NCBI GenBank assembly: GCA_030654805.1
Contig: JAURWR010000007.1
Location: forward strand, 1-35,319
DNA from: Burkholderiaceae bacterium
GTDB taxonomy: Bacteria > Pseudomonadota > Gammaproteobacteria > Burkholderiales > Burkholderiaceae_C
Length of the DNA stretch: 35,319 nucleotides
Direction: 5' to 3'
Shown here in pieces: positions 1 through 35,319 of the stretch. The position numbers and the translations under genes are program-made. Position 1 is the stretch's first letter; each line of letters begins with the position of its first letter. Under the pieces are notes generated by a model that worked only from the letters and a program-made list of their open reading frames with translations, did no database searches and was not told the DNA's origin.

Positions 1-874
1 ACAGCAGGAACAGGCAGATCCAGCTGACCCACATCACCCACCAAGTCACGCTGTGCGCGCCGTACTTGTCCGACAGCCAGCCACCGACAGCGCGAAGCAC
101 CCCGCCCGGCAGCGAGAAGCACGCGGCCAGCAGTGCGGCGGAGCGGATGTCGAGGCCGAACTCGCCGACGTAGTACTGCACCATCCACAGCGACAGCCCC
201 ACATACCCGCCGAACACGATGCTGTAGTACTGGCAGTACTTGAGCACCTTGGGCTCTTTCAGCATCTTGAGCTGGTCGCTGAACTTCGTGTTGGACGGCA
301 CCAGGTGCGCCGGGTCGCTGTGGCTGAACATCCAGAACAGAACCACCGTCCCGAGCATGATCGCGGCATAGACCATCGGCACCATCGTCCAGCCGAAGGC
401 GACCAGCAGCGCCGGCGCGACGAACTTGTTGACCGCCGCACCGGAGTTGCCTGCGCCGTACACGCCCATCGCGAAGCCCTGGCGGTTTTTCGGGAACCAG
501 CGGGCGACGTAGGGCGTGCCGACCGAGAACGACCCGCCGGCCAGTCCGACGAACAGACCGATGGTCAGGAAGTGCCAATAAGCGGTGGCGTAGCTCATCA
601 GCCAGATGGCGGGCACGGTGGCCGCCATCAGCAACGTCATCACGATGCGACCGCCGTACTTGTCTGTCCAGATGCCCAACGGCACGCGGATCAGCGACCC
701 GGTGAGAATCGGCGTCGCGGTCAGCAGGCCGAATTCGGTCGCGTTGAGGCCCAGCGTCTTCTTGATCGGGATGCCGATCACGCCGAACATCATCCACACC
801 ATGAAGCACACGGTGAAGGCCAGCGTGCTCACCAGCAGCACCGCCAGCGCCTGGCTGTTCTTGCTCTTGCTCAT
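1..874 (-). CDS. narK: Nitrate/nitrite MFS transporter NarK (C-terminus beyond window)
   Basis: Major facilitator of the nitrate/nitrite porter (NNP) family, moving nitrate in and/or nitrite out across the inner membrane for nitrate respiration. The minus-strand frame is open from an ATG at 874 to the window edge, about 291 codons; the C-terminal part is missing. It begins MSKSKNSQALAVLLVSTLAF and shows successive hydrophobic helices. The MFS loop-2 motif is present (GIWTDKYGGR), as is the glycine-rich NNP signature around GGSFSVGTPYVARWF followed by GVYGAGNSGAAVNKF. It lies downstream of narX-narL on the same strand. A perfect FNR box at 1029-1042, about 155 bp upstream, suggests its own oxygen-controlled promoter. 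Family assignment is strong. Whether it is a NarK1-type symporter or a NarK2-type antiporter cannot be decided from this fragment. Confidence 0.93.
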   Translation of the reverse strand, partial: MSKSKNSQALAVLLVSTLAFTVCFMVWMMFGVIGIPIKKTLGLNATEFGLLTATPILTGSLIRVPLGIWTDKYGGRIVMTLLMAATVPAIWLMSYATAYWHFLTIGLFVGLAGGSFSVGTPYVARWFPKNRQGFAMGVYGAGNSGAAVNKFVAPALLVAFGWTMVPMVYAAIMLGTVVLFWMFSHSDPAHLVPSNTKFSDQLKMLKEPKVLKYCQYYSIVFGGYVGLSLWMVQYYVGEFGLDIRSAALLAACFSLPGGVLRAVGGWLSDKYGAHSVTWWVMWVSWICLFLL

Positions 875-963
875 CTTGCAGTCCACTCGGTTGGCATGAG
901 CAGACTGTAGAAATCAGCACCTCATCGCGGCATCCGTCGCTGGGAGTGCCAAGGCACGGCAGA

Positions 964-995
964 AGAACGATGCGGCCGATGGCCGCCATCGTTCT
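964..995 (-). terminator. Hairpin between narL and narK
   Basis: Outer arms AGAACGATG (964-972) and CATCGTTCT (987-995) pair perfectly. Inside them CGGCC (973-977) pairs with GGCCG (981-985) around a GAT loop, with one bulged base at 986, giving a 14-bp stem. No T-run follows on the minus strand, so it is not a classical intrinsic terminator. It could end narXL transcripts weakly. If the FNR box at 1029-1042 drives narK, it would instead sit near the 5' end of the narK leader. Confidence 0.45.
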
Positions 996-1028
996 GAAGA
1001 ACTACCGAATCAGAAAATCGCCGATCGA

Positions 1029-1042
1029 TTGATCTGGATCAA
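1029..1042 (-). promoter_or_regulatory. FNR/Anr box upstream of narK
   Basis: The sequence TTGATCTGGATCAA matches the FNR consensus TTGAT-N4-ATCAA at all ten specified positions. It overlaps the narL stop codon and lies about 155 bp upstream of the narK ATG. With the usual class II spacing (centre near -41.5), transcription would start near position 994. Activation of narK at low oxygen by FNR/Anr is the expected role (family knowledge). No binding has been shown here. Confidence 0.82.
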
Positions 1043-1719
1043 CCCAGACCGTGCTCGGCCGCGATCACGGCGGCGTGCACGCGCGAACTCACGTCGAGCT
1101 TGCGCAGGATGTGCTGCACGTGGATCTTCACGGTCGTCTCGGCGATGCCGAGCGCACGCGCAATCTCCTTGTTGCTCTGCCCCCGGGCGATGCCGCGCAG
1201 GATGTCCTGCTCGCGCGGCGACAACGCATCGAGCCTCGACACCGGAACGACAGGCGCCGGCGTTGCGGCCGGCGGACTGGCCGCATCGCGGTAGGCGGCC
1301 ACCAGCTTGCCCGTCATCTCGTCGGCGATCACGCTTTCGCCGCGCATGACACGCCGGATCGCCACCGACAACGCATCACCCTCGATGGTCTTGAGCAGGT
1401 AGCCGCAGGCTCCGCCGCGCAAGGCGGCAGCGAGATCGCGCTCGTCTTCGCTGACGGTCAACATCAGCACCCGCACGCCGGGGGCCGCTTCATACAACGC
1501 CGGCAACGCATCGACCCCGTTGACGCCCGGCAGGTGGTTGTCGAGCAGGATCACATCGGGCCGCAGGTCGGCCGCCCTGCGTTGTGCCTCGCCGGCATCG
1601 GCCGCATCGCCGACGACGTCGAACTGCGGGTCGCGCTGAAGCAATGCTGTCAGGCCCCGCCGGAACAGCGTGTGGTCGTCGACGACGAGGATACGGATTC
1701 GGGGAGTCGTGTTGTTCAT
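1039..1719 (-). CDS. narL: Nitrate/nitrite response regulator NarL
   Basis: A 226-aa response regulator of the NarL/FixJ class and partner of the NarX kinase encoded immediately upstream (9-bp gap). The N-terminal receiver has the acidic pair in LVVDDHTLF and the phospho-acceptor Asp60 in ILLDNHLPG (E. coli NarL uses Asp59), plus the conserved Lys in GYLLKTIEG. A proline/alanine linker around residues 148-160 leads to a LuxR-type helix-turn-helix: LSPREQDILRGIARGQSNKEIA, then TTVKIHVQHILRKL. The likely role is control of nitrate-respiration genes such as narK and a nar reductase outside the window. The stop codon overlaps the FNR box that precedes narK. Length and domain order are normal for the family. 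Confidence 0.95.
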   Translation of the reverse strand: MNNTTPRIRILVVDDHTLFRRGLTALLQRDPQFDVVGDAADAGEAQRRAADLRPDVILLDNHLPGVNGVDALPALYEAAPGVRVLMLTVSEDERDLAAALRGGACGYLLKTIEGDALSVAIRRVMRGESVIADEMTGKLVAAYRDAASPPAATPAPVVPVSRLDALSPREQDILRGIARGQSNKEIARALGIAETTVKIHVQHILRKLDVSSRVHAAVIAAEHGLG

Positions 1720-1728
1720 CCAGTCAGT

Positions 1729-3639
1729 TCAGGCCAGTTGAGCTTGCTGCGACAGGTCGACGGGTGTCTTCTGGGTTGAGGGCAGGGTCAGCACGATCGA
1801 GGTGCCCCGCCCCGGGGTCGACAACACCTCGAACTGGGCGCCGAGTCGCTCGGCCCGCTCCGCCATGATGCGCAGACCGACGTGGGTCTCGTCCGGCGGC
1901 CCGTCGCGATTCGAGAATCCGAGACCGTCGTCGCGCACCTCCAGCCGCCATTGCGGCTGCTGCTGCACGTCCAGCCACACCTGACCGGCCCGGGCGTGCT
2001 TGCGGATGTTGGACAGCGCTTCCTGCACGATGTGCAACACCTGGATCTGCATGTCGGGCGCCAGCGGCAGGCCCTGCCCCTGCATCTGCAGCGTCGCCTT
2101 CAGTCCGGTTTGATGCTCGAACTTGCGCAGCGTGGTCATCAGCGCCGGCTCGATGTCCTCGGCATTGGCGCGGGTGCGGAAATGCATCAGCAATTCGCGC
2201 ACGTCGCCGTAGCTTTCCCGCACACCGACATCGATCTCGCCGAGCACGTGCTGCACTTGCTCCGGATCACCCTTGGCGAGGGCATCGCGCATCAGCTGCA
2301 CCTGGATCTTCAGGAAGGCGAGCGACTGCGCGATCGAGTCGTGCAGTTCGCGCGCCAGGAAGCTGCGCTCCTGCGACACCGCCGCCTCCAGGCCGAGCGC
2401 ATTGAGACGCAGGTTCTCCATCGCACCGGCGAGTTGCACCGTCAGCGCGTCGAGCAGCGAACGTTCGGCCTCGGAAAGATCGACCTGCGCATGGAAGAAG
2501 AGATCGACCTCGCCCATCAACCGGTCGTGCAGCCGGATCGGCACCGACACGACGGTCTCGAAGCCCGCCCGGGCGCAGTGCCCCATGCGCGTGGGCTGCA
2601 TCGCGCGGATCGGGATCACACGGGCGCCAGGCGGTGCGTCGGGCGCACCGCAATGGCAATCGCCGGCCATCAGGCAGTGTTCTGCTTCGAGCATGGCCTG
2701 CGGCAGGCCATGCGAAGCCAGCATCAGGTATCGCCGATTGGTCTCGTCGGACCAGCGCAACGCCACGCCATCCGCGTGCGCGATGCGTGCCACGCTCTTC
2801 GTGAAACCGGCAGCGAGTTCATCGAGCGTCACGGCCCGGGTGACGAGGTTGGTGACTTCGTAGAGGCTTTCCAGCCGCTCGTGCTTCTCCTCGAGCTGTG
2901 CGGTCTTCTCGTGCACGCGGCTCTCCAGGCCTCGGTACATCGACTGCAGCTGCTCCGACATGTCGTTGAACCCGGTGGCCAGCGTGCCGAATTCGTCTGT
3001 CGTGGTGCACTCGACACGGGCACCCAGGTCACCGCCCTGGATGCGATGGATCGCCTGCTTCAGCAGGCCGACGGGCTCCAGAACGAACAGGTAGCCGGTG
3101 TAGAGCAGCACCGCCGCACCCACCACCGCAAAGGCCATCAGCCCGACCTGCAGCAGGTGCATCAGCGACGCCCAGCGCGACAGGTGCGCCTCGATGCTGG
3201 ACACGAAAGCATCGATGTGCGAAGCGAACGCCGCAGCATCGGCCGCCAGGGTCGTCGACGTGGAGGGCGGCATCATCCCCGCGAAGCGATCGCGGTAGCG
3301 AACCCAGTCTTGCTCGACCGCGGCAAAGCGTTGCCGGACCGTGTCGTCCCACGGGACGAACAGCGGCCGCTCCGGGTCGCCCTGCCGCAGCAACTGCAGG
3401 CTGGCCTCGAACTCGGCCCGCTGTTTCGGCAGCGCCTGGGTGTCGCCCGTGCCGACGGACAGCACCATGCGATAGGCCTGCATGCGCATCCGGCCCGCTT
3501 CGTTGACCGACGCAGCGCCGCCTTCGAGCTGCAGCGACATCCACACCAGGACGGCGATCGAGAAGATCGCCACCAGCAGGAACGGGGCAGCCACCAGGGA
3601 GAGCTTCGCCCCGAGGGGCCAGTGACGAACGGTGCGCAT
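1729..3639 (-). CDS. narX: Nitrate/nitrite sensor histidine kinase NarX
   Basis: A 636-aa membrane sensor kinase that detects nitrate/nitrite in the periplasm and phosphorylates NarL. Order visible: transmembrane helix 1 (about 13-36); a periplasmic region with the NarX/NarQ-type P-box (NEAGRMRMQAYRM, residues 46-58), the anion-binding segment; transmembrane helix 2 (about 161-188); HAMP (about 190-240); a coiled coil; a GAF-like region with several cysteines (CLMAGDCHCG near 322-331); a HisKA_3 dimerisation domain with phospho-acceptor His433 in ARELHDSIAQSLAFLK; and a HATPase_c domain with LSNIRKHARA, DDGLGF and GRGTSIVL. Central cysteines are also known in NarX-type kinases. It is the first gene of narX-narL. 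No clear FNR box is seen in the 79-bp gap upstream of its start. Confidence 0.94.
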   Translation of the reverse strand: MRTVRHWPLGAKLSLVAAPFLLVAIFSIAVLVWMSLQLEGGAASVNEAGRMRMQAYRMVLSVGTGDTQALPKQRAEFEASLQLLRQGDPERPLFVPWDDTVRQRFAAVEQDWVRYRDRFAGMMPPSTSTTLAADAAAFASHIDAFVSSIEAHLSRWASLMHLLQVGLMAFAVVGAAVLLYTGYLFVLEPVGLLKQAIHRIQGGDLGARVECTTTDEFGTLATGFNDMSEQLQSMYRGLESRVHEKTAQLEEKHERLESLYEVTNLVTRAVTLDELAAGFTKSVARIAHADGVALRWSDETNRRYLMLASHGLPQAMLEAEHCLMAGDCHCGAPDAPPGARVIPIRAMQPTRMGHCARAGFETVVSVPIRLHDRLMGEVDLFFHAQVDLSEAERSLLDALTVQLAGAMENLRLNALGLEAAVSQERSFLARELHDSIAQSLAFLKIQVQLMRDALAKGDPEQVQHVLGEIDVGVRESYGDVRELLMHFRTRANAEDIEPALMTTLRKFEHQTGLKATLQMQGQGLPLAPDMQIQVLHIVQEALSNIRKHARAGQVWLDVQQQPQWRLEVRDDGLGFSNRDGPPDETHVGLRIMAERAERLGAQFEVLSTPGRGTSIVLTLPSTQKTPVDLSQQAQLA

Positions 3640-3718
3640 GGATGGGACTCAGCAGTCGGGCTGCGCGGGAAAGGTTCGATCGATCGCAGCCACGCACATC
3701 ATGCGTGAAACACCACCG

Positions 3719-5389
3719 CTAGTGGAAGAACTGGCGCGCACTCGAAGCGGTTCGGTAGACACCCCAGGCCATCGGCAACGACACCGCGGCCCACGCCAGC
3801 ACCGCCCACAGCGGCTGCGGTCGAGGGGCGGCCGATTCAGCCGCTGCGTCCTGGGCCGTCATGGCGTGATCGTGGGCCAGCCGTTTTTCCTCGGCCAGTT
3901 CGGCGGGGGTCATGAACCATTTGTCGGCCACGGGTCTCACAAGCAGGTTGCAGGCGAAGCCGATCACGAGCATGCCCACCAGGATGTACATCGTCTGGTT
4001 GTAGACCTGCTCGCGCGGCATGCCGAGTGCAAGCTGGTACTCGCGCATGTAGTTCACGATCACCGGCCCCAGGATGCCGGCGGTGGCCCAGGCCGTCAGC
4101 AGGCGTCCGTGGATCGCACCCACCATCTGCGTGCCGAAAAGATCGGCCAGATAGGCCGGCACGGCCGCGAAGCCGCCCCCATACATGCTGACGATGATGC
4201 AGAACGCAGCGACGAACAGCAGCTGGTGACCGGCTCCGGCACTGGCTGGAATGCTGGCGTAGAGCAGGCCACCCAGCACGAAGAACACCGCATAGGTCGC
4301 CTTTCGGCCCAACCTGTCGGACAGGCTGGCCCAGAAGAAGCGACCACCGATGTTGAACAGGCTGAGCAAGGCCGTGAATCCTGCGGCGACGCCGGCAATC
4401 GCGGCCAGCTGGGTGGCGTCCAGCTCGTTGAACTTCAACGCCTGACCGATCAACTGCCCGCCGAACACCTCCTGCAACATCGGGCTCGCCATGCCGATCA
4501 CGCCGATGCCGGCCGACACGTTCATGCACAGCACCATCCACAGCAACCAGAACTGCGGAATGCCCCAGACCTTCTTCACGTGCACGTGGCGCTGGGTGAT
4601 CATCGCGTCGCGTTTTCGATCGACAGGCGGCATCCAGTTTGCCGGCTTCCAGCCACTGGGCGGTACGCGATAAGCGAATGCGCCACCCATCATGAAGACG
4701 AGATAGATCGCGGCCAGCACCAGGAAGGTCGAGGCCACGCCGACGTCGGTGGGCGTGGCGAAGATCTTCATCAATTCGGCGGCCAGCGGTGAGCCGATCA
4801 TCGCCCCGCCACCGAACCCCATGATCGCCATGCCGGTGGCCATGCCGCGGCGATCGGGGAACCACTTGATCAGCGTCGACACCGGCGAGATGTAGCCCAG
4901 ACCGAGCCCGATGCCGCCGATGAACCCGGCGCCCAGCCACAGCAGCCAGAGCTGATGCGTCTCCACGCCGAGCGCCGAGATGACGAGCCCGCCGCACCAG
5001 CACAGCGCCGCGACCACGGCCGCCTTGCGCGGACCGGCCCGCTCCAGCCAGCCGCCCCAGAGGGCCGCCGACGAACCCAGCAGCACGAAGAACAGCGTGT
5101 ACATCCAGCCCAGGCTGGAGATGCGCCAATCGCACGAGGTGGTGAACAGCTCGGCCCACAGACTCATGTCGGCGGGACAGGCGAGCGAGCGATCGATGCC
5201 GATCGCCTTCGACAGCGGCAGCCAGAACACCGAGAAGCCGTACGCCATGCCGATGCACAGATGGATCGCCAGCGCCGCCGGCGGCACCAGCCAGCGGTTG
5301 AAGCCCGGTGCGGCGATCGTGCGCTCCTTGGCCAGCAAGCCCGGCCGCGCCGCGCCGGGATGGACGCTCGCGGACGCAGCCGTGGTCAC
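3719..5389 (-). CDS. OFA-family MFS transporter (oxalate/formate antiporter-like)
   Basis: A 556-aa major facilitator resembling the oxalate:formate antiporter (OFA) family, likely exchanging or importing a small carboxylate. The start chosen is a GTG at 5389 that overlaps the thiolase TGA (GTGA), implying translational coupling. The same frame stays open far into the thiolase gene, but that upstream part is antisense-type read-through without family features. Twelve or more hydrophobic helices are visible, with the MFS loop motif GGWLERAGPRKAA and the OFA-like stretch GYISPVSTLIKWFPDRRGMA. A second loop motif, SDRLGRKATY, begins the C-terminal half. The insertion after helix 1 (SLACPADMSLWAELFTTSCDW) is long for the superfamily. 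The substrate is not determinable. Pairing with a thiolase suggests a short-chain acid whose CoA ester enters beta-ketothiolysis (inference). Confidence 0.82.
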   Translation of the reverse strand: MTTAASASVHPGAARPGLLAKERTIAAPGFNRWLVPPAALAIHLCIGMAYGFSVFWLPLSKAIGIDRSLACPADMSLWAELFTTSCDWRISSLGWMYTLFFVLLGSSAALWGGWLERAGPRKAAVVAALCWCGGLVISALGVETHQLWLLWLGAGFIGGIGLGLGYISPVSTLIKWFPDRRGMATGMAIMGFGGGAMIGSPLAAELMKIFATPTDVGVASTFLVLAAIYLVFMMGGAFAYRVPPSGWKPANWMPPVDRKRDAMITQRHVHVKKVWGIPQFWLLWMVLCMNVSAGIGVIGMASPMLQEVFGGQLIGQALKFNELDATQLAAIAGVAAGFTALLSLFNIGGRFFWASLSDRLGRKATYAVFFVLGGLLYASIPASAGAGHQLLFVAAFCIIVSMYGGGFAAVPAYLADLFGTQMVGAIHGRLLTAWATAGILGPVIVNYMREYQLALGMPREQVYNQTMYILVGMLVIGFACNLLVRPVADKWFMTPAELAEEKRLAHDHAMTAQDAAAESAAPRPQPLWAVLAWAAVSLPMAWGVYRTASSARQFFH

Positions 5390-6570
5390 AGCATCTCGAT
5401 GGCGAGTGCGATGCCCTGCCCGCCGCCGATGCACAGCGTGACGATGCCGCGCTTCAGGCCGTCGCGCCTCATGGAGTGCATCAGCCGGGTCGACAGGATC
5501 GCGCCGCTGGCGCCGATAGGATGTCCGTGCGCGATGGCCCCGCCCTCGACGTTCACCACGTCCTCGGCGAAGCCGATCTCGCGCAGGCACGACAGCGCGA
5601 TCGCGGCGAAGGCCTCGTTGATCTCGACCCGATCGACATCGGTCAGCGACCAGCCGGCGCGGGCCAACGCCTGGTGCACCGAGGGCGCGGGCCCCAGCCC
5701 GAAGAAGTCGGGCTCGACCGCCGCGAGGCCGAAGCTCGCCAGGCGCGCCATCGGCACCAGGCCGTTCTTCTCCGCCCAGCCGCGCTCGGCCAGCAGCATT
5801 GCCGAGGCGCCGGTGTTCAGGCCCGGCGAGTTGCCGGCGGTGATCGTGCCTTCCTTGCGAAACGCAGGCTTCAGCTTGGCCAGCGACTCGGCGGTGGTCT
5901 CGGGTCGGTTGTGCTCGTCCTGGTCGAACACCATCGGTCCCTTGCGCCCGGGCACCTCGACCGGAGCGATCTCGGCGGAGAACAGGCCCGCAGCCTGTGC
6001 GGCGGAAAAGCGTTGCTGAGAGCGCAGCGCCCAGCGGTCCTGGTCCTCGCGGGAGATGTGGTGCTTCGTGACCAGGTCCTCGGCATGCCAGCCGGAATGC
6101 TTGCTGCTGAACGCGTCGTTCAGGCCGTCGTGCAGCATGCTGTCGATCAGCGAGACATCGCCCATGCGCGCGCCCCAGCGGCCCTGCGGAAGCAGGTAGG
6201 GCGCGCGGTCCATGTTCTCCATGCCGCCGGCGATCGCGCAATCGATCAGGCCGGCCCAGATTTCGGTGGCGGCCGTCGCGACCGCCTGCGCTCCGGAACC
6301 GCAGACGCGATTGACCGTCATCGCAGGCACCTCCACCGGCAACCCGCCACCGATGGCGGCCTGGCGCGACGAGTTCATCCTCACGCCGGCCTGGATGACG
6401 TTGCCCATCACCACCGACTGCACCCGGTCGCCCGAGAGTCCGGACCGTCTCAGGCACTCGCGGATCGCGACGGCGCCCAGGGCCGGGGCCGGCAGGTCCT
6501 TCAACGTGCCGGAGTAGGTACCGATCGCCGTGCGAACAGGGTGGCAAAGAACGATTTCGCGAGCAGTCAT
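5386..6570 (-). CDS. Acetyl-CoA C-acyltransferase (thiolase)
   Basis: A 394-aa thiolase that condenses or cleaves (aceto)acetyl-CoA or 3-ketoacyl-CoA in the cytosol. The catalytic residues are visible: nucleophile Cys90 in VNRVCGSGAQA, His350 in AHGHPIGASG, and Cys380 in TLCIGGGQG. Length is typical of the AtoB/PhaA/FadA family. The ATG at 6570 is preceded by a purine-rich GGGAGAGGAACC ribosome-binding site. The downstream OFA transporter starts inside its stop codon, so the two form an operon. An FNR-type box lies 86 bp upstream. Without adjacent pha or fad genes, a biosynthetic (PHB, acetoacetate) versus degradative role remains open, and no gene symbol is assigned. Confidence 0.92.
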   Translation of the reverse strand: MTAREIVLCHPVRTAIGTYSGTLKDLPAPALGAVAIRECLRRSGLSGDRVQSVVMGNVIQAGVRMNSSRQAAIGGGLPVEVPAMTVNRVCGSGAQAVATAATEIWAGLIDCAIAGGMENMDRAPYLLPQGRWGARMGDVSLIDSMLHDGLNDAFSSKHSGWHAEDLVTKHHISREDQDRWALRSQQRFSAAQAAGLFSAEIAPVEVPGRKGPMVFDQDEHNRPETTAESLAKLKPAFRKEGTITAGNSPGLNTGASAMLLAERGWAEKNGLVPMARLASFGLAAVEPDFFGLGPAPSVHQALARAGWSLTDVDRVEINEAFAAIALSCLREIGFAEDVVNVEGGAIAHGHPIGASGAILSTRLMHSMRRDGLKRGIVTLCIGGGQGIALAIEML

Positions 6571-6655
6571 GGTTCCTCTCCCAGAGTGGATCGGCGGATG
6601 CTAGGCGGGTTCTGGGATTTCAGTCGGTCGAGACTCCGGATGACCTGCTCTGCCG

Positions 6656-6669
6656 TTGACGCAGATCAA
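6656..6669. promoter_or_regulatory. FNR/Anr-type box upstream of the thiolase-transporter operon
   Basis: TTGACGCAGATCAA differs from the consensus TTGAT-N4-ATCAA by one base (C for T at position 5), a common natural variant. It sits in the divergent gap, 86 bp upstream of the thiolase ATG (minus strand) and about 190 bp upstream of the plus-strand ORF at 6863. The spacing fits activation of the thiolase operon with a leader of roughly 50 nt. Direction is inferred from distance. Confidence 0.68.
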
Positions 6670-6862
6670 GGCCAGCCGCACTGCGGGGAAGGGGTCTGGC
6701 GTGCCTCCTTGCCGATGCAATTCAGGGGATGCAGAGAGAAGTCCATGCACCGCGTTCGGGTGCATCGATCAGAAAACTGATGCGCCGACTTCGGCTCAAG
6801 TTGAAACCTCGGATGCCGAAACCGAGGAGTCGACGTTCAAGCGGCAAGCGCAGGCAAATCAA

Positions 6863-7462
6863 ATGTCCTCCTCACCTTCATCCAGCAAGGAACCCCGGAA
6901 GCGCCGTCAGAAAAAGACTTCCATCGAGCGCCGCAGCACACCGAGCGACCCGGGAATGCTCGACAAAATCCGCATCGTGAAGGGCGCACTGGGCCGACCG
7001 CTCCGTGTGGAACGGCGGGGGCTCCAATTCCACCTGGTGCTGGGCGATCGCAGACGCACGCCGCGCTCGGTCGACCCGCTTTCCGTGACCCAGATGTGCG
7101 CCGAGCTTCGCGAGCGCCTGCTGGTCCACGAACACGATCACGCCGCCGAGGTGATGCGCCACCTGGTCTTCGTGCACGACGTGCTCGGACGCAAAGGCTG
7201 GGACGCCATCGAGGCCCTGCCTGCACGCACGATCGGCAAGGCCCTGGTGCAGGCCGAGATGCTGGTCAGTCAGCAAGGGTCCCAGGCACTGACAAGGTTG
7301 ATCGAGCGCCTGCGCGTTCTGAAAGTCGCAGCCGACCTCCGCGACGAGCGAAAAGCCGGGTCACACGATGCGAGTGACGAGAAATCGATGCAGGTCTCGG
7401 AGAGCACCCACGAAGACGTCGAGGACATCCAGCGCCATTGGGGAGGCGGCCTCCCCGCATGA
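6863..7462 (+). CDS. Hypothetical basic protein, 199 aa
   Basis: I do not recognise this protein. The frame is open further upstream, but its only upstream start (a TTG at 6656) lies inside the FNR-type box, so the ATG at 6863 (MSSSPSSSKEPRKRRQKK) is preferred; the ribosome-binding site there is weak. The N-terminus is Ser/Lys/Arg-rich and probably disordered. The central part (about residues 30-160) is a mix of short strands and amphipathic helices (LRVERRGLQFHLVLGD, then VTQMCAELRERLLVHEHDHAAEVMRHLVFV). The C-terminus is charged. There is no signal peptide or membrane helix. It is divergent from the thiolase operon and convergent with livM, so it is probably transcribed alone. Confidence 0.6.
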   Translation: MSSSPSSSKEPRKRRQKKTSIERRSTPSDPGMLDKIRIVKGALGRPLRVERRGLQFHLVLGDRRRTPRSVDPLSVTQMCAELRERLLVHEHDHAAEVMRHLVFVHDVLGRKGWDAIEALPARTIGKALVQAEMLVSQQGSQALTRLIERLRVLKVAADLRDERKAGSHDASDEKSMQVSESTHEDVEDIQRHWGGGLPA

Positions 7463-7529
7463 CGGGCGATGCCGGGAAGCGGCAGCAGAGACCGACTCCC
7501 TGCCCGAGAACCGAACCGCAGGCCCGGCA

Positions 7530-7549
7530 GCGCTGATCCGGATCAGCGC
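7530..7549. repeat. Perfect 20-bp palindrome between convergent genes
   Basis: GCGCTGATCCGGATCAGCGC is a perfect palindrome covering the livM stop codon (7543-7545) and lying 67 bp beyond the end of the plus-strand ORF at 7462. No T-run flanks it. It could act as a bidirectional transcript-end stem. The core TGAT-CCGG-ATCA also resembles an FNR half-site pair, but the location between two gene ends argues against a promoter role. Confidence 0.5.
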
Positions 7550-8478
7550 CGAGCCGAGCGCCGCTTCTGCCACGCCAGCAGTTCGCCGACAAAGCCACGC
7601 CGGAACGCGATGACGCAGACGACAAAGATCGCGCCGAGGATCACCGTGACCCACGAACCCACGCGGTCGGACAGGTGGTCCTGCAAGCCGATGATCGTGA
7701 ACGCGCCGATCACCGGGCCAGCGAAGGTGCCCATGCCGCCCAGCAACGTCATCAGCACCACCTCGCCCGACAGCGACCAGTGCGCGTCGGACAGCGTGGC
7801 GAAGCCCAGCACCAGCGTCTTCAGCGAACCGGCCAGGCCGGCCAGCGCGGTCGACAGCACGAACGCGAGCAGCTTGTAGCGATCGACGTCGTAGCCGAGT
7901 GAAATGGCTCGCGGCTCGTTCTCGCGGATCGCCTTCAGCACCTGGCCGAACGGCGAGTGGACGATGCGCACGATCAGCGCGAACACCGCCACAAACACCG
8001 CGAGCACCACGTAGTACATCGTCACGTCGCTGCCGAGCGGAAGGAACCCGAACAGCGTGCCACGCGGCACGCCCTGCAGGCCGTCTTCGCCACCCGTGAA
8101 CGGTGCCTGCAGGCAGACGAAATACACCATCTGCGCCAGCGCCAGCGTGATCATCGCGAAGTAGATACCCTGGCGGCGAATCGCCAGCAGGCCGACGCCC
8201 AGACCGAGCAACGCGGCCACGCCGGTGCCGGCCAGCACGCCGAGCTCGGGCGACCAGCCGGCGCTGCGCACCAGCCAGCCTGTGGCGTAGGCCGCCGCGC
8301 CGAGGAACGCCGCGTGACCGAACGACAGCAGGCCGGTGTAGCCCAGCAGCAGGTTGAACGCGCACGCGAAGATCGCGTAGCACAGCGCCTTCATCATGAA
8401 GACCGGGTAAAGGCCGATGAACGGCGCGAGCAGCAGCAACACCAATCCGGCAAGCCAGGTCCAGCGGGCGATTTTCAT
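7543..8478 (-). CDS. livM: Branched-chain amino acid ABC transporter permease LivM
   Basis: A 311-aa inner-membrane permease of the HAAT (branched-chain amino acid/amide) ABC family, pairing with LivH. It shows multiple hydrophobic helices and the LivM hallmarks: LLGYTGLLSFGHAAFLGAAAY near residues 44-64, YFAMITLALAQMVY, and the cytoplasmic coupling segment FGQVLKAIRENEPRAISLGY. Length is typical. It is the last gene of livG-F-K-H-M, separated from livH by 111 bp that hold a copy of the stop-proximal repeat. The true substrate (Leu/Ile/Val, urea, amides or aromatic compounds) cannot be told from the permease. Confidence 0.93.
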   Translation of the reverse strand: MKIARWTWLAGLVLLLLAPFIGLYPVFMMKALCYAIFACAFNLLLGYTGLLSFGHAAFLGAAAYATGWLVRSAGWSPELGVLAGTGVAALLGLGVGLLAIRRQGIYFAMITLALAQMVYFVCLQAPFTGGEDGLQGVPRGTLFGFLPLGSDVTMYYVVLAVFVAVFALIVRIVHSPFGQVLKAIRENEPRAISLGYDVDRYKLLAFVLSTALAGLAGSLKTLVLGFATLSDAHWSLSGEVVLMTLLGGMGTFAGPVIGAFTIIGLQDHLSDRVGSWVTVILGAIFVVCVIAFRRGFVGELLAWQKRRSARR

Positions 8479-8544
8479 GAGCGCACCCCCGCGGGCAAGG
8501 CGTGATCAAGCCACCGCGAAGCCCGGGTCGCCCGGGCCGAAGCG

Positions 8545-8583
8545 GGCGCCCCTCGGGGGCAGGAGCGAAGCGACTGGGGGGCC
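8545..8583 (-). repeat. Stop-proximal GC-rich repeat, copy 1
   Basis: A 39-bp element beginning GGCGCCCCTCGGGGGCAGGA and ending CGACTGGGGGGCC. It lies six bases beyond the livH stop codon in the direction of transcription. It matches copy 2 (9572-9610) at 38 of 39 positions. It contains a small stem GCCCC-TCG-GGGGC. To its left is another palindrome-rich stretch (GCCCGGGTCGCCCGGGC). Confidence 0.75.
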
Positions 8584-8589
8584 AACATC

Positions 8590-9477
8590 CTAGGCCTCTT
8601 TCCCGAAGAGGCCGACCGGCTTGACCATCAGCACGATCGCCATCACGACGAACACGACGATGCTCGACGCCTCCGGATAGAACACCTTGGTCAGCCCTTC
8701 GATCAGGCCGAGCGCGAGGCCGGTCAGGATCGAGCCGAGGATCGAGCCCATGCCGCCGATCACCACCACCGCGAACACGACGATGATGAGGTTGCTGCCC
8801 ATCAGCGGCGTCACCTGGATCACCGGCGCAGCCAGCACGCCGGCCAGCGCAGCGAGGCCCGCTCCGCCCGCGTAGGTCAGCGTGACCATCGTCGGCACGT
8901 TGACACCGAAGGCCTGCACCAGCGCCGGGTTTTCGGTGCCGGCGCGCAACGTGGCGCCGAGGCGCGTGCGCTCGATCAGGAACCAGGTCGCGCCGCAGAT
9001 CGAAAGCGATGCGACGATCACCCAGGCGCGGTAGTTCGGCAGCACCATGAAGCCCAGATCGGTCGCGCCCTGCAACGCGTCGGGCACCGGGTATTGCTGG
9101 CCCGACACGCCGAACTGATCGCGGAACACGCCTTCGAAGATCAGCGCCAGGCCGAAGGTCAGCAGCAGGCCGTACAGCGGGTCGAGCCGGTACAGGCGCT
9201 TGAGCAGCGTGCGCTCGATCAGCGCGCCGAGCGCACCGACGGTCAACGGGGCCAGCAACAGCGCCCACCAGTAGCCGAGGCCGAATTTCTCCAGCGCGAA
9301 CCAGGCCACGTAGGCGCCGATCATGTACAGCGCCCCGTGCGCAAAGTTGACGATGCCCAGCAACCCGAAGATCACCGCCAGCCCGAGGCTCAGCAGCGCA
9401 TAGAACGAGCCGTTGACCAGCCCGAGCAGCAGCTGCCCGAGCAAGGCCTGGACGGGGATGCCGAAGATTTCGGTCAT
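8590..9477 (-). CDS. livH: Branched-chain amino acid ABC transporter permease LivH
   Basis: A 295-aa HAAT-family permease and partner of LivM. The N-terminal helix is followed by the LivH signature GLAVIFGLLGIVNFAHGALYMIGAY (about 33-57). The EAA-like coupling region includes IERTRLGATLRAGTENPALVQAFGVNV, and the C-terminal half has GGMGSILGSILTGLALGLIEG. The start at 9477 gives normal family length. The 134-bp gap to livK contains the second copy of the GC-rich repeat, so transcription must run through repeats if the five genes are one operon. Confidence 0.93.
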   Translation of the reverse strand: MTEIFGIPVQALLGQLLLGLVNGSFYALLSLGLAVIFGLLGIVNFAHGALYMIGAYVAWFALEKFGLGYWWALLLAPLTVGALGALIERTLLKRLYRLDPLYGLLLTFGLALIFEGVFRDQFGVSGQQYPVPDALQGATDLGFMVLPNYRAWVIVASLSICGATWFLIERTRLGATLRAGTENPALVQAFGVNVPTMVTLTYAGGAGLAALAGVLAAPVIQVTPLMGSNLIIVVFAVVVIGGMGSILGSILTGLALGLIEGLTKVFYPEASSIVVFVVMAIVLMVKPVGLFGKEA

Positions 9478-9571
9478 GGGATCGCTGGCCGTGTCCTAGC
9501 GCACTCGCACAAGCGAAGCGAAGTGCCCATCAAGCCACGCCCCCGGATCCGGCTTGGCCGGTCCGACAGGC

Positions 9572-9610
9572 GGCGCCCCTCGGGGGCAGGAGCGCAGCGA
9601 CTGGGGGGCC
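9572..9610 (-). repeat. Stop-proximal GC-rich repeat, copy 2
   Basis: Near-identical to copy 1 (one difference in 39 bases, A to C inside the GAGCGNAGCG segment). It ends one base before the livK stop codon at 9612, so on the coding strand it begins immediately after the stop. A related flank ATCAAGCCAC precedes both copies (near 8505 and 9532), suggesting the repeat unit is longer than the conserved 39 bp. Confidence 0.75.
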
Positions 9611-9611
9611 G

Positions 9612-10826
9612 TCATTTCCACAACGGACATTTGCTTTCAGCCTTGGTCGTGAACGCTTCTTCCCCCGGAATCGTCGCGACCAGGTTGTAGTAGTCCCACG
9701 GCTCCTTCGACTGGACCGGCGCCTTCACCTGCATCAGGTACATGTCGTGGACCATGCGACCGTCCTCGCGGATGTAGGCATTCTTCGCATAGAAGTCGTT
9801 GATCTTGGTCTTGCGCATCTGCGCCAGCACCTTGTCGCCGTCGTCGGTCTTCACCGCCTTGATCGCATTCAGGTAATGCGCCGCAGCCGAATAGTCGGCG
9901 GCCTGCACCGACGACGGCATTCGCTTGAACTTCTCGAAGAAGCGGCGGCTCCAGGCGCGCGCCTCGGGCGTCTGGTTCCAGTACCAGCTGTCGGTCAGGT
10001 ACATGCCCTGCGTCGTCTTCAGCCCCAGCGAATGGATGTCGTTGATGAACACCAGCAGGCCCGCCATCTTCATCGACTTGGTGACGCCGAACTCGTTGGC
10101 CGCCTTGATCGCGTTGACGGTGTCGCCGCCCGCATTGGCCAGCCCCAGGATCTGCGCCTTGCTGCTCTGCGCCTGCAGCAGGAACGACGAGAAATCGCTG
10201 GCGTTCAGCGGGTGCTTGACCGAGCCCGCCACCGTGCCGCCGTTGGCCTTGACGACCGTGGTGGTGTCGGCCTGCAGCGCCTGCCCGAAGGCGTAGTCGG
10301 CGGACAGGAAATCCCACGACTTGCCGCCGGCCTTGTCCACCGCGCCGCCGGTGCCCTTGGCCAGCGCGACGGTGTCGTAGGCGTAATGCACCGTGTACGG
10401 CGTGCACTGCTCGTTGGTCAGCGCGGCGCTGCCGGCGCCGATGACGAAGAACGGCTTCTTCTTCTCCAGCGCGACCTTGGCCATCGCCAGCATGGCGCCG
10501 GAGTTGGTGCCGCCGATCAGCAGGTCCAGGCCCTGCTGGTCGAACCACTCACGCGCCTTCGATGCGGCCACGTCGGTCTTGTTCTGGTGGTCGGCCACCA
10601 GCACCTCGATCTTCTTGCCGTCGATCGCGCCGCCCATGTCGGCCACCGCCATGCGGATGGCCTCGGCACCGGCCGGGCCGTCCAGGTCGGAGTAGACGCT
10701 GGACATGTCGGTGATGAAGCCGATGCGGATCACGTCGCCCGACACCTGCGCTTGCGCCGGTGCGGTGACGTTGAAGAGCGCGGCAGTGGTCAGCGTGCAG
10801 GCAACGAGGTTCTTCTTGAGGTTCAT
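9612..10826 (-). CDS. livK: Periplasmic substrate-binding protein of the Liv-type ABC transporter
   Basis: A 404-aa type I periplasmic binding protein (Peripla_BP_6) that delivers substrate to LivHM. The ATG at 10826 is preferred over an upstream in-frame start because it has a GGAG ribosome-binding site seven bases away and begins a clean signal peptide: MNLKKNLVACTLTTAALFNV, with cleavage likely after APAQA. The mature part starts QVSGDVIRIGFITDMSSVYSD, typical for the family. The length and sequence (ADYAFGQALQADTTTVVKANGG; PSSVQAADYSAAAHYLNAIKA) resemble the betaproteobacterial amide/branched-chain group rather than the shorter enterobacterial LivJ/LivK. Substrate is uncertain. It lies between livF and livH. 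Confidence 0.9.
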   Translation of the reverse strand: MNLKKNLVACTLTTAALFNVTAPAQAQVSGDVIRIGFITDMSSVYSDLDGPAGAEAIRMAVADMGGAIDGKKIEVLVADHQNKTDVAASKAREWFDQQGLDLLIGGTNSGAMLAMAKVALEKKKPFFVIGAGSAALTNEQCTPYTVHYAYDTVALAKGTGGAVDKAGGKSWDFLSADYAFGQALQADTTTVVKANGGTVAGSVKHPLNASDFSSFLLQAQSSKAQILGLANAGGDTVNAIKAANEFGVTKSMKMAGLLVFINDIHSLGLKTTQGMYLTDSWYWNQTPEARAWSRRFFEKFKRMPSSVQAADYSAAAHYLNAIKAVKTDDGDKVLAQMRKTKINDFYAKNAYIREDGRMVHDMYLMQVKAPVQSKEPWDYYNLVATIPGEEAFTTKAESKCPLWK

Positions 10827-10872
10827 GCGGCGACTCCGGTATGCAAATGGAAAGGCGTTCAAGGACGAGGTT

Positions 10873-11580
10873 TCAAACACCGAGGTATTCGTGCAACTGC
10901 CCGATGCGCTGCGGCAGTTCGGCCTGGGTGAACTGCTGGATCACGCGGCCGTGTTCCATCACCAGGAAGCGATCGGCCAGCGGCGCGGCGAAGCGGAAAT
11001 TCTGCTCGACCATCAGCACGGTGTAGCCCTGCTTGCGCAGCGCGAGCACCATCTCGGCGAGCTTCTGCACGATCACCGGCGCCAGGCCTTCGGAAATCTC
11101 GTCGAGCAACAGCAGCCGCGCACCGGTGCGCAGGATGCGCGCGACCGCCAGCATCTGCTGCTCGCCACCCGACAGCCGCGTGCCCTGACTGGCAGCTCGC
11201 TCACGCAGGTTGGGAAACATCGCATAGATCTGTTCGATGCCCATGCCGCCCGGCGCCTGCACCGGCGGCAGCAGCAGGTTCTCCTCGGCCGACAGGCTGG
11301 AGAAGATGCCGCGCTCTTCGGGGCAGTAGCCGATGCCCAGCCGCGCGATGCGGTGCGTCGGCAGGGCCAGCGTCTCCTGGCCTTTGATCTTGATCGAGCC
11401 GCTGCGCCGCCCGATCAATCCCATGATCGCGCGCAGCGTGCTGGTGCGACCCGCGCCATTGCGGCCGAGAAGCGTCACCACCTCGCCTTCGTCGACATGG
11501 AAATCGACGCCGTGCAGCACATGCGACTCGCCGTACCAGCCGTGCAGGTCGCGCACCTCGATGAAACGCTTCGCTGTCAT
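10873..11580 (-). CDS. livF: Liv-type ABC transporter ATPase LivF
   Basis: A 235-aa ATP-binding subunit. The ATG at 11580 (MTAKRFIEVRDLHGWYG) is chosen because GGAG lies eight bases upstream and homologues begin there; the frame extends only 11 codons further. Walker A reads GRNGAGRT (residues 39-46), so the usual invariant Lys is Arg45. The signature motif is LSGGEQQMLAVAR, Walker B is LLLLDEISEGLAP, and the switch His lies in LMVEQNFRFA only as Gln/Asn, as is common in LivF. Arg in the P-loop is unusual for ABC ATPases generally; I believe it recurs in some betaproteobacterial LivF proteins but cannot confirm this here. It works with LivG. Confidence 0.92.
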   Translation of the reverse strand: MTAKRFIEVRDLHGWYGESHVLHGVDFHVDEGEVVTLLGRNGAGRTSTLRAIMGLIGRRSGSIKIKGQETLALPTHRIARLGIGYCPEERGIFSSLSAEENLLLPPVQAPGGMGIEQIYAMFPNLRERAASQGTRLSGGEQQMLAVARILRTGARLLLLDEISEGLAPVIVQKLAEMVLALRKQGYTVLMVEQNFRFAAPLADRFLVMEHGRVIQQFTQAELPQRIGQLHEYLGV

Positions 11581-11646
11581 CTCATTTACTCCACCGCGCG
11601 TGGCGCGACCCACGACCCATGAAACGGGCGTGTGATGTGGGCGCGC

Positions 11647-11740
11647 GTGCCGGGGACGCTGGGTACCTCCCTCCGCGAATGTCCCCCGGCTTCGCCTCCT
11701 CCTTTATTTCGCTGCGTGAGATACCCAGCGTCCCCGGCAC
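11647..11740 (+). repeat. 94-bp hairpin element A
   Basis: Left arm 11647-11669 (GTGCCGGGGACGCTGGGTAC then CTC) is the reverse complement of right arm 11718-11740 at 22 of 23 positions. The 48-bp interior holds a core at about 11674-11716 running GCGAATGTCCCCCGGC...GCCTCC...CTTTATTTCGCTGCG. The same core occurs in reverse orientation in element B. The arms could form a long stem in DNA or RNA. Confidence 0.85.
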
Positions 11741-11784
11741 GGGTGACGGCGTCTTGTATCCGTCGATCAGTCCCGGTGCTGCTG

Positions 11785-11878
11785 GATCACGTCGGCGGTG
11801 TGCGCTGCGCAGCGAAATAAAGTAGGAGGCCGCAGGCCGGGTGACATTCGCTGCGCAGTGCACACCGTCGGCGTGATC
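11785..11878 (-). repeat. 94-bp hairpin element B, inverted relative to A
   Basis: Left arm 11785-11816 and right arm 11847-11878 are complementary at 29 of 32 positions. Read on the minus strand, the core GCGAATGTCACCCGGC...GCCTCCTACTTTATTTCGCTGCG matches element A, and begins at the same distance from the element edge (27 versus 28 bases). Total length equals that of A. The outer arms of A and B differ clearly in sequence, yet each pairs with its own partner. Confidence 0.85.
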
Positions 11879-11962
11879 GCGCTCCGCATCAACCAGCAGG
11901 CAAGGAATTGAAGAGTTCGGTTTCATTTCAGTCGGCGCCGAGCCGCCCCAAGGCGACTGAGC

Positions 11963-12000
11963 GAACCCCGGGGGGCAGAAGCAAAGCGACGTGGGGCTGT
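11963..12000 (-). repeat. Stop-proximal GC-rich repeat, divergent copy 3
   Basis: This sequence (GAACCCCGGGGGGCAGAAGC, then AAAGCGACGTGGGGCTG) is recognisably related to copies 1 and 2 and again ends two bases before a stop codon (livG, 12003). All three copies therefore occupy the same position relative to three different genes of the liv locus. Confidence 0.6.
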
Positions 12001-12002
12001 CA

Positions 12003-12773
12003 TCAGTGCGGCGCTCCGAGTTCGACACTCGCGCTGCCCATGTAGGCCTCGATCACCGCCGGGTTCTTCGACACCTCGGCATACGGCCCTTCGGCCAGCG
12101 TCGCGCCGCGCTGCAGCACGGTGATGGTGTCGGCGATGCTCGCGACCACGCTCATGTTGTGCTCGACCATCAGCACGGTGCGCTGCGCCGCGACCTGCTT
12201 GATCAACTGACGGATGCGGTCCACATCTTCCAGGCCCATGCCCTGCGTCGGCTCGTCGAGCAGCATCAGCTTCGGGTCCATCGCGAGCGTGGTCGCGATC
12301 TCCAGCGCGCGCTTGCGGCCGTAGCTCAACTCCACCGCCGGGATCGCCGCATACGACTCCAGATCGACCTCGCGCAGCAGTTCGATCGCCCGGTCGTTCA
12401 GCCCGTCGAGCGAGCGCTCGGACTTCCAGAAATGGAACGAGGTGCCGAGCCGGCGCTGCAACGCGACGCGCACGTTCTCCAGCACCGTCAGGTGCGGGAA
12501 CACCGCAGAAATTTGAAACGAGCGGATCACGCCGCGCCGCGCGATGCGGGCCGGCGGCTCGTCGGTGATGTCGTGCCCGTCGAACAGGATGCGGCCCGAA
12601 CTCGGCGCGAGGAACTTCGTCAGCAGGTTGAAGCAGGTCGTCTTGCCCGCGCCGTTCGGCCCGATCAGCGCATGGATCGTGCCGCGCCGCACGCGCAGGT
12701 TGACCTGGTTGACGGCGACGAAGCCCTTGAATTCACGGGTCAGGTCGCGGGTTTCGAGGAGGTAGTCGCTCAT
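12003..12773 (-). CDS. livG: Liv-type ABC transporter ATPase LivG
   Basis: A 256-aa ATP-binding subunit and first gene of the liv locus. Walker A is GPNGAGKT (residues 38-45) with the normal Lys. The signature is the LivG-type LSYGRKRALEIA rather than LSGGQ. Walker B is LMLLDEPTQGM, with the switch His in LMVEHNMSVV. The C-terminal tail ISKNPAVIEAYMG-like segment (VSKNPAVIEAYMGSA) is typical of LivG. The reading start MSDYLLETRDLTREFKGFVAV matches family length. It pairs with LivF, whose P-loop Lys is replaced. Confidence 0.94.
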   Translation of the reverse strand: MSDYLLETRDLTREFKGFVAVNQVNLRVRRGTIHALIGPNGAGKTTCFNLLTKFLAPSSGRILFDGHDITDEPPARIARRGVIRSFQISAVFPHLTVLENVRVALQRRLGTSFHFWKSERSLDGLNDRAIELLREVDLESYAAIPAVELSYGRKRALEIATTLAMDPKLMLLDEPTQGMGLEDVDRIRQLIKQVAAQRTVLMVEHNMSVVASIADTITVLQRGATLAEGPYAEVSKNPAVIEAYMGSASVELGAPH

Positions 12774-12872
12774 GAGGGCGGGAGTTTAGGGGGCCGGGCG
12801 GTCGACGACTCCAACGCACTGACTCAATGCCATGCGGTGTGGGGTTCCTCATCAAAGGGCTGGGTGCGCCCC

Positions 12873-13349
12873 TCAGGGCGTGTGAAGCGCGCGGTCCAAA
12901 CGGGACAGGCTGGGCCGATCCAGGTACACGCAGGGTGTTCCGGTGCGTTCGCAATGCCGTTTGACGCGGTGGTAGGCCTCGTGGTTGATGCAGCCCGCCT
13001 GGCAGATGACGATTTCAGCGCGGTGCAGCCGACCGTCCAGCGATTGCGCACTGTCTTCCAGCCCCCCATCGTGGTGCTCGAAGTGACCGCCCAGCCGTTC
13101 GATGCGGCTGCGGTAGCGGGCCACCGCGTGCTGGATGCCGCCGACGCACAGCACGCGCCGGCCCTCAACGATGAGGGGCTGCGAAGGGGTCTCTGCCTGG
13201 CTTGCAAGGCCCGTCGGAACCGGTTGGGACTCGATTTCGCGGTCGGCACGGCAACGACGGTCTTGGCGCGAGACGCCGACGTGCTGGTCGACAGCACCTT
13301 GCCGAAGGTTCGAAGCCTGCCCGCAGGAAACGGAGTTGTTGCCGCTCAC
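12873..13349 (-). CDS. DUF2325 domain protein, probably 5'-truncated
   Basis: The C-terminal ~100 residues are a DUF2325 domain: RRVLCVGGIQHAVARYRSRI, then HHDGGLEDS, ICQAGCINHEAYHRVKRHC and the ending YLDRPSLSRLDRAL. The function of the family is unknown; the Cys/His pattern suggests a metal or redox site. The start is uncertain. A GTG at 13349 without a good ribosome-binding site would give 158 aa, and the frame stays open to an ATG at 13526 that lies inside the CHAD remnant on the other strand. The ~60 residues before the domain look like non-conserved, arginine-rich filler. Many DUF2325 proteins are much longer, so I suspect the 5' part was lost. Confidence 0.6.
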   Translation of the reverse strand: MSGNNSVSCGQASNLRQGAVDQHVGVSRQDRRCRADREIESQPVPTGLASQAETPSQPLIVEGRRVLCVGGIQHAVARYRSRIERLGGHFEHHDGGLEDSAQSLDGRLHRAEIVICQAGCINHEAYHRVKRHCERTGTPCVYLDRPSLSRLDRALHTP

Positions 13350-13365
13350 TCGGTTCGCATCGACG

Positions 13366-13896
13366 ATGGCGGGGCAGAAGCGCAAGCATGCCGCCGCGTC
13401 GGTGAGGTCGGTGCGCTGTGCGCGCCTGATGCTAGGCTGGCTGCAGGCGTCACGCTGGCGAGCGGCACTCAACGAGACGGCGACCGCTGTCCTCGCCGAG
13501 CCACCGGAGAAGCGCGCGATACGCATCCTGGCCCGCCGCCATGAGAATCTGATCGAGCGCGGAAAACGTCTCGCGCAGGCCTCGCCCGGGGAGCGCCCTC
13601 AGGTGCGCATCGCGGCCAAGAAGTCGCGCTACGCGACGGAATTCTTCCAGTCGCTGCATCCGGCGGGACGCGTCGATCGCTACCTCAGGTGCCTCGCAGC
13701 GCTCCAGGACGAACTCGGATGGTTGAACGACGCAGCCGTGGCCGACCGATCGCTCCGCGAGATCGAAACCAGCCGTCCCGGATTGGCCGGCAGCGCATCC
13801 TTCGCCAGGGGATTCCCTTGCGCTGCCACGAAGCAGGCCCCGCTCGGGCTGGCCAGGCTATGGAAGCAGTTCAGATTGATGGAGCCGACCTGGGCG
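13366..13896 (+). pseudogene. CHAD-domain remnant (C-terminal half), open into htrA
   Basis: Residues encoded from about 13414 to 13896 match the second half of a CHAD domain, a helical polyphosphate-binding module. Visible pieces are RCARLMLGWLQASRWRAAL, ILARRHENLIERGKRLAQ, the basic signature RIAAKKSRYATEFF, and LAALQDELGWLNDAAVA, ending LARLWKQFRLMEPTWA. The first half of the domain, and any CYTH partner, is absent upstream: sequence before 13400 in all three plus frames shows nothing CHAD-like. No stop follows the domain; the frame continues through the gap into htrA (stop at 15447). The earliest in-frame ATG used here is 13366. I read this as a decayed gene; a deliberate CHAD-HtrA fusion is the less likely alternative. 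Confidence 0.65.
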
Positions 13897-14034
13897 GGTG
13901 TGACGTCAGCCCAGCCATGGCACGAGAGACCCGCGGCTGCCGGGGCTGCGCTCGTCAGGGTCGTTGCGTGCTCTCAATGCGCGCCGCTGTCCCGTTCCTA
14001 CGATCAGCCGGAAAACTCACAGTGGAGATTTAGG

Positions 14035-15447
14035 ATGAAGCCCCTGATGCGAATTTCGAGAACAGCGCTGATCGCGATGGCGGCTCTTGTCGTTGCCGGG
14101 ACCGGATGGGCCTTCAGCCTCGACCCGTCGACCTGGTTCAGCCGGACCAGCCCTGCCGCAAGCGCCGCGTCGCCGACCGGGGTGGGCGCCCCGGTGCCAC
14201 CACCACCCCTTCCCGCCGGAGTCACACCCAACTACCGCGCCATCGTTCAGCAGGCCGGGCCGGCCGTGGTGGGCGTCACCGTGGCGGGGCGGCACCGTGC
14301 CAGCCGGGACGAGTTGCCGCCGGGATTAGATGACGACCCCTTCTTTCAGTTCTTCCGCGGCCTGCCCGGATTTCCCGGACGATTTCCTCAGGGTGACGTG
14401 CCCTTCAAGGGGCAGGGCTCCGGCTTCATCATCAGCAGCGATGGGCTGATCCTGACCAATGCGCATGTGGTGCGCGATGCGAAGGAGGTCACGGTCAAGC
14501 TGAGCGATCGGCGCGAGTTCAAGGCCAAGGTGCTGGGCGCCGATGGCACCACCGATGTGGCGGTGCTGCGCATCGACGAGACGAACCTGCCGGTCGTTCG
14601 ACTGGGAAACGTGCAGCAGCTGGAAGTGGGTGATCCGGTGCTGGCCATCGGCTCGCCGTTCGGTTTCGACCAGACGGCCACGCAGGGCATCGTCAGCGCC
14701 AAGGGCCGGTCGCTGCCCGGCGATTCCGCAGTGCCGTTCATCCAGACCGATGCGGCGGTGAATCCCGGTAATTCCGGCGGACCGCTGTTCGATGGCAGCG
14801 GTGCGGTGGTCGGCATCAACGCCCAGATCTATTCACGCTCGGGCGGCTTCCAGGGCCTGTCTTTCGCCATCCCGATCAACGTGGCGTTGAAGGTCAAGGA
14901 TCAGATCCTCGCGAAGGGCCGGGCATCGCACGCCCGCCTGGGCGTCACCGTGCAGGATCTGAATCAGGCCCTCGCCGATGCGTTCGGACTGAACCGGCCC
15001 GGCGGCGCGCTGATCGCGAGTGTCATGCCTGGAAGCGCCGCCGCAGCGGCCGGGCTGCGCCCGGGCGACGTCGTGAATCTCAGGGTCTGGCGCGACAAGG
15101 GGTCGATCGAGATCAAGGCAAAGCTGGGGCAGGCCGAGGACGAGGCCCCATCGACGACGCGGCCCGCTCCCGAGCCACAGCCCGGCCAGCTCGGACTGCG
15201 CGTGCGGCCGTTGACCAGTGACGAACGGGCAGAGTCGGGACTGGACAGCGGTCTGTTCATCGAAGGCGTGGCTGGACCGACAGAGCGCGCCGGCGTGCAA
15301 CCCGGCGACGTGCTGCTGGCCGTCAACGGTGTTCGGGTGAACTCGCCGGAGCAGCTTCGCGGCCTGATCGCCAGGAAGCCGAAGAGTGTGGCCCTGCTGA
15401 TCGACCGCGGCGGAGAGCGGCTGTACGTCCCGGTCGATCTGGGCTGA
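14035..15447 (+). CDS. HtrA/Deg-family periplasmic serine protease
   Basis: A 470-aa envelope quality-control protease. The ATG at 14035 follows GGAG with suitable spacing and begins a signal peptide/anchor (MKPLMRISRTALIAMAALVV). The catalytic triad is His144 (LTNAHVVRD), Asp174 (TTDVAVLRID) and Ser247 (NPGNSGGPLFD). The LA-loop region is rich in Phe/Pro/Gly (FFQFFRGLPGFPGRFP). PDZ1 begins near residue 301 (RLGVTVQDLNQALADAFGL) but jumps from GLRPGDVV directly to NLRVWRDKG, so about 25-30 residues usual for this domain are missing. PDZ2 (LGLRVRPLTSDERAESGLDS to the end) looks complete. Active-site residues are intact. It heads a plus-strand run of proteostasis genes. Confidence 0.93.
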   Translation: MKPLMRISRTALIAMAALVVAGTGWAFSLDPSTWFSRTSPAASAASPTGVGAPVPPPPLPAGVTPNYRAIVQQAGPAVVGVTVAGRHRASRDELPPGLDDDPFFQFFRGLPGFPGRFPQGDVPFKGQGSGFIISSDGLILTNAHVVRDAKEVTVKLSDRREFKAKVLGADGTTDVAVLRIDETNLPVVRLGNVQQLEVGDPVLAIGSPFGFDQTATQGIVSAKGRSLPGDSAVPFIQTDAAVNPGNSGGPLFDGSGAVVGINAQIYSRSGGFQGLSFAIPINVALKVKDQILAKGRASHARLGVTVQDLNQALADAFGLNRPGGALIASVMPGSAAAAAGLRPGDVVNLRVWRDKGSIEIKAKLGQAEDEAPSTTRPAPEPQPGQLGLRVRPLTSDERAESGLDSGLFIEGVAGPTERAGVQPGDVLLAVNGVRVNSPEQLRGLIARKPKSVALLIDRGGERLYVPVDLG

Positions 15448-15500
15448 CCGCGCATGGAGCAGCGCCGCGGCGAACGATCTGGAACTTCGGGTGTATCACC

Positions 15501-15968
15501 ATGCAACTGACCTCGAGCGCCTTCGCCCCGCTGGGAAAGATTCCGCGACGTCACACCTGCGAGGGCGAGGATGTCGCCCCGCCGCTGAGCTGGACCGGGG
15601 TCCCGGCAGCGACCCGGAGCCTGGTGCTGATCGTCGATGATCCGGACGCCCCGGATCCCGCGGCACCGACGCACACCTGGGTGCACTGGATCGTGATCGA
15701 CATCGCGCCGGACACCGACTCGCTGCCGCAGGGAGGACGCCCACTGCCCGCGGGCGCGCGCAGCGGACTGAACGACTGGCATCGCCTCGGCTACGGCGGC
15801 CCTTGCCCGCCGGTCGGTCGGCATCGCTATTTCTTCAAGCTGTATGCCCTCGACACGTGGTTGACCGCATTGATCCGGCCGACGAAATCGATCGTCGAGC
15901 ACGCGATGAATGGCCATGTGCTGGCGCAGGCCGAACTGGTTGGGACGTACCAGAAGTCTCGCGCATGA
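15501..15968 (+). CDS. YbhB/YbcL family (PEBP-like) protein
   Basis: A 155-aa protein of the phosphatidylethanolamine-binding fold, bacterial YbhB/YbcL branch. Seen: YTCEG-like RHTCEGEDVAPPLSW, the DPDAP motif in LIVDDPDAPDP, THTWVHWIVIDI, and the ligand-site segment YGGPCPPVGRHRYFFKLYALD. It lacks a signal peptide, so it is probably cytoplasmic. The biochemical role of bacterial members is unclear; the YbhB/YbcL name comes from fold similarity to eukaryotic Raf kinase inhibitor proteins. It starts 53 bp after htrA on the same strand and may be co-transcribed. Confidence 0.92.
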   Translation: MQLTSSAFAPLGKIPRRHTCEGEDVAPPLSWTGVPAATRSLVLIVDDPDAPDPAAPTHTWVHWIVIDIAPDTDSLPQGGRPLPAGARSGLNDWHRLGYGGPCPPVGRHRYFFKLYALDTWLTALIRPTKSIVEHAMNGHVLAQAELVGTYQKSRA

Positions 15969-16094
15969 ACTGGCGCCGTCTTCAGCGCGGACGTTGCTCA
16001 GGCTCAATCCGCAGTCACGGGAATCGGTCGAGACTGAAATACGAAGCGCGCGGCGCGTGCGCCGCCTTCGACCAGTCAACCCAAGGAGAGTCTC

Positions 16095-16520
16095 ATGAAC
16101 GAATTGCGTGTGAACGACCTGCTTGCCCTTGATCCGATGGAAGACATGTACCGCGGATTACTGCGTCCGTGGCGGATCGACACGCTCGATCGGACGCCAC
16201 GCATCAGCGTGGATCTGAATGAGAGCGACGGCAACTACATCCTGAAGGCCGAGGTGCCCGGGGTTCGCAAGGAAGACATCGAGGTCCGTGTCGACGGTAA
16301 CCAGGTGACCATCAACGCCGAGGTCAAGAAGGAGACCGAGGACAAGCAGGGCGGTCGCGTTATGCGGTCCGAGCGCTATCAAGGTCGCAGCAGCCGCACG
16401 CTCTGGCTGGACTGTCCCGTCGATGAAGGCAGGGCCACGGCCAGGTACGAGAACGGCGTTCTGCAACTCACGCTGCCCAAGAGCACGTCGTCGTCGGCCA
16501 AACGGCTGAGCATTTCCTGA
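16095..16520 (+). CDS. Hsp20 family small heat-shock protein
   Basis: A 141-aa small heat-shock chaperone that holds unfolding proteins in the cytosol. A strong AAGGAGAG ribosome-binding site precedes the ATG. A short N-terminal arm (MNELRVNDLLALDPMEDMYR) is followed by an alpha-crystallin domain (about 34-130): ISVDLNESDGNYILKAEVPGV, KKEDIEV-like RKEDIEVRVDG, RSERYQGRSSRTLWL, and the closing YENGVLQLTLPK. The C-terminal tail ends KRLSIS, a degenerate form of the I-X-I assembly motif. It lies between a PEBP gene and a protein-repair fusion gene. The 126-bp upstream gap shows no perfect sigma-32 or FNR site that I can support. Confidence 0.94.
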   Translation: MNELRVNDLLALDPMEDMYRGLLRPWRIDTLDRTPRISVDLNESDGNYILKAEVPGVRKEDIEVRVDGNQVTINAEVKKETEDKQGGRVMRSERYQGRSSRTLWLDCPVDEGRATARYENGVLQLTLPKSTSSSAKRLSIS

Positions 16521-16612
16521 GTACCGGCCGGTTCGCCAGACGATGCGGTCTGACGGCCGCATCCATCGCCAGCGACAGCCGGCTTGCCAGGGACATCCGG
16601 AGTTCACGACCG

Positions 16613-18610
16613 ATGGACGACATCGACTTTGCCCGCTTGCGCGCGGCCATGGTGGACACCCAGGTCGCGGGGCGGGGCGTGTCCTCGCCGACGGTGCTTG
16701 ATGCGATGCGCGGCGTGCCCCGCGAGGTCTTCGTGCCGGAGCCACTGCGCGAGTTCGCCTACGAGGATGTCGCACTGCCGCTACCGCAGGGGCAGACGGT
16801 TCCACAGCCCTGTGTCGTCGGGCTGATGACCGGGGCACTCGGGTTGAGTGCCGACTCCAAGGTGCTGGAAATCGGAGCGGGTGCCGGCTACACCATGGCC
16901 GTGCTGTCCCGGATCGCCGCGAGCGTCTTTGCCATTGAACCGGTGGATCAACTCGCCGTCACTGCGGCGACGACGCTGGCCGGCCTGGGCTGCGGCAACG
17001 CGCATGTGATTCATGCCGAGGCCGCCGCCGGCTGGCCATCGCAGGCTCCGTTCGATGCCATCCTGGTTCATCAGGGTGGCTCTCACGTGCCGGAGATGCT
17101 GAAGCAGCAGCTCGCCGTGGGTGGTCGCCTGGTGATGCCGGTGGGGGCCGATCCGGGCGTGCTCGAACTGGTGCGCGTGACGCGACTGTCCGATGTGGCG
17201 TTTCGAACCGAGGACATCGCCGACGTGCGCTTCGACCCGGCGCTGGGTGCAAGGCCGCGCATCCCGCCAATCGCCAACCGCGGCGCATCGGGCACGGCAT
17301 GCGATGGACGGCTTTCCGACGAAGTGCTGGCGGCAGCCATCGCCGCCGCTGGCGAGCGGTTCGCAACGCCCAACATCGCCAACCTCGAACCGCTGTTGGC
17401 GCGCATCGGCGATGCCCGAGTGGTGCTGATGGGCGAGGCATCGCACGGGACAGCGGAGTTCCATCGGATGCGCGAGCGCATCTCGCGCGAGTTGATCGAG
17501 CGCAAGGACTTCACGTTCATCGCAATCGAGGCCGATTGGCCGGATGCGGCACGCATCGACCACTACGTCCGCGAGGCCCGGCATCGCGCCACCGAGTGGA
17601 CGGCGTTCGCGCGATTTCCCGTCTGGATGTGGCGCAACCAGGAGGTGCGCGGCTTCGTCGACTGGCTGCACCAGCACAACAAGACGGCCACCCGCAAGGT
17701 GGCATTCCACGGGCTGGACCTGTACAGCCTCTACAACTCGATCCGCTCGGTGCTGGGCTACCTCGACGACATGGACCCGCCCACCGCGAAGGTCGCACGC
17801 CAGCGCTATGGCTGCCTGACGCCCTGGCAGTCCGATCCCGCGACCTATGGCCACGCCGCGTTGACCGACCAATACCGCACCTGCGAGCGCGAGGTGGTGT
17901 CGATGCTCACCGAGTTGCTGAAGAAGCGCCCCGTGTATGCCGAGCACGATGGCGAGCGGTTTCTCGATGCGGTGCAGAACGCACGCCTCGTCACCAACGC
18001 CGAGCGCTACTACCGCGAGATGTACTACGGCTCGCGGGCCGCGTGGAACCTGCGTGACACGCACATGTTCGAGACACTGAAGAACCTGCTCGCCTTCCAC
18101 GGCCCGCAGAGCAAGGCCATCGTGTGGGCGCACAACTCGCACATCGGTGATTCGGCGGCGACCGAGATGTCATTGCGCGGCGAATTCAACATCGGACACC
18201 TGTGCCGAAAGGAATTCGGCAACGCCGCCTACCTGATCGGCTTCGGTACCCACAGCGGCACGGTGGCGGCGGCCACCCACTGGGATGCGCCGATGGAAGT
18301 CAAGGCCGTGCGCCCTTCCCTGGCAGGCAGCTACGAAAGGCTGTGCCACGAATCAGGCGTCGCACGGTTCATCCTGCCGCTGCGACAACCCACGCCGACC
18401 GCGCTCATCGACGGCTTGAACGTGTCTCGACTCGAACGCGCCATCGGGGTGATCTACCGTCCGGAAACGGAACGGCAGAGCCACTATTTCGAGGCGGTTC
18501 TGCCGAGGCAATTCGACGAATACATCTGGTTTGACGAGACCCGCGCCGTGACACCATTGCAGACCGAAGAAATCGAGGGCCTGCCCGATACCTATCCGTT
18601 CGGGCTTTGA
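16613..18610 (+). CDS. Fusion: protein-L-isoaspartate O-methyltransferase + erythromycin esterase-like domain
   Basis: A 665-aa two-domain protein. Residues ~1-210 are a PIMT-type SAM methyltransferase: MVDTQVAGRGVSSPTVLDAM, REVFVPEPLREFAYED, the SAM-binding VLEIGAGAGYTMAVLSRI, and LAVGGRLVMPVG. The substrate loop reads GQTVPQPC where PIMT usually has GQT-I/V-SQPY, so the conserved Ser is Pro. Residues ~235-660 are an erythromycin esterase (EreA/EreB-like) domain with GEASHGTAEFHRMRE, IAIEADWPDA and WAHNSHIGDS, the His/Glu positions expected for hydrolysis. Similar fusions occur in other bacteria; the physiological substrate is unknown and macrolide resistance should not be assumed. With Hsp20 and HtrA nearby, a protein-damage role is plausible (inference). 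Confidence 0.92.
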   Translation: MDDIDFARLRAAMVDTQVAGRGVSSPTVLDAMRGVPREVFVPEPLREFAYEDVALPLPQGQTVPQPCVVGLMTGALGLSADSKVLEIGAGAGYTMAVLSRIAASVFAIEPVDQLAVTAATTLAGLGCGNAHVIHAEAAAGWPSQAPFDAILVHQGGSHVPEMLKQQLAVGGRLVMPVGADPGVLELVRVTRLSDVAFRTEDIADVRFDPALGARPRIPPIANRGASGTACDGRLSDEVLAAAIAAAGERFATPNIANLEPLLARIGDARVVLMGEASHGTAEFHRMRERISRELIERKDFTFIAIEADWPDAARIDHYVREARHRATEWTAFARFPVWMWRNQEVRGFVDWLHQHNKTATRKVAFHGLDLYSLYNSIRSVLGYLDDMDPPTAKVARQRYGCLTPWQSDPATYGHAALTDQYRTCEREVVSMLTELLKKRPVYAEHDGERFLDAVQNARLVTNAERYYREMYYGSRAAWNLRDTHMFETLKNLLAFHGPQSKAIVWAHNSHIGDSAATEMSLRGEFNIGHLCRKEFGNAAYLIGFGTHSGTVAAATHWDAPMEVKAVRPSLAGSYERLCHESGVARFILPLRQPTPTALIDGLNVSRLERAIGVIYRPETERQSHYFEAVLPRQFDEYIWFDETRAVTPLQTEEIEGLPDTYPFGL

Positions 18611-18696
18611 AGTTGTTCCACGATTCTTCAGGCAGCCTGACAAGACACATGAACGACGCGCCCCATGTGTAGATCAATCCCTTCCTCCACGGGCAT

Positions 18697-18987
18697 TCAC
18701 ACAACCGGCCTGATGCGACCCGTCTGATACAACTCACGCAGCAGTGACTTGGCGCAAGCTACGGGATCACCGCGCAGGAGATAGGCCGTTGCGCGCGCGC
18801 CCCCTGGCACGACCACGGTGATCCTGTTCGCCAGAACGTCGAAGATCACCCGGCCCATCAGCGCCACTTCTCGCGCAGCATCGGAACGGAATGGAATTCC
18901 CGGCGAGGTGGTCACAACGAAGAAGACCGCGGTGCCTCCTTGCATGAAGAGCCCCGGAAGTGCCTGTATGCCTGCTGCCTTGTCCAT
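18697..18987 (-). CDS. Hypothetical protein, 96 aa
   Basis: I do not recognise a family. The ATG at 18987 (MDKAAGIQALPGLFMQGG) is used; an in-frame start at 19068 would add 27 residues that look like read-through. The protein has a hydrophobic stretch (GGTAVFFVVTTSPGIPF), a middle VALMGRVIFDVLANRITVVVPGG, and a helical C-terminus DPVACAKSLLRELYQTGRIRPVV. No Cys or His cluster and no signal peptide are evident. The ribosome-binding site is weak (GGGTG). It is convergent with the methyltransferase/esterase fusion and lies downstream of the BON gene at 19140-19793 on the same strand. Confidence 0.5.
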   Translation of the reverse strand: MDKAAGIQALPGLFMQGGTAVFFVVTTSPGIPFRSDAAREVALMGRVIFDVLANRITVVVPGGARATAYLLRGDPVACAKSLLRELYQTGRIRPVV

Positions 18988-19139
18988 GCTGCACCCGCTC
19001 GCTTTCTTACCGACCAGATTTCTGGTGCAGCACGTTGCCGCGGCGAGGGGCTTGCGTTCGCTCAACACTCAAACCGCACGGCTTCCAGTCCAGACCGCAA
19101 CGTTCCCGGCCGATGCCTGCAATGCTGCAAGGAACGCAG

Positions 19140-19793
19140 TCAGGACGACACCTTGAGCTCGTTCCGCACGCGCTGGATGCCGGCTGTGGACCAAGCTGCG
19201 TTCTGCACGATGTCGCGCTCCGCCCACGAGTTGACGGCTCCGCGCAGCGTGGCCGTTGCGTCATCGACCAGCACCTCGATGTGCGACGCCTCGTAGTCGG
19301 CATAACGTGCAAGCGCCTCGTGAATGCGATGCACCACGTACTCGGGCACATCGCGTTCCCGCAGGGAAATCTTGTTGATGACGCCGACGACGCCTGTGAG
19401 TGGGCGCACCGCAGCCTCGGCGTTGTGCCTCTGGTGATCCCAATCCACCATCCCGCTCAGCGTGACCCAGCCTTTCTCCACCGTGAAATGGATGCGGTCC
19501 TCGGGAATCAGGGCATGCCACTTGAAGGCTGTGTGGATAGCAGCAGCAATCTCGGCGTCACTGACCTGGTGGTGCGGCTCGATCCTGACGTCCAACTCGA
19601 CCGCAACCCCTCGCACGCCCTCCACGCGCTTGGTTGCACGCTCCACCGCCACCTTCTCGGCAAAGCTGCCCAGGTGACCGGTGAGCGTCACCACGCCGTC
19701 CTTCACCGCCACCCCCACACCATTGGCGTTGATGGACGATTCCCACTCCAGCTCGGCCTCCACATCCTTCTTCAACTGGGCATCGATTTTCAT
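19140..19793 (-). CDS. Triple BON-domain protein, paralogue 1
   Basis: A 217-aa protein made of three BON domains (about 3-70, 78-145, 150-215), each with the VxxGxVxLxGxV-type core: VKDGVVTLTGHLGS, VEKGWVTLSGMVDW and VDDATATLRGAVNSW. BON domains are thought to bind phospholipid or act in envelope stress (OsmY family). There is no recognisable signal peptide (MKIDAQLKKDVEAELEWESS), so location is uncertain. A very strong GGAGGTGA ribosome-binding site precedes the ATG at 19793. It is closely similar over its full, identical length to the protein at 24468-25121, in opposite orientation. Confidence 0.92.
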   Translation of the reverse strand: MKIDAQLKKDVEAELEWESSINANGVGVAVKDGVVTLTGHLGSFAEKVAVERATKRVEGVRGVAVELDVRIEPHHQVSDAEIAAAIHTAFKWHALIPEDRIHFTVEKGWVTLSGMVDWDHQRHNAEAAVRPLTGVVGVINKISLRERDVPEYVVHRIHEALARYADYEASHIEVLVDDATATLRGAVNSWAERDIVQNAAWSTAGIQRVRNELKVSS

Positions 19794-19943
19794 GAATCAC
19801 CTCCGAGATCGGCGCTGGACACGCAGGTCAATCTAGCAAGATCGGCAACGTGGCAGTTGAGGAAACGCAACCAACTCATGCCGCCGCGAGGCCTGTGCAG
19901 CTTGCACCGATTGCCCCCCCGAAACCTGGACCATCGGGAAATC

Positions 19944-20405
19944 TCATGACCGGCGCTGCAGTTCGCGCCGCGATGAACTCTCGAGGACCCGCACCAGCAG
20001 GCTGATCTGTTCCCCGATGATCTCGATCACGTCGTCCAGTGCCAGCAAGCCCTGCAAGACCCCGCGTGCGTCCGTCACCGGCACACGCCGGATGCCGGCG
20101 CGTCGCATGGCGGCCAGCGTGTCGAGCAGCGAATCGGCTTCGCATGCCGTGACCGGTCCGCTGCTCATCACGTCTTCCACGCACAAGGTGCTCACATCGA
20201 TGTCTTTCGCCACGACGGCGGTGACGATGTCGCGGTCGGTCAGCAACCCCACGGGAAATCGTCCGTCCGGCGTCTGGTCCACCACCACCAGGCAACCGAC
20301 ATGGTGCTCGCGCATCAGTCGGGCCGCTTCGTTCAGCACCAGCTTGCGCTCGGCGACCACGACGGTTCGGGTGCACAGATCTCCGGCACTCAGGGGTTGA
20401 TTCAT
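19944..20405 (-). CDS. CBS-domain pair protein
   Basis: A 153-aa protein consisting of two CBS domains (about 8-68 and 77-135) that together form a Bateman module, usually sensing adenine nucleotides. Domain 1 runs through LNEAARLMREHHVGCLVVVD to VGLLTDRDIVTAVVA. Domain 2 contains VEDVMSSGPVTACEADSLLD and MRRAGIRRVPVTDARGVLQG. The ATG at 20405 (MNQPLSAGDLCTRTVVVAER) follows GAGGAAATCC; a longer in-frame start at 20459 lacks this and would enter the divergent promoter region. The gene is divergent from thpR, with an FNR-like sequence about 90 bp upstream. Confidence 0.92.
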   Translation of the reverse strand: MNQPLSAGDLCTRTVVVAERKLVLNEAARLMREHHVGCLVVVDQTPDGRFPVGLLTDRDIVTAVVAKDIDVSTLCVEDVMSSGPVTACEADSLLDTLAAMRRAGIRRVPVTDARGVLQGLLALDDVIEIIGEQISLLVRVLESSSRRELQRRS

Positions 20406-20494
20406 CTGGATTTCCTCACCGTGGAATGAGTCAAAAAAAGCCGGCCTCTTCATGCGCATGGCGGGTCATGGTGATCACTCGGAGGGCATCCGGA

Positions 20495-20508
20495 TTGACA
20501 ACACTCAA
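20495..20508. promoter_or_regulatory. Possible degenerate FNR/Anr-like box
   Basis: TTGACAACACTCAA has the TTGAC half seen in the site at 6656 and a CTCAA second half, thus two mismatches to TTGAT-N4-ATCAA. It lies in the divergent CBS/thpR gap, 90 bp upstream of the CBS ATG, almost the same distance as the 6656 site from the thiolase. It could equally be a -35 (TTGACA) by chance. Low confidence. Confidence 0.3.
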
Positions 20509-20527
20509 TGACGCCGCCGATCCGGAC

Positions 20528-21148
20528 ATGACGGGTGCCCATCGGCCAGCCGCGCTCCCTGCGAACATGCCATTCCCTGTTTCCGACACGGATGCGTCCC
20601 GAATGCCCCTGATCGATACCAGAGTTCCGCCCGAGGACATCGCGCGGCTGTTCGTTGCACTGTGGCCACCGGCTGAATTGGCGGCGGCACTGTGCGCGCG
20701 CTACGACGCCACGTGCGGACCGGATTCGATGCGCACCGAAGCGGCAGAGCGGCTGCACCTGACCCTGCATTTCATCGGCGACGTGCAGCGTTCCCGCCTG
20801 CCTGAATTGCAGTCGGCGCTGTGCGTTCCTTTCGACTCGTTCGAGTTGCGAATCGGTGCCTGCGAACGCTGGCCGGGTGGGCTGGTGGTGGCGCGGCCCG
20901 ACGCCGTGCCACCGGCGTTGACGGACCTGCACGCAGCGCTGAGGAAGGTTCTCGATGCGCTGGGGCTGCGCACCGACGATCGCCCGTTCCGCCCTCACAT
21001 CACGCTGGCGCGGCGGGATGCCGGGCCGTGGCCTGCGCAACCGCAGGCCGCCGAGCCATTGCGCTGGCCGGTTCGGCACTACCTGCTGGCCGAGTCCCTG
21101 TCGGGATCTCCTCGCGCATACCGGGTCCTGAAGACCTGCGCGGGATAG
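20528..21148 (+). CDS. thpR: 2H phosphoesterase, RNA 2',3'-cyclic phosphodiesterase / 2'-5' RNA ligase family
   Basis: A member of the 2H phosphoesterase superfamily, which opens 2',3'-cyclic phosphates on RNA ends to 2'-phosphates and can join 2'-5' linkages in vitro. Both catalytic HxTx motifs are visible: LHLTLHFIG and FRPHITLAR. The core starts at RLFVALWPPAELAAAL. The start is uncertain. The ATG at 20528 (MTGAHRPAALPANMPFPVSD) gives 206 aa; the frame is open to 20426, and ATGs at 20570 and 20604 are also possible. None has a good ribosome-binding site. It converges on capA with a 21-bp gap, beside the archease-rtcB operon. Confidence 0.88.
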   Translation: MTGAHRPAALPANMPFPVSDTDASRMPLIDTRVPPEDIARLFVALWPPAELAAALCARYDATCGPDSMRTEAAERLHLTLHFIGDVQRSRLPELQSALCVPFDSFELRIGACERWPGGLVVARPDAVPPALTDLHAALRKVLDALGLRTDDRPFRPHITLARRDAGPWPAQPQAAEPLRWPVRHYLLAESLSGSPRAYRVLKTCAG

Positions 21149-21169
21149 CGGGTGGCCGTCGACACGAAA

Positions 21170-22309
21170 TCAGTGCACGACCGCAGTGCGCAGGATCCAG
21201 CGTCCCTCGCCTCTTAGCGACGGTTGCTCACCCAGCCCCGCCGAACCGTCTCGAAACACCTCGCGAAGCCAGTCGTGGGCAGTTGCGTCCGCGAGAGAGA
21301 GGCGAAGCCGCTTCAGCTGCAACGGAACGATTTCCAGCGTGTCGAGGCATCCACTGCCGGCGTGCAACGTGACGAAGTACAGGCAGCCGATATCGCTGCG
21401 CAGATCACGGTGCGCACCGATGCCCTCGTAGTCGTTGATCAAGTCGCCGCAGCCGTAGAGGATCAACCTGCCTTGGTACACCTCCACCGGCAACGGATGG
21501 TGTGACGAATGGCCGTGCACCACGTCGGCCGCACCGGCATCGATCAACCGGTGCGCGAAATCCCGATGCGCGAGCGGCACCGCCAGACCCCAGTTGCCGC
21601 CCCAGTGGATCGACACAACGACCAGATCGCCGGCACCGCGTCGGCGAGCGATGTCCTCGGCCAGCACACGCGTGGTGGACGCCGACAGGTCGGGCAGCAG
21701 CGCGACGCCGGGCCGCCGCTGGCCGGCCGCCCAGCTGTCGGGAACGCCGGAACTCGACACGGCGACCGAGAACAGCAACAACTTGCCGCAGCGCGGCAGC
21801 GATGTCGGCAACGGCAGCCGCGCCGGCGCCCAGGCCGCATCGGCATCGATGCCGGCGCCGGCCACTTGCACCCCGGCATCGTGCAGGGTCTGCAGCGTTT
21901 CCAGCAAGCCGGCAGCGCCCCAGTCGAGCACGTGGTTGTTGGCGAGCGCACAGGCGTCGATGTGCGCTGCACGCAGGCAGTCGACGTTGGCCGGGTGCAT
22001 GCGGTAGTGGATGCCCTTGCCCGGCCAGGGCTCGCCGGTCCCGGTGACGGCGGTCTCCAGGTTCACGATGCGCAGATCGGGCGCCACGCGCTCCATCTCG
22101 GCCAGCGCCGCGCCCCAGACGTAGTCGGCCGCCACCGGCACCTCAATCGGGCCGCTCGCGGCCTCGGCCAGTCGGACGTAGTCGCGTGCGTCGCGCACAT
22201 AGGATTCGTGCAGCGTCGGGTCACCGGGGTGCATCAGCACCTGGTCAACGCCGCGGCCCGTCATCACGTCGCCGGCCAGCATCAGGACAGCTTTTCCGTT
22301 GCGTTCCAT
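21170..22309 (-). CDS. CapA/PgsA-family metallophosphatase-like protein
   Basis: A 379-aa protein of the PGA_cap family, a calcineurin-like metallophosphoesterase fold first known from poly-gamma-glutamate capsule synthesis. Motifs include LMLAGDVMTGRGVD, LRIVNLETAVTGTGEPWPGK, DACALANNHVLDWG, VVVSIHWGGNWGL, and DVVHGHSSHHPLPVEVY, giving the metal-binding Asp/Asn/His set. There is no signal peptide or membrane anchor, so a capsule role is doubtful. It starts 15 bp after the rtcB stop and is probably the third gene of archease-rtcB-capA. An unrecognised phosphatase step linked to RNA repair is possible, but that is inference. Confidence 0.88.
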   Translation of the reverse strand: MERNGKAVLMLAGDVMTGRGVDQVLMHPGDPTLHESYVRDARDYVRLAEAASGPIEVPVAADYVWGAALAEMERVAPDLRIVNLETAVTGTGEPWPGKGIHYRMHPANVDCLRAAHIDACALANNHVLDWGAAGLLETLQTLHDAGVQVAGAGIDADAAWAPARLPLPTSLPRCGKLLLFSVAVSSSGVPDSWAAGQRRPGVALLPDLSASTTRVLAEDIARRRGAGDLVVVSIHWGGNWGLAVPLAHRDFAHRLIDAGAADVVHGHSSHHPLPVEVYQGRLILYGCGDLINDYEGIGAHRDLRSDIGCLYFVTLHAGSGCLDTLEIVPLQLKRLRLSLADATAHDWLREVFRDGSAGLGEQPSLRGEGRWILRTAVVH

Positions 22310-22324
22310 CGTCGCCCCCCGCGC

Positions 22325-23758
22325 TCATCCCTTGACGCAGATCAGCGGCTCGAGGCGGGCCACCTTGCGCGCCAGACCGGCAGCCTCGGCCGCGTCGACG
22401 ACCGCCGACACGTCCTTGTAGGCCCCGGGAGCCTCTTCGGCGACGCCGCGCGGCGAGGGGCTGCGAACGAGGATGCCCCGCTGCGCCAACTCACCGACAA
22501 CTGCACGACCCTGCCAGGTCCTGAGCGCCTGCTGGCGACTCATCGCACGGCCGGCCCCGTGACAGGCCGAAGAGAACGCCCGGTCCTCGCCCGATGGGCT
22601 GCCCGCCAGCACGTAAGAGCCCGTTCCCATCGAGCCGCCGATCAGCACCGGCTGGCCTGCCGGTCGCAGTGCAGCAGGCAGGTCGGGATGCCCCGGGCCG
22701 AAGGCGCGGGTCGCCCCCTTGCGATGCACGTGCAGCGGGCGGCTGCGGCCGTCGACGCGATGCGCCTCGACCTTGCAGGTGTTGTGCGACACGTCGTACA
22801 GCAGTGGCATCCTGGCCGCAGGAATCAACTTCGCGAACACCTGCCTCACCAGCGCCGTGAGGATCTGCCGGTTGGCCAGCGCGCAGTTGATGGCAGCACG
22901 CATCGCGCCGAGGTACTCCTGACCGAGTGGCGAAGCGATGGGTGCGCAGGCCAGTTCCCGATCGGGCAGCACGATGCCATGGCTGGGTGCCTCGGCCACC
23001 ATGCGCTGCAGGTACTCGGTGCCGATCTGGTGCCCCAGACCGCGCGATCCGCAATGGATCATCACCATCACGTCGCCCGTGCTGATGCCGAAGATTTCGG
23101 CGGCGGCCGAGTCAAAGACCTGCGTCACCTCCTGCACCTCGAGGTAGTGGTTGCCGCTGCCGAGCGTGCCCATCTCGTCGCGCTGGCGGTGCCGTGCCTG
23201 CTCGGACACGCAGCCTGGTTTGGCGTGCAGCATCTGACCCTGCTCCTCGATCCGGTCCAGGTCGACTTCGCTGCCCCAGCCGCGAGCCACCGCCCACTTC
23301 GCGCCGCCGGTGAGCATGTCGTGCATCTGCGTGGCGTTCAACCGGATCGCACCGGTGCTTCCGAGGCCGGCGGGGATGTGCGCGAACAGCGCATCGGCCA
23401 GGCGCTGTTGAACCGCCATCACGTCGTCGCGGCGCAGCCCGGTGTGCAGGCAGCGCACCCCGCAAGAGACGTCGAAACCGACCCCGCCCGCCGACACCAC
23501 GCCGCCGGCATCGGCGTCGAAGGCCGCCACGCCACCGATCGGAAATCCGTAGCCCCAGTGCGCATCGGGCATCGCATAGGACGCACGCACGATGCCCGGC
23601 AGGCAGGCGACGTTGATCGCCTGTTCCAGTGCCTTGTCATCCATCGCGCGCAGCAGCGTCTCGCTGGCGTAGATGACGACGGGCACCTTCATTGCGCCGG
23701 TGGCAGGCAGCTCCCAGTGGCAGGGGCCGCGCTCGACCAGCGACTGACGGTCCATCAC
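22325..23758 (-). CDS. rtcB: RNA-splicing ligase RtcB
   Basis: A 477-aa GTP- and Mn-dependent RNA ligase that seals 3'-phosphate or 2',3'-cyclic-phosphate ends to 5'-OH ends. Signature segments are all present: [31 protein letters not shown] (metal ligands Asp96 and Cys99), [46 protein letters not shown] and [11 protein letters not shown], which carries the His guanylylated in the reaction. The start overlaps the archease stop (ATGA), so the two are translationally coupled, matching the known need of many RtcB enzymes for archease. No adjacent RtcR/sigma-54 activator is seen, unlike the E. coli rtc operon. Confidence 0.96.
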
Positions 23759-24225
23759 ACGTCGACCACGGTCTGTGCGAGCCAGCCACCGCCCTCGGAG
23801 CGGGCCACGCGCAACGCCGTGTACGTCGCGCCCTTGACCTCCACGGTCGGCTGGTGGCGCTGCACCGAGATCGGCTCGCCCCAGGCGATGGCACGCAGGC
23901 GACCGGAATCGATCCTCACGCGGAAATGGCTGAACAGCATGCGGCGAACGGACATCTCGTAGACCAACGCATTGAGCCAGGCGACGAGCAGAGCTTCATC
24001 ATCCGTCGCTTCGCAGGCCAGCTCGATGCGGCTGGACGAGGCGACACCATCCGGCGATGTGACAACGGCCGTCAGTGCCATCGCCGCCTGTTCGAAAGCC
24101 GCCTCCTTGTCGGGACCGATGCCGCGCACGCCAATGTCCGACTGATGCTCGAAATGTTCCCACCGCGCGCTGAGCTGCCGATCTGCACCAACAGTCCCGA
24201 CCCCGCTATTTGGCTGCTGTCGCAA
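23755..24225 (-). CDS. Archease
   Basis: A small protein that speeds RtcB guanylylation and turnover. The core begins [20 protein letters not shown], where the HxxDIG Asp is a metal ligand, continues [28 protein letters not shown], and ends [17 protein letters not shown] to the terminal Asp-Val, the second metal site. The start is debatable. A GTG at 24291 gives 178 aa with an Arg/Trp-rich N-terminus that homologues lack. A TTG at 24225, preceded by GGAG at seven bases, gives 156 aa and is chosen here. Either start overlaps a short ORF in another frame (24206-24304). The gene overlaps rtcB by four bases. Confidence 0.85.
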
Positions 24226-24304
24226 GTGCCGACTCCAGGCCCGCCGAATCGGCCAGGACCGCAACCGCGCCTGCGGCGCGCATGCGTCCACCGGTGATGC
24301 TCAT
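24206..24304 (-). CDS. Short ORF (32 aa) overlapping the archease start
   Basis: The ATG at 24304 has the best ribosome-binding site of the archease operon (ACAGGAGACCGCAGC before ATG). The frame encodes 32 residues beginning [20 protein letters not shown], ends in TAG at 24206, and overlaps the archease frame. The alanine-rich peptide matches nothing I know. It may be a leader ORF that delivers ribosomes to the poor TTG start of archease, a genuine small protein, or the remains of a longer archease N-terminus after a frameshift. Confidence 0.42.
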
Positions 24305-24467
24305 GCTGCGGTCTCCTGTGTCTTGAGTGACCCGTCCGGCCACGCCCGGACGACTGCAGCTTCGCCAGTCGTTCGAAGGAGCGCAATGAGCACGCTCAAC
24401 CGTTCATGCCCGCCGGGCAAGCAGCATTGAACCCGTTCTGCGAAAGCCGGCCCATCGAAGGAATGCC

Positions 24468-25121
24468 ATGAAGACAGACACACAGTTGAAGCGGGATGTC
24501 AGCGCCGAGTTGGAATGGGATCCCTCGATCCATGCTGCCCATGTGGGCGTGGCGGTCAGCGAGGGGATCGTGACCCTGTTCGGGCACATCGAGACCTATG
24601 CTGAGAAGTCCGCGATCGAACGTGCCGTTCGACGTGTGGAGGGCGTGCGGGGGTTGGCCATCGAACTCGACGTGAAGCTTGATCCCAGCCATGTGCGCAG
24701 CGATTCGGACATCGCTGTGGCGGCCGAATCCATGCTTCGGTGGAACACCCTCATCCCGTATGAGCACATCCAGTTGAAGGTGGAGAAAGGCTGGGTCACC
24801 CTCACCGGAGAGGTCGAGTGGAGCTTCCAGCGCCAGAGCGCCGAGAAAGCCGTGCGGATGATGAGCGGTGTGGTCGGAGTCTCGAACGCCATCACATTGA
24901 AGGCGCGAACCGCTGCGGCAGACATTTCCAGCAGGATTCACGAAGCGCTCACCCGACATGCCGCCGAGGAGGCGAAGCACATCAAGGTGACCGCAGACGG
25001 CGGTCAGGTCCTTCTGCAGGGCCATGTCGGCTCCTGGTCCGAGCGCTCGGAGGTGATCGCGGCGGCCTGGGCAGAGCCGGGCGTCTACAGCGTCGATTGC
25101 AAGCTCGCAGTTCAACCATGA
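24468..25121 (+). CDS. Triple BON-domain protein, paralogue 2
   Basis: A 217-aa protein with three BON domains: VSEGIVTLFGHIET, VEKGWVTLTGEVEWSFQRQS and ADGGQVLLQGHVGSWSERSE mark the conserved turns. It aligns without length difference to paralogue 1 (19140-19793): the N-termini MKTDTQLKRDVSAELEWDPS and MKIDAQLKKDVEAELEWESS are plainly related, as is the shared RRVEGVRG/KRVEGVRG segment. Like its partner it lacks a clear signal peptide. It is divergent from the archease operon (163-bp gap). Envelope or osmotic-stress protection is the usual suggestion for BON proteins; nothing here proves it. Confidence 0.93.
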   Translation: MKTDTQLKRDVSAELEWDPSIHAAHVGVAVSEGIVTLFGHIETYAEKSAIERAVRRVEGVRGLAIELDVKLDPSHVRSDSDIAVAAESMLRWNTLIPYEHIQLKVEKGWVTLTGEVEWSFQRQSAEKAVRMMSGVVGVSNAITLKARTAAADISSRIHEALTRHAAEEAKHIKVTADGGQVLLQGHVGSWSERSEVIAAAWAEPGVYSVDCKLAVQP

Positions 25122-25242
25122 ACGTCATTGACCGATCGACTTCCCTGCATCGATCCGAGCCGCCTTTCGCATTGGCATCGCCAGAACTGGAACGGCTCTG
25201 ACATCAGGCGGTGAGCCGCCTCTCCAGCAAACCGTCTGGGAG

Positions 25243-28215
25243 TCAGGCCCCGGAAGAATCAACGATCTCGATCACCAGAAGCACCAGTTCGCCGCTGCCG
25301 GCCGGCATCACGATGCGCCGCGCGCTGACCCGAAGGCGGCGCAACCCGAGACCGGCGAACTCGTGCTCGAGCATGCGTCGCTCGAAGCCGTTCTCGCGCG
25401 GCAGCACGGCTTCGAGCAGTTCGCGCAGCGCAGGGATGTCCCACTGCCGCTCCCCGATGTCGAAGAATGGCTGCCCCACCGTGGCATCGCTCATCCTGCC
25501 GAATCCATCGAAGAATGCCCGATTGGCCGACATGACCAGCAGCCGGCTGTCGAGCACGACCAGGGGCTCGGGCACGGTGTCGACGACGGCCTGGGCCAGG
25601 TCGCGCGCCTGGCGCATCGCAATCGTGTGCAGGCGTTCGGTCACGTCGGTGAACGTCAAGACCACGCCGTCGATGACGTTGTCCAGCGTGCGGTAGGGCT
25701 GGACGCGGGACAGATACCAGCGGCCATCGGGCGTACCGAGTTCGCGCTCGACCGGCACCAGCGAGTCGAGCACCGACTGCGCATCGACGATCGGATCACC
25801 GCCGGTGAATTCGCTGCGGATGTCGGCCAGTGGCCGGCCGAGGTCAGAGTTCAGCAGTCGGTAGACCTTGGTGGCCTCTTGCGTGAAGCGGCGGATCAGC
25901 AGCTTGCGGTCGAGGAAGATCGTCCCGACACGGATGTTGTCGAGCAGGTTCTTCATGTCGTCCTGCATGCCGTCCATCTGCTCGATCTTGGTGTGCAACT
26001 CGGAGTTGACCGTCACCAGTTCCTCGTTGACGGACTGCAGCTCCTCCTTCGAGGTCTCGAGCTCCTCGTTGGTCGACTGCAGCTCCTCGTTGGTCGACTG
26101 CAACTCCTCGTTGATGGACTTCAGCTCCTCGTTGGAGGCCTGCTGCTCCTCCAGCATCGCCTTCATGCTTTCCTTGGCGTAGTCGAGCTCGCGCTCGAGT
26201 TCCGCGATGCGTCGACCGCTGACCGAGGTACGACCGCGTGGCTTCGGTTCGGTTGCCGTCGCACTGCCTGCGGGACGTTCCTGGAAGCTCACCAGCAGGA
26301 CGTTGGAGTGCAGACCGGCCTCGGGCAGCAGGCGCACGCTCAGGCTGACCGGCAGCAACTTCCCATCGCTCTTGACGCTGACCGCCTCGTTGATCGTCGG
26401 CAGCGACTCGACAGCCGCGCGGCGCAGCGCATCGCGCAACTCGATCTGGAGGCCTTCACGGGCCATTTCGAGCACGTTGTGGGTCGGCGCACCGGGTGCC
26501 GGCCGCAGGAACTTGCCCGTCTCCCCGTGGACGTAGAGCACGTTGCCCTGCAGATCGGTGACGACGGCGGCCGGCGTGAACGATTGCAGCAGCGTGCGCC
26601 GGGCCATCTCGCCCACATCAAATTCCTTCAGCTTCAATGTCTGCTCCTGGGATTCCGCCGTGCCCTTGCCGACGGTCCACGACAGTCCGCTGGTGAGCAC
26701 GGCCCGTGTCGATGCGATGGTGGGCTTCGCCCGGTAGTACTTCCATTTGCGGTGGATCGGCTCGAACAGCTCGGTGTGGCTGCCGATGCTCTCCGAGGGC
26801 GACAGGAACAACACCCCACCCGGCTTCAGCGCGTAATGCAGGGTCGGGATCAGGCGCTTCTGCAGTTCCGGCTCCAGATAGATCATCAGGTTGCGGCACG
26901 ACAGCAGGTCCAGCCGCGTGAACGGGGGGTCCTTGACGACGCTCTGGATCGCGAACACCACCATCTCGCGGATTTCCTTCTTCACGCGGTAGCCCGCTTC
27001 TTCCTGGATGAAGAAGCGCCGCAGCCGCTCGACCGACACATCCTGGGCGATGTTCAGCGGGTAGAGGCCGGCCCGCGCCGCAGCGATCGCCTCGTCGTCG
27101 AGATCGGTGCTGTAGAGCTGCACCTTCAGCTCGGGGTGCGTGCTGTCGATGATTTCGCGCAGGATCATCGCGATCGAGTACGCCTCCTCACCCGACGCGC
27201 AGCCCGCCACCCAGACACGCAGCGTGTATGCCGGGGGCTTGCCGGCCAGCAGCGCCGGCAGGATGTCGGCCTTCAGCACCTCGAAGGCCTCCGCATCGCG
27301 AAAGAAGCTGGTGACGTTGATCAGCAACTCGCGGAACAGGACTTTCAGCTCGGACGGATGGTCCTTGAGGTAGCGCACATAGACGTCGGCGTCCTCGATC
27401 AGGTGCTGCGACATGCGCCGCTCGATGCGGCGCCCGATCGTGCTCTTCTTGTACTGGGAAAAATCGTGGCCGGTGGCCGTGCGCAGCAGGTTGATGATGT
27501 GGGCGATCCCGACGGATGCTGCGGCGTCGGGCTTCTGTTCGAGCGCGGCCTGGCGGATCGACAGCGGGCGCATCTGGGTTTGCAGCACCTGCGGCATCTT
27601 CTCGACCGCCAGCACCTGGTTGACGTAGCCGGAATGCACGGCGCTGCTGGGCATGCCGGAGTATTTGGCCGTCTCCGGGTCCTGAACCAGACACAGGCCA
27701 CCAGCCCCGAAAACGGCTCGCAGGCCGAGCGTGCCGTCGGTGCCGGTGCCCGACAGGATGATGGCGGCCGCGTGGTCACCCTGGTCCTCGGCCAGCGAGC
27801 GCAGGAACGCGTCGATCGGCATGCGCTGGCCGCGCGGCTCGGTCGGCAGGTGGAGCAGCAGCTTGCCCTGGTCGATGACCATGTCCCGGTTCGGCGGAAT
27901 CACATGGACGCGGTTGGGTTCGACAGCCATCCCGTCCTCCGCCTCGACCACCGGCAGCGCCGTGATTCGCTGCAGGATCTCGCTCAGCATGCTGGCATGA
28001 GTCGGGTCGAGATGCTGGATCAGGACGAAGCCCATGCCGCAGTCGACGGGCACGTTCCTGAAGAACAGATCGAACGCTTCCAGCCCGCCGGCAGAAGCTC
28101 CCAGCGCGACGACCAGCGGGGTGCGCCTGCCATCGGTCCCTGCGCCGGATGCAGGGCTTTCAGCGTGCGTCTTCGGGCGGCCGGCAGGCTCGGCGGCGAT
28201 GTCTTCGGTCGTCAA
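25243..28215 (-). CDS. CheB-CheR-PAS chemotaxis-type fusion protein
   Basis: A ~990-aa cytoplasmic signalling protein. A CheB methylesterase domain without receiver (about 33-215) has the triad Ser41 (GASAGG), His68 (IQHLDP) and Asp160 (GTGTDG). A CheR methyltransferase (about 240-490) has RRIERRMSQH, the SAM motif VWVAGCASGEEAYS and LLSCRNLMIYL. Then come a PAS-like region, a coiled coil built of seven-residue NEEL(Q/K)S-type repeats (DNA 26062-26124 is a 21-bp tandem), and two further PAS domains. The start chosen is a TTG at 28215 with AGAGGA seven bases upstream; an ORF start at 28383 adds Arg/Pro-rich sequence unlike the family. No kinase domain is present. It lies on the same strand downstream of the hybrid kinase, 232 bp away. 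Confidence 0.9.
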   Translation of the reverse strand: MTTEDIAAEPAGRPKTHAESPASGAGTDGRRTPLVVALGASAGGLEAFDLFFRNVPVDCGMGFVLIQHLDPTHASMLSEILQRITALPVVEAEDGMAVEPNRVHVIPPNRDMVIDQGKLLLHLPTEPRGQRMPIDAFLRSLAEDQGDHAAAIILSGTGTDGTLGLRAVFGAGGLCLVQDPETAKYSGMPSSAVHSGYVNQVLAVEKMPQVLQTQMRPLSIRQAALEQKPDAAASVGIAHIINLLRTATGHDFSQYKKSTIGRRIERRMSQHLIEDADVYVRYLKDHPSELKVLFRELLINVTSFFRDAEAFEVLKADILPALLAGKPPAYTLRVWVAGCASGEEAYSIAMILREIIDSTHPELKVQLYSTDLDDEAIAAARAGLYPLNIAQDVSVERLRRFFIQEEAGYRVKKEIREMVVFAIQSVVKDPPFTRLDLLSCRNLMIYLEPELQKRLIPTLHYALKPGGVLFLSPSESIGSHTELFEPIHRKWKYYRAKPTIASTRAVLTSGLSWTVGKGTAESQEQTLKLKEFDVGEMARRTLLQSFTPAAVVTDLQGNVLYVHGETGKFLRPAPGAPTHNVLEMAREGLQIELRDALRRAAVESLPTINEAVSVKSDGKLLPVSLSVRLLPEAGLHSNVLLVSFQERPAGSATATEPKPRGRTSVSGRRIAELERELDYAKESMKAMLEEQQASNEELKSINEELQSTNEELQSTNEELETSKEELQSVNEELVTVNSELHTKIEQMDGMQDDMKNLLDNIRVGTIFLDRKLLIRRFTQEATKVYRLLNSDLGRPLADIRSEFTGGDPIVDAQSVLDSLVPVERELGTPDGRWYLSRVQPYRTLDNVIDGVVLTFTDVTERLHTIAMRQARDLAQAVVDTVPEPLVVLDSRLLVMSANRAFFDGFGRMSDATVGQPFFDIGERQWDIPALRELLEAVLPRENGFERRMLEHEFAGLGLRRLRVSARRIVMPAGSGELVLLVIEIVDSSGA

Positions 28216-28447
28216 ATGGGTGTCCTCTCGCAGCGGCGGCCTGGGTGGCTTTCGACGCCGCCTCGACCGCCCGGGCAGGCCCTCGGGCAAGCTGCATTTC
28301 GAGGGCGTGTGGCGTGCACCGATTATCGCCGTGCAGGATCGGCGCGGAGCCTGCGACCAACCCGCATCGGCGTGCAGCACCACACCGTCGACCGCATCGA
28401 CACGCCCATCGCCACGCGTCGGTGACTGTGTTGGCCGCCCCCCCAGC

Positions 28448-30178
28448 CTAGGCTCGATGACCTAGCGACAACCATTTGAAAACGGTTGCGAAGAGGCTCT
28501 CGGAATCGACCGGCTTCGCCAGAAACGCGTCCATCCCCGCCTGCAGGCACCGCTCACGATCTTCTTCGAATCCGCTGGCCGTCAGGGCGATGATCGGAAC
28601 TCCGACGTAGCCAGGAAGCTGGCGAATGCGTCTGACCGCTTCCAGTCCGTCCATGCGCGGCATGTGGACGTCCATGATGATCAACTCGTAGCGGTTGAGC
28701 GACGCGCGGTTGAACGCCTCGACACCATCGGTGGCGACGTCCACGTCCAGCGCGGACAGCAACGCGACGATGACCTCGCGGTTCAGCGGTTCGTCTTCGG
28801 CCAGCAGGACTTTCGCCCCGGCAAAGCGCTGCACCAGCAGGCCTTCGGCCGAATCGGGTGGACGCGTTGAAGCTGGCAGAACCTGGCCTCTGGCCTTTCG
28901 CAGACTCGCGGTGAACCAGAAGGTGCTGCCCTTTCCGGGCACGCTCGTGGCGCCGGCGTCTCCCCCCATCAGACGAGCGAGCCGCCGTGTGATGGCCAGG
29001 CCGAGCCCGGTTCCGCCGTACGTGCGTGTGCTGGAGTTGTCGGCCTGCTCGAAAGCAGAAAACAACCGCGGCAGGGTCTGCGCATCGATACCGATCCCCG
29101 TGTCTTCGACCTCGAAGCGCACGAGCGCCTGGTCTGCGGTTTCGCTTTCGATGGCGACTCTGAGCACGACCCTCCCAGAGGGCGTGAACTTGACGGCATT
29201 CGATGCCAGGTTCACCAGCGCCTGCTGAAGCAGCGTCGGGTCACCGCGCAGGGGTGCAGTCACGGCGACTGGATCGGCCACCAGTTGCAGGCATTTGGAC
29301 TCCGCCTGTTCCGACAGCATCGTCACCACGGTGGCGACGACGCGCGAAAGGTCCGCTTCGGCGTCGACAGCAGCGAGCTTTCCCGCTTCGATGCGAGAGA
29401 GACAGAGGACCGAGTTGGTGACTTCGACGAGGTGCTGGCCGGCCCCGATGATCCTGTCGAGCTGCTCGACCTGCCGGGGAGTCAGCTCGGAGCGCTTGAG
29501 CAGGTGCGCGAACCCGATGATGGCGTTCAGGGGGGTGCGCAACTCGTGGCTCATGTTCGCCAGGAAAGCGCCCTTCGCTCGACTGGCTTCCTCGGCGACC
29601 CGCTGGGCCTGCAGGCTCGCCTCGCTCTGCTTGCGTGTCGAAATGTCGATCAGCACGATTCGCAGGACTGGCAGGCCCTGCGGGTCCCTGACGGACGACG
29701 CAGTCAATTGCACCCAGAGCGGGCTGTGGTCGACCCCGACCAAGCGCAGTTCGCAGGATTGCCGTTCATCCGTCGACAGCAGCTTCTGGCGCAGCCGGTA
29801 ACAGATGTCCTGATCCTCGCTGAAGATGAACTTCGTGATCGGCTGCGTGAGCACCTCGCAACGCGGACGACCCAGCAGGGTCGCCACGCAGAGGTTCGAT
29901 TCGACGATCACGCCCGCATCGTCGACCGTCAGGTAGCCGACCGGCGCCGACTCGTAGAGTTCGAACCACCGCGATCTGGAGGCTTCCAGTTCGACCTGCG
30001 CTCGCCGGAGGTCGTCGTTCTGCATCTCCAGCTCGATCTGATAAACCCGAAGTTCATGCAGCACGCGCTGGAGTTCCTCGGCGGACTCGGGCAGTTGGCC
30101 CACAGTCTCGTCGAGCAATGCTTCAGCGCGTCTGCGCAGATCGGCAGTTGCTTCTCCCGGTCCGACCGACTCGTTCAT
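28448..30178 (-). CDS. PAS-containing hybrid sensor histidine kinase/response regulator
   Basis: A 576-aa soluble hybrid kinase. The N-terminal helical region (LRVYQIELEMQNDDLRRAQV) leads to a PAS domain (about 70-185; WFELYESAPVGYLTVDD), a HisKA domain with phospho-acceptor His211 in FLANMSHELRTPLNAIIGF, a HATPase_c domain (LVNLASNAVKFTPSG, EDTGIGID, TYGGTGLGLAI), and a C-terminal receiver with Asp503 in ELIIMDVHMPRMDG. The ATG at 30178 (MNESVGPGEATADLRRRAE) is preferred over an in-frame start at 30211. No transmembrane helix is seen, so the input is cytoplasmic. With no separate output regulator nearby, the CheB-CheR-PAS protein downstream may be its partner (inference). Confidence 0.92.
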   Translation of the reverse strand: MNESVGPGEATADLRRRAEALLDETVGQLPESAEELQRVLHELRVYQIELEMQNDDLRRAQVELEASRSRWFELYESAPVGYLTVDDAGVIVESNLCVATLLGRPRCEVLTQPITKFIFSEDQDICYRLRQKLLSTDERQSCELRLVGVDHSPLWVQLTASSVRDPQGLPVLRIVLIDISTRKQSEASLQAQRVAEEASRAKGAFLANMSHELRTPLNAIIGFAHLLKRSELTPRQVEQLDRIIGAGQHLVEVTNSVLCLSRIEAGKLAAVDAEADLSRVVATVVTMLSEQAESKCLQLVADPVAVTAPLRGDPTLLQQALVNLASNAVKFTPSGRVVLRVAIESETADQALVRFEVEDTGIGIDAQTLPRLFSAFEQADNSSTRTYGGTGLGLAITRRLARLMGGDAGATSVPGKGSTFWFTASLRKARGQVLPASTRPPDSAEGLLVQRFAGAKVLLAEDEPLNREVIVALLSALDVDVATDGVEAFNRASLNRYELIIMDVHMPRMDGLEAVRRIRQLPGYVGVPIIALTASGFEEDRERCLQAGMDAFLAKPVDSESLFATVFKWLSLGHRA

Positions 30179-30547
30179 GGTCACATCCAGCCCTTCCGAA
30201 CAGCCCTGCACAAGTTACAAGGTGCGAGAACGCCCGCCGACAACCCCGGCCTGCGGGACGTCAAACGTACCCCCCCCACAGCATCCTCCATGCTGCGATG
30301 CTGCGATGCTGCGATGCTGCGCAAGTATCTGCGACCCGGTATTGTTCCCGGTCAATCCATCTCAGGAACGTGACCCTTCGACCGGACTCAGCCAACCGGG
30401 GCAGGTGGTCTCCGCAGCGTCTGCTTCTGCCGGCCCGCCCGACCGCCCCGAGTCACGACCGAGTGGGTGCCGAATGGAATTGGCGACGACACACGCCTCA
30501 CAATCGACCGTGCAGGCGCTGTGCCTTGATTCTTCGAGTCGAACCCC
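30179..30547. other. Divergent gap between hybrid kinase and isocitrate dehydrogenase genes
   Basis: This 369-bp stretch has no supported gene. It must hold the promoters of both flanking genes. It contains four exact tandem copies of ATGCTGCG (30290-30321) and a poor FNR-like sequence TTGTTCCCGGTCAA (30342-30355). Nothing else stands out; no -24/-12 (sigma-54) motif is evident. Confidence 0.6.
30290..30321. repeat. (ATGCTGCG)x4 tandem repeat
   Basis: Four exact copies of an 8-bp unit lie in the divergent promoter region, 112 bp upstream of the hybrid kinase start and 227 bp upstream of the dehydrogenase start. A unit of 8 is not a multiple of 3, and repeats of this type can gain or lose copies by slippage. 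Here that would alter promoter spacing rather than reading frame. Confidence 0.85.
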
Positions 30548-31579
30548 ATGACCACTGAGATTCCTGCCACCCTCATTCCCGGCGACGGCATCGGCCCCGA
30601 GATCGTCGATGCAACGCTCGCGGCACTCGATGCCCTCAAAGCGCCCTTCGTCTGGGATCGGCAGATCGCCGGTCTCGAAGGCGTGAAGACCGTCGGTGAT
30701 CCGCTGCCGCAAGCCACACTCGACAGCATCCGCCGCACGCGGCTGGCGCTCAAGGGACCGCTGGAAACACCCTCGAGCGGCGGCTATCGCTCATCGAACG
30801 TTCGTCTGCGCGAGGAGTTCAAGCTCTACGCCAACCTGCGCCCCGCGCTCACCATCATTCCCGGAGGTCGCTTCGACAAGATCGACCTCGTGGTCGTGCG
30901 CGAGAACCTCGAAGGCCTGTACATCGGCCATGAGCACTTCGTCCAGATCGACGACGATCCGCACGCCGTGGCGATGGCCACCGGCATCAACACGCGCGCC
31001 GGCAGCCGGCGGCTGCTGGAGTTCGCCTTCGAGCACGCGGTGGCGACCGGCCGCAAGAAGGTCACGATCGTGCACAAGGCCAACATCATGAAGGCGCTGA
31101 CCGGCATCTTCCTGGAGACGGGTCTCGATCTGTACGAACGCAAGTACAAGGGACGGTTCCAGCTCGACACGGTCATCATCGACGCCTGCGCGATGAAGCT
31201 GGTGCTCAATCCCTGGCAATTCGACATGCTGGTGACGACCAACCTGTTCGGCGACATCCTGTCCGACCTCGTCGCCGGCCTGGTCGGCGGATTGGGCATG
31301 GCGCCGGGTGCCAACATCGGTGCCAATGCCGCGATCTTCGAGGCCGTGCACGGCTCGGCACCGGACATCGCCGGTCAGAACAAGGCCAACCCGACGGCCC
31401 TGCTGCTGGCGGCGGCGATGATGCTCGATCACGTCAAGTTGATCGATCTGGCCACGCGCCTGCGCCGCGCCATCGACGCCACCCTGAACATCGACAAGGT
31501 GCGCACCGGTGATCTGGGCGGCAGCGCCACCACACAGGCCTTCGCCAAGGCGCTGGTCAGCCGGATCACGAACGGCTGA
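30548..31579 (+). CDS. Isocitrate dehydrogenase, NAD-type family
   Basis: A 343-aa beta-decarboxylating dehydrogenase (isocitrate/isopropylmalate family) converting isocitrate to 2-oxoglutarate. Seen: the N-terminal LIPGDGIGPEIVDATLAALD, the substrate-site helix SSNVRLREEFKLYANLRP, VVVRENLEGLYIG, the metal site TNLFGDILSDLVAGLVGGLG, and the cofactor loop EAVHGSAPDIAGQNKANPTA. The Asp/Ile-type cofactor loop and short length favour NAD over NADP. An isocitrate substrate fits better than isopropylmalate, but homoisocitrate or tartrate dehydrogenase activity is not excluded. It sits alone on the plus strand, convergent with the nif-side hscB gene (19-bp gap). Confidence 0.87.
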   Translation: MTTEIPATLIPGDGIGPEIVDATLAALDALKAPFVWDRQIAGLEGVKTVGDPLPQATLDSIRRTRLALKGPLETPSSGGYRSSNVRLREEFKLYANLRPALTIIPGGRFDKIDLVVVRENLEGLYIGHEHFVQIDDDPHAVAMATGINTRAGSRRLLEFAFEHAVATGRKKVTIVHKANIMKALTGIFLETGLDLYERKYKGRFQLDTVIIDACAMKLVLNPWQFDMLVTTNLFGDILSDLVAGLVGGLGMAPGANIGANAAIFEAVHGSAPDIAGQNKANPTALLLAAAMMLDHVKLIDLATRLRRAIDATLNIDKVRTGDLGGSATTQAFAKALVSRITNG

Positions 31580-31598
31580 TACGCGTCACCCTCGCAGA

Positions 31599-32156
31599 TC
31601 AGCCCCCGAGCGCCTCGGCGCGACGCTCCACATCTTCGGCAAAGCGCGTCACGAACATCAGGGCCCGGATCTGCAGGGCTGCCGCAGGCCAGTCGCGCCG
31701 CTCGTCCATCACGATGGACAGTTCGTCCAGCAAAGACCGCTGGCGTGCGGCGACGGCGTCCCCCAGCGCCTCGACGGCGCCCAGGCTCCGTGCTTCGTCC
31801 AGTGCCTCGCGCCACGCCATCTGCTGTAACAGGAAGTCGACGGGCATCGCGGTGTTGCTCTCGGCCCCGATCGGCTGGCCGTTCAGTTCGCACAAGTAAA
31901 CGGCACGCGCCAGCGGCAACTTAAGTCGCTGATAGGCCTCGTTGACGCGCAAGGTCCATTGCATCGCCACCCGCTGCGCAACCGCACCGTCTGACACGAA
32001 GCGGTCGGGGTGCACCTGTGTCTGCAGCTGCTTCCATCGAGTGTCGAGCACGGCGCGGTCTTGCACGAACTGCGACGCGACCTGGAAGAGCTCGAAATCG
32101 CTGGCGTCGATCGGGACGCCGATGTCGACCAGCCGTCCTGCTGCCTCAGAGATCAT
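31599..32156 (-). CDS. hscB: Fe-S assembly co-chaperone HscB
   Basis: A 185-aa J-protein that recruits the Hsp70 HscA to the scaffold IscU. The N-terminal J-domain begins at DFELFQVASQFVQD and carries the invariant HPD in QVHPDRFVSDG. The C-terminal domain binding IscU follows (YLCELNGQPIGAESNTAMPVDFLLQQMAWREAL, as in HscB). Its start overlaps the end of the upstream gene by 11 bp. No hscA, iscU or fdx is adjacent, so this is separated from the usual isc operon. Placement downstream of nifDK suggests dedication to nitrogenase cluster supply (inference). No good intrinsic terminator is visible after it. Confidence 0.93.
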   Translation of the reverse strand: MISEAAGRLVDIGVPIDASDFELFQVASQFVQDRAVLDTRWKQLQTQVHPDRFVSDGAVAQRVAMQWTLRVNEAYQRLKLPLARAVYLCELNGQPIGAESNTAMPVDFLLQQMAWREALDEARSLGAVEALGDAVAARQRSLLDELSIVMDERRDWPAAALQIRALMFVTRFAEDVERRAEALGG

Positions 32157-32631
32157 CGGCGAGCGCCTCGACCGCGATGAGCTGCTGGCGCAAGGCCCAG
32201 CGCGCGCGCCAGCCTCCCGGCCGGTCGTACAACTCGTCGGGCTTGTCGACGGCGATCAGCGCGTGCTGTTCGCCCTCGTAGAAGCGCCACTCGCCCCCCC
32301 TGAAGCGCAGGGCCGCGCGGCAGGCATCGATCAATCGCGTGGGTTGGGGGGCATACAGGCCGGGCTCCTGGAGGTAGTCGGCGCGGAACAGCGGGGTCTC
32401 CCAGCCGCAATCGAGGCCGAGCCGATGGAGGCCCGGAAAACGCTCGTCCAGGCCCGCGCTGTCGGGCCGCTCGTCGAACATCTCCAGCAACTCGCGCACG
32501 CTGGCACGGTCCCAGATTTCATGCTCGGCACGCGGATCGCCTGCCGCGACCTTGCGCAGCAGATCGTCTTCGTCGAAGGCGAACCAGGCGCGCGCCTCGC
32601 CCTGCGGGGGCGCCTCGACGACGTAGATCAT
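32146..32631 (-). CDS. Hypothetical nif-side protein, 161 aa
   Basis: I do not recognise a named family. The protein begins MIYVVEAPPQGEARAWFAFD and is acidic, with the segments WDRASVRELLEMFDERPDS, RLGLDCGWETPLFRADYLQE and GGEWRFYEGEQHALIAVDKP. One Cys pair is widely spaced, with no CxxC. There is no signal peptide or membrane helix. A purine-rich AGGGGAACGCC precedes the ATG. It overlaps hscB by 11 bp and lies 19 bp after the Cys-rich gene, so it is in the same transcription unit. Translational coupling to hscB suggests a joint role, but nothing in the sequence says which. Confidence 0.78.
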   Translation of the reverse strand: MIYVVEAPPQGEARAWFAFDEDDLLRKVAAGDPRAEHEIWDRASVRELLEMFDERPDSAGLDERFPGLHRLGLDCGWETPLFRADYLQEPGLYAPQPTRLIDACRAALRFRGGEWRFYEGEQHALIAVDKPDELYDRPGGWRARWALRQQLIAVEALADDL

Positions 32632-32650
32632 GGCGTTCCCCTGTGCGGAT

Positions 32651-32887
32651 TCACTGCGCGTCGTGCATCAGCGTGCTGAAGAAGCCCACCTTGTCGGGCG
32701 CGATCAGCTCGCGCTGACCCACGGTGCCGCACTGGGTGCATTTCTCGCTCACGTCGAACGTCTGGTTGCTGCAGATGGCAGGCTTGTTCTGGGTGCAGCC
32801 GGTGGCGCCGCAATGCGTGCAGCGGTAGAGCGATGCATTGCAGCGCAGGGAAAAGCCGGTGCGTACACCGTCACATCGGGTGGTCAT
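32651..32887 (-). CDS. Small Cys-rich (zinc-ribbon or Fe-S-like) protein, 78 aa
   Basis: A 78-aa protein with eight cysteines: Cys5, Cys16, a CTHC pair (23 and 26), Cys31, Cys39 and a second CTQC pair (50 and 53). The first CxxC lies in RCTHCGATGCTQNK and the second in EKCTQCGTVGQREL, the spacing of a four-Cys zinc ribbon or a small iron-sulfur carrier. The family is unknown to me. A very strong AAGGAGTTCGAG ribosome-binding site precedes the ATG at 32887. It sits between two small nif-side genes. The extra cysteines beyond the two CxxC pairs are unusual for a plain zinc ribbon. Confidence 0.78.
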   Translation of the reverse strand: MTTRCDGVRTGFSLRCNASLYRCTHCGATGCTQNKPAICSNQTFDVSEKCTQCGTVGQRELIAPDKVGFFSTLMHDAQ

Positions 32888-32914
32888 CTCGAACTCCTTG
32901 AAGGTTGCGGGGGT

Positions 32915-33241
32915 CTACTCGGCGCCTTCGGCGAACACCTTCTGCCAGACGGCGTTGCGCAGGCGTTCATTCACGGCATGCGCGCTCCCGTCAAAGGTGT
33001 CATGGGCTCGCCGCAGCGCCGCCTGCGCGGTCGATGCCTGCGGCATGGTCAGCGGCACGCGCCCCGCCACATGGGTGGCTCCCGGAACAGCGCGCAGGAT
33101 GGCCTGGCGATTCGGGTGTTCGTCGATGACCACCAGGTGATCCGCCTCCGGCTGGCCTTCGATGCAGACATGCCTGCCGATGACCTCGACCACGCGATCG
33201 TCAGAGAGGTGCTTGACGTAGACCGGTTCGGGAGCAGTCAT
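32915..33241 (-). CDS. Hypothetical nif-side protein, 108 aa
   Basis: I do not recognise this protein. It starts MTAPEPVYVKHLSDDRVVEV and continues with strand-like VCIEGQPEADHLVVIDEHPN, a hydrophobic middle AILRAVPGATHVAGRVPLTM, and a helical C-terminal half STAQAALRRAHDTFDGSAHA. It has one Cys and several His residues. GAGG lies nine bases before the ATG. It is the first gene after the nifK terminator, about 20 bp beyond it, and is followed by the Cys-rich gene after 27 bp, so it may begin a separate transcript or depend on read-through from nif. Confidence 0.72.
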   Translation of the reverse strand: MTAPEPVYVKHLSDDRVVEVIGRHVCIEGQPEADHLVVIDEHPNRQAILRAVPGATHVAGRVPLTMPQASTAQAALRRAHDTFDGSAHAVNERLRNAVWQKVFAEGAE

Positions 33242-33263
33242 GGGACGAACCTCGCGGTGAAAT

Positions 33264-33306
33264 GGGAAAACAAAAAATGCCCCGCGGCGAATCTCGCCAC
33301 GGGGCA
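33264..33306 (-). terminator. Intrinsic terminator after nifK
   Basis: Read on the minus strand, a 13-bp stem TGCCCCGTGGCGA / TCGCCGCGGGGCA with a three-base loop (one G-T pair) is followed by TTTTTTGTTTTCCC. It lies 31 bp beyond the nifK stop. It is the clearest rho-independent terminator in the window and separates nifDK from the small downstream genes, perhaps partially. Confidence 0.92.
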
Positions 33307-33337
33307 GAAACCCGCCCCGTGGACGGAGTCAACGTCG

Positions 33338-34897
33338 TCAGCGAATGATGTCGTAGCTGTAGTCTGTCTTGCCAGGGATGATGGTGTTGGCATCCAGTGT
33401 TTCGAAGAACTCGTCCAGGAACATGATCAGCGTGCGCAGCGCGCCGTCGTAGCCCCAGATCGGATACCGGTGGTAGTGGTGGCGATCGAAGATCGGGAAC
33501 ACCATGCGGATCAGCGGGATGCCGGTGTCGCGCTCCAGGTACTTGCCGTAGGTGTTGCCGATCAGGAAATCCACCGGCTCGGTGTGCAGCAGCGAACGCA
33601 TGTGCCAGAGGTCGCGCTTCGGATAGACCTGACAGCCCTTGCCGTAAGGCGATGCGTCGAACAGCGCTTGCACCTTCTTGGCCCAGCCGTCGTTGCCGTT
33701 GGTGGCCAGCACATGCGCCGGTTCGGCGCCGAGTTCGAGCAGGAACTGCGTGAGGCCCAGCATCATGTCCGGGTCACCGTACAGCGCGTAGCGCTTGCCG
33801 TGCAGGTGGGCCTGGCTGTCGGCCATCGCATCGACGAGCTGGCCGCGTTCCTTCTCCAGCTGCGCGGGAACGTCCTTGCCGGTCAGCCGTGACAGCGCCA
33901 TCACGAACGCGTCGGTGCCGGCCACGCCGATGGGGCTGTTGAGCACCACCACGTCGTGACCTTTTTCCTTCAGGTACTTGATGGTCTTCTCGCAGCTGTA
34001 CTCCTGGAACACGATCGTCGCCTTGGCGTTCAGCGCGCGGATGACGGTTTCCTTGGTGGTGCCGCCTTCGTACATGCGGAACTCGCCATCGGTCGGCGTG
34101 TTCCAGGTTTCCGACGGGTCGCACAGCACGTTGTAGTCGCAGCCGAACAGGTCGAATATGCGCTTGATTTCCTTCATGTTGCCGACGACGAAACCGTCGA
34201 AGCCACCGATGAAGTTGATGCTCTCGTCGGGCACGCGATCGAGTGCCGGCACGGTGCCCGCCTTGCCGTCCCAGAAGTGTTGCAGGATGCCGAGCAGCGC
34301 GTTGTCATAGCCGGTCACGTGGCTGCCGACAAAGGCCGGTGTGTGCGCGAACGGAACGTCGAAGTCGGCCGGCACACTGCCCTTTTCCTTCGAGGTCTTG
34401 ATGAAGGCGTTCAGGTCATCGCCGATGACTTCGGCCATGCAGGTGGTCGACACCGCGATCATCTCGGGCTTGTAGAGGTTGAGGGTGTTGGCCAGGCCGT
34501 CGATCATGTTGTTCAGGCCGCCGAACACCGCCGCGTCTTCGGTCATCGACGAGGACACGCACGACGTCGGCTCCTTGAAGTGGCGCGAGAAGTGCGAGCG
34601 GTAGTACGCCACGCAGCCCTGCGAGCCGTGCACGAAGCTCATCGTCTTGTGGAATCCGTTGGCCACGTAGACGGCGCCCAGCGGCTGGCAGGCCTTGGCC
34701 GGATTCACGGTCAAGGCTTCGCGGGCGAAGTTCTTGTCCTTGTATTCCTTGGTCTTGGTCCAGTCCCGGATCTCGGCGATCTTGTCGTCGGAATGGTTGA
34801 ACTCGAACTCGTTTTTCTTGCGGGCAAAGATGTCCTGGTATTCCGGCTCGCGGAACAGCATCTCGTGGTCGATGACCTTGTCTGCGTTTTGGGGCAT
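33338..34897 (-). CDS. nifK: Nitrogenase MoFe protein beta subunit NifK
   Basis: A 519-aa beta subunit of molybdenum nitrogenase, holding half of the P-cluster. The P-cluster cysteines fall at Cys70 ([11 protein letters not shown]), Cys95 ([11 protein letters not shown]) and Cys153 ([13 protein letters not shown]), identical to Azotobacter numbering. Position 99 is Tyr (CVAYY) and position 188 is Ala ([14 protein letters not shown]), where Azotobacter has Phe99 and Ser188. This Tyr/Ala pair matches the tyrosine-liganded P-cluster type known from Gluconacetobacter. The C-terminus ([15 protein letters not shown]) is intact. AGGAG precedes the ATG at 34897, and nifD ends 90 bp upstream on the same strand. 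A strong terminator follows. No nifE/N follows directly. Confidence 0.98.
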
Positions 34898-34987
34898 GGT
34901 GAACTCCTGGCGATGACGCCGAAAGTGGGAATGGGTGGCTCGCCCGGAGATGCAGGCGAGCCCGCATCTCCGATCAGCCGAGGTGAA

Positions 34988-35319
34988 TCAAGCGGCCTTC
35001 TTCCACGGCGCCTTCGTCAGCGCCCAGACGGGGCTGGAGATCGCCATGTCCATGTCGCGCGCGAAGATCGCGAAGCCGTCGTAGCCGTGGTACGGGCCGG
35101 AGTAGTCCCAGCTGTGCATCTGACGGAACGGCACGCCCATCTTCTGGAACACGTACTTTTCCTTGATGCCCGAGCCGACCAGATCCGGCTGGACCTTCTC
35201 GACGAACTTCTCGAACTCGAAACCCGTCACGTCGTCATAGATCAGCGTGCCGTCCTTGACGTAGTGCGTGGTGCGCTGGTAGTCGTCGTTGTGGCCGAAC
35301 TCGTAGCCGGTGCCGACCA
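34988..35319 (-). CDS. nifD: Nitrogenase MoFe protein alpha subunit NifD (C-terminal fragment)
   Basis: The last ~110 residues of the alpha subunit are present; the frame is open at the right window edge, so the start is outside. Readable pieces are [20 protein letters not shown], then [30 protein letters not shown] (shown in part), and [21 protein letters not shown]. The His in QMHSWDY corresponds to alpha-His442 of Azotobacter, a FeMo-cofactor ligand. The C-terminus ends [10 protein letters not shown]. The usual order nifH-nifD-nifK is expected, with nifH and its sigma-54 promoter to the right of the window. Confidence 0.97.

Follow-up and report, generated by a model that had tools for sequence, protein, structure and literature searches.

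A dispersed intergenic element of Burkholderiales made of two inverted hairpins and probably moved as a folded single strand

Introduction

Small non-autonomous intergenic repeats, including MITEs and those of the Correia/NEMIS type, can be flanked by target repeats and can supply transcripts with hairpins. REPINs consist of two REPs in inverted orientation, spaced 71 or 110 bp apart, and have been proposed to move by the action of RAYT (PMC3116915). TnpA-REP is reported to act on single-stranded REP and to have no action on its inverted counterpart, and the conserved mismatches are reported to be required in the REPs of E. coli (PMC8266576). REP families with GTAG/CGTC tags are described in PMC3733652. 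In Burkholderiales, including Comamonadaceae, the account given in PMC3110155 presents BRE, the betaproteobacterial repeat element, as a GC-rich, mostly intergenic repeat of ~90 bp that is sometimes tandem; BRE was the only described repeat of this clade in the literature searched.

The locus considered here lies in a 35,319-bp stretch of DNA from a Burkholderiaceae bacterium, the whole of which is referred to below as the window. Its twin hairpins, E1 and E2, probably (at a rough probability of 0.6) make up, as inverted halves, a single mobile element of ~350 bp, which is non-autonomous and would be recognised as a folded single strand. The sequences establish the folded structure and its restriction to one strand, the constant inverted arrangement of the two hairpins, their dispersal, empty sites and, in some cases, flanking repeats of 9–10 bp.

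The site in the window

In an inverted-repeat scan that covered arms lying 3 to 89 bases apart, E1 and E2 were the sole inverted repeats above the score threshold in the 35.3-kb window. The original prediction of self-complementary hairpins with a shared inverted core was confirmed: the 34-nt arms of E1 are 88 % and the 32-nt arms of E2 91 % complementary, and the core is repeated in inverted orientation in two parts (11694–11716 vs 11808–11830, 23 nt, 96 %; 11675–11690 vs 11836–11851, 16 nt, 94 %). The equal length of 94 bp given there holds for E2, whereas E1 measures 96 bp and the gap, by the limits used here, is 43 rather than 44 bp. The predicted position between livF and livG is also correct, as E1 and E2 sit between two branched-chain-type ABC ATPase genes, of which that at 12003–12773 has the ABC_tran and BCA_ABC_TP_C domains of LivG and that at 10873–11580 an ABC_tran domain, its assignment as LivF being by position. 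A covariance model built from hairpins of relatives (of the 53 rows, 3 come from other places in the source genome) found E1 and E2 at E = 1.2e-17 (82.8 bits) and 9e-16, respectively, and nothing else in the window at E <= 1. The coordinates of all features are collected in Table 1; the direct repeat GCTGTCATC occurs exactly twice in the whole window.

Table 1. Features of the livF–livG intergenic region (window coordinates)
Feature	Position	Strand	Basis or remark
Direct repeat GCTGTCATC, livF-side copy	11573..11581	.	Covers livF start region; compared with empty sites
Twin-hairpin element, direction livG -> livF (putative outer limits)	11582..11932	-	Seven-copy alignment, empty congener sites
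Hairpin E1, B type	11646..11741	Sense strand minus	Inverted-repeat search, covariance model
E1 core, internal loop and GAA tip loop, GCGAAATAAAGGAGGAGG ... CCGGGGGACATTCGC	11675..11716	-	
Linker between E1 and E2	11742..11784	.	
Hairpin E2, A type	11785..11878	Sense strand plus	Inverted-repeat search, covariance model, own-copy alignment
E2 core; loop positions 36 and 53 both T	11808..11851	+	
Second, unrelated repeat, CCCCACG...CCTTGGGGCGGC (putative limits)	11933..11995	.	Similar stretches beside C115 and C21 copies
Direct repeat GCTGTCATC, livG-side copy	11996..12004	.	Overlaps livG stop codon; compared with empty sites

The second repeat (CCCCACG...CCCCCCGGGG...CCTTGGGGCGGC...ACTGA) is GC-rich and intergenic, and similar stretches lie to the right of the C115 copy of the element and to the left of the C21 copy. 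It may represent the BRE repeat described in Bordetella.

One element from two inverted halves

Core matches in the source genome occur mostly as pairs, with the left copy on the minus strand and the right copy on the plus strand. Among all fetched loci, 124 of the 128 close core pairs (neighbours less than 260 bp apart) have this same divergent order, the others being two reversed pairs and two direct repeats, and the spacing is 117–121 bp in 76 of the 124. Seven source-genome copies, two of them interrupted by contig ends, align over ~345 bp with pairwise identities of 85–96 %, and each contains one A-type and one B-type hairpin; the C124 copy is 345 bp long. Judged by this arrangement, E1 and E2 are two inverted halves of one ~350-bp element and not, as had been supposed, two separate copies of a repeat.

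In the 3.87-Mb source genome, the 53-hairpin covariance model detected at least 28 hairpins, distributed over 16 places. The count is a minimum, since 150 out of 2091 first-look candidates were scored; the 29 model matches at E <= 0.01 include one on the opposite strand of E2. The two cores of C127, which lie 1246 bp apart, were suspected of marking a larger, gene-bearing copy; the ORFs between them reach at most 200 aa, and the second core is absent from the model matches. Several cores per gap, including direct repeats ~336 bp apart, are seen in L153 (5012–5637), L270 and L271, and a rare pair in convergent order, 190 bp apart, in L249 (1500–1708). In genome G102 (L266–L269), stretches of 390–478 bp around the hairpin recur at 83–89 % identity.

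Distribution

A scan of GTDB contigs with the exact core pattern returned at least 119 stretches, the matches listed including Variovorax, Hydrogenophaga, Rhodoferax, Rubrivivax, Ramlibacter and Sulfurisoma. The core was found in 58 of 150 family genomes (up to two mismatches) and in 5 of 369 genomes of a class sample (up to one mismatch), the source genome included; together with the 16 places in the source genome, this bears out the proposal of a dispersed structured repeat family, for which a unique core or unpaired arms in other copies had been named as refutation. Copy number is uneven. The source genome has 28 core matches (up to two mismatches), compared with 1 and 6 in the incomplete assemblies of G001 and G007, while two genomes of one genus, G041 and G180, have 0 and 31; the latter contrast makes a good genome pair for seeking the mover.

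No phage record searched contained the core, and the plasmid records that did were from Variovorax only; three of these plasmid regions were opened and proved to be without annotated genes. Rfam 15 gave no match to the window at gathering score, and the four microRNA models matched at a lax threshold (E 0.003–0.5, far under their gathering scores) reflect a long hairpin, so that microRNA identity was rejected. A search of open-access literature text for words of the core sequence returned papers that, by title, concern unrelated subjects.

Fold of the hairpins

The arms of the hairpins follow each other and not a common sequence. In a set of 219 hairpins (second half within 60 bases, at most three changes, copies with long tip inserts dropped), own arms pair at 18.1 of 22 positions, compared with 11.0 for arms taken from different hairpins. 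Kinship between hairpins was left in such counts, save for a selection of 56 hairpins under 72 % arm identity, of which 53 were aligned, one each from L016, L086 and L165 having been omitted by hand. In these 53 dissimilar hairpins, 95.6 % of stem cells pair, as against 62.5 % when shuffled and 37–41 % when the partner is slid, and 464 cells are doubly changed versus 128 in shuffles, a value reached in 0 of 500 shuffles. The arm covariation that had been predicted from two hairpins is thus found across the family.

Two fixed mismatches, separated by one base pair, adjoin the core: A-G in 212 and G-A in 205 of the 219 hairpins. Conservation inside the exact core pattern by which the at least 119 loci were picked, including the G of the A-G mismatch, is inflated, while the stems, the G-A mismatch at position 3, the wobble counts and the tip loops lie outside it. 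The core reads GCGAAAT with ATTCGC in 129 hairpins and GCGAAGT with ATGAGC in 70; rarer forms mostly fit the pairing too, and two hairpins mix forms. These matched forms indicate an exchange between Watson–Crick and tandem G-A pairing. Mutual information in 290 hairpins (those with more than four changes in all dropped) recovers the same pairs and two more within the purine loop, namely 37/52 (A-G 255, G-A 23, A-A 6, other 6) and 36/53 (G-G 280, A-T 7). C(GNA)G triloops cap 163 of the 219 hairpins by one count and 167 by a centred-motif count; loops of this type are unusually stable in DNA. On its own sense strand only, each half folds into a hairpin with a ~21-bp stem whose sequence is almost unconstrained, a purine-rich internal loop that is conserved and has the fixed A-G and G-A mismatches, and a short GC stem that is mostly C(GNA)G-capped.

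Other folds of the internal loop were considered. A G-quadruplex is not favoured in view of the exchange of A-G for G-A at 37/52 and of G-G for A-T at 36/53, swaps that are few and come partly from related copies. A K-turn is not favoured either, because Watson–Crick pairs replace the tandem G-A step in 129 of 219 hairpins. The intrastrand triplex repeats described in PMC4666352 have a different sequence. Variant cores with compensated pairs (GCGGC/GCCGC, GCGAC/GTCGC and GCGAG/CGAGC) occur in L266–L269 (G102), L274/L276 (G150) and L277 (G142). In L001, L011, L017, L080 and L135, which represent several genera, the tip holds a nested insert with a hairpin of its own, GCCAGGCACAAACAGTCC...GGACTGTTTGTGTCCGGGC or close to it, as if a second module entered the hairpin tip.

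Strand bias

Read on the core strand, stem wobble amounts to 416 G-T versus 15 A-C, and the core strand is therefore the folding strand. The ratio is 60:3 in the 38 hairpins that are sense to mRNA and 74:1 in the 37 that are antisense, and a stricter subset of 24 sense and 23 antisense hairpins gives 38:0 and 48:0; centred C(GNA)G tips are present in 31 of 38 and 33 of 37, respectively. The wobble bias thus appears to depend on the element itself, independently of host transcription. The retention of a sense-like bias in antisense hairpins, which should have lost it if host mRNA were the functional form, is the main reason for preferring folded DNA over RNA, a choice made on 38 versus 37 hairpins with crude gene calls, and against which it counts that RNA also tolerates G-U pairs.

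Empty sites and insertion context

In two congeners, G001 and G007, the window site is empty and livG, 94 % and 92 % identical to that of the window, runs straight into livF. The window insert is 414 bp long, and the GCTGTCATC pair flanking it encloses both the element and the second repeat. At the C115 site, G007, G009, G003 and G014 lack the element. At the C124 site the element is present in G009 and absent from G001, G007, G003 and G014, with other sequence in its place in G001, G003 and G014. Among named relatives, L060 is filled and L134 empty, and L136 is filled and L127 empty. On the other hand, some source-genome copies are older: flanks are common to copies in G007 for C65, C21 and C38, to one copy of G001 for C127 (one side only), and to copies in G003 for C108, C53, C76 (one side only) and C97. 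Shared-flank copies and empty sites together indicate a family that has long been kept and has recently spread in the source genome. A different hairpin-rich insert is found at the livG–livF junction of L181 (1220–1560), from another genus of the family.

The target duplications that were to be looked for are exact, at 9–10 bp, at some sites and imperfect or absent at others. Exact flanking repeats are CTGAAATGAA at C115 and ATTGACATGA at C21, where they enclose both repeats; those of C124 differ by one base, and none was seen at L060. The junctions often read TGAnATGA on both sides, and the apparent duplication may therefore partly reflect selection for stop and start codons. The outer edges of the seven aligned copies differ and show no clean terminal inverted repeats. 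A long-range outer stem was rejected, the expected covariation at one position of 38 elements not being found (15 concordant, 10 discordant, 13 unread); 7 of the 10 discordant cases would be G-T.

The genes on either side of 80 pairs, with directions taken from a crude ORF picker, are codirectional in 38 cases, convergent in 20, divergent in 3 and undetermined in 19. Under strict typing, all 10 codirectional pairs with near gene ends have the A hairpin ahead of the B hairpin along the operon. Looser typing that includes other genera gives 20 for and 7 against, the contrary pairs belonging mostly to genera in which the A/B stem types hardly apply, and the orientation rule is accordingly shown for typed forms only. 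The element starts at the upstream stop codon in C34, C65 and C115 and ~45 bp past it in C124; in C50 and C21 it is separated from that codon by the second repeat. Several copies end in a GGAG-like stretch before the downstream ATG. Other orientations and places have presumably been removed by selection.

Search for a mover

The linked RAYT/TnpA-like gene that had been envisaged was not found. The source genome has no Y1_Tnp (PF01797) match, and the core is present in none of 20 Y1 loci of 3.5–5.5 kb, one per carrier genome, the G141 locus offering less than 0.9 kb on one side. An earlier set of 30 Y1 loci likewise lacked the core (0/30); four of its loci are from known carriers (G015, G019, G043 and G051), and G015 and G019 are common to both sets. 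Among the 15 genomes with at least 10 core matches, Y1 was matched in 8 and reverse transcriptase in 6, compared with 111 and 63 of all 150 family genomes, so that neither Y1 nor RVT_1 tracks copy number. RAYT as linked partner and reverse transcriptase as partner were rejected on these grounds. No autonomous relative sharing these ends came up in the course of other searches.

Arm copying and decay

One inner arm of E2 has been corrected to the perfect complement of its partner arm. It reads GCGCAGCGAATG in the window copy only and GCTCCGC in the six other aligned source-genome copies, and GCGCAGCGAATG exactly complements the inner part of the partner arm, which is identical in all seven. Two separated changes that perfect a palindrome form the footprint that a replication template switch would leave, as reported for RNA genes (PMC8794818). 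Template switching would thus also maintain arm pairing, E2 being the one clear case, and the suggestion that arms are regenerated by copying is upheld in this instance. Because such switching restores pairing, arm covariation alone is no proof of selection. The same event removed the fixed mismatches, so that E2 scores on both strands, and E2 may be inactive as an element end. Decay is also seen elsewhere, as one hairpin has been lost at orthologous sites in L123, L090, L144 and L072. At a Hydrogenophaga site, stems differ between species though the flanks align at 80–95 %; the gene ahead of it is, to judge from its last codons, presumably rpoD.

Discussion

The reading as a non-autonomous mobile element has to be weighed against four others, of which the first to be met is a cis-acting RNA element of 3' or intercistronic regions, active in mRNA stability, attenuation or processing by RNase III, which recombination would have spread and the needs of the transcript preserved. 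The position behind stop codons, the order of A and B along the operon, the very stable folds and the RNA-like non-canonical pairs with G-U wobble all suit it, and the original prediction had named an RNA-processing signal as one of two options. Hairpins antisense to mRNA nevertheless keep the G-T:A-C bias and tip loops of the sense ones, orthologous copies have lost one or other hairpin, no Rfam model matches at gathering score and the tips are mostly C(GNA)G triloops, all of which renders such a signal unlikely. Somewhat less doubtful, but still not expected, is a MITE of a DDE transposon that lost its internal part, with the halves as transposase-binding ends and a target duplication of 9–10 bp. 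The two inverted halves and the exact repeats in the window, C115 and C21 are what it predicts, whereas the outer edges lack a terminal inverted repeat, no autonomous relative has come to light in passing, and transposases that bind duplex leave strand-specific wobble and conserved mismatches unexplained.

A REPIN or BIME proper, moved by RAYT in trans, would share the inverted doublet, the conserved mismatches, the strand-specific fold and spacings similar to the 71 and 110 bp given for REPINs in PMC3116915; it is very improbable given the missing GTAG/CGTC tag and the results on Y1 loci, and it would need a RAYT that PF01797 misses. Slighter still are the chances of functionless quasi-palindromes that have no mover, are dispersed by ordinary recombination and pair only through template switching. 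The restored arm of E2 and the loss of single hairpins agree with this, but the mismatches persist against correction in 205–212 of 219 hairpins, the strand bias is strong, and copy numbers differ between close relatives.

For the preferred mobile element, a putative nuclease or transposase would recognise the folded single strand at each end, where the sense hairpin lies towards the 3' end of its strand, and the recognised unit would be copied into gaps behind stop codons. Insertions into operons would survive if stop and start codons were restored and a ribosome-binding end was brought along, and template switching in replication would add to the upkeep of arm pairing. Of the other option in the original prediction, a mobile element moved through a hairpin intermediate, the mobility is supported by empty sites and copy expansion, and the hairpin intermediate is plausible. 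It is possible, and proposed here only tentatively, that the family represents a previously undescribed class of Burkholderiales mobile elements that move as single-stranded DNA, with ends recognised by three-dimensional fold (the purine internal loop, the fixed A-G/G-A pairs and the GNA triloop) and not by stem sequence, and with a mover other than a Y1 transposase or a reverse transcriptase.

If the element is moved as folded single-stranded DNA without RAYT, a large group of environmental bacteria would contain an as yet undescribed recognition enzyme. In this family, one conserved non-canonical loop is set in dozens of naturally occurring stem variants, which make recognition by fold versus sequence, as well as the repair of hairpins by template switching, directly testable. 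In genome annotation, it constitutes an intergenic feature of Variovorax, Hydrogenophaga and their relatives that may be mistaken for terminators.

Comparison with known systems

The element resembles MITEs and Correia/NEMIS-type repeats in being a small non-autonomous intergenic repeat, but differs from them in the lack of clean terminal inverted repeats, of a found parent transposase and of a stem sequence common to distant copies. With BRE, compared by the description in PMC3110155, it shares a GC-rich, mostly intergenic nature in Burkholderiales, whereas the ~90 bp and occasional tandem arrangement given there for BRE set it apart; BRE is instead a lead for the repeat at 11933–11995. The closest likeness is to REPIN/BIME, in that an inverted pair of extragenic hairpins at short distance occurs in many copies and, by the sequence evidence here, has a strand-specific fold with conserved stem mismatches. 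Unlike REPIN/BIME, the element has no GTAG/CGTC foot, the foot columns being variable in the 53-row alignment, and no linked RAYT; its stems are longer and near-free in sequence, with the loop region conserved instead, and its copies number tens, not hundreds. It may thus be described as a REPIN/BIME-like element that, by the tests made, stands outside that family.
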